The position numbers were made by a program, and so were the translations under genes. Of a stretch of DNA of 42,655 nucleotides, positions 1-42,655 are shown one piece after another; position 1 is the stretch's first letter; every line of letters begins with the position of its first letter. The notes under the pieces are model-generated. The model had not been told where the DNA came from. It searched no databases and was given only the letters and a program-made list of their open reading frames with translations. Where the stretch lies: assembly GCA_902785065.1 (NCBI GenBank), contig CACZXH010000006.1:1-42655 (forward strand). Direction: 5' to 3'. This stretch comes from an uncultured Bacteroidia bacterium. Lineage in GTDB: Bacteria; Bacteroidota; Bacteroidia; Bacteroidales; UBA932.

Positions 1-72
1 CGAATCAAAGAAAAACTAAACGGAATGAGTCCGGTGCAGTACCGAACTCACAACCATAGATCTAGTTATTAA
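1..72 (+). pseudogene. IS3-family (IS150-like) transposase, C-terminal end, cut by window edge
   Basis: Reading from base 1 gives 23 residues and a TAA at 70-72. The stretch contains KLNGMSPVQYRT, the hallmark C-terminus of the DDE transposase (OrfB) of IS3/IS150-group elements (typically 'K-L-K-G-L-S-P-V-Q-Y-R-T'). Only the tail is visible, so whether the upstream element is intact cannot be judged. The identification rests on this motif and on the IS-end-like sequence just after the stop. Confidence 0.75.
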
Positions 73-99
73 TCCGTCCAAAAAAAGGGGCGCACTTCA
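73..99 (+). mobile_element. Right end of the IS3-family element (terminal inverted repeat)
   Basis: Directly after the transposase stop comes GTCC, an A-run, then GGGGCGCACTTCA (76-99). This resembles the right terminal repeat of IS150-type elements, which end in a GTCCAA..TTGGGG..CA pattern. I place the element end at the terminal CA near 99. The left end is outside the window, so the repeat pair and target duplication could not be checked. Bases 100-167 show nothing else recognisable. Confidence 0.55.
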
Positions 100-167
100 C
101 CAAAACCTCACCTGCGCCAAAATCATGCTCGACCTGCGCCGAGAAATCGGCAGATCCGACTTCTGTT

Positions 168-1145
168 CTACCGGAACACGACTTCCAGTCCGTCATAGGC
201 CGCTTTCAGCGGCTCGGGAATGATCCGGTCCACCTCGACCTGAGGGCCGTATTCCGACTTGGAGAGGTGGGTCAGATAGACCTTCTGGCCCTCGACGGGA
301 ACGTACTTGCGGGTCTGCGTGAGGATCTTGACCGTGCTTTCGACCAGGTCCACGCTGGAGTGCGCGAACATCCGCTGGTCGGGCTGGTAGCCGGGCGCCA
401 TGTTGGCTTCCATGATGATGCCGGTGAGGAACTTGCGTTCGCGGGAGAACTGGCCGACGCCGGCGAGGCCGAGGGCGATGGCGGTGAGGCCGGCCGTGTC
501 CGTAGCATACAGCAGGCGCGTGGAATCCTTCTCCAGCAAGTAAATCAGCGTCAATTCGGAGGCGACGTTCGAAGCGTGGTTCGCCGGAAGGGGCGTCACT
601 TTGATGCCGTGCTCCTCCACGCTCTGGCCGAATTTCAAGGGTATGATTTCCGGAACCGGTTTCCCCGTCTGCTCCGAAGCCCTCATGAAGTCACGCTGCG
701 CCCTTTCCAGCCAGGTTTCCCCGAGATAGACGCGCTTGACGCCGAGTTCCAGGGTAGCCTTCGGGTCGTAATGGTCCGAGTGGGAGTGGGTGAAGAAGAC
801 CACCTCGACATTCGCCCCTTCCGGAACCATGTCGGCGGCAGAAGGAGTGAAGTCGAACAGGACCTTCCCATCGGCGAGAATGCTGGCGTGGCGACGCAAC
901 TCGCCGTTTTCCGCCGGACCGAACCAGTCGGCGGCGCCGGTGCCGAGGAAACGGACATGGATGCCCGGACCGGTAGGTACATACACCACGGGTCCCTGGT
1001 CCCGCATCGGGAAGCCCCCGCGGGGACGGCCGCCCTGGGGCGGACGGTTCGGGGGGATCTGCCCCTGGGCGAGGTTCATTGGATTGAGTGCTGCCGCGGC
1101 GACGGGCGCGACGGCTGCGAGGCGGAGAAATTTCCTTCTTTTCAT
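168..1145 (-). CDS. Tat-exported MBL-fold metallohydrolase
   Basis: The protein has 325 residues. It starts with a twin-arginine type signal (MKRRKFLRLAAVAPVAAAAL), so it is probably exported folded with its metals. The metallo-beta-lactamase core carries the zinc motif THSHSDH (HxHxDH), later histidines in PANHAS and a C-terminal THLS. Family members are hydrolases or oxidoreductases; the substrate cannot be read from sequence. A longer reading frame begins at 1211, but a good promoter (1182-1212) lies downstream of that ATG, so 1145 is the better start. It is divergent from the small exported gene at 1278. The segment between signal and core is rich in Pro, Gly and Arg. Confidence 0.85.
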   Translation of the reverse strand: MKRRKFLRLAAVAPVAAAALNPMNLAQGQIPPNRPPQGGRPRGGFPMRDQGPVVYVPTGPGIHVRFLGTGAADWFGPAENGELRRHASILADGKVLFDFTPSAADMVPEGANVEVVFFTHSHSDHYDPKATLELGVKRVYLGETWLERAQRDFMRASEQTGKPVPEIIPLKFGQSVEEHGIKVTPLPANHASNVASELTLIYLLEKDSTRLLYATDTAGLTAIALGLAGVGQFSRERKFLTGIIMEANMAPGYQPDQRMFAHSSVDLVESTVKILTQTRKYVPVEGQKVYLTHLSKSEYGPQVEVDRIIPEPLKAAYDGLEVVFR

Positions 1146-1181
1146 GGTGGATCTGAAAAAGGGACCAACGGTAGTCTGTCC

Positions 1182-1212
1182 CAAAGGTAAGCAAGTCTCG
1201 TTGGTTTTCAAA
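1182..1212 (-). promoter_or_regulatory. Bacteroidota promoter for the MBL-fold gene
   Basis: On the minus strand, TTTG (1209-1212) and TACCTTTG (1182-1189) are separated by 19 bases, matching the Bacteroidota -33/-7 consensus. The -7 box lies 36 bases before the ATG at 1145. Confidence 0.75.
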
Positions 1213-1216
1213 ATGA

Positions 1217-1248
1217 TTTGCAGAACTAAACAGAAAAAGCCATATTTG
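1217..1248 (+). promoter_or_regulatory. Bacteroidota promoter for the small exported gene
   Basis: TTTG (1217-1220), 20 bases, then CATATTTG (1241-1248), one mismatch from TAnnTTTG. The box ends 30 bases before the ATA at 1278, the same distance as at intact genes here. The -33 box is only 4 bases from that of the divergent MBL promoter. Confidence 0.6.
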
Positions 1249-1277
1249 CCTAAACGTAACCAATCCTTATCCTAACT

Positions 1278-1789
1278 ATAAAGAAGATTATTTTCACCTT
1301 CTTGCTGATGCTCGTCACAGCCCTGGCCGTAAACGCCCAAAACCTGGTGGGCAAACAGTGGTGCACCGTTCTCAACGACGAAGACGGCCAAGGCATTGCC
1401 GTGGCCCTCACCTTCGAGAAGAACGGAACCTGCGAGATGCTGATCGCGGCCCAGCAGGACATGAAAGAAGAGGGTGTGCCCATCAATCTCATCGCCTCCG
1501 TCACGGTGCCCGGCACCTACAAGCTTGACGGCAAAGACTTGAACAACCAGTTCAACAACGGGAAGGCCAAGGTCGATGTCGACTATGAAATCAAGGGCAT
1601 GGATGCGAAGACCAAAGCCATGATGGCCAAAGAGATCAAGGGGAGATCAATACGCTCAAGACAGAGTTCAGGAAGGTCCTGCTGGGTGGAATGCCCAAGA
1701 TGGACAACCTCAAGATCGTCAAGCTCGAGAGCAAGCAGCTCGTGGTCAAGAACGGCGACAATCAGGAGATTCCTTTTTACGCCGAATAG
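1278..1789 (+). pseudogene. Small exported protein of unknown function, ATA start and frameshift
   Basis: Read from 1278, the frame gives a typical signal peptide (KKIIFTFLLMLVTALAVNAQ), but its first codon is ATA where ATG is expected. The only in-frame alternative start in the leader is TTG at 1302, which would remove the basic n-region. The mature part runs to about residue 122. At the G-run 1640-1643 the frame then breaks: losing one base explains the switch to a frame that continues as EINTLKTEFRKVLLGG and ends PFYAE at 1789. The whole would be about 170 residues, a small secreted, possibly lipocalin-like protein, but I do not recognise the family firmly. Two defects in one short gene suggest decay; sequencing errors are the alternative. 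Confidence 0.6.
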
Positions 1790-1793
1790 CGCG

Positions 1794-1801
1794 TATCTTT
1801 G
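1794..1801 (+). promoter_or_regulatory. -7 box (TATCTTTG) immediately before the transporter gene
   Basis: A perfect TATCTTTG lies only 7 bases before the ATG at 1809. If used, the transcript would be almost leaderless. No TTTG lies at the right -33 distance, so it may be a chance or weak site. Confidence 0.4.
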
Positions 1802-1808
1802 ACCGCCG

Positions 1809-2732
1809 ATGAAACGCTTCTGCAAACTGATCTCGGACTATATGGGTGTGCTGGTGCTGCTGTCGGCACTGGCGGCCCTGCTTTTCCCCGGCACGATCGG
1901 TCACCTGAAGCCCAAGCTCATCAACCCGCTCCTGGGGGTGATTATGTTCGGCATGGGCTTGACCCTCAAAGCAGAAGATTTCAAGGTGGTGTTCAGCCGG
2001 CCCAAGGACGTGCTCGTGGGGTGCCTGGCGCAGTTCACGGTGATGCCGCTGCTGGCGTTTGCATTGACAAGGATGTTCAGGTTGGAACCCGCCCTGGCCA
2101 TCGGCGTCATCCTCGTCGGATGCTGCCCGGGCGGGACAGCCTCGAACGTCATCACCTATCTGGCCAAGGGCGACCTGGCGCTGTCCGTCGGCATGACGGC
2201 CGTGTCCACCTTGCTGGCGCCGGTCCTGACCCCCTTGCTGGTGTGGCTGCTGGCGGGGGAGACGGTGGATGTCGATGTCATCGGCATGCTCCTGAGCATC
2301 CTCTGGGTGGTGATCCTGCCCATCGCGCTGGGCCTCCTCGTGAAGCGCTTCTGGCCCAGGACGACAGAGCAGGCATCGGCCTACCTGCCGGCGTTGTCGA
2401 CCCTTGCCATCTGCCTCATCGTCCTCATCGTCATCGCCGCCAATGCGCACAAGCTGCTGGACGGCGGCCTGATTGTCTTGCTCGTGGTCGTGCTCCATAA
2501 CGTTTGCGGCCTCGGCGCCGGCTACCTGATCGGCACGCTCCTGCGCCTGACGCCGGCCAAGCGCCGCGCCATCAGCGTCGAAGTCGGCATGCAGAACAGC
2601 GGCCTGGCCTCTTCGCTGGCCACCCTGCACTTCGCCGCCTACCCGCTCGCGACTATCCCCGGAGCCTTGTTCAGCGTCTGGCACAACATCAGCGGCGCCA
2701 TGGTGGCGAAGCTTTATTCCAGAAACGCATGA
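1809..2732 (+). CDS. Bile acid:sodium symporter (BASS) family transporter
   Basis: An inner-membrane protein of 307 residues with about ten hydrophobic helices. It has the two BASS signature regions: GCCPGGTASNVITYLAKGD with following helices near residues 98-130, and EVGMQNSGLASSLA near 258-271, which in the family form the crossed, broken helices of the sodium and substrate site. BASS members carry bile acids, pyruvate, ketopantoate or other organic anions with sodium. Most bacterial ones do not carry bile acids, so the substrate is open. Its stop overlaps the ATG of the downstream esterase by 4 bases (ATGA), implying coupled translation. Confidence 0.88.
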   Translation: MKRFCKLISDYMGVLVLLSALAALLFPGTIGHLKPKLINPLLGVIMFGMGLTLKAEDFKVVFSRPKDVLVGCLAQFTVMPLLAFALTRMFRLEPALAIGVILVGCCPGGTASNVITYLAKGDLALSVGMTAVSTLLAPVLTPLLVWLLAGETVDVDVIGMLLSILWVVILPIALGLLVKRFWPRTTEQASAYLPALSTLAICLIVLIVIAANAHKLLDGGLIVLLVVVLHNVCGLGAGYLIGTLLRLTPAKRRAISVEVGMQNSGLASSLATLHFAAYPLATIPGALFSVWHNISGAMVAKLYSRNA

Positions 2733-3415
2733 TCGAACTGTCCATCGCCGGGCGCCCCTGCCGTCTGTTCGGATCCGAGACACCGGAGTTCTTCCTCGTG
2801 CAGCCATCGGCCCGGCATGAGAATGCTTCGCTGGAGGCCGAGATGATGCAGCTCGCCGCCCTCATCGACAGGCCCTTTCTCCTCGTGACCATCGAGTTGG
2901 AAGACTGGACCATCGACCTGATGCCCTGGCCGGACGGGAATATTTCCCGCAATCTTGAGGCGGGGAAGCATGGGCAGGAGACGCTGGATTATATCCTGCA
3001 AGGCCTTCTTCCCGAGTTGGAGCGCCGATACGGCCCCCGGCCGGTCATCCTGGGCGGGTACTCCCTGGGAGGCCTTTTCGCCCTCTGGGCCTCCACCCGG
3101 ACAGACCGCTTCCAGGCCATCGCCGCCGCGTCCCCGTCCGTCTGGATCCACGGCTGGATTCCCTTCGCCAAGAAGAACAAGCCGATGGCCGAGGCCGTTT
3201 ATCTGAGCCTCGGTGACCGGGAAGAGCACGTGAAGAACCAGGCCATCGCGCGCGTCGGCGACAACATCCGCGCCTATTACGAACTGCTCCGGACCCACCT
3301 GGATCCGGAGCATTGTATCCTCGTCTGGGAGGAAGGCGGCCATTTCAACGATAACGCGGGCCGCCTGGCCCGCGCCTTCGCTTACAGCGTGTCCTGCTTG
3401 AGTTTCTCGATGTAG
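2729..3415 (+). CDS. Alpha/beta-hydrolase fold esterase
   Basis: A cytoplasmic protein of 228 residues without signal peptide. The nucleophile elbow GGYSLGG (GxSxG) is at about residues 108-114 and a likely catalytic histidine is in GGHFND near the C-terminus. The fold and size match the putative esterase (esterase D/IroE-like) group that hydrolyses small esters; the substrate is not evident. The start at 2729 is set by the 4-base overlap with the transporter stop, an operon arrangement. The last 34 bases overlap the end of the convergent aldo/keto reductase gene, so the C-terminal tail may be poorly conserved. Confidence 0.75.
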   Translation: MIELSIAGRPCRLFGSETPEFFLVQPSARHENASLEAEMMQLAALIDRPFLLVTIELEDWTIDLMPWPDGNISRNLEAGKHGQETLDYILQGLLPELERRYGPRPVILGGYSLGGLFALWASTRTDRFQAIAAASPSVWIHGWIPFAKKNKPMAEAVYLSLGDREEHVKNQAIARVGDNIRAYYELLRTHLDPEHCILVWEEGGHFNDNAGRLARAFAYSVSCLSFSM

Positions 3416-4734
3416 CGGTTGATCCGCTGGAGCTCCCGCGGAATCTGGATCGACTGCGGACAGTGCGACAGGCATTCGCCGCAGTGGATGCAGTGCTCGG
3501 CCTGGCGGAGGGTCGGGATGGCCCGGTTGTAGCTCACCAGGTAGGCTTTCTTGAGCTTCTGGTAGTCCTTCTGCTCCTGCGTCTGCGGATAGCGGCCTTC
3601 CGTGACGGACGTGTTGTAGTGCTTGAAGATGCCCGGGATGTCGATGCCCCAGGGGCAAGGCATGCAGTACTTGCAGTCCGTGCAGTTCACGGTGGGATAC
3701 TCCATCATCTGGGTGGCCATCCGCTCCAGGAAGTCCAGTTCCTCTTCCGTGAGGGGCTTGAAGTGCGTGAAGGTCTTGACATTGTCCAGGAGCGGATCCA
3801 TGTTCGTCATACCGCTCAGGGTGCACAGGACCCGGGGGTGAGTGCCGCAGAAGCGGAAGGCCCAGGAGGCGATGGACTTGTCCGGCTCGCGTTCCTTCAT
3901 CTGGGTGGCGATGGCTTCCGGCACGTTGGCCAGGCGGCCGCCCAGGAGGGGCTCCATGATGACGATGGGGATGCCGCGCTTGTCCAGCTCCTCATACAGG
4001 TACGAGGCGTTGGCGTTCCGCCGGCCGTCGGCGTGGTTCCAGTCCACGAAGTTCATCTCGATCTGAACGAAGTCCCAATGGTACTTCCCGCTGTCGTGCA
4101 GGCCGATGAGTTCGTCGAACTCGCCGGGCGCGCCGTGGAAGGAGAAGCCCAGGTTGCGGATGCGACCCGCCTCCTTTTCCTTGACGAGGAAATCCATCAT
4201 GCCGTTCTGCACGTAGCGCTGTTCGAAAGCGGCCACACCGCCGCTGCCGATGGCGTGCAGGAGGTAGTAGTCAAAATAGTCCGTCTTCAGCTGCTCGAAG
4301 GAGTCCTTGTACATCTGGATGGAGGCCTCCGGCGTGGCGTTGTTGAAGTTGGAGAGCTTCGTGGCGATGAAATACTTGTCGCGCGGATGGCGGCTCAGGG
4401 CAATGCCCGCGGCTTTCTCCGACTGACCCATCAGGTAGGCGGGGGAGGTGTCGAAGTAATTGATCCCGTGTTCGATCGCGTAGTCCACCATCTCATTGAC
4501 GGCCTCCTGGTCGATGACCCGCTGCCCGTCTTTCTCAATCATGGGCCAGCGCATGCAGCCGAAGCCCAGGAGGGAAACCTTGTCCCCGTTGACGGGATTC
4601 TCGCGGAGCACCATCTCCTCCGGACCTTCCTCGGCCGGAGCCGTCGTGGCCTTCTTGGGCGTGCATCCCACGGCGGCGGCGCCGAGGGCCAGCGCCCCCG
4701 CGCCCGATATCTTGATAAAGTCTCTTCTTTCCAT
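3382..4734 (-). CDS. Exported aldo/keto reductase with C-terminal 2x[4Fe-4S] ferredoxin domain
   Basis: About 450 residues. The N-terminus MERRDFIKISGAGALALGAAAVGC looks like a twin-arginine signal, with a cysteine suggesting a lipoprotein. The middle is an aldo/keto reductase barrel (LLGFGCMRWP, HGINYFDTSPAYLMGQSE, IATKLSNFN, DYYLLH). The C-terminus has two cysteine clusters, CTDCKYCMPCPWGIDIP and CIHCGECLSHCPQSI, typical of the ferredoxin-bearing aldo/keto reductases of anaerobes. Electrons may come from the membrane polyferredoxin encoded 28 bases upstream. An alternative ATG at 4743 lies inside a REP-like repeat, so I prefer 4734. Confidence 0.88.
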   Translation of the reverse strand: MERRDFIKISGAGALALGAAAVGCTPKKATTAPAEEGPEEMVLRENPVNGDKVSLLGFGCMRWPMIEKDGQRVIDQEAVNEMVDYAIEHGINYFDTSPAYLMGQSEKAAGIALSRHPRDKYFIATKLSNFNNATPEASIQMYKDSFEQLKTDYFDYYLLHAIGSGGVAAFEQRYVQNGMMDFLVKEKEAGRIRNLGFSFHGAPGEFDELIGLHDSGKYHWDFVQIEMNFVDWNHADGRRNANASYLYEELDKRGIPIVIMEPLLGGRLANVPEAIATQMKEREPDKSIASWAFRFCGTHPRVLCTLSGMTNMDPLLDNVKTFTHFKPLTEEELDFLERMATQMMEYPTVNCTDCKYCMPCPWGIDIPGIFKHYNTSVTEGRYPQTQEQKDYQKLKKAYLVSYNRAIPTLRQAEHCIHCGECLSHCPQSIQIPRELQRINRYIEKLKQDTL

Positions 4735-4738
4735 ACTT

Positions 4739-4764
4739 GTCATTTCGAGCTTGTCGAGAAATCT
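4739..4764 (+). repeat. REP-like palindromic repeat, GTCATTTCGA type
   Basis: GTCAT followed by imperfect arms TTTCGA and TCGAGAAAT around a short loop, ending ATCT. It lies between the stop of the polyferredoxin gene and the start of the aldo/keto reductase gene and overlaps both edges by a few bases. Related copies are at 5390, 5423, 9399, 27530 and 35183. Confidence 0.8.
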
Positions 4765-5922
4765 ATTCCTCGATATGGTTATGGCGTCCGTTGACGGTGA
4801 TGGCGCTGATCGGGCGCGCCGGGCACAGGTTCTCGCAGGCGCCGCAGCCGATGCAGCGCTCTTCGTTCACCACGGGCCGGCGGTAGCCGGTCGCATCGTC
4901 CTTGACGAGCATGATGGCGCCGGCGGGGCAGTGGCGGGCGCAGTTGCCGCATTCCACGCCTTTCTCCACCACGCAGAGTTCCGGGTTCACGCGGGCCGTA
5001 CCCACGTGGTACTGCGTCTTCTCCTCCTTGGTGATCTTCCGAATGGCGCCCGTCGGGCAGACTTCAGAGCAGCGGGTGCACTCCGGGCGGCAGTAGCCGC
5101 GCTCGTAGGACATTTCGGGCTGCATGAAGTGCTTGAGGTCTGTCGACGGACGAAGAACGTTGTTCGGGCACTCGGCCACGCACAGCTGGCAGGCCGTGCA
5201 GCGGCGGTAGAAGTCCTTAACGCTCTTGGATCCGGGAGGCGTGAGGGGAATGTCCCGCTCGGGCACTTCCTTGTCCAGGATGGTGGCGAAACCGCCGTCC
5301 ACCTTCTTCTCCTGCGCCTTCAGCGCGGCCGTTCCCACGGCCAGCGCGGCGCCGGTGATGAACGCCCGGCGGCCCGCGTCGCCCTGCTCAGATGCCCGAT
5401 CGGGTCGGGCATGACGGTTCGCGTCATTGCCGGCTTGACCGGCAATCTCTTTCTTCCCCCAGGCGAACCGATACTTCAGCCCGCCGAACTTGCAGGTGTC
5501 GATGCAGTTGAAGCAGTCCACGCAGCGGGAATAATCGATCTTGCGGTTCTCCACGTCGATGCAGGAAGCCTTGCAGTTGTGTTCACACTGCTTGCAGCCC
5601 TTGCACACGTTCGCGTCGATCATCGGACGGAACATCGCGAAGCGGGAGAAGAAGCTCAGCGTCGTCCCCACCGGGCAGATGGTGTTGCAATACGTCCGTC
5701 CGTTCCGCCAGGCCAGGATGGCCACCACTACAAGCGTGACCGCGGCCACGATAAAGGTGGGCAGGCTCCGCAGCCAGACCTCCTTGTCATAGAAGGTATA
5801 ACTGTTCGCCCGCTCGGCGATCGCGGCGAAGAGGTTGTTCACCCACAGGTAGACCGGCTGGAACAGGTTCTGGACGATGCGTCCCCAGGCGCTGTACGGG
5901 GCCAGCAGGGCCACGAGCGCCT
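4763..5922 (-). CDS. Polyferredoxin membrane protein, C-terminal part of a frameshifted gene
   Basis: This is the downstream portion of a NapH/CcoG-like 4Fe-4S protein; the first part is 5839-6270. In order it shows a transmembrane helix, GRTYCNTICPVG, two clusters (CKGCKQCEHNC and CVDCFNCIDTC), a linker, a Tat-like hydrophobic stretch (RRAFITGAALAVGTAALKAQ), then four more ferredoxin clusters (CTACQLCVAEC, CTRCSEVC, CGNCARHC, CIGCGACENLC). Such proteins pass electrons between the quinone pool or cytoplasm and an exported reductase, plausibly the adjacent aldo/keto reductase. The linker is partly encoded by a facing pair of REP-like repeats (5390-5449). A start at GTG 5914 would give a separate polypeptide. 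Confidence 0.7.
5390..5415 (-). repeat. REP-like repeat inside coding sequence (left member of pair)
   Basis: On the minus strand it reads GTCATGCCCGACCCGATC and onward, with perfect arms ATGCCCGA/TCGGGCAT and ending ATCT. Its GTCA faces that of the repeat at 5423 across 7 bases. It is translated as part of the polyferredoxin linker (minus-strand residues HARPDRASE). Confidence 0.8.
5423..5449 (+). repeat. REP-like repeat inside coding sequence (right member of pair)
   Basis: GTCATTGCCGG, loop CTTGA, CCGGCAATCTC, with 8-bp perfect arms. It is inverted relative to the copy at 5390 and translated as EIAGQAGND in the polyferredoxin gene without breaking its frame. Confidence 0.85.
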
Positions 5923-6270
5923 GATGATGAAGACCGCCCAGACGCCGTAGCGCAGCCACTTCATTTCGGGGCTGTAGCTGTACGGCTTGCGGTTTTTGTT
6001 CTTGCGCTTGCGGGCAACGTTCAGGTGCGCCACTCCGTCCTGAAACACGCCCAGCGGGCAGATGACGGAGCAATAGACCCGTCCGAAGACTAGGGTCAAG
6101 AGGACGAGGCCGACGATGACGGCGACGTTGAGGGCCATCACGGCCGGCAGGAACTGGATCTTCGCCATCCATCCCAGCCATCCGTGCAACGCTCCCGTGA
6201 AGTCGAGGAGCAGCAGCGTGATGCCCAGCCAGAAGACAACGGCCAGCGCGATGCGTATTTTCCTAAGCAT
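5839..6270 (-). CDS. Polyferredoxin membrane protein, N-terminal part of a frameshifted gene
   Basis: From ATG 6270 the frame encodes a helix (RIALAVVFWLGITLLLLDF), a second helix and GRVYCSVICPLGVFQD, the first cysteine motif of the membrane ferredoxin (Fer4_5) domain. It continues to MKWLRYGVWAVFII and then loses homology. At 5918-5922 the loss of one base would rejoin the frame of the downstream part (ALVALLAPYSAWGRI). The open frame drifts on to 5839 as unrelated residues. Corrected, the full protein is about 500 residues. Whether the break is real or an assembly error cannot be told here. Confidence 0.7.
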   Translation of the reverse strand: MLRKIRIALAVVFWLGITLLLLDFTGALHGWLGWMAKIQFLPAVMALNVAVIVGLVLLTLVFGRVYCSVICPLGVFQDGVAHLNVARKRKNKNRKPYSYSPEMKWLRYGVWAVFIIRRSWPCWPRTAPGDASSRTCSSRSTCG

Positions 6271-6293
6271 TTGACCTTTTATTGTTTATCAGA

Positions 6294-6301
6294 CAAATAT
6301 A
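6294..6301 (-). promoter_or_regulatory. -7 box (TATATTTG) of the polyferredoxin/aldo-keto reductase operon
   Basis: The minus strand reads TATATTTG, 23 bases before the ATG at 6270, in an AT-rich gap. No clear TTTG lies at -33. Confidence 0.55.
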
Positions 6302-6312
6302 GGAAAAAATAC

Positions 6313-6957
6313 TCAATCCAGAATGACCAGCGCGCGGGAGGGATGTGAAAACGTGAGCTTTATGACGTCCGCGTCGGCGCGGTTCAGCGTGGCCGGCCAC
6401 CAATTGTCGAAGACAACCCCATCCGTCGACCAGTGGAGCCCTTCGGACTTGATAGTCAAAGAATTATCGGGGGAGAACAGCGATACGCGCCGTCCTTTGC
6501 CCACGTGCAGTTCGCAGCTGTCCGTGATGGCGAAAGCGGTGGAGAAGTCCGACACCATCTCCACGCGGATGCCCTCCAGGTCGAACATCCGGGTGTATTC
6601 CATCAGCAGTCCCAGGTTGCCCACGGTATGGTCCTCGCGGAGTCCCGTGGCGCCCAGGATATGGATATCAGTTACGTCCGGATGATGCTCCAGCACATAC
6701 CGCATCGCCTTCGTCATATCATTGTAGTCCTGCTCTTCCACCGGAATGACGATCGGCGCCAGCTTCTCCCGCAGCCGCTTCGGCAGCGAGTCCATATCCC
6801 CGATCACCGCCTCCGGCAGCTTCTTCTCCCCGAACTTCCGCAGATACTTTACCGCCGCCCCGTCACAGCACACCACCGCCTCCGCACTCTCTAACAGGTA
6901 CAAAGGATAATCCTTCCGAGGAAATTCCCCATTACACAGGATAACGATGCTATGCAT
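6313..6957 (-). CDS. Thiamine pyrophosphokinase
   Basis: A protein of 214 residues that transfers pyrophosphate from ATP to thiamine, giving thiamine diphosphate in the cytoplasm. Recognisable motifs are CDGAA (about 31-35), VIGDMDSL (51-58), the ATP/metal site DYNDMTKA (77-84) and GATGLREDHT (103-112), as in the Thi80/TPK catalytic domain; a smaller C-terminal domain ends SRALVILD. Its start overlaps the end of the LptG-Fmt gene by 8 bases, so the two are cotranscribed. No thiamine riboswitch is visible nearby. Confidence 0.88.
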   Translation of the reverse strand: MHSIVILCNGEFPRKDYPLYLLESAEAVVCCDGAAVKYLRKFGEKKLPEAVIGDMDSLPKRLREKLAPIVIPVEEQDYNDMTKAMRYVLEHHPDVTDIHILGATGLREDHTVGNLGLLMEYTRMFDLEGIRVEMVSDFSTAFAITDSCELHVGKGRRVSLFSPDNSLTIKSEGLHWSTDGVVFDNWWPATLNRADADVIKLTFSHPSRALVILD

Positions 6958-9397
6958 CTTCTTCTTCGGGTTTTGTCTTCAGGATTTCGGCCTTGGACGT
7001 GCCCTTCGACGTCGTGTAGGTTTCCGGCTCGCGGAAGCCCAGGAGGAAGGCCTTGACGTCCATCCGCTTCTTGCCGGCGAGTTGGACATCGGTGAGGGCG
7101 AGCGCGCCGTCCTGGGTGGCGACGGCGAGATAGGTCTTGCCGTCAGAGAGGACGGTGCCCGGCGCGGCGTGGAGGTCGGAGCGCATTTCGCCGAAGAAGA
7201 CCTTCAGTTGCGTCGCCTGGCCGTCCTTGACCAGTTCGGTGAAGGCCCCCGGGAACGGAGACAGGCCGCGGACCAGGTTGTAGATGTTCCGCGTGGTGTC
7301 GTCCCAGTCAATGTGCTGGAGCTCGCGGGTGAGCTTCGGCGCCGGCTTCAGGACCTCGGAACCCTGGACGAAACTGCGCTGGACGCGGGTTTCGACATTC
7401 TTCTGGATGAGGCCTTCCACCGTCTGGACCACCAGGTCCGCGCCGATGGCCATGAGTTTGTCATGGACGTCGCCGACGGTGTCCGTGGGCTCCACCCGGC
7501 ACTCCTGGCGCAGGAGGATGCCGCCCGTGTCGATCTTCTGGTCGATCATGAAGGTCGTGACGCCCGTGAGGTTCTCCCCGTTGATAACGGCCCAGTTGAT
7601 CGGGGCCGCGCCGCGGTACTGCGGCAGGAGGGCGGCGTGGAGGTTGAAGGTGCCCATCTTGGGCATCTTCCACACCACATCCGGAAGCATCCGGAAGCCG
7701 ACGACCACGAACAGGTCCGCCTTCCAGGCCGCAAGGGCCTCGAGGAAGGCCGGATCCTTGAGCTTGTCGGGCTGCAGGAGGGGGAGACCGTTCGCCACGG
7801 CGTATTTCTTCACGGCGCTCTCGTTCATCTTGAGCCCGCGGCCGCTGGGCTTGTCAGGCACGGTCACGACGCCGACCACCTTATATCCGCGCCCCTTGGT
7901 GAGGGCGTCGAGCGGGGCCACGGCGAACTCCGGTGTGCCCATATAGACGATGCGGGTCTTCTTGAACAGGGACATGATCTTGCTGAAGATTTTGCGGCGC
8001 CAGGTCTTGAAGGCGTCCAGGTTGAGGGACTTCTCCCGGATGGCCATCCAGGTGAGGAACACACCGATCGGTATCAGGACGAAGGCTGATATGAAATCGC
8101 CGATGAACGGCGTCGTGGCGCCGTCGCGGGCCAGTTTCGTGCCCGAAATGTCCACGACCCAGTACAGGACGAAGAACAGGATGGACACGACGGCCGGAGT
8201 TCCCAGTCCGCCCTTGCGGATGAGGGAGCCGATCGGGGCGCCGATGAAGAAGAGGATGAAGCAGGCGAGCGCCTGGGCGTATTTCTTCCAGATTTCCACC
8301 TCGCTCAGGCGGAGGAGGCGGCTGTACTCGTAGGCCTCCATGCCCTGGGTCTGGATGGTGGATTGGATCTGGTTTACATTGGAGAGGGCGTTCTGATAGG
8401 CGATCCTGCGCCGCCCCGGATCTTCCCAGCTGGCCGGTTCCCGGCTCAGGTCGAAAGGTTTCTTCGCGGGATCCTTCCAGCCGGAATCCAACTGGGACTG
8501 CCACTGGAGGGCGTACGAGTGCCGGAGTTCCTCCAGGAACTTCTCCGCGCCGGCGTCCGACTTCTCGGCCAGGGAATCCCGGCCATGGCGGAGCTGGTCG
8601 TTGGACATGGACCGGACCTGGTCGCCGTAGCGGGCGGAGTCGGAATGGTGGAACGAGTAGTTCTCCAGCGGGATCACCATCTCCTGGCGGGCGAAATGGA
8701 TCCGCTGCAGGGCGAGGGTGGTGTCCCGGTACCGGCGGGTGTTGGTCTCCTGGTAGTTGGTGCCGTCGAACAGCTGGAAAGTCAGGTAGTCCTTGGCCTT
8801 GGACATCTTCATCAGGCCGCTGTCGGCGACGGTCAGGCGGAGGTTGCCTTTGTCGGTCGTGTGGTCGTAGACCATCACCCCGTACATCATCCCGGACTCC
8901 TTGTTGCGGTCGTCGATGCGGAGGATGTACCCCTCGATGCCGTCGTAGAAGGTCCCGACGGGGATTTTGATCTCGGACTTGGTGCGCCCGATATCTTCGC
9001 GCATCGTGTAGATGTGGTTGATCGAGTAGGGGACCAGGCGGTCGCCGATGTAGAAGGCGGCGACGGCGATGACGGCGCTGGCGACCGTGGCGGGCAGCAG
9101 GATGCGGGCGAGGGAGATGCCGGCGGAGTTCATCGCGGTGAGCTCGTAGTGCTCGCCCATGTCGCCGAAGGTCATCATCGACGCCAGGAGGGTCGCCAGC
9201 GGCAGGGCCAGCGGCAGCACCTGGCAGCTTCCCCACAGGAGGAATTCCAGGATAACCTTGAGTTCCAGGCCTTTGCCGACCAGTTCATCGATGTACAGCC
9301 ACAGGAACTGCATCACCAGGATGAATATGGTGATCGCGAGGATCGCGAAGAACGGTCCTATGAACGACTTCAGTATGAACAGGTCCAGCTTTTTCAT
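6950..9397 (-). CDS. fmt: LptG-type permease fused in frame to methionyl-tRNA formyltransferase
   Basis: One uninterrupted frame of 815 residues joins two normally separate proteins. Residues 1 to about 470 are a YjgP/YjgQ (LptF/LptG) permease of the lipopolysaccharide export complex: hydrophobic helices near the N-terminus, a periplasmic domain (about 120-350) and further helices ending near MAIREKSL. From Met475 (codon at 7975) begins a complete Fmt: RIVYMGTPEFAVAPL, the formyl-transfer site with FNLHAALLP and YRGAAPI, and DQKIDTGG, then a C-terminal tRNA-binding domain. Fmt formylates initiator Met-tRNA with 10-formyl-THF. Met475 could be an independent start, so separate Fmt may also be made. 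The gene starts directly after a REP-like repeat. Confidence 0.85.
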   Translation of the reverse strand: MKKLDLFILKSFIGPFFAILAITIFILVMQFLWLYIDELVGKGLELKVILEFLLWGSCQVLPLALPLATLLASMMTFGDMGEHYELTAMNSAGISLARILLPATVASAVIAVAAFYIGDRLVPYSINHIYTMREDIGRTKSEIKIPVGTFYDGIEGYILRIDDRNKESGMMYGVMVYDHTTDKGNLRLTVADSGLMKMSKAKDYLTFQLFDGTNYQETNTRRYRDTTLALQRIHFARQEMVIPLENYSFHHSDSARYGDQVRSMSNDQLRHGRDSLAEKSDAGAEKFLEELRHSYALQWQSQLDSGWKDPAKKPFDLSREPASWEDPGRRRIAYQNALSNVNQIQSTIQTQGMEAYEYSRLLRLSEVEIWKKYAQALACFILFFIGAPIGSLIRKGGLGTPAVVSILFFVLYWVVDISGTKLARDGATTPFIGDFISAFVLIPIGVFLTWMAIREKSLNLDAFKTWRRKIFSKIMSLFKKTRIVYMGTPEFAVAPLDALTKGRGYKVVGVVTVPDKPSGRGLKMNESAVKKYAVANGLPLLQPDKLKDPAFLEALAAWKADLFVVVGFRMLPDVVWKMPKMGTFNLHAALLPQYRGAAPINWAVINGENLTGVTTFMIDQKIDTGGILLRQECRVEPTDTVGDVHDKLMAIGADLVVQTVEGLIQKNVETRVQRSFVQGSEVLKPAPKLTRELQHIDWDDTTRNIYNLVRGLSPFPGAFTELVKDGQATQLKVFFGEMRSDLHAAPGTVLSDGKTYLAVATQDGALALTDVQLAGKKRMDVKAFLLGFREPETYTTSKGTSKAEILKTKPEEEDA

Positions 9398-9398
9398 G

Positions 9399-9425
9399 AG
9401 ATTCCTCGACTACGCTCGGAATGAC
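9399..9425 (-). repeat. REP-like palindromic repeat, GTCATTCCGAGC type
   Basis: On the minus strand it reads GTCATTCCGAGCGTAGTCGA and then GGAATCT, with arms ATTCC/GGAAT. It directly abuts the start codon of the LptG-Fmt gene and lies in its leader. A partial second unit (CTCGGAATGA) follows near 9430-9441. Confidence 0.8.
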
Positions 9426-9452
9426 AAAGGGGTACTCGGAATGAAAGGAGGG

Positions 9453-12068
9453 TTACGCCGTCGCTAACTCGATCAGTTTCTCGAGGGCGGGCTTGAGGTT
9501 CGCGGTGTCGCGGCCGCCGGCCGTGGCGAGGCCGGGCTGTCCGCCGCCGCCGCCCTGGATGAGCTTCGCGGCTTCGCGGATGTCCTTCCCGGCGTTCTTG
9601 CCCTTCGCAACGAGGTCGTTGGAGTACATCGCGAGGAGGTTGGGCTTGCCGCCGAACTCATAGGCACCCACGAGGACGAGGTTCTCGGCCTTCTTCTGCA
9701 AAAGCAGAGCCATGTTGCGGGCAAAGCCCGGATCCACGGACATTTCGAACTGGGCGACCCGGATGCCGTTCACCACCTGGGCATTCGCATACAGGCGCTC
9801 GGCGATCTGCGCGGCCTTCTCGGCTGCGGCGGCCTCGAGCTGCTTGCGCGCATCGGCGTTCTCCTCGACCAGCTTGCGGATGGCGCCGGCGAGGTCAGGC
9901 GTGTTGTTGAAGAAGGACTTCGCGCTGCGGAGGGCATCCTCCATCGCATGGACATAGTTCTCGGCCGCTTCGCCCGTCAGCGCCTCGATCCGGCGGACGC
10001 CGGCGGCAATGGCGCTTTCGGACACGATCTTGAACAGGCCGATGTTGCCGGTCGCGGAGGTATGGGTGCCGCCGCATAGCTCCACGGAGCCGCCGAAGCG
10101 GACCACGCGGACTACATCGCCATACTTTTCACCGAACAGAGCCATCGCGCCCATGGCGCGGGCCTCGTCCATGGTCGCGTCACGCTTCTCCCAGAGGGGA
10201 TCGTTGGCGCGGATGAGGGCGTTGACCTTCTTCTCGACGGCGAGCATTTCCTCGTCTGTCATCTTGGCGAAGTGGGAGAAGTCGAAGCGGAAATAGTCCG
10301 GGCCCACGAAGGAACCCTTCTGCTCCACATGGGTGCCCAGGATTTCGCGCAGGGCCTCGTGGAGGAGGTGCGTCGCGGAGTGGTTCGCCTGGATTTTCGC
10401 CCGGCGGGCCGCATCGACATGGAGGTCGAAGGATTCGGTGCCGTCGGCGGGAAGCCGTTCGGCGAGATGGATGGTGAGGTTGTTCTCCTTGACGGTGTTC
10501 AGGATCGCGATCTTCTCGCCGGAGGCGGAGACGATATAGCCGGTGTCGCCCACCTGGCCGCCCATTTCGGCATAGAACGGGGTCTTGTCGAAGACGAGCT
10601 GGTAGAGCTCCTTGTTCTTCTGCTTGACGGTGCGCTGCTTCAGGAGCGTCGCGCCTTCGTAGTCGGTGAGGTCATAGCCCAGGAATTCCACCTCGTCGCC
10701 GGCGGCGAACTCCACCCAGTCGCCGAACTCGTTGGCGGTGGCGTTGCGGGCGCGTTCCTTCTGCTTGCCGAGCTCCACCTGGAAACCGTCGAGGTCCACG
10801 GTGTAGCCCTTCTCGGTGGCGATGAGTTCGGTCAGGTCGATCGGGAAGCCGTAGGTGTCGTACAGGAGGAAAGCATCCACGCCGGAGATGACCTTCGTCG
10901 CGGCGCTCTTTTCCATGGTGTCTTCCAGGAGGCGGATACCGCGGTCCAGCGTGCGCAGGAAGGCGTTCTCTTCCTCGCGGATGACGCTCTCGACGAGCTT
11001 CTGCTGGGCCTTGAGTTCCGGATAGGCCTCACCCATGTCCTCCACCAGCTGGGGAACCAGGCGGGTGAGGAACGGCTCGTTGAAGCCCAGGAAGGTGTAG
11101 CCGTAGCGGACGGCGCGGCGCAGGATGCGGCGGATCACGTAGCCGGCCTTCACGTTGGACGGCAGCTGGCCGTCGGCGATGGAGAAGGCGATGGCGCGGA
11201 TGTGGTCGGCGCAAACGCGCATGGCCACTTCCACTTTCTCGCTCTCGTGATATTTGTGGCCGGAGAACTCTTCCAGCTTGCCGATCAGGCCGCTGAAGAC
11301 ATCCGTGTCGTAGTTCGTGGCCTTGCCCTGGAGCACCATGCACAGGCGCTCGAAGCCCATGCCGGTGTCAATGTTCTTGGCGGGCAGCGGCTCCAGGTGG
11401 CCGTCGGCCTTGCGGTTGTACTGCATGAACACGAGGTTCCAGATCTCGATCACCTCGTCGTTGTCGGTGTTCACGAGCTCACGTCCGGGAACCTTTGCGA
11501 TTTCCTCGTCGGAGCGGAGGTCGATGTGGATCTCCGAGCAGGGGCCGCAGGGGCCCGTATCACCCATCTCCCAGAAATTGTCATGCTTGTTGCCCAGCAG
11601 GACGTGGTCCGCCGGCATGTGCTTGAGCCAGGCTTCCTGCGCCTCGGTGTCGAGGGCGGTGCCGTCATCGGCCGCGCCTTCGAACACGGTCGCATAGAGC
11701 TTGGTCTTGTCGATCTTGTACACCTCGGTAAGGAGTTCCCAGGCCCAGTCGATGGCCTCGGCCTTGAAATAGTCGCCGAAGCTCCAGTTGCCCAGCATCT
11801 CGAACATCGTGTGGTGGCGGCCGTCGTGGCCCACCGCCTCGAGGTCATTGTGCTTGCCGCTCACGCGGAGGCACTTCTGGCTGTCGGTGGCCCGGGGGAA
11901 CTTGGGCGCCGTATTGCCCAGGAAAATATCCTTGAACTGGTTCATTCCCGCGTTCGTGAACATCAGGGTGGGATCGTTCTTGATCACCATGGGGGCGCTC
12001 GGAACGATGGTGTGTCCCTTGGAAGCGAAGAACTCCAGGTACTTCTGTCGAATCTCTTTTGCAGTCAT
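9453..12068 (-). CDS. alaS: Alanyl-tRNA synthetase
   Basis: A protein of 871 residues, the usual AlaRS length, charging tRNA-Ala in the cytoplasm. The N-terminal class II core starts [19 protein letters not shown] and has [18 protein letters not shown] (motif 2 region) and GMGFERL (motif 3). The editing domain shows the zinc ligands HSATHLLH and CGGTH, and the C-terminal DHHA1 domain includes [14 protein letters not shown]. Of the nearby ATGs, 12068 gives the family N-terminus; 12071 and 12095 are alternatives, but 12095 lies inside the -7 box. Confidence 0.97.
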
Positions 12069-12092
12069 CATAATCACACTTATAATATCCTG

Positions 12093-12100
12093 CAAAGATA
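12093..12100 (-). promoter_or_regulatory. -7 box (TATCTTTG) of alaS
   Basis: The minus strand carries TATCTTTG 24 bases upstream of the alaS start. CTTG, one mismatch from TTTG, lies exactly 20 bases further upstream (12121-12124). Confidence 0.65.
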
Positions 12101-12119
12101 CGGCTTTTTACGCGGAAAT

Positions 12120-13493
12120 TCAAGCGTAGGGGATGGCCTTCCGCCAGCGGAGGGTCAGATAGGCGGCGCGGACCAGCAAATGGGCGAAATAAGCGGCCAT
12201 CAGGAGGTGGATGGCGCCGGTTTCCGGGACAGTTCCCTGGACGGCTTTGAGCAGGCCTATGCCGATGAACCACACGCCGAAGAAACCCACGACGCACCAG
12301 GCGGTGGAGTTCCGCAGGTCCTTCGAGGCGGTTGCGCCCATGAAGATGCCGTCCCAGGTGAAGGCCGGGCAGCCGATGACCGGCATCAGGAGCAGCCAGG
12401 GAATGAATTCGCGGCCCGCGTCCACGACGCTGGGATCGGACGTCATGAGGCGGAGGAGCGGCACGCCGCCCACGCCGTATACGAGGAAGAACAGGGCTGT
12501 CACGCCCAGGCACCACAGGAAGGTCTGCCGGATCGTGGACCGCACGCCTTCCGGGGACCCTTCTCCGATGAAACGGCCCGTCAGCGCCTCGCCGGCGTAG
12601 GCGAATCCGTCGGTGAAATAGCTGAAAATCATCAGCAGCTTCATGAGGATGGCCCCGACGGCCAGCATCATGTCCCCGTACCGGGCGGAGATCATGGTGA
12701 ATCCGATGTACACCGCGATCATACACACGCTGCGGAAGAAAAGGTCCCGGTTCAGGACGAAGAATTCCCGGAAGCCGGCCGCGTGTCCGACCTGTTTCGC
12801 GTGTTTCAGGACCCATCCGTACCGGAACCAGACCGCCAGCGAAGCGTACAGGAAACCGGTCCACTGGGCGATGAGGGTGCCCCAGGCGATGCCTGCGAAA
12901 CCGAGTTCCGGCAGGCCGGCGTACCCGAAGGCGAGGCCGATGGACAGGAGGATGTTCGTGGCATTGACCAGCAGGTCGCAGATCATCGGCCGGACGGTGT
13001 CCTGCATGCCGATGAACCAGCCCTTGAAGGCGAACAGCGAGAGCGTGGCCGGGGCTGCCCAGATTCGGATGTAAAAGTACTGGGTGGCAAGGGTTTGTAC
13101 CTCGGGCGAGCACTCCACCAGGAGGAATGCGACCTGCACGACGACCCATTGCAGGGCGATCAGCGCGAGGCCCGATCCGAACGCGATTCCGAGCGCCCGT
13201 TTCAGGGTGACGGCGATGTCTCCTTCCGCTTCCGCCACGCCGGCGCGGTGACGGCCGTACGCCTGGGCCGTCAGGCCGCCGGTTCCTCCTCGGAGGAACC
13301 CGAAATTCCAGTACAGCATGTCGAAGAGCATGGTGCCGATGGAAATGCCGCCGATGAGGGCGGCGGCGCCGAGGCCGCCCGAGGCGCCCAGGTGCCCGGC
13401 CACAGCGATATCGACCATACCCACCAGGGGAACGGTGATGTTCGCGAGGATACTCGGAACGGCGAGGCGGAGGATGTCCCGGTGGAGATTCAT
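12120..13493 (-). CDS. MATE-family multidrug/metabolite efflux transporter
   Basis: An inner-membrane protein of 457 residues with about 12 helices in the MATE (DinF/NorM-like) two-bundle pattern. It starts MNLHRDILRLAVPSILANIT and includes PLVGMVDIAVAGHLG, FDMLYWNFGFLRGGTGGLTAQAYG and, in the second half, TDGFAYAGEALTGRFIG, all typical of the DinF-type branch. MATE proteins expel cationic drugs or metabolites using sodium or proton gradients; the substrate is unknown here. The start at 13493 overlaps the rsgA stop by 4 bases (ATGA), so the gene is likely cotranscribed with rsgA. Confidence 0.9.
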   Translation of the reverse strand: MNLHRDILRLAVPSILANITVPLVGMVDIAVAGHLGASGGLGAAALIGGISIGTMLFDMLYWNFGFLRGGTGGLTAQAYGRHRAGVAEAEGDIAVTLKRALGIAFGSGLALIALQWVVVQVAFLLVECSPEVQTLATQYFYIRIWAAPATLSLFAFKGWFIGMQDTVRPMICDLLVNATNILLSIGLAFGYAGLPELGFAGIAWGTLIAQWTGFLYASLAVWFRYGWVLKHAKQVGHAAGFREFFVLNRDLFFRSVCMIAVYIGFTMISARYGDMMLAVGAILMKLLMIFSYFTDGFAYAGEALTGRFIGEGSPEGVRSTIRQTFLWCLGVTALFFLVYGVGGVPLLRLMTSDPSVVDAGREFIPWLLLMPVIGCPAFTWDGIFMGATASKDLRNSTAWCVVGFFGVWFIGIGLLKAVQGTVPETGAIHLLMAAYFAHLLVRAAYLTLRWRKAIPYA

Positions 13494-14422
13494 CGGAACT
13501 TCTTGTCTTCCTCCAGCATGCCCAGGTAGGATGCGTAGCGTTCGGGGGAGATGGTTCCCGCGTCCACGGCCGCCTTCACGGCGCAGCCGGGTTCGTGGGT
13601 GTGCGTGCAGGGGGTGAACCGGCACCCTTCGGAAGCGCGAAGCATTTCGGGGAAGTATTTGCCGATTTCCTCCTTCTCCAGGTCCACCAGGCCGAATCCG
13701 CGAAGTCCCGGAGAATCAATGACATAGCCGCCTGTTGCCAAGGGGTACATCTCGTATAGGGAGGTCGTGTGCTTCCCCTGCAGGTGGGCTGTGGAAATCT
13801 GGCCGATCTTGGGGTCCAGGGCCGGGTCCAGCGCCTTGATGAGGGAGGACTTGCCGACGCCCGATTCCCCGGAGAAAAGGTTGATCTTCCCCCGGCAGGA
13901 ATCCCGGAGTTCCCCGATGCCTTCGCCGGTCAGCACGGATGTGTCGATGACGCGGTAGCCCGCTCCTTCGTAAATGGCGTGGAATGCGTCGACCTGCTCC
14001 GGCGCTAGCTCCCGGTACAGGTCCACCTTCGACAGGACGACGGTGGCCGGGATGCCGTACACGCCGCAGGTGACGAGGATGCGGTCCAGGAAGGGGAGTT
14101 TGACTTCGGGAAAGAACAGGGAGACGACGAGGTAAGCCATGTCCACGTTGGCGGCGATGATGTGCGCCTGGCGGGACAGGTTCGTGGACCGCCGGATCAC
14201 ATAGTTCTCCCGGGGCAGCACCTCCGTGATGACGGCGGTTTCCTCGCCGTCGGCCCACTCGTACCGGACGCGGTCTCCGACGGCCACGGGGTTGGTGATC
14301 TGGCTCGCCTTCAGGCGGATGCGTCCGCGGAGCACGGCGGGGAAGATCCGCCACTCCGGAAGGGCGGAAAGTTCGTAGTGGCTGCCGGCATTTTTGACGA
14401 CGGTCGCTTCCCCTTGTGTCAT
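13490..14422 (-). CDS. rsgA: Small ribosomal subunit biogenesis GTPase RsgA
   Basis: A protein of 310 residues that acts late in 30S assembly, using GTP hydrolysis to check the decoding centre. An N-terminal OB fold (about 1-75) is followed by a circularly permuted GTPase domain, with the G4 motif SKVD (131-134) before G1 GESGVGKSS (185-193) and G3 DSPGL (236-240). The C-terminal zinc knuckle has C267, C272, H274 and C280. All key residues are present. It heads a two-gene unit with the MATE transporter. Confidence 0.95.
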   Translation of the reverse strand: MTQGEATVVKNAGSHYELSALPEWRIFPAVLRGRIRLKASQITNPVAVGDRVRYEWADGEETAVITEVLPRENYVIRRSTNLSRQAHIIAANVDMAYLVVSLFFPEVKLPFLDRILVTCGVYGIPATVVLSKVDLYRELAPEQVDAFHAIYEGAGYRVIDTSVLTGEGIGELRDSCRGKINLFSGESGVGKSSLIKALDPALDPKIGQISTAHLQGKHTTSLYEMYPLATGGYVIDSPGLRGFGLVDLEKEEIGKYFPEMLRASEGCRFTPCTHTHEPGCAVKAAVDAGTISPERYASYLGMLEEDKKFR

Positions 14423-14451
14423 TCGTCGCTCTTTTTGAACAGTTCGTACCG

Positions 14452-14459
14452 CAAAGATA
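14452..14459 (-). promoter_or_regulatory. -7 box (TATCTTTG) of rsgA
   Basis: The minus strand TATCTTTG lies 29 bases before the rsgA ATG, within the short divergent region shared with malQ. No convincing plus-strand promoter for malQ was found there. Confidence 0.6.
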
Positions 14460-14492
14460 GTCCGGGTTGGACATTAAAACTAGTAAACCATA

Positions 14493-16919
14493 ATGAATAT
14501 TCGTATTACCATTCAGTATCATACCCAGTGGGGCGAGACGTTGGTGCTCCGCATCGGGAAGAAGCGGTATCCGATGGATCCGGCTTATGCCAACATGTGG
14601 CAGAAGGAACTGACGGGGCGCAACCTCCGCGACGGGGACGCCTATTCCTTCGAAGTGGAGAAGGAAGGGAAGGTTGTCCGCCGCGAGTGGCGGGCGCACC
14701 GCTATGACGCTCCCGCCGGCGGCACGTCGCTGGTGATCCGCGAACGTTGGAATGACCGTCCCGCGAACTCCACGTTCTATGCCGCCGCGTTCAGCGACGT
14801 CATTTTCCGTCGCCCGGACGGCGTTTCCTTCCGGAATCCGCGTCCCACGGCCCCGTGGAAGGGGAATGTCGCCTTCCGCGTCGCCGCCCCCGAGGTCCGC
14901 ACGGGCGAATCCGTCGCCCTGGCGGGCAGCGGCCCGCTCGGCGACTGGAAGGAGTTCCATCTGCTGGATGACGGTGCTTTCCCGTACTGGCGTATCGCCC
15001 TGGAGGTGAAGGCACCCTTCGAGTACAAGTTCGTCATCGTGGACACGGCCACCAAGAAGCCGGTCCTGTGGGAAGAAGGCCCGAACCACTTCTTCGCGGA
15101 ACTGCCCGCCGCCGGCTGCCGCCTGGAAGTCGCCGACAACGTCCCCGGGTTCCGGACCCGCCCGTGGCGCGGCGCCGGTGTCGCCGTCCCCGTCTTCTCC
15201 CTCCGTACGGAGGACAGTTTCGGCGTGGGCGAGTTCAACGACATCAAGAAACTGGTCGATTGGGCCGTGGAGGCCGGTCAGAGCGTGATCCAGCTCCTGC
15301 CCATCAACGACACCACGATGACCCATACCTGGCAGGATTCCTATCCCTATAACGCCGTCAGTTCCTTCGCCCTGCATCCGCAGTTCCTGCACCTGCCCGC
15401 GGCCGGTGTCCGGAGGGATGCGAAGTACAAGGCCCTGAAGGCGGAACTGGAGGCCCTTCCGCAGGTGGATTACGAGAAGGTGAACGAGGCAAAGACCGCC
15501 CTTCTGCGGAAAGTCTACGCATCCAAGGGCCAGGAGACGATGCAGTCGCCGGCCTACCACGATTTCGTCGCGGCCAATGCCGAATGGCTGATGCCGTACG
15601 CTGCTTTCTCCGTCCTGCGCGACCTGAATGGGACCTGCGACTTCTCCCAGTGGGGTGAATTCGCCGAGTACAAGGTGCGTAAGGTGGATGATTTCGCCGC
15701 GGCCCACGTGGACGAGGTGAACTTCTATTGCTGGGAGCAGTTCCTGCTGGATGCACAGCTCCACGAGGCCGTAGCCTACGCGCACAAGCGGGGCGTCGCC
15801 CTGAAGGGAGACCTGCCGATCGGCGTGAGCCGCCAGAGCGTGGACGCCTGGCAGCACCCCGACCTGTTCCACCTGGACAGCCAGGCCGGCGCCCCGCCGG
15901 ATGCCTTCGCGGTGGACGGCCAGAACTGGGGTTTCCCGACCTACAACTGGGAAAAGATGGCGGAAGACGGCTTCGGTTGGTGGAAGGCCCGCATGCGCAA
16001 GATGGCGGAGTATTTCGATGCCTTCCGCATCGACCATATCCTCGGCTTCTTCCGCATTTGGGAGATTCCGGTGCCGTACAAGAGCGGCCTCATGGGCCAC
16101 TTCAACCCGGCCCTTCCGTACAGCGGAGAGGAACTGCGGAACAAGGGATTCAACCCCGTGAACACGGGCGACACCGATGTCCTGTTCGTGGAGGATCCGC
16201 GCCGCAAGGACTATTGGCATCCGCGCATCTCTTCGCAGAACACCAGCGCCTACGCGCAGCTCCCTGACTGGCTCAAAGACCGCTATAACGAGCTGTACAA
16301 CGATTTCTTCTACCATCGGCACAACCAGTTCTGGAAGGAGTCGGCCTACCGGAAGCTCCCGGCCCTGCTCCGCACCACGGGCATGCTGTGCTGCGGCGAG
16401 GACCTGGGCATGATTCCGGCCAGCGTTCCTGAGACCATGGCGGACCTGGACATCCTGAGCCTGGAGATCCAGCGGATGCCGAAGGACCCGAAGGACACCT
16501 TCGCGGATCCTGCCCGCTACCCGTATTCCTGTGTCTGCGCGACCGGCACCCATGACACCAGCCCGCTCCGGGCCTGGTGGGAGGAGGACCGCGCCCTCAC
16601 GCAGCAGTATTTCAACGGGGTGCTTCACTGCGCCGGCGAGGCTCCGGCCTTCTGCGAGCCGTGGGTCGCGGACCTGATCCTGGGCGCGCACCTCAAGTCG
16701 CCGGCCATGCTCGCCATCCTGCCCCTGCAGGACTGGATGGCCACCGACGGGACGGTCCGTTACGCCGGCAACCCGGCTGACGAGCGTATCAACGTCCCCG
16801 CCATCCCGCGCTACTACTGGCGCTACCGGATGCACTGCACCCTCGAATCCCTGATCGGCGCCACCGCTTTCAACCAGCACGTGAAGGGGATGGTCGACGC
16901 TTCCGGACGGAACGTGTAA
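14493..16919 (+). CDS. malQ: 4-alpha-glucanotransferase with N-terminal starch-binding domains
   Basis: A protein of 808 residues that moves alpha-1,4-glucan segments between chains (GH77), used in maltodextrin and glycogen metabolism. The first about 220 residues look like two CBM20-type starch-binding domains (for instance VALAGSGPLGDWKEFHLL), as in the DPE2-like enzymes of plants and Bacteroidota. The GH77 domain follows: SFGVGEFNDIKKLVDWAVEAG, GDLPIGVSRQSVDAW, FRIDHILGFFRIWEIP (nucleophile Asp in RIDH), CCGEDLGMIP (acid Glu) and ATGTHDTSPLRAWW. Only two bases separate it from the next gene, so it begins an operon. Confidence 0.93.
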   Translation: MNIRITIQYHTQWGETLVLRIGKKRYPMDPAYANMWQKELTGRNLRDGDAYSFEVEKEGKVVRREWRAHRYDAPAGGTSLVIRERWNDRPANSTFYAAAFSDVIFRRPDGVSFRNPRPTAPWKGNVAFRVAAPEVRTGESVALAGSGPLGDWKEFHLLDDGAFPYWRIALEVKAPFEYKFVIVDTATKKPVLWEEGPNHFFAELPAAGCRLEVADNVPGFRTRPWRGAGVAVPVFSLRTEDSFGVGEFNDIKKLVDWAVEAGQSVIQLLPINDTTMTHTWQDSYPYNAVSSFALHPQFLHLPAAGVRRDAKYKALKAELEALPQVDYEKVNEAKTALLRKVYASKGQETMQSPAYHDFVAANAEWLMPYAAFSVLRDLNGTCDFSQWGEFAEYKVRKVDDFAAAHVDEVNFYCWEQFLLDAQLHEAVAYAHKRGVALKGDLPIGVSRQSVDAWQHPDLFHLDSQAGAPPDAFAVDGQNWGFPTYNWEKMAEDGFGWWKARMRKMAEYFDAFRIDHILGFFRIWEIPVPYKSGLMGHFNPALPYSGEELRNKGFNPVNTGDTDVLFVEDPRRKDYWHPRISSQNTSAYAQLPDWLKDRYNELYNDFFYHRHNQFWKESAYRKLPALLRTTGMLCCGEDLGMIPASVPETMADLDILSLEIQRMPKDPKDTFADPARYPYSCVCATGTHDTSPLRAWWEEDRALTQQYFNGVLHCAGEAPAFCEPWVADLILGAHLKSPAMLAILPLQDWMATDGTVRYAGNPADERINVPAIPRYYWRYRMHCTLESLIGATAFNQHVKGMVDASGRNV

Positions 16920-16921
16920 CC

Positions 16922-17266
16922 ATGAAGGAAAACGATTGGAAATCACGTCTGGGCGTGGTTTATTCCACGAATCCGAACTTTCAGTATGAGACGGCTTCAG
17001 AGGCGGAAGCGGAGACGCTCCCGCCGGCGAAGCAGCGGCTCATCGTCGCCATCGACCGGCGCAACCGGGGCGGCAAGCAGGTCACGCTCGTGACCGGCTT
17101 CGTGGGCAAGGCCGACGACCTGAAGGAACTCGGCAAGGCCCTGAAGACGAAGTGCGGCGTGGGCGGCACCGCCAAGGACGGCGAAATCACCATCCAGGGC
17201 GATCTCCGCGACAAGGTCGTCGCCCTGCTGAAAGAAATGGGGTATAACGCCAAAAGAGGTAACTGA
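16922..17266 (+). CDS. SUI1/YciH-type translation initiation factor
   Basis: A protein of 114 residues with an SUI1/eIF1-like domain in the C-terminal two thirds: DRRNRGGKQVTLVTGF, KELGKALKTKCGVGGTAKDG and EITIQGDLRDKVVALL. Bacterial relatives (YciH) affect start-codon selection and fidelity in the way eIF1 does, but their role in most bacteria is not settled. The stop shares one base with the next start, so the gene is tightly linked to malQ and the DUF4271 gene. Confidence 0.9.
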   Translation: MKENDWKSRLGVVYSTNPNFQYETASEAEAETLPPAKQRLIVAIDRRNRGGKQVTLVTGFVGKADDLKELGKALKTKCGVGGTAKDGEITIQGDLRDKVVALLKEMGYNAKRGN

Positions 17267-17970
17267 TGCTGGACGATCCCTTCAAATCAGGGCAGCTCCT
17301 GCTGCCGGACACCCAGCCCGAAGCCGTGGCGGCTGCGGGGGAGGGCCTTTCCCTGGCCGCTTCCATTCTGGTGGCGGTTTCCGTGCTGTTGTTCCTGCTG
17401 GCGCTCCGCAGCTTCCTGAACGTGCTGCCCTATTTATCGGACAGCATCCTCCGGGCCCGTGGCAGCGCCGCCCTGGAGAACAGTGTCCGGGTGAGCCGGG
17501 ACCGCAACCTGGTGGCCGCCGTCTTCCTCGTGCCCGCCATCCTGCTCATTTACCGCTACCGTCTCTTCGATATCGCCTGGTTCGACACGCTGACCCCGGA
17601 CATGCGGATCGCTGCCGTCGCCGGCGTCTTCCTCGTGTTCCTGTTCGTCCGGTTCCTGTTGTACCGTTGGTTCCGTCCCCGCCGCCGTTATGACGATTAC
17701 CAGATGGCTTACCGGGCGGGTTACACCTTTTTCATCCTGCTGATGATCCTGGCTCTCCTGACGGTGGGCGTCTGCTATGTCCTGCACCTTTCCGACCTGA
17801 CTGTCAAGACCATCCTGCTGGTGGAGACCGGCGTCATGTATCTGCTGTATCTGTTCCGCCGCGGACAAATTTTGTCCATGTCTTGCAATTCATTGACAAC
17901 TTTTTTGTACCTTTGCGCCCTCGAATTGCTGCCGACCGCCTTGCTGGTCGTCCCGGCGGTGATTCTTTAA
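17266..17970 (+). CDS. DUF4271 membrane protein
   Basis: A protein of 234 residues with six or so hydrophobic helices (for instance ILVAVSVLLFLLALRSFL and LVAAVFLVPAILLIYRYRLF) and a basic loop FRPRRRYDDYQMAYRAGY, matching the Bacteroidota DUF4271 family. Its role is unknown. In this phylum it is usually found beside hemD, as here, which suggests a link to heme synthesis or simply conserved gene order. A promoter for hemD lies inside its 3' end. Confidence 0.8.
   Translation: MLDDPFKSGQLLLPDTQPEAVAAAGEGLSLAASILVAVSVLLFLLALRSFLNVLPYLSDSILRARGSAALENSVRVSRDRNLVAAVFLVPAILLIYRYRLFDIAWFDTLTPDMRIAAVAGVFLVFLFVRFLLYRWFRPRRRYDDYQMAYRAGYTFFILLMILALLTVGVCYVLHLSDLTVKTILLVETGVMYLLYLFRRGQILSMSCNSLTTFLYLCALELLPTALLVVPAVIL
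17908..17915 (+). promoter_or_regulatory. -7 box (TACCTTTG) inside the DUF4271 gene, upstream of hemD
   Basis: TACCTTTG follows an unusually AT-rich stretch in the 3' end of the DUF4271 gene, 76 bases before the hemD ATG. CTTG lies 22 bases upstream. It could let hemD, rnpA, yidD and menG be transcribed apart from malQ. Confidence 0.5.
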
Positions 17971-17990
17971 GGTTAGTGCAGAATAGTAGT

Positions 17991-18734
17991 ATGACAGTCA
18001 AGAACATCCTGATTTCCCAGAACACCCCGCGTGTTCTTACGCCTTACCAGGCCGTGACGGAAAAGTACGGGGTGGAATTCGAGTTCCATCCGTTCTTCCT
18101 GATCGAACCGCTCACCTCCCGGGAATTCCGGGCGCAGCGGATCAACATCCTTGATTACACCGCCATCGTCTTCTCCTCCCGCCACGCCATCGACGCGTTC
18201 TTCACCCTGGCGGAGGAACTCCGGTGCAAGATTCCCGAGACGATGAAGTATTTCTGCACGACCGAGGTCGTTGCGATGTACCTCCAGAAGCATATCGTGT
18301 ACCGCAAGCGCAAGATCTTCTACGGCACCGGCACCCCGGACAGCGTGGTCGCGCTCATCGGTCCCAAGCATAAGGGGGAGAAATTCCTCATCGCCACGTC
18401 GGACAATTCCAACAACGATACCCTGTACCGCCTGTTCGATGCCGCGAAGCTGGACTACACCCCCGCGGTGTTCGTCAAATCCGTGCCTCAGGACCTCAAG
18501 GACGTGGACCTGCACGCCTACGACATGATCGTCCTGTACAACCCGGCCGACGTCAAGTCCCTGTACGAGAATTTCCCTGCCTTCGAGCAGGGGGATATCA
18601 AGTTCGTCTCCTACGGCCGTTCCATCGTCAAGGCGATGGAGGAAGCCGGTCTTTCCATTGAAGTGAAGGCCCCCTCTCCCGAGGTTCCGTCCGTGGCCCG
18701 CGCCATCGAACGCTATCTCGAGCAGCAGCAGTAG
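17991..18734 (+). CDS. hemD: Uroporphyrinogen-III synthase
   Basis: A protein of 247 residues that closes and isomerises hydroxymethylbilane to uroporphyrinogen III in heme synthesis. The sequence is divergent, as in this family generally, but has the two-domain pattern and expected signatures: IVFSSRHAIDAFF, TTEVVAMYL, FLIATSDNSNNDTLYRLF and, near the end, VSYGRSIVKAMEEAG. The start at 17991 gives the Bacteroidota N-terminus (VKNILISQ). It is preceded by DUF4271 and followed 8 bases later by rnpA. Confidence 0.87.
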   Translation: MTVKNILISQNTPRVLTPYQAVTEKYGVEFEFHPFFLIEPLTSREFRAQRINILDYTAIVFSSRHAIDAFFTLAEELRCKIPETMKYFCTTEVVAMYLQKHIVYRKRKIFYGTGTPDSVVALIGPKHKGEKFLIATSDNSNNDTLYRLFDAAKLDYTPAVFVKSVPQDLKDVDLHAYDMIVLYNPADVKSLYENFPAFEQGDIKFVSYGRSIVKAMEEAGLSIEVKAPSPEVPSVARAIERYLEQQQ

Positions 18735-18742
18735 CCGCGCCC

Positions 18743-19096
18743 ATGACGGCCACCCTCTCCAAATCCGAGCGTCTCTGCGGCAAGAAAGCCATCGCAGGGC
18801 TCATGGAGCATGGAAAGGGCGGCGTGACGGGCTGCCTGCGCTACAAGTTCCTGAAATCCGGTGAGGCCGATGTCTCCCGCATCCTCGTTTCCGTCCCCAA
18901 GCGCTTCTTCAAGCGCGCGGTGAAGCGGAACCTCCTGAAACGCCGCATCCGCGAGTCCTACCGGCTCCAGAAGGACCTCCTTCCTGCGCCCGTGGACATC
19001 GCCTTCCTGTACCAGGCCCGCGAGGTCCTTCCATACGACGTTATTTTTGCCGCCATGACCGCCGCCCTGACGGCCGTAGCCGCCAAAACCGAATAG
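18743..19096 (+). CDS. rnpA: Ribonuclease P protein component
   Basis: A protein of 117 residues, the basic subunit that helps the RNase P RNA trim 5' leaders of tRNA precursors. It begins [14 protein letters not shown] (the family start 'F-x-K-x-E-R-L'), has [23 protein letters not shown], which contains the RNR-like RNA-binding motif (here [11 protein letters not shown]), and ends in a short tail. The yidD gene starts 2 bases after its stop, a conserved pairing. Confidence 0.93.
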
Positions 19097-19098
19097 GC

Positions 19099-19332
19099 AT
19101 GCCCGGCTGGTTGAAAAACGTGCTCATTTTCCCGTTCGTGTTCCTGATCAAGTTCTATCAGGTATGCGTGAGCCCGTTCACTCCGCCGGCCTGCCGGTTC
19201 ACGCCCACCTGTTCCCAGTACGCCCTCGAGGCGTTCCGCAAATACGGCCCCTTCAAGGGCCTTTACCTCACCGTCCGCCGCATCCTCCGGTGCCACCCCT
19301 GGGGTGGTTCCGGCTACGATCCCGTTCCGTAA
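19099..19332 (+). CDS. yidD: Membrane protein insertion efficiency factor YidD
   Basis: A protein of 77 residues of the YidD family: hydrophobic N-terminus ([18 protein letters not shown]), then [23 protein letters not shown] and [16 protein letters not shown], all near-invariant. It associates with the inner membrane and assists YidC/Sec-dependent insertion. It lies between rnpA and menG, and its TAA overlaps the menG ATG by one base. Confidence 0.95.
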
Positions 19333-20030
19333 TGCCCCGAAAAGAGAACGTCCGGGAGATGTTCGACAACATCGCACCTAGTTATGACCGGTTGAACCAT
19401 GTCCTGTCGCTGAATGTCGACAAGTTGTGGCGGCGCCATGCACTGAAGGAAATCGTGGACGGGACGCCGCAGCGGATCCTGGATGTCGCGTGCGGGACGG
19501 GGGATTCCACCATTTCGATTGCGAAGGCGGCCGCGGAAGGGTCGACGGTGATTGGGGCCGATATCTCCGAAGGGATGATGGCGCTCGTGCAAGGGAAGGC
19601 GGAGAAAGCCGGCGTCGGAGAGCGCATCAACCTGCAGGTCGCTGACGGAGAAGCTCTTCCCTATGAGGAGGGAACTTTCGACCGCGTCACCTGCGCGTTC
19701 GGCATCCGGAATTTCGAACACAAGGGAAAAGGCCTGGAAGAGTTCCGTCGCGTGCTGAAGCCGGGCGGAAAGGCGGTCATCCTGGAACTGTCCGTGCCGC
19801 AGAACCGGCTGGTCCGGTGGGCTTACGACCTGTATTTCCTGCATATCCTGCCCGGCATCGGCGGCGCCGTGTCCGGCAACCGGGCGGCCTACAGATACCT
19901 GCCGGCTTCGGTCCATCATTTCCCTTCCCCCAGCGACTTCTGCCGGATGATGGATGAGGCGGGCTTCCGGAATGTACGCTGCCGGACGTTCTCGTTCGGC
20001 CTGTGCCGGATGTTCGTCGGGGAGCGGTAG
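19332..20030 (+). CDS. menG: Demethylmenaquinone methyltransferase
   Basis: A protein of 232 residues that makes the last C-methylation in menaquinone synthesis (UbiE/MenG family, SAM-dependent). Motifs are VREMFDNIAPSYDRLNHVLS at the start, the SAM loop DVACGTGDST, GADISEGMM, ADGEALPYEEGTFDRVTCAFGIRN and the family-typical KPGGKAVILELSVP. The start at 19332 (overlapping the yidD stop) gives the canonical N-terminus. A polyprenyl diphosphate synthase for the quinone side chain lies further on at 37670. Confidence 0.93.
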   Translation: MPRKENVREMFDNIAPSYDRLNHVLSLNVDKLWRRHALKEIVDGTPQRILDVACGTGDSTISIAKAAAEGSTVIGADISEGMMALVQGKAEKAGVGERINLQVADGEALPYEEGTFDRVTCAFGIRNFEHKGKGLEEFRRVLKPGGKAVILELSVPQNRLVRWAYDLYFLHILPGIGGAVSGNRAAYRYLPASVHHFPSPSDFCRMMDEAGFRNVRCRTFSFGLCRMFVGER

Positions 20031-20031
20031 G

Positions 20032-20063
20032 TTTGCCCGTCCGGGTTTTTATTGCTACCTTTG
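20032..20063 (+). promoter_or_regulatory. Bacteroidota promoter of the ligase/ACP operon
   Basis: TTTG (20032-20035), exactly 20 bases, then TACCTTTG (20056-20063), 30 bases before the ATG at 20094. It begins directly after the menG stop and starts a new transcription unit. Confidence 0.85.
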
Positions 20064-20093
20064 CGGTCCGGAAACTTAAACCTACCTCATATA

Positions 20094-21584
20094 ATGTCCA
20101 ATTATTTCTATGACATGGTCCCCCGCGAGGAGATGGAGCGTCTGCCCTATCTTCCGACCATGGGGGAATTCGTCACGTGGATGGAGAAGACCTATGCCGA
20201 CATGCCGGCCCTCTCCGACCTCGCGCACACGATTACGTACAAGGAATTCGGCGAGCGCATCGCGCGCCGCCGCGCCGTCATTGAAGGCCTCGGCCTTCCG
20301 AAGGGCGCGCACATCGCCATCTTCGACCGCAACAGCCAGGATGCCATCGAGCTGTTCCTCGCCGTCACCAGTGCCGGTTACGTGGCGATGAACCTGCCGG
20401 CCTCCCTGCCGGAAATGGCCCTCATCGGCTCCTGCATGAAATTCGACATCGCGGCGTTGTTCGTCCGCGATGAATTCAAGCCCCTCACGGCGAAGCTCCA
20501 GGGCGTGAAGGTCCTGCCGGCCTCCTCCATCGCCGAGGAAGGCGTTCCCGCCACCGTCGTGGACCCGGACCAGCCGGCCGCCATCTTCTTCACCGGCGGC
20601 ACGACCGGCACCCCGAAGGGCGCCGTCCTCACGCACCGCGCCTTCATGCGCGGCTCTTTCAACGCCATCTTCAAGCCGGGCAAGGTGATCGGCGTGCACC
20701 GCTACATCGCCCTCCTGCCCCTGAGCCACGTATTCGGCGCCATCGCCGGCCTCATGGGCTGCTTCTACACCGGCAACCTGATGCATACCTGCGAGGACAT
20801 GAAGGCCACCATCGGCAAGTTCCCGATGATCAAGCCCACCCTCCTCGTCATCGTCCCGGGCATCTGCGACATCCTTGCCGGCCTGTGCAAGATGTACGGC
20901 CCGCAGTTCCTCGGCGGCAACCTCCGGATGATCATTTCCGGCGCCGCGAACGTGCCCCCGCGCCTGGTGGACATCTTCACCAAGCTGGGTGTCGAGTTCT
21001 GCTTCGGCTACGGCCTCACTGAGACGGCGAACCTCACCTCCGCCAACGCCGACGCCATTACCCATCCCACCTCCATCGGCAAGGTCTATCCCGGCCAGGA
21101 AGTGCGGATCGTGGACGGCGAACTCCAGATAAAGGGCGACAACGTCTTCTCCGGCTACTACAAGGATCCCGAAAAGACGGCCGAGGCCTTCACGGAGGAC
21201 GGCTGGTTCCGCACCGGCGACCTGATGCGCATCGACGAGGACGGTTTCCTGTATATCACCGGACGCATCAAGAACCTCATTATCCTGTCCAACGGTGAGA
21301 ATGTGAGCCCCGAGAGCCTGGAAGAGCCCTTCTATGCCGATCCGTGCGTCCGCGACGCCATGGTGAAGGAGGATGAGCTGAACGGCGCCCCGGTCATCGC
21401 CGTGGAGATCCTGCCGTTCATGCCGGCCTTCGAGGGCAAGCCCTGGGAAGAGGTGACCGCGTACATGGACAACCTCGTGAAGAGGATCAACGATACGCTG
21501 CCTACCACACACCGGATCCTGAAAGTGACCGTGCGCACGGAGGATTTCAAGCGCACCGGCAGCATGAAAGTCGCCCGCGTATGA
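20094..21584 (+). CDS. AMP-forming acyl-CoA/acyl-ACP ligase
   Basis: A protein of 496 residues of the ANL (acyl-adenylate) superfamily. The P-loop-like motif FFTGGTTGTPKGAVLTHRA is at about 165-183, the adenine-binding region FGYGLTETANLTS near 305-317, the hinge region GWFRTGDLMRIDEDGFLYITGR near 370-391, and NGENVSPESLEE near 402. It activates a carboxylic acid, often a fatty acid, as an adenylate. The next gene, overlapping by 4 bases, encodes an acyl carrier protein, so the product may be an acyl-ACP rather than acyl-CoA. The C-terminal catalytic lysine is probably the K of RTGSMKVARV. Confidence 0.85.
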   Translation: MSNYFYDMVPREEMERLPYLPTMGEFVTWMEKTYADMPALSDLAHTITYKEFGERIARRRAVIEGLGLPKGAHIAIFDRNSQDAIELFLAVTSAGYVAMNLPASLPEMALIGSCMKFDIAALFVRDEFKPLTAKLQGVKVLPASSIAEEGVPATVVDPDQPAAIFFTGGTTGTPKGAVLTHRAFMRGSFNAIFKPGKVIGVHRYIALLPLSHVFGAIAGLMGCFYTGNLMHTCEDMKATIGKFPMIKPTLLVIVPGICDILAGLCKMYGPQFLGGNLRMIISGAANVPPRLVDIFTKLGVEFCFGYGLTETANLTSANADAITHPTSIGKVYPGQEVRIVDGELQIKGDNVFSGYYKDPEKTAEAFTEDGWFRTGDLMRIDEDGFLYITGRIKNLIILSNGENVSPESLEEPFYADPCVRDAMVKEDELNGAPVIAVEILPFMPAFEGKPWEEVTAYMDNLVKRINDTLPTTHRILKVTVRTEDFKRTGSMKVARV

Positions 21585-21823
21585 CCAAGCAGGAAGTTTT
21601 CGACGGCCTGAAGGAAGTCCTTACCGTCCTGCGTCCGCACACGGACCTGACCAACGTGGATTTCGATACCGAGCTCGTCCGCGGGCTCGGCATCGACTCC
21701 CTCACGATGATGCTCCTCTCCCTCGCGGTGGAGGAGAAGTTCAAGATGCGCTTCCCCGATGGCGAGCCGATGCCCGTCACGGTCGGGGACGTGTGTGAGA
21801 ATGTGCTGAAAGCGCTCGCTTAA
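21581..21823 (+). CDS. Acyl carrier protein (dedicated)
   Basis: A protein of 80 residues with one carrier-protein fold. The phosphopantetheine serine is Ser40 in GLGIDSLTMM. The sequence is not the housekeeping AcpP, which has a D-S-L-D-x-V-E motif and high acidity. It starts inside the stop of the ligase gene (ATGA overlap), so the two very likely work as a pair: the ligase loads an acyl group onto this carrier. The receiving enzyme is not evident. Its last 4 bases overlap the convergent GNAT-like gene. Confidence 0.88.
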   Translation: MTKQEVFDGLKEVLTVLRPHTDLTNVDFDTELVRGLGIDSLTMMLLSLAVEEKFKMRFPDGEPMPVTVGDVCENVLKALA

Positions 21824-22944
21824 GCCTCCAACTCCATCACATAGCTGCGGCGCCGCTGGAACGGCTTCGGGTCGTATTCCCCGAACAGGGACTGGACCTT
21901 GTAGTTTTCCTCGAGCTGCGGATTCAGAAGCATCCGTTTGATTCCCAAGCGGATGCAATTTTCATGGATATACTTGAACATGAGGACGTTCGCACCCTTT
22001 CCCTGGTACTCGGGCAGGACGCCGATGAGGAGCGCCTCGATGGTGTCGTTGTGCCGGAGGGAACGGAGGATGGGAATGAAGCCGAAGGGGAAGAGGCGGC
22101 CTTTCGCCTTACGGACGGCCCGGGAAATGGACGGCATCGTGACGGTGAAGCCCACGAGTTTGTCCTCCTCGTTCACGACGAAGGCGACGAGGTCCTTGTT
22201 CATGATGGGGACGTACTGTTTCACGTAGCCGTCGATCTGCTCTTCCGTGAGTTTGGAATACTCGTACAGCGGGGCGAAGGCGTCGTTCAGGACATGGAAC
22301 ATCTCCCGTCCGCGCTTGGCCATTTCGCGGATGTTCTTCCCGCGCCAGATGTGCAGGCCGTAGCGCTTCTCCACGAGGTCCGCGTACTGGAACATCGGCG
22401 GCAGGGTGTCGGGGAGGTCGATGTACCGCTGGGTCCAGTCGACGTCCTTGCGGAAGCCCATCCGTTCCAGGAACTCGCCGTAGTAGGGGAAGTTGTAGAT
22501 GACAGTGAAGGGGGAGTCGTGCTCGAACCCTTCCACCAGGAGGCCTTCTCGGTCCATGTCGGTGAAGCCGAGGGGTCCCTTGACCTTCGTCGCACCCCAC
22601 GTGCGGCCCCAGGCGATGACCGCATCCACGAGCGCTTTGGCCACGTCGAAATCCTCGATGAAGTCGATCCAGCCGAAGCGGACGGTCTCCTCCTTCCATT
22701 TCTCGTTGGCCTTGCGGTTGCGGATGGCGGCCACGCGGCCGACGACCTTCCCGTTGCGGCGGGCGAGGTACAACTCGCGTTCACAGAAAGACAGGGAGGG
22801 GTTCTCGTCGCCGAGAGACTTCAGTTCATCGTCCTCGAAAGCGGGCACCCACTGGGGGCAGTCCTTGAACAGGTCAAAAGGAAAGCGGATGAATTGCTTG
22901 AGCATGCGCCGCCCCCGGACAGAGACGATTTCGACAGGTTCCAT
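21820..22944 (-). CDS. GNAT-fold acyltransferase-like protein
   Basis: A protein of 374 residues from the start at 22944 (ATG 22956 is an alternative but is only 16 bases from the -7 box). An N-terminal part (FPFDLFKDCPQWVPAFEDDE) is followed by a GNAT-like region (LYLARRNGKVVGRVAAIRN) and a second one near the C-terminus (IGVLPEYQGKGANVLMFKYI), whose QGKG resembles the acyl-CoA binding loop. Homologues of about 380 residues are common and uncharacterised in Bacteroidota. Its convergent position next to the ligase/ACP pair hints at acyl transfer, but this is inference only. Confidence 0.75.
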   Translation of the reverse strand: MEPVEIVSVRGRRMLKQFIRFPFDLFKDCPQWVPAFEDDELKSLGDENPSLSFCERELYLARRNGKVVGRVAAIRNRKANEKWKEETVRFGWIDFIEDFDVAKALVDAVIAWGRTWGATKVKGPLGFTDMDREGLLVEGFEHDSPFTVIYNFPYYGEFLERMGFRKDVDWTQRYIDLPDTLPPMFQYADLVEKRYGLHIWRGKNIREMAKRGREMFHVLNDAFAPLYEYSKLTEEQIDGYVKQYVPIMNKDLVAFVVNEEDKLVGFTVTMPSISRAVRKAKGRLFPFGFIPILRSLRHNDTIEALLIGVLPEYQGKGANVLMFKYIHENCIRLGIKRMLLNPQLEENYKVQSLFGEYDPKPFQRRRSYVMELEA

Positions 22945-22972
22945 AGGTACGTACACGTTGGTTTAAGCAGGG

Positions 22973-22980
22973 CAAATATA
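22973..22980 (-). promoter_or_regulatory. -7 box (TATATTTG) of the GNAT-like gene
   Basis: Minus-strand TATATTTG, 28 bases before the preferred start at 22944, in the AT-rich region divergent from the DUF2723 gene. Confidence 0.55.
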
Positions 22981-22994
22981 ACGAGAATTATTCG

Positions 22995-23002
22995 TATCTT
23001 TG
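22995..23002 (+). promoter_or_regulatory. -7 box (TATCTTTG) of the DUF2723 gene
   Basis: TATCTTTG, 23 bases before the ATG at 23026, back to back with the minus-strand box at 22973. A matching TTTG at -33 was not found. Confidence 0.65.
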
Positions 23003-23025
23003 CAAAATATAGCGAAAAGAAGTAC

Positions 23026-26000
23026 ATGGACAAGAAGACATTCAACCTATGGAACCGGATCGTCGCCCTGGCTGTTTTCGTCATCGCCAGTGTGACTTAC
23101 CTGTCCACCATAGAACCCACCGCCTCCTTCTGGGACTGCGGTGAGTTCATCGCCTCATCCTACAAACTGGAGGTGGGCCACCCGCCGGGAAACCCGGTGT
23201 TCCAGCTGTTTGCGCGTATTTTCACCATCCCGTTCCCGCCGGAGAAGGCGGCTGTAGCGGTGAACGCGATGAACGGTATCCTGTCGGCCCTCACGATCTT
23301 CTTCCTGTACCTGACGACGGTGTTCTTCGCGAAACGGCTTGTGAAGCCGGGGAAGGACGGGTATAGCGCCGCCCAGGCCATTGCCATCTTCGGCTCGGGC
23401 GCTGTGGGCGCGCTGGCCTACACGTTCTCCGATACCTTCTGGTTCTCCGCCGTGGAGGGCGAGGTGTATGCGATGTCGTCCCTGGTGACGGCCCTCGTCT
23501 TCTGGGCCATGTGCAAGTGGTACGAAGGGGCCGACGAGCCCCATGCGAACCGCTGGATCGTGCTGATCGCCTTCCTGATGGGCCTCAAGCAGCTCGTGGG
23601 CATCTTCCTCATCGGCGTCGTCATCGAGGCCCTGCTGGTGTTCCTGTTCATCCCGTATCTTCCGAAGTTGGCGGCTTTCTTCGACCGGATCTTCGTGAAC
23701 GGTTTCGGCCTGCCGTACAACAGCGGCGCCCTGTTCTTCATGGTCGCCCTGCTGGCCCTTTGCTTCTGGGCCCTGTTCGCGACCCTGAAGAAGGACAAGG
23801 TCTTCTGGAATACGGTGATGCTGTGTGTCACGACCCTGGTGATCGGTTTCTCGCTGTTCTCCATCGTCATTATCCGCTCCTCCGTGAAGACCCCGACGAA
23901 CGAGTACCAGCCGGATAACGCCTATACCCTTGTCCGTTACCTTTCCCGAGAGCAGTACGGCTCCACACCGCTCCTGTACGGCCAGTACTTCGATGCGCCG
24001 TACGACCTCAAGACCGGCAAATACTGGGCGCCGCTGAACGGGAAATATGTCCATGCCGAGGCTCCCGCCGATGCGGACTACCTCCCGGAAGGCAAGATGC
24101 TGTTCCCGCGCATGTGGTCCAACGGAAGCCCTTCCCACGTGGACTTCTACGAGTCCTATATGGACGGCAAGGGAATCCGCGTGAAAGGGGCGACGCATAA
24201 GAAACCCACGTTCGGGGCGAACCTGCGTTTCTTCTTCGACTACCAGCTGAACTGGATGTACTGGCGGTATTTCATGTGGAACTTCGTCGGCCGCCAGAAC
24301 GAGATCCACAGCCCGACGCCGGGTGAACTGTTCTACGGCAACTGGGAAAGCGGCATCGGTCCGCTTGACCGGCTCCGCCTGGGTGACCAGCGCGATGCGC
24401 CGGCTACCCTCGCGGAAAACAAGGGCAAAAACCACTATTTCTTCCTGCCGCTCCTGCTGGGCCTTTTGGGCCTGGTGTTCCAGTTCGACCGTGACAAGCG
24501 CGGTTCCTGGATCGTGTTCCTGATGTTCTTCATGACGGGCATCGCCATTGTCCTGTACCTCAACCAGCCGCCTTACCAGGTGCGTGAGCGGGACTATGCG
24601 TATGCGGGCTCCTTCTACATGTTCGCCATCTGGATCGGTCTCGGCGTCGCGGCCCTGTATGAGTGGATCAACGACGCCAGCAAGGGCAAGGCCTCCAAAG
24701 CCGTTGCCGTCGGCGCATCCGTACTGTGCCTCGGCGTTCCCGCCCTGATGGCGGAAGAGAATTGGGACGACCACGACCGCTCAAACCGCTATACTTCCAC
24801 GGAGATGGCCTCCAACTACCTCAATTCCGTGGGCCCGAACGGCATGCTCGTCACCCACGGCGACAACGATACTTTCCCGCTCTGGTACGCGCAGGAGATC
24901 GAGGGCGTCCGGACGGACGTCCGCGTGGTGAACACCTCCCTGTTGGGCACCGACTGGTACATAGACCAGATGAAATGGGCCTGCAACGAGTCCAAGCCGC
25001 TGCCCCTGACCGTTCCGCAGTCGCAGTACCTGTACGGCACCAACGAGTACGTTTTCATTACCTATGACGACGGCTCGCCGATGCTGATCAAGGACGTCAT
25101 GGATGTGTTCAAGGATCCGAAGATGAAGGTGGAACTGACCTCCCGCCGGAAGGTAGACTTCATTTGCGCCCGGAAGATCGTCATTCCCGTGAACAAGGAA
25201 AACTGCCTGAAATACGGCATTGTCCCCGAGTTCCTCGCCGAAGCGATCCCCGAGACCATCACCCTCACCATGTCCGAGGACAAGAACTATATCACCAAGC
25301 CGGAGCTCTTCATGCTCGACCTGCTGTCGAACTACGAGTGGGACCGTCCGTTGAACCTGCTGAACATGGGCGGCGACCTCAATATCGGCATCAAGGACTA
25401 TCTGATGTATGACGGCTTCTCCTACCGCTTCGTCCCGTTCAAGAACAAGATCACTTCGACGGACCCCGGCATTGTCGATGCCGACGACCTGTACCGCAAG
25501 ATGACGGACGGCACCTTCAAGTGGGATGCCCTCAGCCGCAAGGACTGGTTCGTGGATTACCAGAACATGTACACTTTCCTGGGCGTGTTGTCTCAGCGCC
25601 AGTTGTTCGTGAACGTCGCGAATGCCTTGATCGACGCCCGTGAGGACAAGAAGGCCCTGGAGATCCTGGACCTTTGCCAGCAGAACTTCCCGGAGGAGAA
25701 CTTCCCCCTGGAGACCATCTCGGTGGGTTTCAGCAGCAATGACTACATGGTGGTCCAGATGGTGGAGAACTACTACTTCCTGGGCGAGAAGGACAAGGCC
25801 CGCAAACTGGGCCAGAAGCTGGCCGATGGCCTGCTGGATACCTCCCGTTTCTATCTGGAGTTCTACGACTACGCGTCCTCCAACTTCGAGGGCTGCCATC
25901 GCTGCATCCTCTATCTTGCCGACGTTTTCAAGCAGTACGGCGACAACGATCTTTCCGACCGCCTGCTCGATTCCCTCGAGCTCCTCGTCCGCGTCGCCGC

Positions 26001-26070
26001 CGGCAGCCTGGATCCCGAAGATGACCGGGCCGCTGCGCCGGATACAGTGGAGGTGGAGGAGGCAGATTAG
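23026..26070 (+). CDS. DUF2723 (TMEM260-like) multi-pass membrane protein, probable glycosyltransferase
   Basis: A protein of 1014 residues. The N-terminal half has about ten or more helices and the DUF2723 signature SFWDCGEFIASSYKLEVGHPPGNP, with acidic residues in the first loop as in GT-C glycosyltransferases; GHPPGNP is strongly conserved. The family is related to eukaryotic TMEM260, a protein O-mannosyltransferase, and in Bacteroidota it is a candidate for envelope O-glycosylation. After HDRSNRYTS comes a large soluble part with a loop VTHGDNDTFPLWYAQEIEGV, then a helical, TPR-like tail. It is monocistronic: its own promoter lies upstream and a terminator at 26120. Confidence 0.87.
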   Translation: MDKKTFNLWNRIVALAVFVIASVTYLSTIEPTASFWDCGEFIASSYKLEVGHPPGNPVFQLFARIFTIPFPPEKAAVAVNAMNGILSALTIFFLYLTTVFFAKRLVKPGKDGYSAAQAIAIFGSGAVGALAYTFSDTFWFSAVEGEVYAMSSLVTALVFWAMCKWYEGADEPHANRWIVLIAFLMGLKQLVGIFLIGVVIEALLVFLFIPYLPKLAAFFDRIFVNGFGLPYNSGALFFMVALLALCFWALFATLKKDKVFWNTVMLCVTTLVIGFSLFSIVIIRSSVKTPTNEYQPDNAYTLVRYLSREQYGSTPLLYGQYFDAPYDLKTGKYWAPLNGKYVHAEAPADADYLPEGKMLFPRMWSNGSPSHVDFYESYMDGKGIRVKGATHKKPTFGANLRFFFDYQLNWMYWRYFMWNFVGRQNEIHSPTPGELFYGNWESGIGPLDRLRLGDQRDAPATLAENKGKNHYFFLPLLLGLLGLVFQFDRDKRGSWIVFLMFFMTGIAIVLYLNQPPYQVRERDYAYAGSFYMFAIWIGLGVAALYEWINDASKGKASKAVAVGASVLCLGVPALMAEENWDDHDRSNRYTSTEMASNYLNSVGPNGMLVTHGDNDTFPLWYAQEIEGVRTDVRVVNTSLLGTDWYIDQMKWACNESKPLPLTVPQSQYLYGTNEYVFITYDDGSPMLIKDVMDVFKDPKMKVELTSRRKVDFICARKIVIPVNKENCLKYGIVPEFLAEAIPETITLTMSEDKNYITKPELFMLDLLSNYEWDRPLNLLNMGGDLNIGIKDYLMYDGFSYRFVPFKNKITSTDPGIVDADDLYRKMTDGTFKWDALSRKDWFVDYQNMYTFLGVLSQRQLFVNVANALIDAREDKKALEILDLCQQNFPEENFPLETISVGFSSNDYMVVQMVENYYFLGEKDKARKLGQKLADGLLDTSRFYLEFYDYASSNFEGCHRCILYLADVFKQYGDNDLSDRLLDSLELLVRVAAGSLDPEDDRAAAPDTVEVEEAD

Positions 26071-26119
26071 CGGCCTCTCCGACGCGTCCCGGTCAAAGCC
26101 CTGACATTGAACCGATTAT

Positions 26120-26157
26120 AAAAAACTCCCTGGTGCGTTTGTACCAGGGAGTTTTTT
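26120..26157. terminator. Bidirectional intrinsic terminator between DUF2723 gene and pgk
   Basis: A 10-bp perfect stem, ACTCCCTGGT (26125-26134) with ACCAGGGAGT (26143-26152), loop GCGTTTGT, flanked by an A-run on the left and a T-run on the right. It can end transcription from both convergent genes. Confidence 0.9.
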
Positions 26158-26196
26158 GTAAGTCGCTAATAGTCAGCGAGGTGTGCAGGGTGGGAC

Positions 26197-27450
26197 TTAG
26201 TCCTGGATCGCGGCGATGCCGGGGAGGATCTTGCCTTCGATGGCTTCGAGCATGGCGCCGCCGCCGGTGGAGACGTAGGAAACCTTGTCGGCATAACCCA
26301 TCTGGGTCACGGCTGCGACAGAGTCACCGCCGCCGACGAGGGTGTATGCGCCCTGCGCGGTAGCATCGGCGAGATCCTGGGCGATCTGCAGGGTACCCTT
26401 CGCGAAGTTCGGGAGCTCGAACACGCCCACGGGACCGTTCCAGAGGATGGTCTTGGAGGCGAGGATGATCTTGCGCCAGTTCTCGAGGGAAGCCGGGCTG
26501 GCGTCCATGCCTTCCCACTCGTCCGGAATGTTGTAGATATCAAAGATCTGACGGGGCGTATCGTTGTCGAAAGCCTGGCCGCAGACGGTCGCGACGGAGA
26601 GGGAGACGTTCACGCCCTTTTCCTTCGCGGTGTTCAGGATCTCGAGGGCATCCGGCATGAGGTCATCCTCGTGCAGGGACTGGCCGATGTGGCCGCCGAG
26701 GGCCTTGATGAAGGTATAACCCATACCGCCGCCGATAATGAGGTTGTCCACCTTGCCGACGAGGTTCTTCAGGACCGCGAGCTTGGAGGAGACCTTGGAG
26801 CCGCCGATGATGGCGGTCAGCGGACGCTGGGCGTTCTTCAGGACGTTGTCGATGGCCTTGATCTCGCCTTCCATCAGGTAGCCGAACATCTTGTCGTTCG
26901 GGAAGTATTCGGCGATGAGGGCGGTGGAGCCGTGGGCGCGGTGGGCCGTGCCGAAAGCATCGTTCACGTAGCAGTCGGCGTAGGAGGCGAGCTTCTTGAC
27001 GAAAGCCTTCTGGGACTCCTTGACGGCCTTCTTGGCGGCCTTCTTCTCGTCCTCGGAAGCATCCTCGGCGAGGCCGCGCGGCTTGCCTTCTTCCTCGGCG
27101 TAGAAGCGGAGGTTCTCGAGGAGGAGAGCCTCACCCGGCTTCAGGGCCGCAGCCTGCTCGTCCGCCTTCTGGCAGTCGGCGGCGAACTGGACGGGAACGC
27201 CCAGGCACTCGGACACGTGGTCCACGATGTGGCTCAGGGAGAACTTCGGATCCACCTTCTTGGGACGTCCGAGGTGGGACATGATGATGACGGCGCCGCC
27301 CTTCTCGAGGATCTTCTTGAGGGTAGGCATGGCCCGGCGGATGCGGGTGTCGTCGGTGATGTTGAAGTTCTCGTCGAGGGGAACGTTGAAGTCGACTCTC
27401 ACGATGGCCTTCTTGCCGGTGAAGTCATAACTGTCGATGAACTGTTGCAT
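26197..27450 (-). CDS. pgk: Phosphoglycerate kinase
   Basis: A protein of 417 residues catalysing the reversible ATP-forming step 1,3-bisphosphoglycerate to 3-phosphoglycerate in glycolysis. N-domain: [14 protein letters not shown] (substrate site), MSHLGRPK and ENLRFY. C-domain: [27 protein letters not shown] and GGGDSVAAV (nucleotide site). The start at 27450 ([10 protein letters not shown]) matches the family; an earlier in-frame ATG at 27495 would lie upstream of a -7 box. An internal stretch rich in lysine and glutamate (near [15 protein letters not shown]) is a Bacteroidota-type insertion. Confidence 0.96.
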
Positions 27451-27483
27451 ATCAGATATTAGAGTTAAGAATTTTCCAGTCCA

Positions 27484-27491
27484 CAAATTTA
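27484..27491 (-). promoter_or_regulatory. -7 box (TAAATTTG) of pgk
   Basis: Minus-strand TAAATTTG, 34 bases before the pgk start at 27450; the -33 region is imperfect. Confidence 0.5.
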
Positions 27492-27504
27492 ACAATTATT
27501 TCCG

Positions 27505-27512
27505 TATCTTTG
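27505..27512 (+). promoter_or_regulatory. -7 box (TATCTTTG) of the RlmI-like gene
   Basis: TATCTTTG divergent from the pgk box, followed by a REP-like repeat (27530-27555) in the leader before the methyltransferase start. Confidence 0.6.
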
Positions 27513-27529
27513 CACAAAAGGAGCGGAAG

Positions 27530-27555
27530 AGATTTCTCGACAAGCTCGAAATGAC
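27530..27555 (-). repeat. REP-like palindromic repeat, GTCATTTCGAGC type
   Basis: On the minus strand it reads GTCATTTCGAGCTTGTCGAG and then AAATCT, nearly identical to the copy at 4739. On the plus strand its last bases contain an ATG (27551) in frame with the methyltransferase, so the repeat offers an extra start codon. Confidence 0.85.
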
Positions 27556-27562
27556 AACAGCC

Positions 27563-28552
27563 ATGACCATCGAATACCCTGCGGAATACTGGAAAGACTA
27601 CGAACTGATCGACTCGGGACGCGGTGAGAAACTGGAGCGCTTCGGCAAGTACGTGCTCCGGCGCCCGGAGCCGAAGGCCCTGTGGGCGCCGTCGCTCCCG
27701 GAAAGCGAGTGGAAGCGCCAGAGCCACGTGGTCTTTCGGCCCGGCGCCGGTTTCGGCAAGGCCGGCAAAGAGGACAGCGGCACCTGGGAGAAGGTCCGCA
27801 AGATGGACGACCAGTGGAGCATCGCCTACAACGGCGCCCAGGACCCGGAGACGCATGCCGCCTCGGACCTGCACATCGCCCTGCGCCTCGGCCTCACCTC
27901 CTTCAAGCACGTGGGTGTGTTCCCCGAGCAGGCGCCCAACTGGGAGTTCATCTACCGGGAGACGCTGCGCCTGGGCCGCATCTGCAAGGCGAACGGGATG
28001 GGCGCACCGAAGGTGCTGAACCTGTTCGCCTACACGGGCGCCGCCTCACTGGCAGCCAAGGCCGCGGGCGCCGACGTCACGCACCTCGATTCCGTGCGCC
28101 AGGTCGTCACCTGGGCGCGTGAGAATATGGAGCGCAGCGGCCTGGACGGCGTGCGCTGGGTGGTGGAAGATGCCTTGAAGTTCGCGAAACGCGAAGCCAA
28201 GCGGGGCAACCGCTACCAGGGGATCATCCTGGACCCGCCCGCCTATGGACATGGGCCGGACGGGGAGAAATGGAAACTGGACGAACTCCTGTTCGACCTC
28301 CTGAAGAACGTCGCGCAAATCCTTTCCCCGCGTGACTCTTTCATGGTCCTGAACCTTTATTCGAACGGCTACTCCGCGATGCTGGGCGAGACGACCGTCC
28401 GCGAAGCCTTCGGCCTCCGGCCCGAAGCCGGCTTCACGGCCGTCCCCGGCCACGATGGTGCTTTCCTCGCCCTCGAAAGCGGCGAGCTCGCCCTCCGCGA
28501 CACCTTCGGCAAGGTTCTGCCGCTGAGCATCTTCGTCCGGCTGAAGCGGTAA
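27563..28552 (+). CDS. RlmI-like class I SAM-dependent RNA methyltransferase
   Basis: A protein of 329 residues (COG1092/RlmI type). It starts MTIEYPAEYWKDYELIDSG, as Bacteroidota relatives do; ATG 27551 would add four residues from a REP-like repeat. The Rossmann domain has VLNLFAYTGAASLAAKAAGA (SAM loop) and HLDSVRQVVTWARENMERSG, and the catalytic-type motif is ILDPPAYGHGP. Relatives methylate cytosine or guanine in rRNA; the target base is not evident. A strong terminator follows at 28579. Confidence 0.88.
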   Translation: MTIEYPAEYWKDYELIDSGRGEKLERFGKYVLRRPEPKALWAPSLPESEWKRQSHVVFRPGAGFGKAGKEDSGTWEKVRKMDDQWSIAYNGAQDPETHAASDLHIALRLGLTSFKHVGVFPEQAPNWEFIYRETLRLGRICKANGMGAPKVLNLFAYTGAASLAAKAAGADVTHLDSVRQVVTWARENMERSGLDGVRWVVEDALKFAKREAKRGNRYQGIILDPPAYGHGPDGEKWKLDELLFDLLKNVAQILSPRDSFMVLNLYSNGYSAMLGETTVREAFGLRPEAGFTAVPGHDGAFLALESGELALRDTFGKVLPLSIFVRLKR

Positions 28553-28578
28553 GTCCGGATCGAATCGGCTTTTCTTCA

Positions 28579-28610
28579 CGTGCGGGCACATACGCCCGCA
28601 CGTTTTTTTT
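28579..28610 (+). terminator. Intrinsic terminator after the RlmI-like gene
   Basis: A 9-bp perfect GC-rich stem CGTGCGGGC (28579-28587) / GCCCGCACG (28594-28602), loop ACATAC, followed by eight T. The T-run supplies the TTTG -33 box of the next promoter. Confidence 0.9.
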
Positions 28611-28639
28611 GTACTTTGTTCCGTAAAGCATTATCTTTG
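28608..28639 (+). promoter_or_regulatory. Bacteroidota promoter of lgt
   Basis: TTTG (28608-28611), exactly 20 bases, TATCTTTG (28632-28639), 33 bases before the ATG at 28673. The -33 box is the end of the preceding terminator's T-tract. Confidence 0.85.
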
Positions 28640-28672
28640 TAGATTCCTATCAAAAAGGGATTTGTAACATAG

Positions 28673-29560
28673 ATGCTTATGCGTGAACTAGTCGTCCATT
28701 GGCACGTCGATCCGGCCATCCTGCATATCGGTAATTTCGAACTCCGCTGGTACTCGCTCCTGTTCGTGAGCGGGTTCATCCTGGGCTGGTTTATTTTCAA
28801 GTGGTTCTTCCAGCGTGAGAAGATCGACACGAAACTCCTGGATCCGCTGCTGTACACCCTGCTGATCTGCACCATCGTGGGCGCCCGTCTCGGGCACTGC
28901 CTGTTCTATCAGCCGGATTACTACCTGGGCAGCTGGCAGGGCTTCTGGGAGATCTTCATGCCCTGGAAGGGCGGCCTCGCCAGCCACGGCGGCACCATCG
29001 CCCTGATCCTCGGGATGTGGTGGTTCGCGAACCACTACGGGAAGAAGCACGATTTCGACTTCGTGTGGCTGCTGGACCACCTGGCTATCGCGGTGGCCTT
29101 CGCCGGCGCCTTCATCCGCTTCGGCAACCTGTTCAACTCCGAGATCTACGGCGATGTGACCAACCTGCCCTGGGGCTTCGTCTTCGAGCTTCGCGGCGAG
29201 ACGGAACCCAAGCATCCGACGCAGCTCTACGAAGGTTTCACCTACCTCCTGTTGGGTTTCGCCCTCATCGGCCTGTACTGGAAGAAACTGGACCAGATGC
29301 TCCGCGGGCAGTTCATCGGCATTTTCCTCATCGTGTGCTTCGGCAGCCGCTTCCTCATCGAGTTCATCAAGGAGCCGCAGGTGGAATTCGAGCAGACGAT
29401 GGCCTTGAATATGGGCCAGCTCCTGTCCATCCCGTTCATCCTGCTGGGCATATTCTTCCTCGTGTGGGCGTACAAGAAACGGATGCCCGCCCGGGCGGTC
29501 CATCCGGAGCCGCAAAAGCCCAAGAAAGAGGCTACGCACTACGCGAAGCCCCTGGCCTAA
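28673..29560 (+). CDS. lgt: Prolipoprotein diacylglyceryl transferase
   Basis: A protein of 295 residues with about seven helices that moves diacylglycerol from phosphatidylglycerol to the lipobox cysteine of prolipoproteins, the first step of lipoprotein maturation. Family motifs are WYSLLFVSGFILGW, GARLGHCLFYQP, KGGLASHGGTIA (conserved His) and FIRFGNLFNSEIYGD, followed by HPTQLYEG (conserved). A second ATG two codons later (28679) is possible. Lipoproteins in this window that would depend on it include the GldH-like and HlyD-like proteins. Confidence 0.95.
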   Translation: MLMRELVVHWHVDPAILHIGNFELRWYSLLFVSGFILGWFIFKWFFQREKIDTKLLDPLLYTLLICTIVGARLGHCLFYQPDYYLGSWQGFWEIFMPWKGGLASHGGTIALILGMWWFANHYGKKHDFDFVWLLDHLAIAVAFAGAFIRFGNLFNSEIYGDVTNLPWGFVFELRGETEPKHPTQLYEGFTYLLLGFALIGLYWKKLDQMLRGQFIGIFLIVCFGSRFLIEFIKEPQVEFEQTMALNMGQLLSIPFILLGIFFLVWAYKKRMPARAVHPEPQKPKKEATHYAKPLA

Positions 29561-29582
29561 TCGATTATCAGTTAGTTAGCAT

Positions 29583-31103
29583 ATGTATTTGAAACGATTT
29601 GCCCTCCTCGCCGCAAGCGCCTTCCTGGCGTTTCCGGCGTTGGCGCAGTATCAGGACGCGGCCCCGCAGTCAGAGGCAGGGAAGGTCGTCCTCACGCTGG
29701 AGGACGCCCTGAAAGTCGCCCTCAGCGAAAACACATCCGTGAAGGTCGCGGATATGGAGATCGAGCGGCAGCAGTATGCCCGCAAGGGCTCGTATGCAGC
29801 CTTGCTCCCGCAGGTGAGCGCCTCCGGCATGTACAGTTACGCCCTCAAGAAACAGAAAGTCTACTTCGGCTCCGACAAGAAGGACGATGATGGAGAAGGC
29901 TCCTCGGGCGGTGGCGGCATGGCCGGCATGATGGCCTCCCTGATGAACCCCATCATGTATTACATCCAGCAGCTCTACGACGGAACCGGTATCCCGTTCG
30001 TCCCGTATGTGGACCCGGATGCGGGCAAGGAGGGCGGCGGATCCTCCGAGCCGATGGAAATGGGCCGTACCCATTCGGTCACCTTCGGTCTCAGCGCGCA
30101 GATGCCGCTGGTCAACTTCCAGCTCTGGGAGAGCCTCCGGCTCACCGGCGACCAGGTGGAACTGGCCGTGGAGCAGGCGCGCGAGTCCCGCCTCGGGACG
30201 GTCGCGTCCGTGAAACAGGCCTTCTACGGCATCCTTTTCGCGAAAGAGGCTTACAAGGTGTACAATTCCGTCTATGAGAATGCGGTGGAGAACTTCCGCC
30301 TCACCGAGATGCGCTACAACGCGGCGAAGGCGTCCGAACTGGACCTGACCCGCGCGAAGGCCAATGTGGCCGCCGCCATTCCGAACCTGTACAACGCGGA
30401 GAACTCCGTGGAGCTGGCCCTGTGGCAGCTCAAGGCCGTGATGGGCGTGGACTTGGACCGGATCATCGACATTGCCGGCACCCTGGAAGAATATGCCGGC
30501 CAGATGTTCAGTGACATCGCCGAGGGCGAGCGCGCCTCGCTGGACGGCAACTCGCAGCTCCGCCAGCTCGCCCAGCAGGCCGAGATGCTTTCCCGGCAGA
30601 TCCGGATGCAGCAGTACGCCTACCTCCCGACCCTCGCGCTCACCTTCTCCTACTCTTACCTGACCCAGAGTGATATCTTCAACCTGAGCCAGTGGAAGTG
30701 GTTCCCGTCCTCGACGGTCGGCCTGAGCCTGTCCATCCCCATTTTCTCCGGCGGCCAGCGCTACCACGCCATCAAGCAGACGCGCGTCCAGGCCGACGAA
30801 CTCGACCTTCAGCGGGAGAACGCCGAACGCCAGCTCCGCATCGGCATCCGCCAGAGCCTCGGCACCATGGACACGGCCATGCGGACCTATGACGCCTCGA
30901 AGGAGGCCCTCACCTCCGCGGAGAAGGCTTACGACATCGCCGTCAAGTCCTATCAGCTCGGCAAGAGCACCCTGACGGACCTGAACAACGTGGAACTCAC
31001 GCTCACCCAGTCCCGTCTCGCCGTCTCCCAGGCCATTTACAACTTCGTCATCGCGAAGGCCGGCCTGGAACAGACCCTCGGTTATGATTTTAACGCGAAT
31101 TAA
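29583..31103 (+). CDS. TolC-family outer-membrane efflux protein
   Basis: A protein of 506 residues with a signal peptide (MYLKRFALLAASAFLAFPALAQ). It has the duplicated TolC/OEP pattern of long coiled-coil helices: LEDALKVALSENTSVKVADMEIERQ and, in the second repeat, YDASKEALTSAEKAYDIAVKSYQLG. It forms the outer-membrane tunnel of a tripartite efflux or secretion pump. A glycine- and methionine-rich insert (about 103-160) lies before the first repeat is complete. It is the first gene of an operon with the adaptor at 31108 and the RND transporter at 32158. Confidence 0.92.
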   Translation: MYLKRFALLAASAFLAFPALAQYQDAAPQSEAGKVVLTLEDALKVALSENTSVKVADMEIERQQYARKGSYAALLPQVSASGMYSYALKKQKVYFGSDKKDDDGEGSSGGGGMAGMMASLMNPIMYYIQQLYDGTGIPFVPYVDPDAGKEGGGSSEPMEMGRTHSVTFGLSAQMPLVNFQLWESLRLTGDQVELAVEQARESRLGTVASVKQAFYGILFAKEAYKVYNSVYENAVENFRLTEMRYNAAKASELDLTRAKANVAAAIPNLYNAENSVELALWQLKAVMGVDLDRIIDIAGTLEEYAGQMFSDIAEGERASLDGNSQLRQLAQQAEMLSRQIRMQQYAYLPTLALTFSYSYLTQSDIFNLSQWKWFPSSTVGLSLSIPIFSGGQRYHAIKQTRVQADELDLQRENAERQLRIGIRQSLGTMDTAMRTYDASKEALTSAEKAYDIAVKSYQLGKSTLTDLNNVELTLTQSRLAVSQAIYNFVIAKAGLEQTLGYDFNAN

Positions 31104-31107
31104 CAAT

Positions 31108-32145
31108 ATGAACTGCAGAATCATCCTTCCCGTCCTGGCCGCCCTGGCCGTGGCCTCCTGCGGCAGCAGGGGCGGTAACCAGCAGCAACCGGGTCCCGGC
31201 GCCCCCGGTGTCCAGGCCAACGTCACTCCCTCCGTCGAGGTGGTCACCGCCACCGCCCGGGACGTCGCCCAGGAAAGCACCTATTCCTCCTCCGTGGAGG
31301 CTTACGCCACCAACAACATCATGCCCCAGACCGGCGCCCGCATCCGCAAGATCAACGTGGAAGTGGGGGACTATGTCGCGAAGGGCCAGGTCCTCGCCGA
31401 AATGGACCGCCTCCAGCTGGAACAGCTTGAGCTCCAGATCCAGAACGACGAGATCGAGTACGCCCGCCTGAAGGGCCTCTATGAGGAAGGCGGCGTGTCC
31501 CAGTCCGACTTCGAGGCCGCCGAGCTCGGCTACAAGGTCCGCAAGACCAACTATCAGAACCTCCTGGAGAACACCATCCTCCGGAGCCCCATCAACGGCT
31601 TCGTGACCGCCCGCAACTTCGACGTGGGCGATATGTTCGCGATGAGCGCCCCGCTGTTCACCGTCCAGCAGGTGGTTCCGGTGAAGCTCCTCGTGGGCAT
31701 CTCCGAAAACGAGTATACGAAGGTGAAGAAGGGCGACACCGTCTCCATCACCGTGGACGCCCTCCCGGGCCGTTCCTTCACCGGCCGGGTGAACCGCCTG
31801 TATCCTACCATCAACGCCGCTACCCATACGTTCAACGCGGAAGTAATCGTCCAGAACGCTGACCGCGCCCTGCGGCCGGGCATGTTCGCCCGCGTGACCG
31901 TGAACTTCGGCACCAACCACCGCATCGTGCTGCCCGACCGCTGCATTGTCAAGCAGGAAGGCACCGGCCAGCGGTTCGTCTACCTGCTGAACCCCGATGA
32001 TACCGTCAGCTACATTCCCGTGACCATCGGCCGCCACATCGGCGCCGAGTATGAGATCGTAGACGGTGTCGCCGAAGGGGCGACGGTCGTGAGCAAGGGA
32101 CAGGCCACCCTCAAGGATGGCGTCAAGGTCGTGGTCCTCAACTAA
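31108..32145 (+). CDS. RND efflux periplasmic adaptor (HlyD/MFP family) lipoprotein
   Basis: A protein of 345 residues whose signal ends in a lipobox (LAVASC), so it is anchored by lipid. A lipoyl/biotinyl-like domain (ARIRKINVEVGDYVAKGQVLAEMD) is followed by a helical hairpin (LEEL-type region around 100-135), the second lipoyl half (ILRSPINGFVTARNFDVGDMF) and beta-barrel domains (GDTVSITVDALPGRSFTGRV). It joins the RND pump to TolC. The first ATG in frame (31084) lies inside the end of the TolC gene, so 31108 is preferred. Confidence 0.9.
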   Translation: MNCRIILPVLAALAVASCGSRGGNQQQPGPGAPGVQANVTPSVEVVTATARDVAQESTYSSSVEAYATNNIMPQTGARIRKINVEVGDYVAKGQVLAEMDRLQLEQLELQIQNDEIEYARLKGLYEEGGVSQSDFEAAELGYKVRKTNYQNLLENTILRSPINGFVTARNFDVGDMFAMSAPLFTVQQVVPVKLLVGISENEYTKVKKGDTVSITVDALPGRSFTGRVNRLYPTINAATHTFNAEVIVQNADRALRPGMFARVTVNFGTNHRIVLPDRCIVKQEGTGQRFVYLLNPDDTVSYIPVTIGRHIGAEYEIVDGVAEGATVVSKGQATLKDGVKVVVLN

Positions 32146-32157
32146 GCCGGAAGCCCC

Positions 32158-33633
32158 ATGAGCATCTACAGGACATCCGTCAACCATCCGGTCACGACCG
32201 CCCTTATCTTCGTGGCGTTCGCGATCCTGGGCCTTTTCTCCCTGACGCGGCTGCCGGTGGACAACTTCCCGGACGTGGAGTCCAACGTCATCATGGTGAT
32301 GTCGTCCTACCCGGGCGCCAGCGCCGAGGACGTCGAGAACAACCTCACGAAGGTCCTCGAGAACTCCCTGAACGGCGTAGCGAACCTCAAGGACATCACG
32401 TCCAACTCCCGGGAGAACATCTCCGTCCTCACCCTCGAGTTCGAGTACGGCACCGACATCGAAGTCGCGACGAATGACGTCCGGGACAAGCTGTCGATGG
32501 CCAGCCAGACCCTCCCGGACGGCGCTTCCTCGCCGACCATTTTCAAGTTCAGCGCGGACGACATGCCCATTATGATCATGTCGGCCACCGCGAACCAGAG
32601 CGTCTCCGCCCTCGACAAGATCCTGGACGAGCGCGTTGCGACGCCGCTGGCCCGCGTCACCGGCGTGGGTACGGTTTCCGTGAACGGCGCCCCGCAGCGC
32701 GAGATCCACGTCTACTGCGACCCGAACAAGCTGGAGGCCTACGGCCTGTCCATCGCCTCCATCTCCCAGGTCATCGCGGCTGAGAACCGGAACGTCCCTT
32801 CCGGCAGCATCGACATCGGCTCCGACACCTACACCCTCCGCATCAAGAAGGAGTTCCAGGACCCCTCCGAGCTGGAAAACATCGTTCTCGGTAACGTGAA
32901 CGGGGGCGTGATCTACCTCCGGGACGTCGCCCGCGTGACCGACGGCCTCGAAGAGAAGTCGCAGGAATCCTACACGAACGGCGTCCGCGGCGCGCAGATC
33001 ATCATCCAGAAGCAGTCCGGCTACAACACCGTGAACGTGATCCGGGGCGTCAAGAAGGAACTGGCCAAGCTGCAGCGCAACCTGCCGTCCGACATCAAGA
33101 TCACCCCGGTCGTCGACTCTTCCGACAACATCCTCCGCACCATCAGCTCCCTGAAGGAGACGATCCTCATCACGTTCCTCGTGGTGATGCTCATCGTGTA
33201 CATCTTCCTGGGCCGGTGGAAGGGAACCCTGATCGTCGTGCTGTCCATCCCGATCGCCCTCCTGGCTTCGCTGATGTACCTCTTCGCGACGGGCAACACC
33301 CTGAACATCATCTCGATGTCCGCCCTGTCCATCGCCATCGGCATGGTCGTGGACGATGCCATCGTCGTCCTGGAGAACGTGACGACGCACCTGGAAAGGG
33401 GCGAGAAACCCAAGGAGGCCGCCGTCCACGGCACCGCCGAGGTGGGCATCTCCGTCATCGCCTCCACCCTCACGATGCTGTGCGTGTTCCTCCCGCTGAC
33501 CATGATCTCCGGCATGGCCGGCATCATGTTCAAGCAGCTGGGCTGGATCGTGTCCATCATCATGATCGTGTCCACGACCGCCGCCCTCACCCTCGTCCCG
33601 ATGCTGCCGTCTCCCGCGGATACTCCCGGATGA
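32158..33633 (+). CDS. RND efflux transporter, N-terminal half (gene split by frameshift)
   Basis: The 491-residue frame holds the first repeat of an HAE1-type RND pump: helix 1 (PVTTALIFVAFAILGLFSL), a porter region with ASAEDVENNLTKVLENSL, then five helices with GMVVDDAIVVLENV, which includes the paired aspartates of the proton relay. It ends just after helix 6 (LTLVPML) with PSPADTPG and a TGA at 33631-33633. A one-base loss near 33610 explains the break. The stop overlaps ATG 33630 of the second half (ATGA), so a two-polypeptide pump is also conceivable. Confidence 0.8.
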   Translation: MSIYRTSVNHPVTTALIFVAFAILGLFSLTRLPVDNFPDVESNVIMVMSSYPGASAEDVENNLTKVLENSLNGVANLKDITSNSRENISVLTLEFEYGTDIEVATNDVRDKLSMASQTLPDGASSPTIFKFSADDMPIMIMSATANQSVSALDKILDERVATPLARVTGVGTVSVNGAPQREIHVYCDPNKLEAYGLSIASISQVIAAENRNVPSGSIDIGSDTYTLRIKKEFQDPSELENIVLGNVNGGVIYLRDVARVTDGLEEKSQESYTNGVRGAQIIIQKQSGYNTVNVIRGVKKELAKLQRNLPSDIKITPVVDSSDNILRTISSLKETILITFLVVMLIVYIFLGRWKGTLIVVLSIPIALLASLMYLFATGNTLNIISMSALSIAIGMVVDDAIVVLENVTTHLERGEKPKEAAVHGTAEVGISVIASTLTMLCVFLPLTMISGMAGIMFKQLGWIVSIIMIVSTTAALTLVPMLPSPADTPG

Positions 33634-35180
33634 TCGCCTGGTGCATGAACCACAAGCGGATCGTCATGCTGGCGGCGGCCGTCATTTTCGCCGTCGTCAT
33701 CGCCATTTACGTTCCCCGGATGAAGACCGAGTACTTCCCGACGGCGGACCAGGGCCGCATCCAGGTTTCCGTGGAACTGCCCATCGGTACGGCGCAGGAC
33801 GTGACCCGCGACTTGGCGCAGCGCCTCTACGAGAAGATCGTTGCCGACGTGCCCGAGATCAAGGTCCTGAGCTACAACTTCGGCCAGGCCGATTCCCAGA
33901 ACGCCTTTGCATCCATGCGCAACAACGGCACCTACCTGATCTCGATGAATATCAACATCGGGTCGATGGAGGACCGCAAGCGTTCCACCTCCGAAATCGC
34001 CGACCTCATCCGCGAGGACCTCTTGCTTTTCCCGGAGATCAACAAGTCCACTGTCACGGAAGGCGGCATGGGCATGGGCGGACGAAGCGCCGTCCAGTTG
34101 GAGATCTACGGCTATGATTTCGAGAGCACGGAGAATGAAGCCCGGCGCATCCGCGCGAAGATGATGGAGAACCCGATCTTCGTCCAGGCGGTCCTGAGCC
34201 GCGACCAGTACACGCCGGAATACGAGGTCGATTTCGACCGCGAGAAACTGGCGCTCAACGGATTGACCTCCACCACCGCGGCCGCCGCCGTGAGCGCGGC
34301 GATGAGCGGCACCGTGGCATCCTACTATCGCGAGGACGGCGAGGAGTACAATATCCGCGTCCGTTTCGCGCCGGAATTCCGCGAGAGCCTGGAGGACATT
34401 GAGAATATCGTCGTCCACAACGCCATGGGCCGCGGCATCAAGGTGCGCGACCTGGGCGAGGTCGTCGAATCCAAAGTCCCGCCCACCATTACCCGCAAGA
34501 ACCGCGACCGCTATATCACCGTCAGCGGCATGATGGCCCGCGGCCACGCCCTCAGTGAAGGTGTCGACTTCGTCACCTCGCTGATGGAGGCCGAACCGCT
34601 CCCTGCCGAGCTGTCCTGGGACATTGGCGGCGACTATGAAGAGCAGCAGTCCATGTTCTCCGACATGATCCTCCTGATGCTCCTCATCGTCATCCTCGTG
34701 TACATGGTGATGGCCTCCCAGTTCGAGTCCTTCCTGGGCCCGCTGGTGATCATGTTCTCCATCCCGTTCGCCTTCACGGGCGTGGCGCTCGGAAACATGC
34801 TCCACGGGATGGCCGTGGGTGTGATGAGCCTCATCGGTATCATCATCCTCCTGGGTATCGTGGTGAAGAACGGTATCGTGCTTATCGACTATACCATCCT
34901 GTGCCAGGAGCGTGGGATGAGCGTCCGCGAGTCCTCCGTCACCGCCGCCCGGAGCCGTCTCCGCCCGATCCTGATGACCACCCTCACCACCGTCTGCGGC
35001 ATGCTGCCGATGGCCTGGGGCCGGGGCGAAGGCTCCGAGATGTGGAACGGGCTCGGCGTCACCGTGGCCTGGGGCCTTTCCATCTCCACCCTCATCACCC
35101 TCGTCATCATCCCGGTCCTGTACTGCGGTATCACCGAGCACCGCGAGCGCCGCAAGGCCCGCAAGGAACAACGAGGTTAA
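33630..35180 (+). CDS. RND efflux transporter, C-terminal half
   Basis: From ATG 33630 this frame gives 516 residues: helix 7 (MLAAAVIFAVVIAIYVP), the second porter region with DQGRIQVSVELPIGTAQDV, and helices 8-12 including GIVVKNGIVLIDY and MTTLTTVCGMLPMAWG, typical of HAE1. The frame is open upstream and reads VSRGYSR before the ATG, resembling the conserved helix that links helix 6 to helix 7, so the two halves look like one gene with a lost base. The linker is also about 25-30 residues shorter than in typical pumps. Followed by a PG0541-type gene, a common arrangement. Confidence 0.8.
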   Translation: MIAWCMNHKRIVMLAAAVIFAVVIAIYVPRMKTEYFPTADQGRIQVSVELPIGTAQDVTRDLAQRLYEKIVADVPEIKVLSYNFGQADSQNAFASMRNNGTYLISMNINIGSMEDRKRSTSEIADLIREDLLLFPEINKSTVTEGGMGMGGRSAVQLEIYGYDFESTENEARRIRAKMMENPIFVQAVLSRDQYTPEYEVDFDREKLALNGLTSTTAAAAVSAAMSGTVASYYREDGEEYNIRVRFAPEFRESLEDIENIVVHNAMGRGIKVRDLGEVVESKVPPTITRKNRDRYITVSGMMARGHALSEGVDFVTSLMEAEPLPAELSWDIGGDYEEQQSMFSDMILLMLLIVILVYMVMASQFESFLGPLVIMFSIPFAFTGVALGNMLHGMAVGVMSLIGIIILLGIVVKNGIVLIDYTILCQERGMSVRESSVTAARSRLRPILMTTLTTVCGMLPMAWGRGEGSEMWNGLGVTVAWGLSISTLITLVIIPVLYCGITEHRERRKARKEQRG

Positions 35181-35182
35181 CT

Positions 35183-35207
35183 GTCATTTCGAACATGTCG
35201 AGAAATC
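35183..35207 (+). repeat. REP-like palindromic repeat, GTCATTTCGAAC type
   Basis: GTCATTTCGAACATGTCGAG then AAATC, close to the copies at 4739 and 27530. It lies in the 34-base gap between the RND gene and the PG0541-like gene. Confidence 0.85.
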
Positions 35208-35214
35208 CATTGAT

Positions 35215-35508
35215 ATGAAAGCGATATTCATTGTATATAACCAGGCCTACAACCAGGAGATCGTGGAACTCCTGGAGGCTTGCGGCCAGCGGGGCTACAC
35301 CGTTTGGGAGGAGATCGGCGGCCGCGGCTCTGAGACCGGCGAACCCCACCTCGGCAACCATGCCTGGCCTACACAGAACCATGCCGTTCTGACGGCCGTG
35401 AACGACGCCCTGGTGGCGGACATCATGGACCGTCTCCGGGCAACCGACCGGGACAATCCCAAACTGGGCCTGCGTGCCTATGTGCTGCCCGTGGAAGAAG
35501 CTTTGTAA
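35215..35508 (+). CDS. PG0541-family transporter-associated protein
   Basis: A protein of 97 residues, MKAIFIVYNQAYNQEIVELL onward, resembling the PG0541 family, which is PII-like in size and found after RND transporter genes in Bacteroidota. It has the WEEIGGRGSETGEPHLGNHAWP block. No function is established; a regulatory or ligand-sensing role for the pump is inferred from position and PII-like fold. A REP-like repeat sits just before it. Confidence 0.75.
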   Translation: MKAIFIVYNQAYNQEIVELLEACGQRGYTVWEEIGGRGSETGEPHLGNHAWPTQNHAVLTAVNDALVADIMDRLRATDRDNPKLGLRAYVLPVEEAL

Positions 35509-35519
35509 GAATTTTTCAC

Positions 35520-35527
35520 TATATTTG
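35520..35527 (+). promoter_or_regulatory. -7 box (TATATTTG) of the thioredoxin gene
   Basis: TATATTTG 24 bases before the thioredoxin ATG at 35552. TTTG lies only 14 bases upstream, so the -33 element is imperfect. Confidence 0.55.
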
Positions 35528-35551
35528 CGAAACGCTAATACCCTGTCTGTT

Positions 35552-35866
35552 ATGGCAAAGATTGCAACCAATACCAGTTTCGACGAACTCCTCCAGAGCG
35601 AGAAGCTCGTAATCGTGGACTTCTGGGCCACCTGGTGCGGCCCCTGCCGCATGCTGTCCCCGCTGCTCGACGAAGTCGAGGCGGAGATGGAAGACAAAGT
35701 CGAAGTCGTCAAGGTCAACGTGGACGACGCCGACGAAATCGCGATGCGCTTCCGCATCATGAGCATCCCCACGCTGCTTTTCTTCAAGAACGGCGCCATG
35801 GTGGACCGCTCCGTGGGTGCGATGCCCAAGAGCGCCCTCGTGGACAAGATCAACGCAAACCTGTAG
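35552..35866 (+). CDS. trxA: Thioredoxin
   Basis: A cytoplasmic protein of 104 residues with the active site WCGPC (Trp28-Cys32) after VIVDFWAT and the conserved cis-proline in MSIPTLLFFKNG. It reduces disulfides using thioredoxin reductase, which is not in the window. The start at 35552 gives the standard N-terminus. The downstream barrel gene starts 4 bases after its stop, so it may be cotranscribed with the outer-membrane genes. Confidence 0.93.
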   Translation: MAKIATNTSFDELLQSEKLVIVDFWATWCGPCRMLSPLLDEVEAEMEDKVEVVKVNVDDADEIAMRFRIMSIPTLLFFKNGAMVDRSVGAMPKSALVDKINANL

Positions 35867-35870
35867 GCCG

Positions 35871-36479
35871 ATGAAGCGGATCCTTGCCCTGGTGGTCTCC
35901 GTGGCCGCCTCCTTGATCCTGACTACCGCTGCGCACGCCCAGTTCGGCTTTATCGTGGGCCTCACCTCGTCTTCCGTGAAGATGGCGTCCGCCGATGCCA
36001 TCAGCCTGTATCACGCCGGTATTACCGGCAAGATTCCCCTCGGTTCCGGTTTCGCCATCCAGCCTTCGCTCCTGTATCAGGTGAAGGGAGCCAATGTCGG
36101 CCATCTGGACACCGCGACCGACGAGGACTTCAAGGTGAAGACCGGTTTCGTGGAACTTCCCCTGGGTATCCAGTGGGGCCCGGAGCTGGGCTCTTTCCGC
36201 CCGTTCGTGTTCGGCGAACCGTTCATCGGTTACCGGGTCTCGTCCACCGACCGGGGGAATGAGACCTTCCAGGACTGGGCCAGTCAGGCCAAGAACAAGT
36301 TCGAGTATGGTTTCGGCCTGGGCGCCGGCCTGGAAATCTCGGACCATCTCCAGCTGTCCGTCCAATGGTTCAACAACCTGGGTACGATGTTCAGCAAGCC
36401 CGCTGAGGCCGGGACTGAATCCTTGGAGAAAGTCAAGAATTTCGAGGGGATCAAATTCTCGCTCGCTATCCTTTTTTAA
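35871..36479 (+). CDS. Outer-membrane beta-barrel protein (first of a tandem pair)
   Basis: A protein of 202 residues with a signal peptide (LALVVSVAASLILTTAAHAQ). The rest alternates hydrophobic and polar residues as in small PorT-like/OmpA-type barrels, with aromatic girdle patterns (FGFIVGLTSSSVKM, GSGFAIQPSLLYQVKGANVG, GIQWGPELGSFRPFVFGEPFIGY) and a C-terminal phenylalanine (FSLAILF), the barrel-assembly signal. It is clearly similar to the next gene, and the pair probably arose by duplication. Function unknown. Confidence 0.75.
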   Translation: MKRILALVVSVAASLILTTAAHAQFGFIVGLTSSSVKMASADAISLYHAGITGKIPLGSGFAIQPSLLYQVKGANVGHLDTATDEDFKVKTGFVELPLGIQWGPELGSFRPFVFGEPFIGYRVSSTDRGNETFQDWASQAKNKFEYGFGLGAGLEISDHLQLSVQWFNNLGTMFSKPAEAGTESLEKVKNFEGIKFSLAILF

Positions 36480-36506
36480 AACATTCACTGATAAAAGCAT
36501 ACGATT

Positions 36507-37136
36507 ATGAAAAAGTTATTTGTCATCGCCACGCTCTTCGCTTCGATGGTGGTTGCCAACGCCCAGCAGCTCGGTGTGACCGGCGGCCTTACGCTCTCCA
36601 AGATGAACGGTGTCACGAATCCCAAGGAAACCAAGGCTGTGGTCTTGTACAGCGCCGGTGTCCTGTATAAGGCAGACCTCGGCGCCGGCTTTGCGATCCA
36701 GCCCGAACTGCTTTGGCAGGTCAAGGGCGCCGATGTCCAGGAGAACACGGGTGCGCTCGACAACGTCATCGTGTCCCGAAGCAACAATGTGGAACTCGGC
36801 CTCGGCCTCCAGTGGGGTCCGGACCTGCTGGCTTTCCGTCCTTACCTCTTCGTAGAGCCCTATCTGGGCTATTCCTTGGGCGGCAAGGAAACCTACGCCT
36901 TGGCTAATACAGATGTGGGCAAAAAGGATTTCTCCAGTGCGAGAAACAAACTTGAATACGGTGTAGGTGCCGGTTTAGGCGTGGAAATCGCCAGCCACGT
37001 CCAGATCAGCTGTCAGTTGTTCCGGAATATGGGTCCGCTCTATAACAAGGAGAAGGTTCAAGAAAGCTATCGTAGCTCGTACGACCACCTGAAGAACTAC
37101 CAGGGCATGAAGATCAACCTGGCCATCCTGTTCTAA
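36507..37136 (+). CDS. Outer-membrane beta-barrel protein (second of a tandem pair)
   Basis: A protein of 209 residues with a signal peptide (MKKLFVIATLFASMVVANAQ), paralogous to the preceding gene: shared blocks include GFAIQPELLWQVKGADV, GLQWGPDLLAFRPYLF and the end INLAILF. It is a PorT-like or OmpA-type eight-strand barrel by size; a role as small porin or assembly partner is unproven. The LOG-family gene starts 3 bases after its stop. Confidence 0.75.
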   Translation: MKKLFVIATLFASMVVANAQQLGVTGGLTLSKMNGVTNPKETKAVVLYSAGVLYKADLGAGFAIQPELLWQVKGADVQENTGALDNVIVSRSNNVELGLGLQWGPDLLAFRPYLFVEPYLGYSLGGKETYALANTDVGKKDFSSARNKLEYGVGAGLGVEIASHVQISCQLFRNMGPLYNKEKVQESYRSSYDHLKNYQGMKINLAILF

Positions 37137-37139
37137 CAG

Positions 37140-37673
37140 ATGCCCCGGCGCAAGGCGGTCGTCTTCTGCTCGGCCAGTTACGACATCGACCCCAAGTACA
37201 ACGAGGCAGCGCGTGAAGTCGTTCGCGCGCTGCACGCGTATGGATGGACCCTCGTTTCCGGCGGCAGTTTCCGCGGGACGATGGGGGTGATCGCCGACGA
37301 GATGGAACGTCTCGGCGGCGACCACATCGGCGTCCTTCCGCGGTTCATGAAGGGGCTCGAGTATCCGAACCTGACCGAACTCATCTGGGCCGACACGATG
37401 GCGGAGCGGAAGGAGCGGATGCGCGAAGGGACCTCGGCGGTCATCGCCCTTCCCGGCGGCATTGGCACCCTGGACGAGTTGATTGAGTCGCACGTCCTGG
37501 TGAAGCTTGGGCGGTACGACGGTAAGCTGCTCGTCCTGAACGTGGATGGTTTCTTCGACCCATTCAAGGCCTTGCTGGACCATTACGAGGCGACCGGGAT
37601 GCTGACGTCCGGCGACCGGGCCCTCATCGTCTTCGCCGATACGGTCCCCGAACTGGCTGAATACCTGAAATGA
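37140..37673 (+). CDS. LOG-family nucleotide 5'-monophosphate phosphoribohydrolase
   Basis: A protein of 177 residues of the LOG (lysine decarboxylase-like, Rossmann) family. It has the signature ALPGGIGTLDEL (PGGxGTxxE) at about 102-113, preceded by MAERKERMREGTSAVI (the M-x-x-R-K region) and SGGSFRGTMGVIADEM. Family members cleave cytokinin or nucleoside monophosphates to base and ribose 5-phosphate; the substrate in bacteria of this phylum is not known. The next gene begins 4 bases before its stop. Confidence 0.88.
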   Translation: MPRRKAVVFCSASYDIDPKYNEAAREVVRALHAYGWTLVSGGSFRGTMGVIADEMERLGGDHIGVLPRFMKGLEYPNLTELIWADTMAERKERMREGTSAVIALPGGIGTLDELIESHVLVKLGRYDGKLLVLNVDGFFDPFKALLDHYEATGMLTSGDRALIVFADTVPELAEYLK

Positions 37674-38653
37674 GCGCGTATCCATGTAGATTCAAGGCCT
37701 TCCTGGCCGGGCCTCTGGAGAAAGTCTTCGCCTTGCTGGAGACTTCCCTGGGGAGCGACATCGCGCTGCTGGATGCGACGAACCGGTCCCTGCTGTCGCA
37801 GGGCGGGAAGCGGATCCGGCCGGGCCTGACGCTGCTCGCCGCCGGCGCCTGCGGCGGTGTCAATGACGATACGATCCGCTTCGCGGCCGCCGCGGAGATG
37901 ATCCACAACGCGACGCTCCTTCACGACGATGTCGTGGACGGTGCGGCCACCCGTCGCGGGAAGCCCACGGTGATGTCCCTGCTCAGCAGCCCGGCCTCGG
38001 TGCTGATCGGCGATTACTGGCTGGTGAAGGCCATCCGCTGCATCCTGGATGCAGACCGATACAGCGAGCGGACGATCCGCCTGTTCGCCAAGACACTCTC
38101 CGACCTGGCGGAAGGGGAGATGCTCCAACTCGAGAAGGCTTCCAGCGGCGACACGACCCGCGCGGACTATCTCCGGATCATATACTCCAAGACGGCATCG
38201 CTTTTCGAGGCATCCATCCTGGCCGGCGCCGTCTCCGCCGGCGCGCCGGAGGAATGGACCGCCGCCCTGGCCGGCTATGCCCGGAACCTGGGCATCGCGT
38301 TCCAGATCAAGGACGACATCCTGGATTATGCCGGGGACGAGGCGCTGGGAAAGCCGGTGGGTATCGACCTGAAGGAACAGAAAATCACCCTTCCACTGCT
38401 TTGTGCGCTGGATTCGGTGTCGGTGGAGGAGGCGTCCGGGATCCGGGCGCTGGTCGGGAGGATTTCCGACGAGCCTGCCCTGGCGGACCGGGTCCGGGCG
38501 TTCGTCCTGGACCACGACGGTGTAGAGAAGGCCGTGGCGGAGATGGAGAAATACATTGACGAGGCAGTTTCCTGCCTGGACGAGCTTCCGCCGTCCCCGG
38601 AGAAACCGTATCTTGTGGAACTGGCCCGCTATGTGGGCGAAAGGACTTTTTGA
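37670..38653 (+). CDS. Polyprenyl diphosphate synthase
   Basis: A protein of 327 residues of the trans-prenyltransferase family that extends farnesyl or geranylgeranyl diphosphate with isopentenyl diphosphate to a long chain, most likely for the menaquinone side chain. The two aspartate-rich motifs are LLHDDVVD (first, here DDxxD) and IKDDILDY (second); GGKRIRPGLTLLA is the family substrate-binding block. Start ATG 37670 overlaps the LOG-family stop. It belongs to the same process as menG at 19332. Confidence 0.9.
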   Translation: MSAYPCRFKAFLAGPLEKVFALLETSLGSDIALLDATNRSLLSQGGKRIRPGLTLLAAGACGGVNDDTIRFAAAAEMIHNATLLHDDVVDGAATRRGKPTVMSLLSSPASVLIGDYWLVKAIRCILDADRYSERTIRLFAKTLSDLAEGEMLQLEKASSGDTTRADYLRIIYSKTASLFEASILAGAVSAGAPEEWTAALAGYARNLGIAFQIKDDILDYAGDEALGKPVGIDLKEQKITLPLLCALDSVSVEEASGIRALVGRISDEPALADRVRAFVLDHDGVEKAVAEMEKYIDEAVSCLDELPPSPEKPYLVELARYVGERTF

Positions 38654-38656
38654 CCT

Positions 38657-39643
38657 ATGGAAACGATGAGCAGCAACGCGACCCTTGCGGCGGCCCTCCG
38701 GCAGATGGCGGAGAGCGGCCGGATCCCGCATGCGATGCTGTTCCACCAGAACGACGGCGGCGGCGCCTTCCCGCTCATCCTCGATTTCCTGGACGAAGTC
38801 TATGGACACAACCCTCGGGTGAAGAAGCTCATCCACCCGGACATCCATTTCGTCTTCCCGGTCGCGGGAGCGGACAAGCCAGTGTCCGACCGATTCATCG
38901 GCCCCTGGCGCGAATTGCTGCTGGAGAACCCGTGCTTCTATGAGAACGAACTCTATGCGGCCATCGGTATCGAGAGCAAGCAGAGCAACATCTCGGTTTT
39001 CGAAGCGCGCTCTATCCTGGACAAACTGTCCCTGTCCGCCGTGGAAGGCGGGTACCGGACGGTCGTGGTGTATCTGCCCGAGAAGATGAACCAGCAGGCG
39101 GCGAACGCCCTGCTGAAGATGGTCGAGGAACCGCCGGAGAAGACCCTTTTCCTGCTGGTTACGCTCCAGCCGGAGAAGGTCCTGACGACCATTTTCTCCC
39201 GCTGTCTGTTCCTGCGCGTCCGGCCGTTCTCCCGGGAGGAGGACCGTGCCATTCATGCGAAGGAGGGGGCGGAAACCACCGAGTTGGCCGATCTGTTCCA
39301 CGACCTGCTGGACGCCCTGGTCCGGAAGGACCTCCTGGGGGCGCTGGAGGCGGGGGATGCCGTGGCCGACCTCGGTTCCCGCGAGAAGCAGAAGCGCTTC
39401 TGCCGTGTGGCCTCGGAGGGCTTGCGGAACATTTTCCTCCTGCAACAGGGCCTGCCTGCCCTGGCGGACCTCCTCGGAGACGAAAGGCCGTTCTACGAGG
39501 AAATGGCCGCGAAACTGCGCAAGAATTTCTCCCGTCAGGCGCTCGCTGCGCTGGACCGGGCGCTCCTCCTCGTGGAGCGGAACGTTAACCAGAAAATCCT
39601 GTTCACCGACCTGGTGAACCGGCTCTATATGACTGCATTATGA
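38657..39643 (+). CDS. holB: DNA polymerase III delta' subunit
   Basis: A protein of 328 residues. A clamp-loader ATPase-like fold that has lost the full Walker A site: SGRIPHAMLFHQNDGGG at the N-terminus (where ATPases have GxxGxGK), KMNQQAANALLKMVEEPPEKT (the sensor/SRC region of delta' subunits) and TIFSRCLFLRVRPF. Delta' opens with the clamp loader to place the sliding clamp. ATG 38666 is a second possible start. It overlaps ricT by 4 bases; the holB-ricT pair is conserved in several phyla. Confidence 0.88.
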   Translation: METMSSNATLAAALRQMAESGRIPHAMLFHQNDGGGAFPLILDFLDEVYGHNPRVKKLIHPDIHFVFPVAGADKPVSDRFIGPWRELLLENPCFYENELYAAIGIESKQSNISVFEARSILDKLSLSAVEGGYRTVVVYLPEKMNQQAANALLKMVEEPPEKTLFLLVTLQPEKVLTTIFSRCLFLRVRPFSREEDRAIHAKEGAETTELADLFHDLLDALVRKDLLGALEAGDAVADLGSREKQKRFCRVASEGLRNIFLLQQGLPALADLLGDERPFYEEMAAKLRKNFSRQALAALDRALLLVERNVNQKILFTDLVNRLYMTAL

Positions 39644-40824
39644 TCGACACGAACGAGAATGTCCGGTATGACTGTTTCCGGGGCTGCGTGATCAGCGGCA
39701 ACGAAGAGGCGGGGGTGGAGGAAATCCGCTACCGCCAGGGCTGCTGCAAGCTGGAGGTGTACGACTACCTCAAGGGCATCGGCCAGGAACAGTACAACAA
39801 CTACTTCGAAGTCCGTTTCAAGAATACCCGCAAAGGCTTCTATGTCAATGCTTCCGGCCAGACCATCAAGACAGGCGACCTCGTCGTCGTAGAGGCCCAG
39901 ACGGGCCATGACCTCGGCATCGTCACGCTGGAGGGCCCGATTGTCGCCCGTCAGATGAAATGCCGGGGCGTGGACCCTGACAAAACGGTTTTCCGGAAGA
40001 TTTACCGCAAGGCGAAGACTTACGACATCGAGCGCTGGCAGGATGCCATCGCCCGGGAGCAGGAGACGATGATCCGCTCGCGCGTGCTGGCGGCGAACCT
40101 GGGCCTGGAGATGAAGATCGGGGACGTGGAGTTCCAGGGCGACGGCACGAAAGCCATTTTCTACTACATTGCCGACGGCCGCGTGGACTTCCGCCAGCTG
40201 ATCAAGGATTTCGCCGAGGAGTTCCACATCCGGGTGGAGATGAAGCAGATCGGCGCCCGCCAGGAAGCCGGCCTGATCGGCGGCCTGGGTATCTGCGGCC
40301 GCGAACTGTGCTGCGCGAACTACATCACGGAGTTCAAGTCCATTACCACCTCTGCGGCGCGGGTCCAGGACCTTTCTTTGAATCCGCAGAAGCTCGCAGG
40401 CCAGTGCGGCAAGCTCAAATGCTGCCTGAACTACGAGGTCTCGAACTACATGGACGCGCACTCGCGCATTCCGAAGGTCTCCGAACCGCTGGAATTCGAG
40501 GACGGCCTGGCCTACCTGGTGAAGACGGACATCCTGGCCGAGACGATGTACTTCTCCTACGAGAAGGGCTCCCTCGCCAAAATGTATCCGCTCCCGGCCT
40601 CCGAGGTCCGCGAGATCATCATGATGAACCGCAACGGCCAGAAGCCTGAAACGCTTCTCCCGGATGCCGAACCCACGGCGCCGGAATTCGTCACCGCCGT
40701 CGGCGACGACAGCATCTCCCGTTTCGACGAGGCCCGCAAGAAGAAGCGCCGCAACAAGAACCGGAACAACAAGAACAAGGGCAACAAGGGCGCAACCGGA
40801 AACAAACCGAAGAAAGATGCATAG
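39640..40824 (+). CDS. ricT: PSP1-domain protein RicT-like
   Basis: A protein of 394 residues. The PSP1 domain with its cysteine set is recognisable: GLIGGLGICGRELCC, GQCGKLKCCLNYE and ICGRELCC together give the four cysteine positions of the Fe-S cluster in RicT (YaaT). In Bacillus the Ric complex works with RNase Y in RNA processing; the role in Bacteroidota is unproven. The C-terminus is a basic tail rich in lysine, arginine and asparagine (about 365-394). Its last codons, GCA TAG, form the outer end of the palindromic element at 40819. Confidence 0.9.
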   Translation: MIDTNENVRYDCFRGCVISGNEEAGVEEIRYRQGCCKLEVYDYLKGIGQEQYNNYFEVRFKNTRKGFYVNASGQTIKTGDLVVVEAQTGHDLGIVTLEGPIVARQMKCRGVDPDKTVFRKIYRKAKTYDIERWQDAIAREQETMIRSRVLAANLGLEMKIGDVEFQGDGTKAIFYYIADGRVDFRQLIKDFAEEFHIRVEMKQIGARQEAGLIGGLGICGRELCCANYITEFKSITTSAARVQDLSLNPQKLAGQCGKLKCCLNYEVSNYMDAHSRIPKVSEPLEFEDGLAYLVKTDILAETMYFSYEKGSLAKMYPLPASEVREIIMMNRNGQKPETLLPDAEPTAPEFVTAVGDDSISRFDEARKKKRRNKNRNNKNKGNKGATGNKPKKDA

Positions 40825-40938
40825 ACCGGGTATGACATACCCAAACCGTCGCTTCGCGACCCCTCCCATAAATGGGCCCCTCCCTCTTATGCGGCCGAGG
40901 GTGGCCACAGGTTTGGGTATGTCACACCCGGTCTATGC
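40819..40938 (-). repeat. Composite palindromic element, copy 1 (ricT/gldH junction)
   Basis: A 120-bp element. A 62-bp core (40848-40909) is enclosed by 29-bp inverted arms: left 40819-40847, beginning GCATAGACCGGGTATGAC, right 40910-40938; they pair at 28 of 29 positions (mismatch A40832/C40925). The core holds three small hairpins: GTCGC-TTC-GCGAC, CCCAT-AA-ATGGG and CCCTC...GAGGG. Copy 2 at 41948 has the same core with one 3-base indel in the middle loop, but different arms. Core orientation is given as the strand with more stable structure (GCGAAGC hairpin). Not a terminator: the stem lacks a T-tract. Confidence 0.85.
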
Positions 40939-41347
40939 CGTATTACTCTTATTCTTTATCTTCACGGGTTGTAAGGAACCGATGTCGGTGGAGAAGTTCG
41001 TGAAAGGGGAGGGGCCGTATACGTTCTTCGTGGACATGAGCGACAGTACGGCGTCGTATGATTTTGATTTGTACACAAGGGTCGATGCGCCGGTGGATTC
41101 GCTGCGGAAACTGGCGGCGCTGCCGCTGCAGGTGACGTGGACGTCGCCCACGTTCCATGTGTTCCGCGAAGAGGTGTATCTGCCCATGGAAGGGAAGATG
41201 TCGCTCTTTTCCAAGCAGGTGCGGGCGCCGTACCGGGCTGGGGTCCGGCCGGAGGAATGGGGCCCGTGGCAGGTGGTCGTGCGGGTGCAGGACCCGCCGG
41301 AGGGCTTGTGCGGCATGGGCCTGGTCGTTGCGAAAAACCGAGACTGA
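40919..41347 (+). CDS. gldH: GldH-like gliding-motility/secretion lipoprotein
   Basis: A protein of 142 residues with a lipobox (LLLFFIFTGC), so lipid-anchored. The remainder (VRVQDPPEGLCGMGLVV and VFREEVYLPM) resembles GldH, an uncertain component linked to type IX secretion or gliding; the holB-ricT-gldH order supports this. The start ATG 40919 lies inside the right arm of the palindromic element at 40819. An upstream ATG at 40817 is in frame and would add a 34-residue extension encoded by the element (containing RRFATPP), but 40919 gives a proper lipoprotein signal. Similarity to GldH is moderate. Confidence 0.55.
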   Translation: MSHPVYAVLLLFFIFTGCKEPMSVEKFVKGEGPYTFFVDMSDSTASYDFDLYTRVDAPVDSLRKLAALPLQVTWTSPTFHVFREEVYLPMEGKMSLFSKQVRAPYRAGVRPEEWGPWQVVVRVQDPPEGLCGMGLVVAKNRD

Positions 41348-42276
41348 TGGGACACGGCAAACTCAAGAAATTCGCTGAAAACGAGACGTTCCGCTGCCTG
41401 CTGCAGCCGGACGCGTCATCGGTATTGGCGAAACCGGAAGGCTCCCGGGAACTGGTCCTGCGGGACCATGCGATCAAGGGGAACTGGAACCGGGATATGT
41501 TCGAAAAGCCCCAGCCGATCGTGCTGGAACTGGGTTGCGGCAAGGGGGACTACACCATCGCCCTGGCCCGGCGGCATCCGGAAATGAACTTCATCGGCGT
41601 GGACATCAAGGGCGCGCGCCTGTGGAAGGGCGCCAAGGAGGCCACGGAGGAAAAGATGGGCAACGTCGCCTTCCTCCGCACCCGCATCGAGTTCATCGAC
41701 GCCTTCTTCGGTCCGGGCGAGGTCTCCGAAATCTGGCTCACCTTCTCCGATCCGCAGCTCCGCGGCAGCGAGAACGCCCGCCTGACCTCCCCGCTTTTCC
41801 TCCAGCGCTACCGCCGTTTCCTGAAACCCGACGGCATCGTCCACCTCAAGACCGACTCCCGCTTCCTCTACGAATACACCCAGTCCGTCATCCGCGCCAA
41901 TAATTTGGAAGTGCTCGCATCGGGTACGGACATCTACCATGATGGTATTCGGACAGGGGTAACTCTTGAAAACCGTCGCTTCGCGACCCCTCCCATCAAA
42001 GATGGGCCCCTCCCTCTTATGCGGCCGAGGGTGGCCACAGGTTTTCAAGAGTCACCCCTGCCCGAAAAAGATGAATGGGATATCGACTCCATATTTGAAG
42101 TGCAGACTTTCTACGAGACGATGTTCCTGAAAATGGGCCTGCCGATTACGTACCTGGCGTTCCGGCTGGAGCATGAGGGGGAGGGGTTCGCGTATCCGAC
42201 GGATTTCGATGCGGCCTATTGGCGCGAGGCCGAAGGCCCCCGCCGGTCGTTCAGCCATCAGCCCACGAAGCAGTAA
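41347..42276 (+). CDS. trmB: tRNA (guanine-N7)-methyltransferase with element-encoded insertion
   Basis: A protein of 309 residues that methylates G46 of tRNAs. The SAM site ELGCGKGDY is at 61-69, GVDIKG at 84-89, LTFSDPQ at 131-137 and HLKTDS at 166-171. Residues about 201-240 are encoded by copy 2 of the palindromic element (41948-42066) and have no counterpart in the roughly 250-260-residue enzymes of relatives; sequence then resumes with DEWDIDSIFEVQTFYETMF, which matches the conserved 'I-x-T-x-Y-E' end. The insert is basic and proline-rich (RRFATPPIKDGPLPL). The gene shares one base with the gldH stop. Confidence 0.88.
   Translation: MGHGKLKKFAENETFRCLLQPDASSVLAKPEGSRELVLRDHAIKGNWNRDMFEKPQPIVLELGCGKGDYTIALARRHPEMNFIGVDIKGARLWKGAKEATEEKMGNVAFLRTRIEFIDAFFGPGEVSEIWLTFSDPQLRGSENARLTSPLFLQRYRRFLKPDGIVHLKTDSRFLYEYTQSVIRANNLEVLASGTDIYHDGIRTGVTLENRRFATPPIKDGPLPLMRPRVATGFQESPLPEKDEWDIDSIFEVQTFYETMFLKMGLPITYLAFRLEHEGEGFAYPTDFDAAYWREAEGPRRSFSHQPTKQ
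41948..42066 (-). repeat. Composite palindromic element, copy 2 (inside trmB)
   Basis: A 119-bp element with 27-bp inverted arms, left 41948-41974 and right 42040-42066 (25 of 27 paired; mismatches A41953/C42061 and A41961/C42053). The 65-bp core (41975-42039) is the same as in copy 1 except for the middle hairpin, CCCATC-AAA-GATGGG instead of CCCAT-AA-ATGGG. Arm sequences differ from copy 1 apart from the inner ACC/GGT and a GTCAC in the right arm 11 bases from the core. The element is read through by trmB without a stop. Confidence 0.85.
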
Positions 42277-42655
42277 TCAATAGTCCCCCCGGTCCATCTC
42301 GCGGCGGACGTCGCGTTCCTTGATGGTGTTGCGTTTGTCGTACTCTTTCTTACCCTTGGCGAGGGCGATGAGGAGTTTCGCGTACCCGTTGTCGGCGATG
42401 AAGAGCTTGACGGCGACGATGGTGAGGCCGGTCTTCTTGTCTTCCATCAGCAAGTGGTTCAGTTCCTTGCGGGTGAGGAGGAGCCGTCGGTCACGGACGG
42501 GCTCATGCTGCCCCCAGGATCCCCAGTGGTACTGGGCGATGTTCATTCCCCGGACGAAGAGCTGGTTGCCCACGAAGAAGCAGTAGGCGTCCTGGAGGGA
42601 AGCCTTGCCCGCCCGGATGGACTTGATCTCCGTGCCCACCAGCTGGATGCCGGCG
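42277..42655 (-). CDS. smpB: SsrA-binding protein SmpB (N-terminus beyond window)
   Basis: The last 125 or so residues of SmpB, which delivers tmRNA to stalled ribosomes. Visible motifs are VGTEIKSIRAGKASLQDAY, the RRLLLTRKEL block, LIALAKGKKEYDKR and the basic C-terminal tail (KRNTIKERDVRREMDRGDY), as in all SmpB. The reading frame runs off the window at 42655, so the start is not seen. It is convergent with trmB, the two stops being adjacent. The tmRNA gene is not in this window. Confidence 0.93.
   Translation of the reverse strand, partial: AGIQLVGTEIKSIRAGKASLQDAYCFFVGNQLFVRGMNIAQYHWGSWGQHEPVRDRRLLLTRKELNHLLMEDKKTGLTIVAVKLFIADNGYAKLLIALAKGKKEYDKRNTIKERDVRREMDRGDY

Follow-up and report, generated by a model that had tools for sequence, protein, structure and literature searches.

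The window, that is, the whole 42,655-nt stretch of DNA analysed here, contains two copies of an element at positions 40819–40938 and 41948–42066, just as an earlier note on this DNA had described. Each copy consists of a fixed core between two arms, of which the right is the inverse of the left. The left arm of copy 1 contains the stop codon of a PSP1-domain gene (PF04468 match) and overlaps the start of a frame that we take to be gldH-like; the piece of this frame tested gave no match in Pfam. Copy 2 lies within a trmB-like methyltransferase gene, with PF02390 (Methyltransf_4) matching the first 200 aa of the product (E 1.3e-25). The features are as follows.

40819..40842, plus strand: left arm of copy 1, 24 nt (sequence, complementarity, comparison with genome G003)
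40843..40914, minus strand: fixed core of copy 1, bounded by AAACC..GGTTT, best fold on the minus strand (87.9 bits with the core model R1)
40915..40938, plus strand: right arm of copy 1, inverse of the left arm with 1 mismatch (complementarity)
40891..40908, minus strand: hairpin P2 of copy 1 (basis as for P2 of copy 2)
40882..40886, minus strand: pseudoknot strand of copy 1 (basis as for that of copy 2)
41347..42276, plus strand: trmB-like methyltransferase gene, open in frame across copy 2 (open frame; PF02390)
41948..41969, plus strand: left arm of copy 2, 22 nt, within trmB (complementarity, comparison with G003)
41970..42044, minus strand: fixed core of copy 2, bounded by AAACC..GGTTT (R1, 93.2 bits)
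42045..42066, plus strand: right arm of copy 2, inverse of the left arm with 2 mismatches, both G.T on the minus strand (complementarity)
42021..42038, minus strand: hairpin P2 of copy 2, GTGGCC-ACCCTC-GGCCGC on the minus strand (covariation, 42 sequences)
42012..42016, minus strand: pseudoknot strand GAGGG of copy 2, partner of the P2 loop CCCTC (covariation, 42 sequences)
41992..42006, minus strand: hairpin P3 of copy 2, which differs among copies (sequence)
41975..41987, minus strand: hairpin P4 of copy 2 with a GAA loop, GTCGC-GAA-GCGAC (sequence)

The two cores matched each other at 116 bits in BLAST and are near-identical, their difference being confined to one hairpin, the short P3, in agreement with the earlier note. 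Its counts of complementary arm positions, 28/29 in copy 1 and 25/27 in copy 2, were reproduced when the left arm and TIR together were compared with the right side. The 21-mer CGTCGCTTCGCGACCCCTCCC occurred twice in the window at up to 3 mismatches and in none of 100 shuffles, and the sole further match in an R1 scan of the window was at chance level (9.8 bits, E = 1.7).

Family and fold of the core

That the pair belongs to a larger family was borne out by many further copies in this genome and its relatives. R1 matched 23 times in this genome; across the genus it hit 50 of the 61 genomes searched, with 0–46 matches each. BLAST with the core (E ≤ 10) found 22 places in this genome, or 18 after removal of three chance-like places and joining of two that were halves of one copy; a stricter DNA search with BLAST matched 25 of 37 genus genomes and none of 24 genomes of other families. 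A core-pattern scan of a species-genome collection returned 44 stretches, 42 of them titled as Bacteroidales or Bacteroidia MAGs, most of these titles naming ruminants or rumen; one stretch each came from Actinomyces and Roseomonas, both with arm scores below threshold. The core had no match in the phage, plasmid and viral-contig collections. Cores were mostly 65–115 nt long and ended in the short terminal complements AAACC...GGTTT or GAC...GTC. We also assembled a set of 153 elements, reduced to 141 by collapsing on the inner arm; since an element had to match the pseudoknot and reach an arm score of 13 to enter, this set is no test of arm complementarity.

Loops of the trmB, yggS, YgiQ-like and murB genes carry elements of different core subfamilies across several species; some of these sites may therefore be insertion hot spots, or the core may be swapped in place. 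Host genes often read through the element. Those named murB, gldH, ribF and RapZ-like are presumptive assignments from their peptides, and the YgiQ-like name is likewise presumptive. At L011 (G000 contig C28), two neighbouring elements of different subfamilies lie in opposite orientation. Contig C84 of G127 (L318, L343) matches a G023 flank at 99% with identical arms, though another G127 match is near 77%, which points either to transfer or to a contig that is foreign to the MAG.

DNA folds of 141 nt had z = −9.8 for copy 1 and −6.4 for copy 2, with none of 200 shuffles equally stable. RNA folds reached −82.3 and −77.1 kcal/mol on the minus strand and −74.4 and −65.1 kcal/mol on the plus strand, and the minus strand of the window copies, as the better RNA folder, is here called the F strand. 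The order along it is arm, AAACC, P2, ATAA, GAGGGAGGGGCCC, P3, GGGAGGGG, P4, GGTTT, arm'. Inside the core is an H-type pseudoknot, formed between CCCTC, the loop of P2, and GAGGG outside the hairpin. The cloverleaf-like fold put forward earlier needs correction on this point: with a hairpin loop paired beyond its own hairpin, in a pseudoknot that covaries, the core is no plain cloverleaf.

In an alignment of 42 copies, 100% of pseudoknot cells were paired, two of the five pairs were changed on both sides (one showing four pair types, the other two) and three were invariant. For P2 (42 sequences), 90.6% of cells were paired and five of six pairs were changed on both sides. The covariation score of P2 plus pseudoknot lay above all 500 shuffles; among five measures, 46 of the 500 equalled the observed value for further pair types, 1 equalled that for both-side changes, and none equalled the remaining three. 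Of the 141 cores, 104 had CGAAG on the F strand and 7 had CTTCG, a bias of which shared descent could be the cause; GCGAAGC is specially stable in DNA. P3 was entirely replaced between the orthologous copies L113 and L005, with the other core parts unchanged.

Arms belong to the insertion site

We measured arm complementarity in loci picked on half the core alone, with a threshold of 13 and a largest shuffled score of 9.2. Seven of the 44 core-pattern stretches lay too near an end, and 33 of the 37 testable loci had complementary arms, which extends to further copies what the earlier note had seen in two; the four misses were the Actinomyces and Roseomonas stretches and two Bacteroidales loci. 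A second sample comprised 60 loci from R1 matches (35 of 37 in G016 and 25 of 40 in G023): 55 contained the motif, and 54 of these had an arm score of at least 12, the other five loci being without the motif and unread. Among the 141 arm-distinct elements, 91.9% of arm pairs were Watson–Crick.

Pairs of elements were then compared by core and arm identity, pairs fetched twice being left out. At core identity of at least 0.999, arm identity was 0.97 at the same site (n = 3) versus 0.54 at different sites (n = 15, one pair of which reached 1.00), with shuffled arms at 0.44. The corresponding values were 0.86 (n = 7) and 0.64 (n = 90, including constant-arm G016 copies) at core identity 0.95–0.999, 0.77 (n = 3) and 0.53 (n = 135) at 0.90–0.95, and 0.58 (n = 3) and 0.49 (n = 302) at 0.85–0.90. 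Since identical cores have near-random arms across sites and kept arms at the same site, these data showed that the arms belong to the insertion site and not to the core, on modest numbers with three same-site pairs at identical cores.

Copying of the arms from nearby DNA was rejected: across 60 elements the best match was 12.47/19 in own flanks versus 12.49 at other loci, and there was no excess of matches within 1.4 kb. Copying from elsewhere in the genome was likewise rejected, the best non-self match of 36 arms against G000 and G023 having E = 0.02. Wholly random arms are ruled out by a weak consensus near GGAGGGTATACCTTC in one clade (32 of 46 anchorable arms used), which reflects either target preference or partial common descent. 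A long-core subfamily in G016 (L208–L211, L213, L214, L216–L222, L225) has near-constant arms (GCGGCGGGTGTCCTCTGGTC...) in many dispersed copies, and its entire unit is missing in G084 at the L208 site.

After insertion, the two arms change together at some sites. Between L005 and L113, CTGCCGG/CCGGCAG became CTGTCGG/CCGACAG in both arms, alongside one unmirrored extra T; five mirrored changes separate L008 and L047, and others were found at L215/G084 and at L128/L140, where the arms differ more than the flanks. The core was reversed in 29 of 68 same-site pairs, which are not independent and for which matching of both flanks was the sole requirement; the 29 include different core subfamilies, which may be separate insertions, and three had core identity of at least 0.85 with arm identity of at least 0.80. 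Inversion of the core with arms nearly kept was seen at L207 and L223 of G016 versus G084 and at L089/L092, and is clear at L207 and at L089/L092. Elements also decay by deletion, in some cases between short repeats. In a single trmB loop of G061, one element (L055) sits within what is left of another, with the frame intact.

Two published studies report that template switching between inverted repeats homogenizes arms and inverts spacers (PMC8604942) and creates and mends stems (PMC8794818). Selection for the stem is therefore not needed, and covariation alone is no proof of it, as template switching is able both to maintain arm complementarity and to flip the core. Both outcomes were seen here, and the published work points to template switching as their probable cause.

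Origin of the stem

At five sites, one arm aligned with a relative lacking the core; the arm windows were chosen, and the absence of the second arm judged, by eye. The number of shuffles as good, out of 5000, was 0 for yggS (G005 versus G019), 4 for the L003 site (G003 versus G062), 29 for the L253 site (versus G071), 37 for trmB (G000 versus G003, comparing IRTGVTLE in the left arm region of copy 2 with IQAGDELE) and 93 for the gldH-like site (G000 versus G003), a weak alignment involving the left arm of copy 1. The yggS-like gene (PF01168) reads through the element. Its coreless form in G019 has EEIIAICEDTPSPIANIRIRG; the element-bearing genes of G005, G061, G000 and G003 have a similar stretch on the protein-right side (CEDIPAP, CEDIPAP, SEGIPSP and SEGVLPP), of which the left arm is the inverse. 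In G062, EDIPAPLKSIRIRG is kept after an unrelated stretch, and the core and second arm are absent. Of 39 readable yggS loci, 25 have a 29-residue loop; that of coreless G019 is 30 residues long and includes the arm residues CEDTPSP, so an arm fits an ordinary yggS loop; by eye, the G000 loop minus both arms is of ordinary length too.

Other sites fit the arrival of both arms as well or better. The murB loop has 52 residues with the element, 11 minus both arms and 18 with one kept, and comparators have 14 and 12 (two coreless genomes) and 16 (a remnant in G003); these lengths therefore favour removal of both arms. At three G023 sites (L251, L253 and L260) no more than the outer portion of an arm is recognisable in the relative, and at L251 and L260 neither arm is. 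Keeping a whole arm at L253 would give a spacer of about 51 nt, versus 1–39 nt in 24 readable relatives. By eye, these three sites showed no obvious direct target-site duplication against comparators from other species. Because the relatives are other species (80–95% identical over the parts compared), a coreless site is possibly a deletion remnant. Such remnants were found at three G003 sites, in trmB of G005 and in yggS of G028, and the coreless yggS of G019 could be one too. The proposal that all coreless sites are pre-insertion sites is ruled out, several being deletion derivatives.

We lean, at slightly better than even confidence, towards a small non-autonomous mobile hairpin of one Bacteroidales genus whose stem is made from the target; we go no higher because the remnants, the murB lengths and the three G023 sites count against it. 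The moving part would be the core with its short terminal complements, pseudoknotted on one strand. At insertion, the 3' end of the target would be extended through the core, the terminal complements would snap back, and a polymerase would then reverse-copy about 20–25 nt of the host DNA next to the core, so that the stem arises from the target. Later template switching between the arms would keep them complementary and at times invert the core in place. That this amounts to a new mode of DNA insertion, in which a core folds back and reverse-copies host DNA so that the inverted target duplication is the stem, with no known transposase or reverse transcriptase, is a more tentative proposal, to which we give somewhat less than an even chance. 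Between selection for a stem and an insertion that copies one arm, the two readings offered by the earlier note, copying is favoured, given that arm sequence follows the site and that five sites show an alignment of one arm to a relative lacking the core; the step is likely and not proven, since murB and the three G023 sites fit a two-arm insertion equally well or better.

Insertion of a whole arm–core–arm unit is unlikely, if still worth serious thought. The arms, whatever their origin, would then change fast, template switching would keep them complementary, and the outer stem would grow by copying of the flank. It would account for the murB loop length, the L251, L260 and L253 sites, the constant-arm unit missing whole from G084, the weak arm consensus and the arms of L128/L140, which diverge more than their flanks; it is harder to reconcile with near-random arms on identical cores at different sites and kept arms at the same site, with the 36 arms lacking a second source in two genomes, and with the five one-arm alignments.

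A structured RNA (an sRNA or cis element) with a closing stem under selection and ordinary spread seems improbable. P2 and the pseudoknot do covary, and F-strand arm mismatches in the 141 elements are more often G.T than A.C (94 versus 54, p = 0.0013; counted by element, 48 versus 24, p = 0.006), an excess that suits a folded RNA, but also a folded single DNA strand. The core is nevertheless inverted at fixed sites, the arms are unrelated across sites, and open frames pass through the element in both orientations (42 sense and 45 antisense among 63 of the 141 elements, chance openness being uncontrolled). The covariance models of Rfam 15 gave no match in the window at gathering score, and the six weak matches up to E = 10 all fell under their own gathering scores.

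Insertion of the core into ready-made palindromes is very improbable: coreless palindromes do exist in trmB of G005 and murB of G003, which we read as deletion remnants, but the other coreless sites inspected by eye had none; the ready-made palindrome that the earlier note named as a refutation thus occurs, in form, at those two sites. Least probable of all is mobilisation, as a retroelement or in the manner of REP sequences, by an RVT_1 reverse transcriptase or a Y1 transposase resident in the genome. Although snap-back would suit target-primed copying and RVT_1 (PF00078, E ≤ 1e-8) is present in 18 of 61 genomes, it was not found in G000 or in 7 of the 10 genomes with at least 20 copies, copy number did not differ with its presence (p = 0.78), and Y1_Tnp (PF01797, E ≤ 1e-8) occurred in 4 of 61 genomes and in neither G000 nor any of the 10 copy-rich ones, several genomes being incomplete; neither enzyme is thus needed as the mover.

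Relation to known systems

Known transposition, to our knowledge, leaves a direct target duplication or none, and a stem remade from each target would imply insertion chemistry of a different kind. Copies read through in core genes would show a selfish hairpin and template switching rewriting proteins. With so many copies per genome, events of insertion, inversion and decay can be counted.

Like MITEs, including ERIC, BOX and RUP, the element is small, non-autonomous and dispersed. MITEs have terminal inverted repeats common to their copies and usually direct target duplications, whereas here only about 3–5 bp are common to copies and each site has long arms of its own, arm identity being 0.54 for identical cores at different sites, with the exception of one G016 subfamily. 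The hairpin with strand preference recalls REP/REPIN sequences moved by RAYT, from which the element differs in that a Y1 transposase was not found in copy-rich genomes. Group II introns, retrons and DGRs are poor matches given the distribution of RVT_1 described above. An integron attC site, with its integrase, conserved R boxes and variable centre, looks like the reverse of this anatomy of fixed centre and variable arms.

We know of no report of Rickettsia palindromic elements (RPEs) whose arms differ per site. RPEs are described as short palindromic repeats present in many copies and in frame in unrelated genes (PMC10969869). The element resembles them in its in-frame insertion in genes, here trmB-like (PF02390) and yggS-like (PF01168), and, on this comparison with the description of RPEs, differs in belonging to another phylum. 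Palindromes from template switching (quasipalindrome correction) share the homogenized arms and inverted spacers (PMC8604942, PMC8794818) but are local mutations, whereas here one core recurs across numerous sites. In Nematomorpha mitochondria, coding palindromes are likewise long perfect inverted repeats within working genes, with no shared mobile core named in the abstract that describes them (PMC6649704). Searches of the open-licence literature turned up no element that combines a fixed core with arms specific to each site. We therefore place the element among the kin of small dispersed palindromic repeats, with a mode of insertion that, if the target-copy step is right, is new within that literature.
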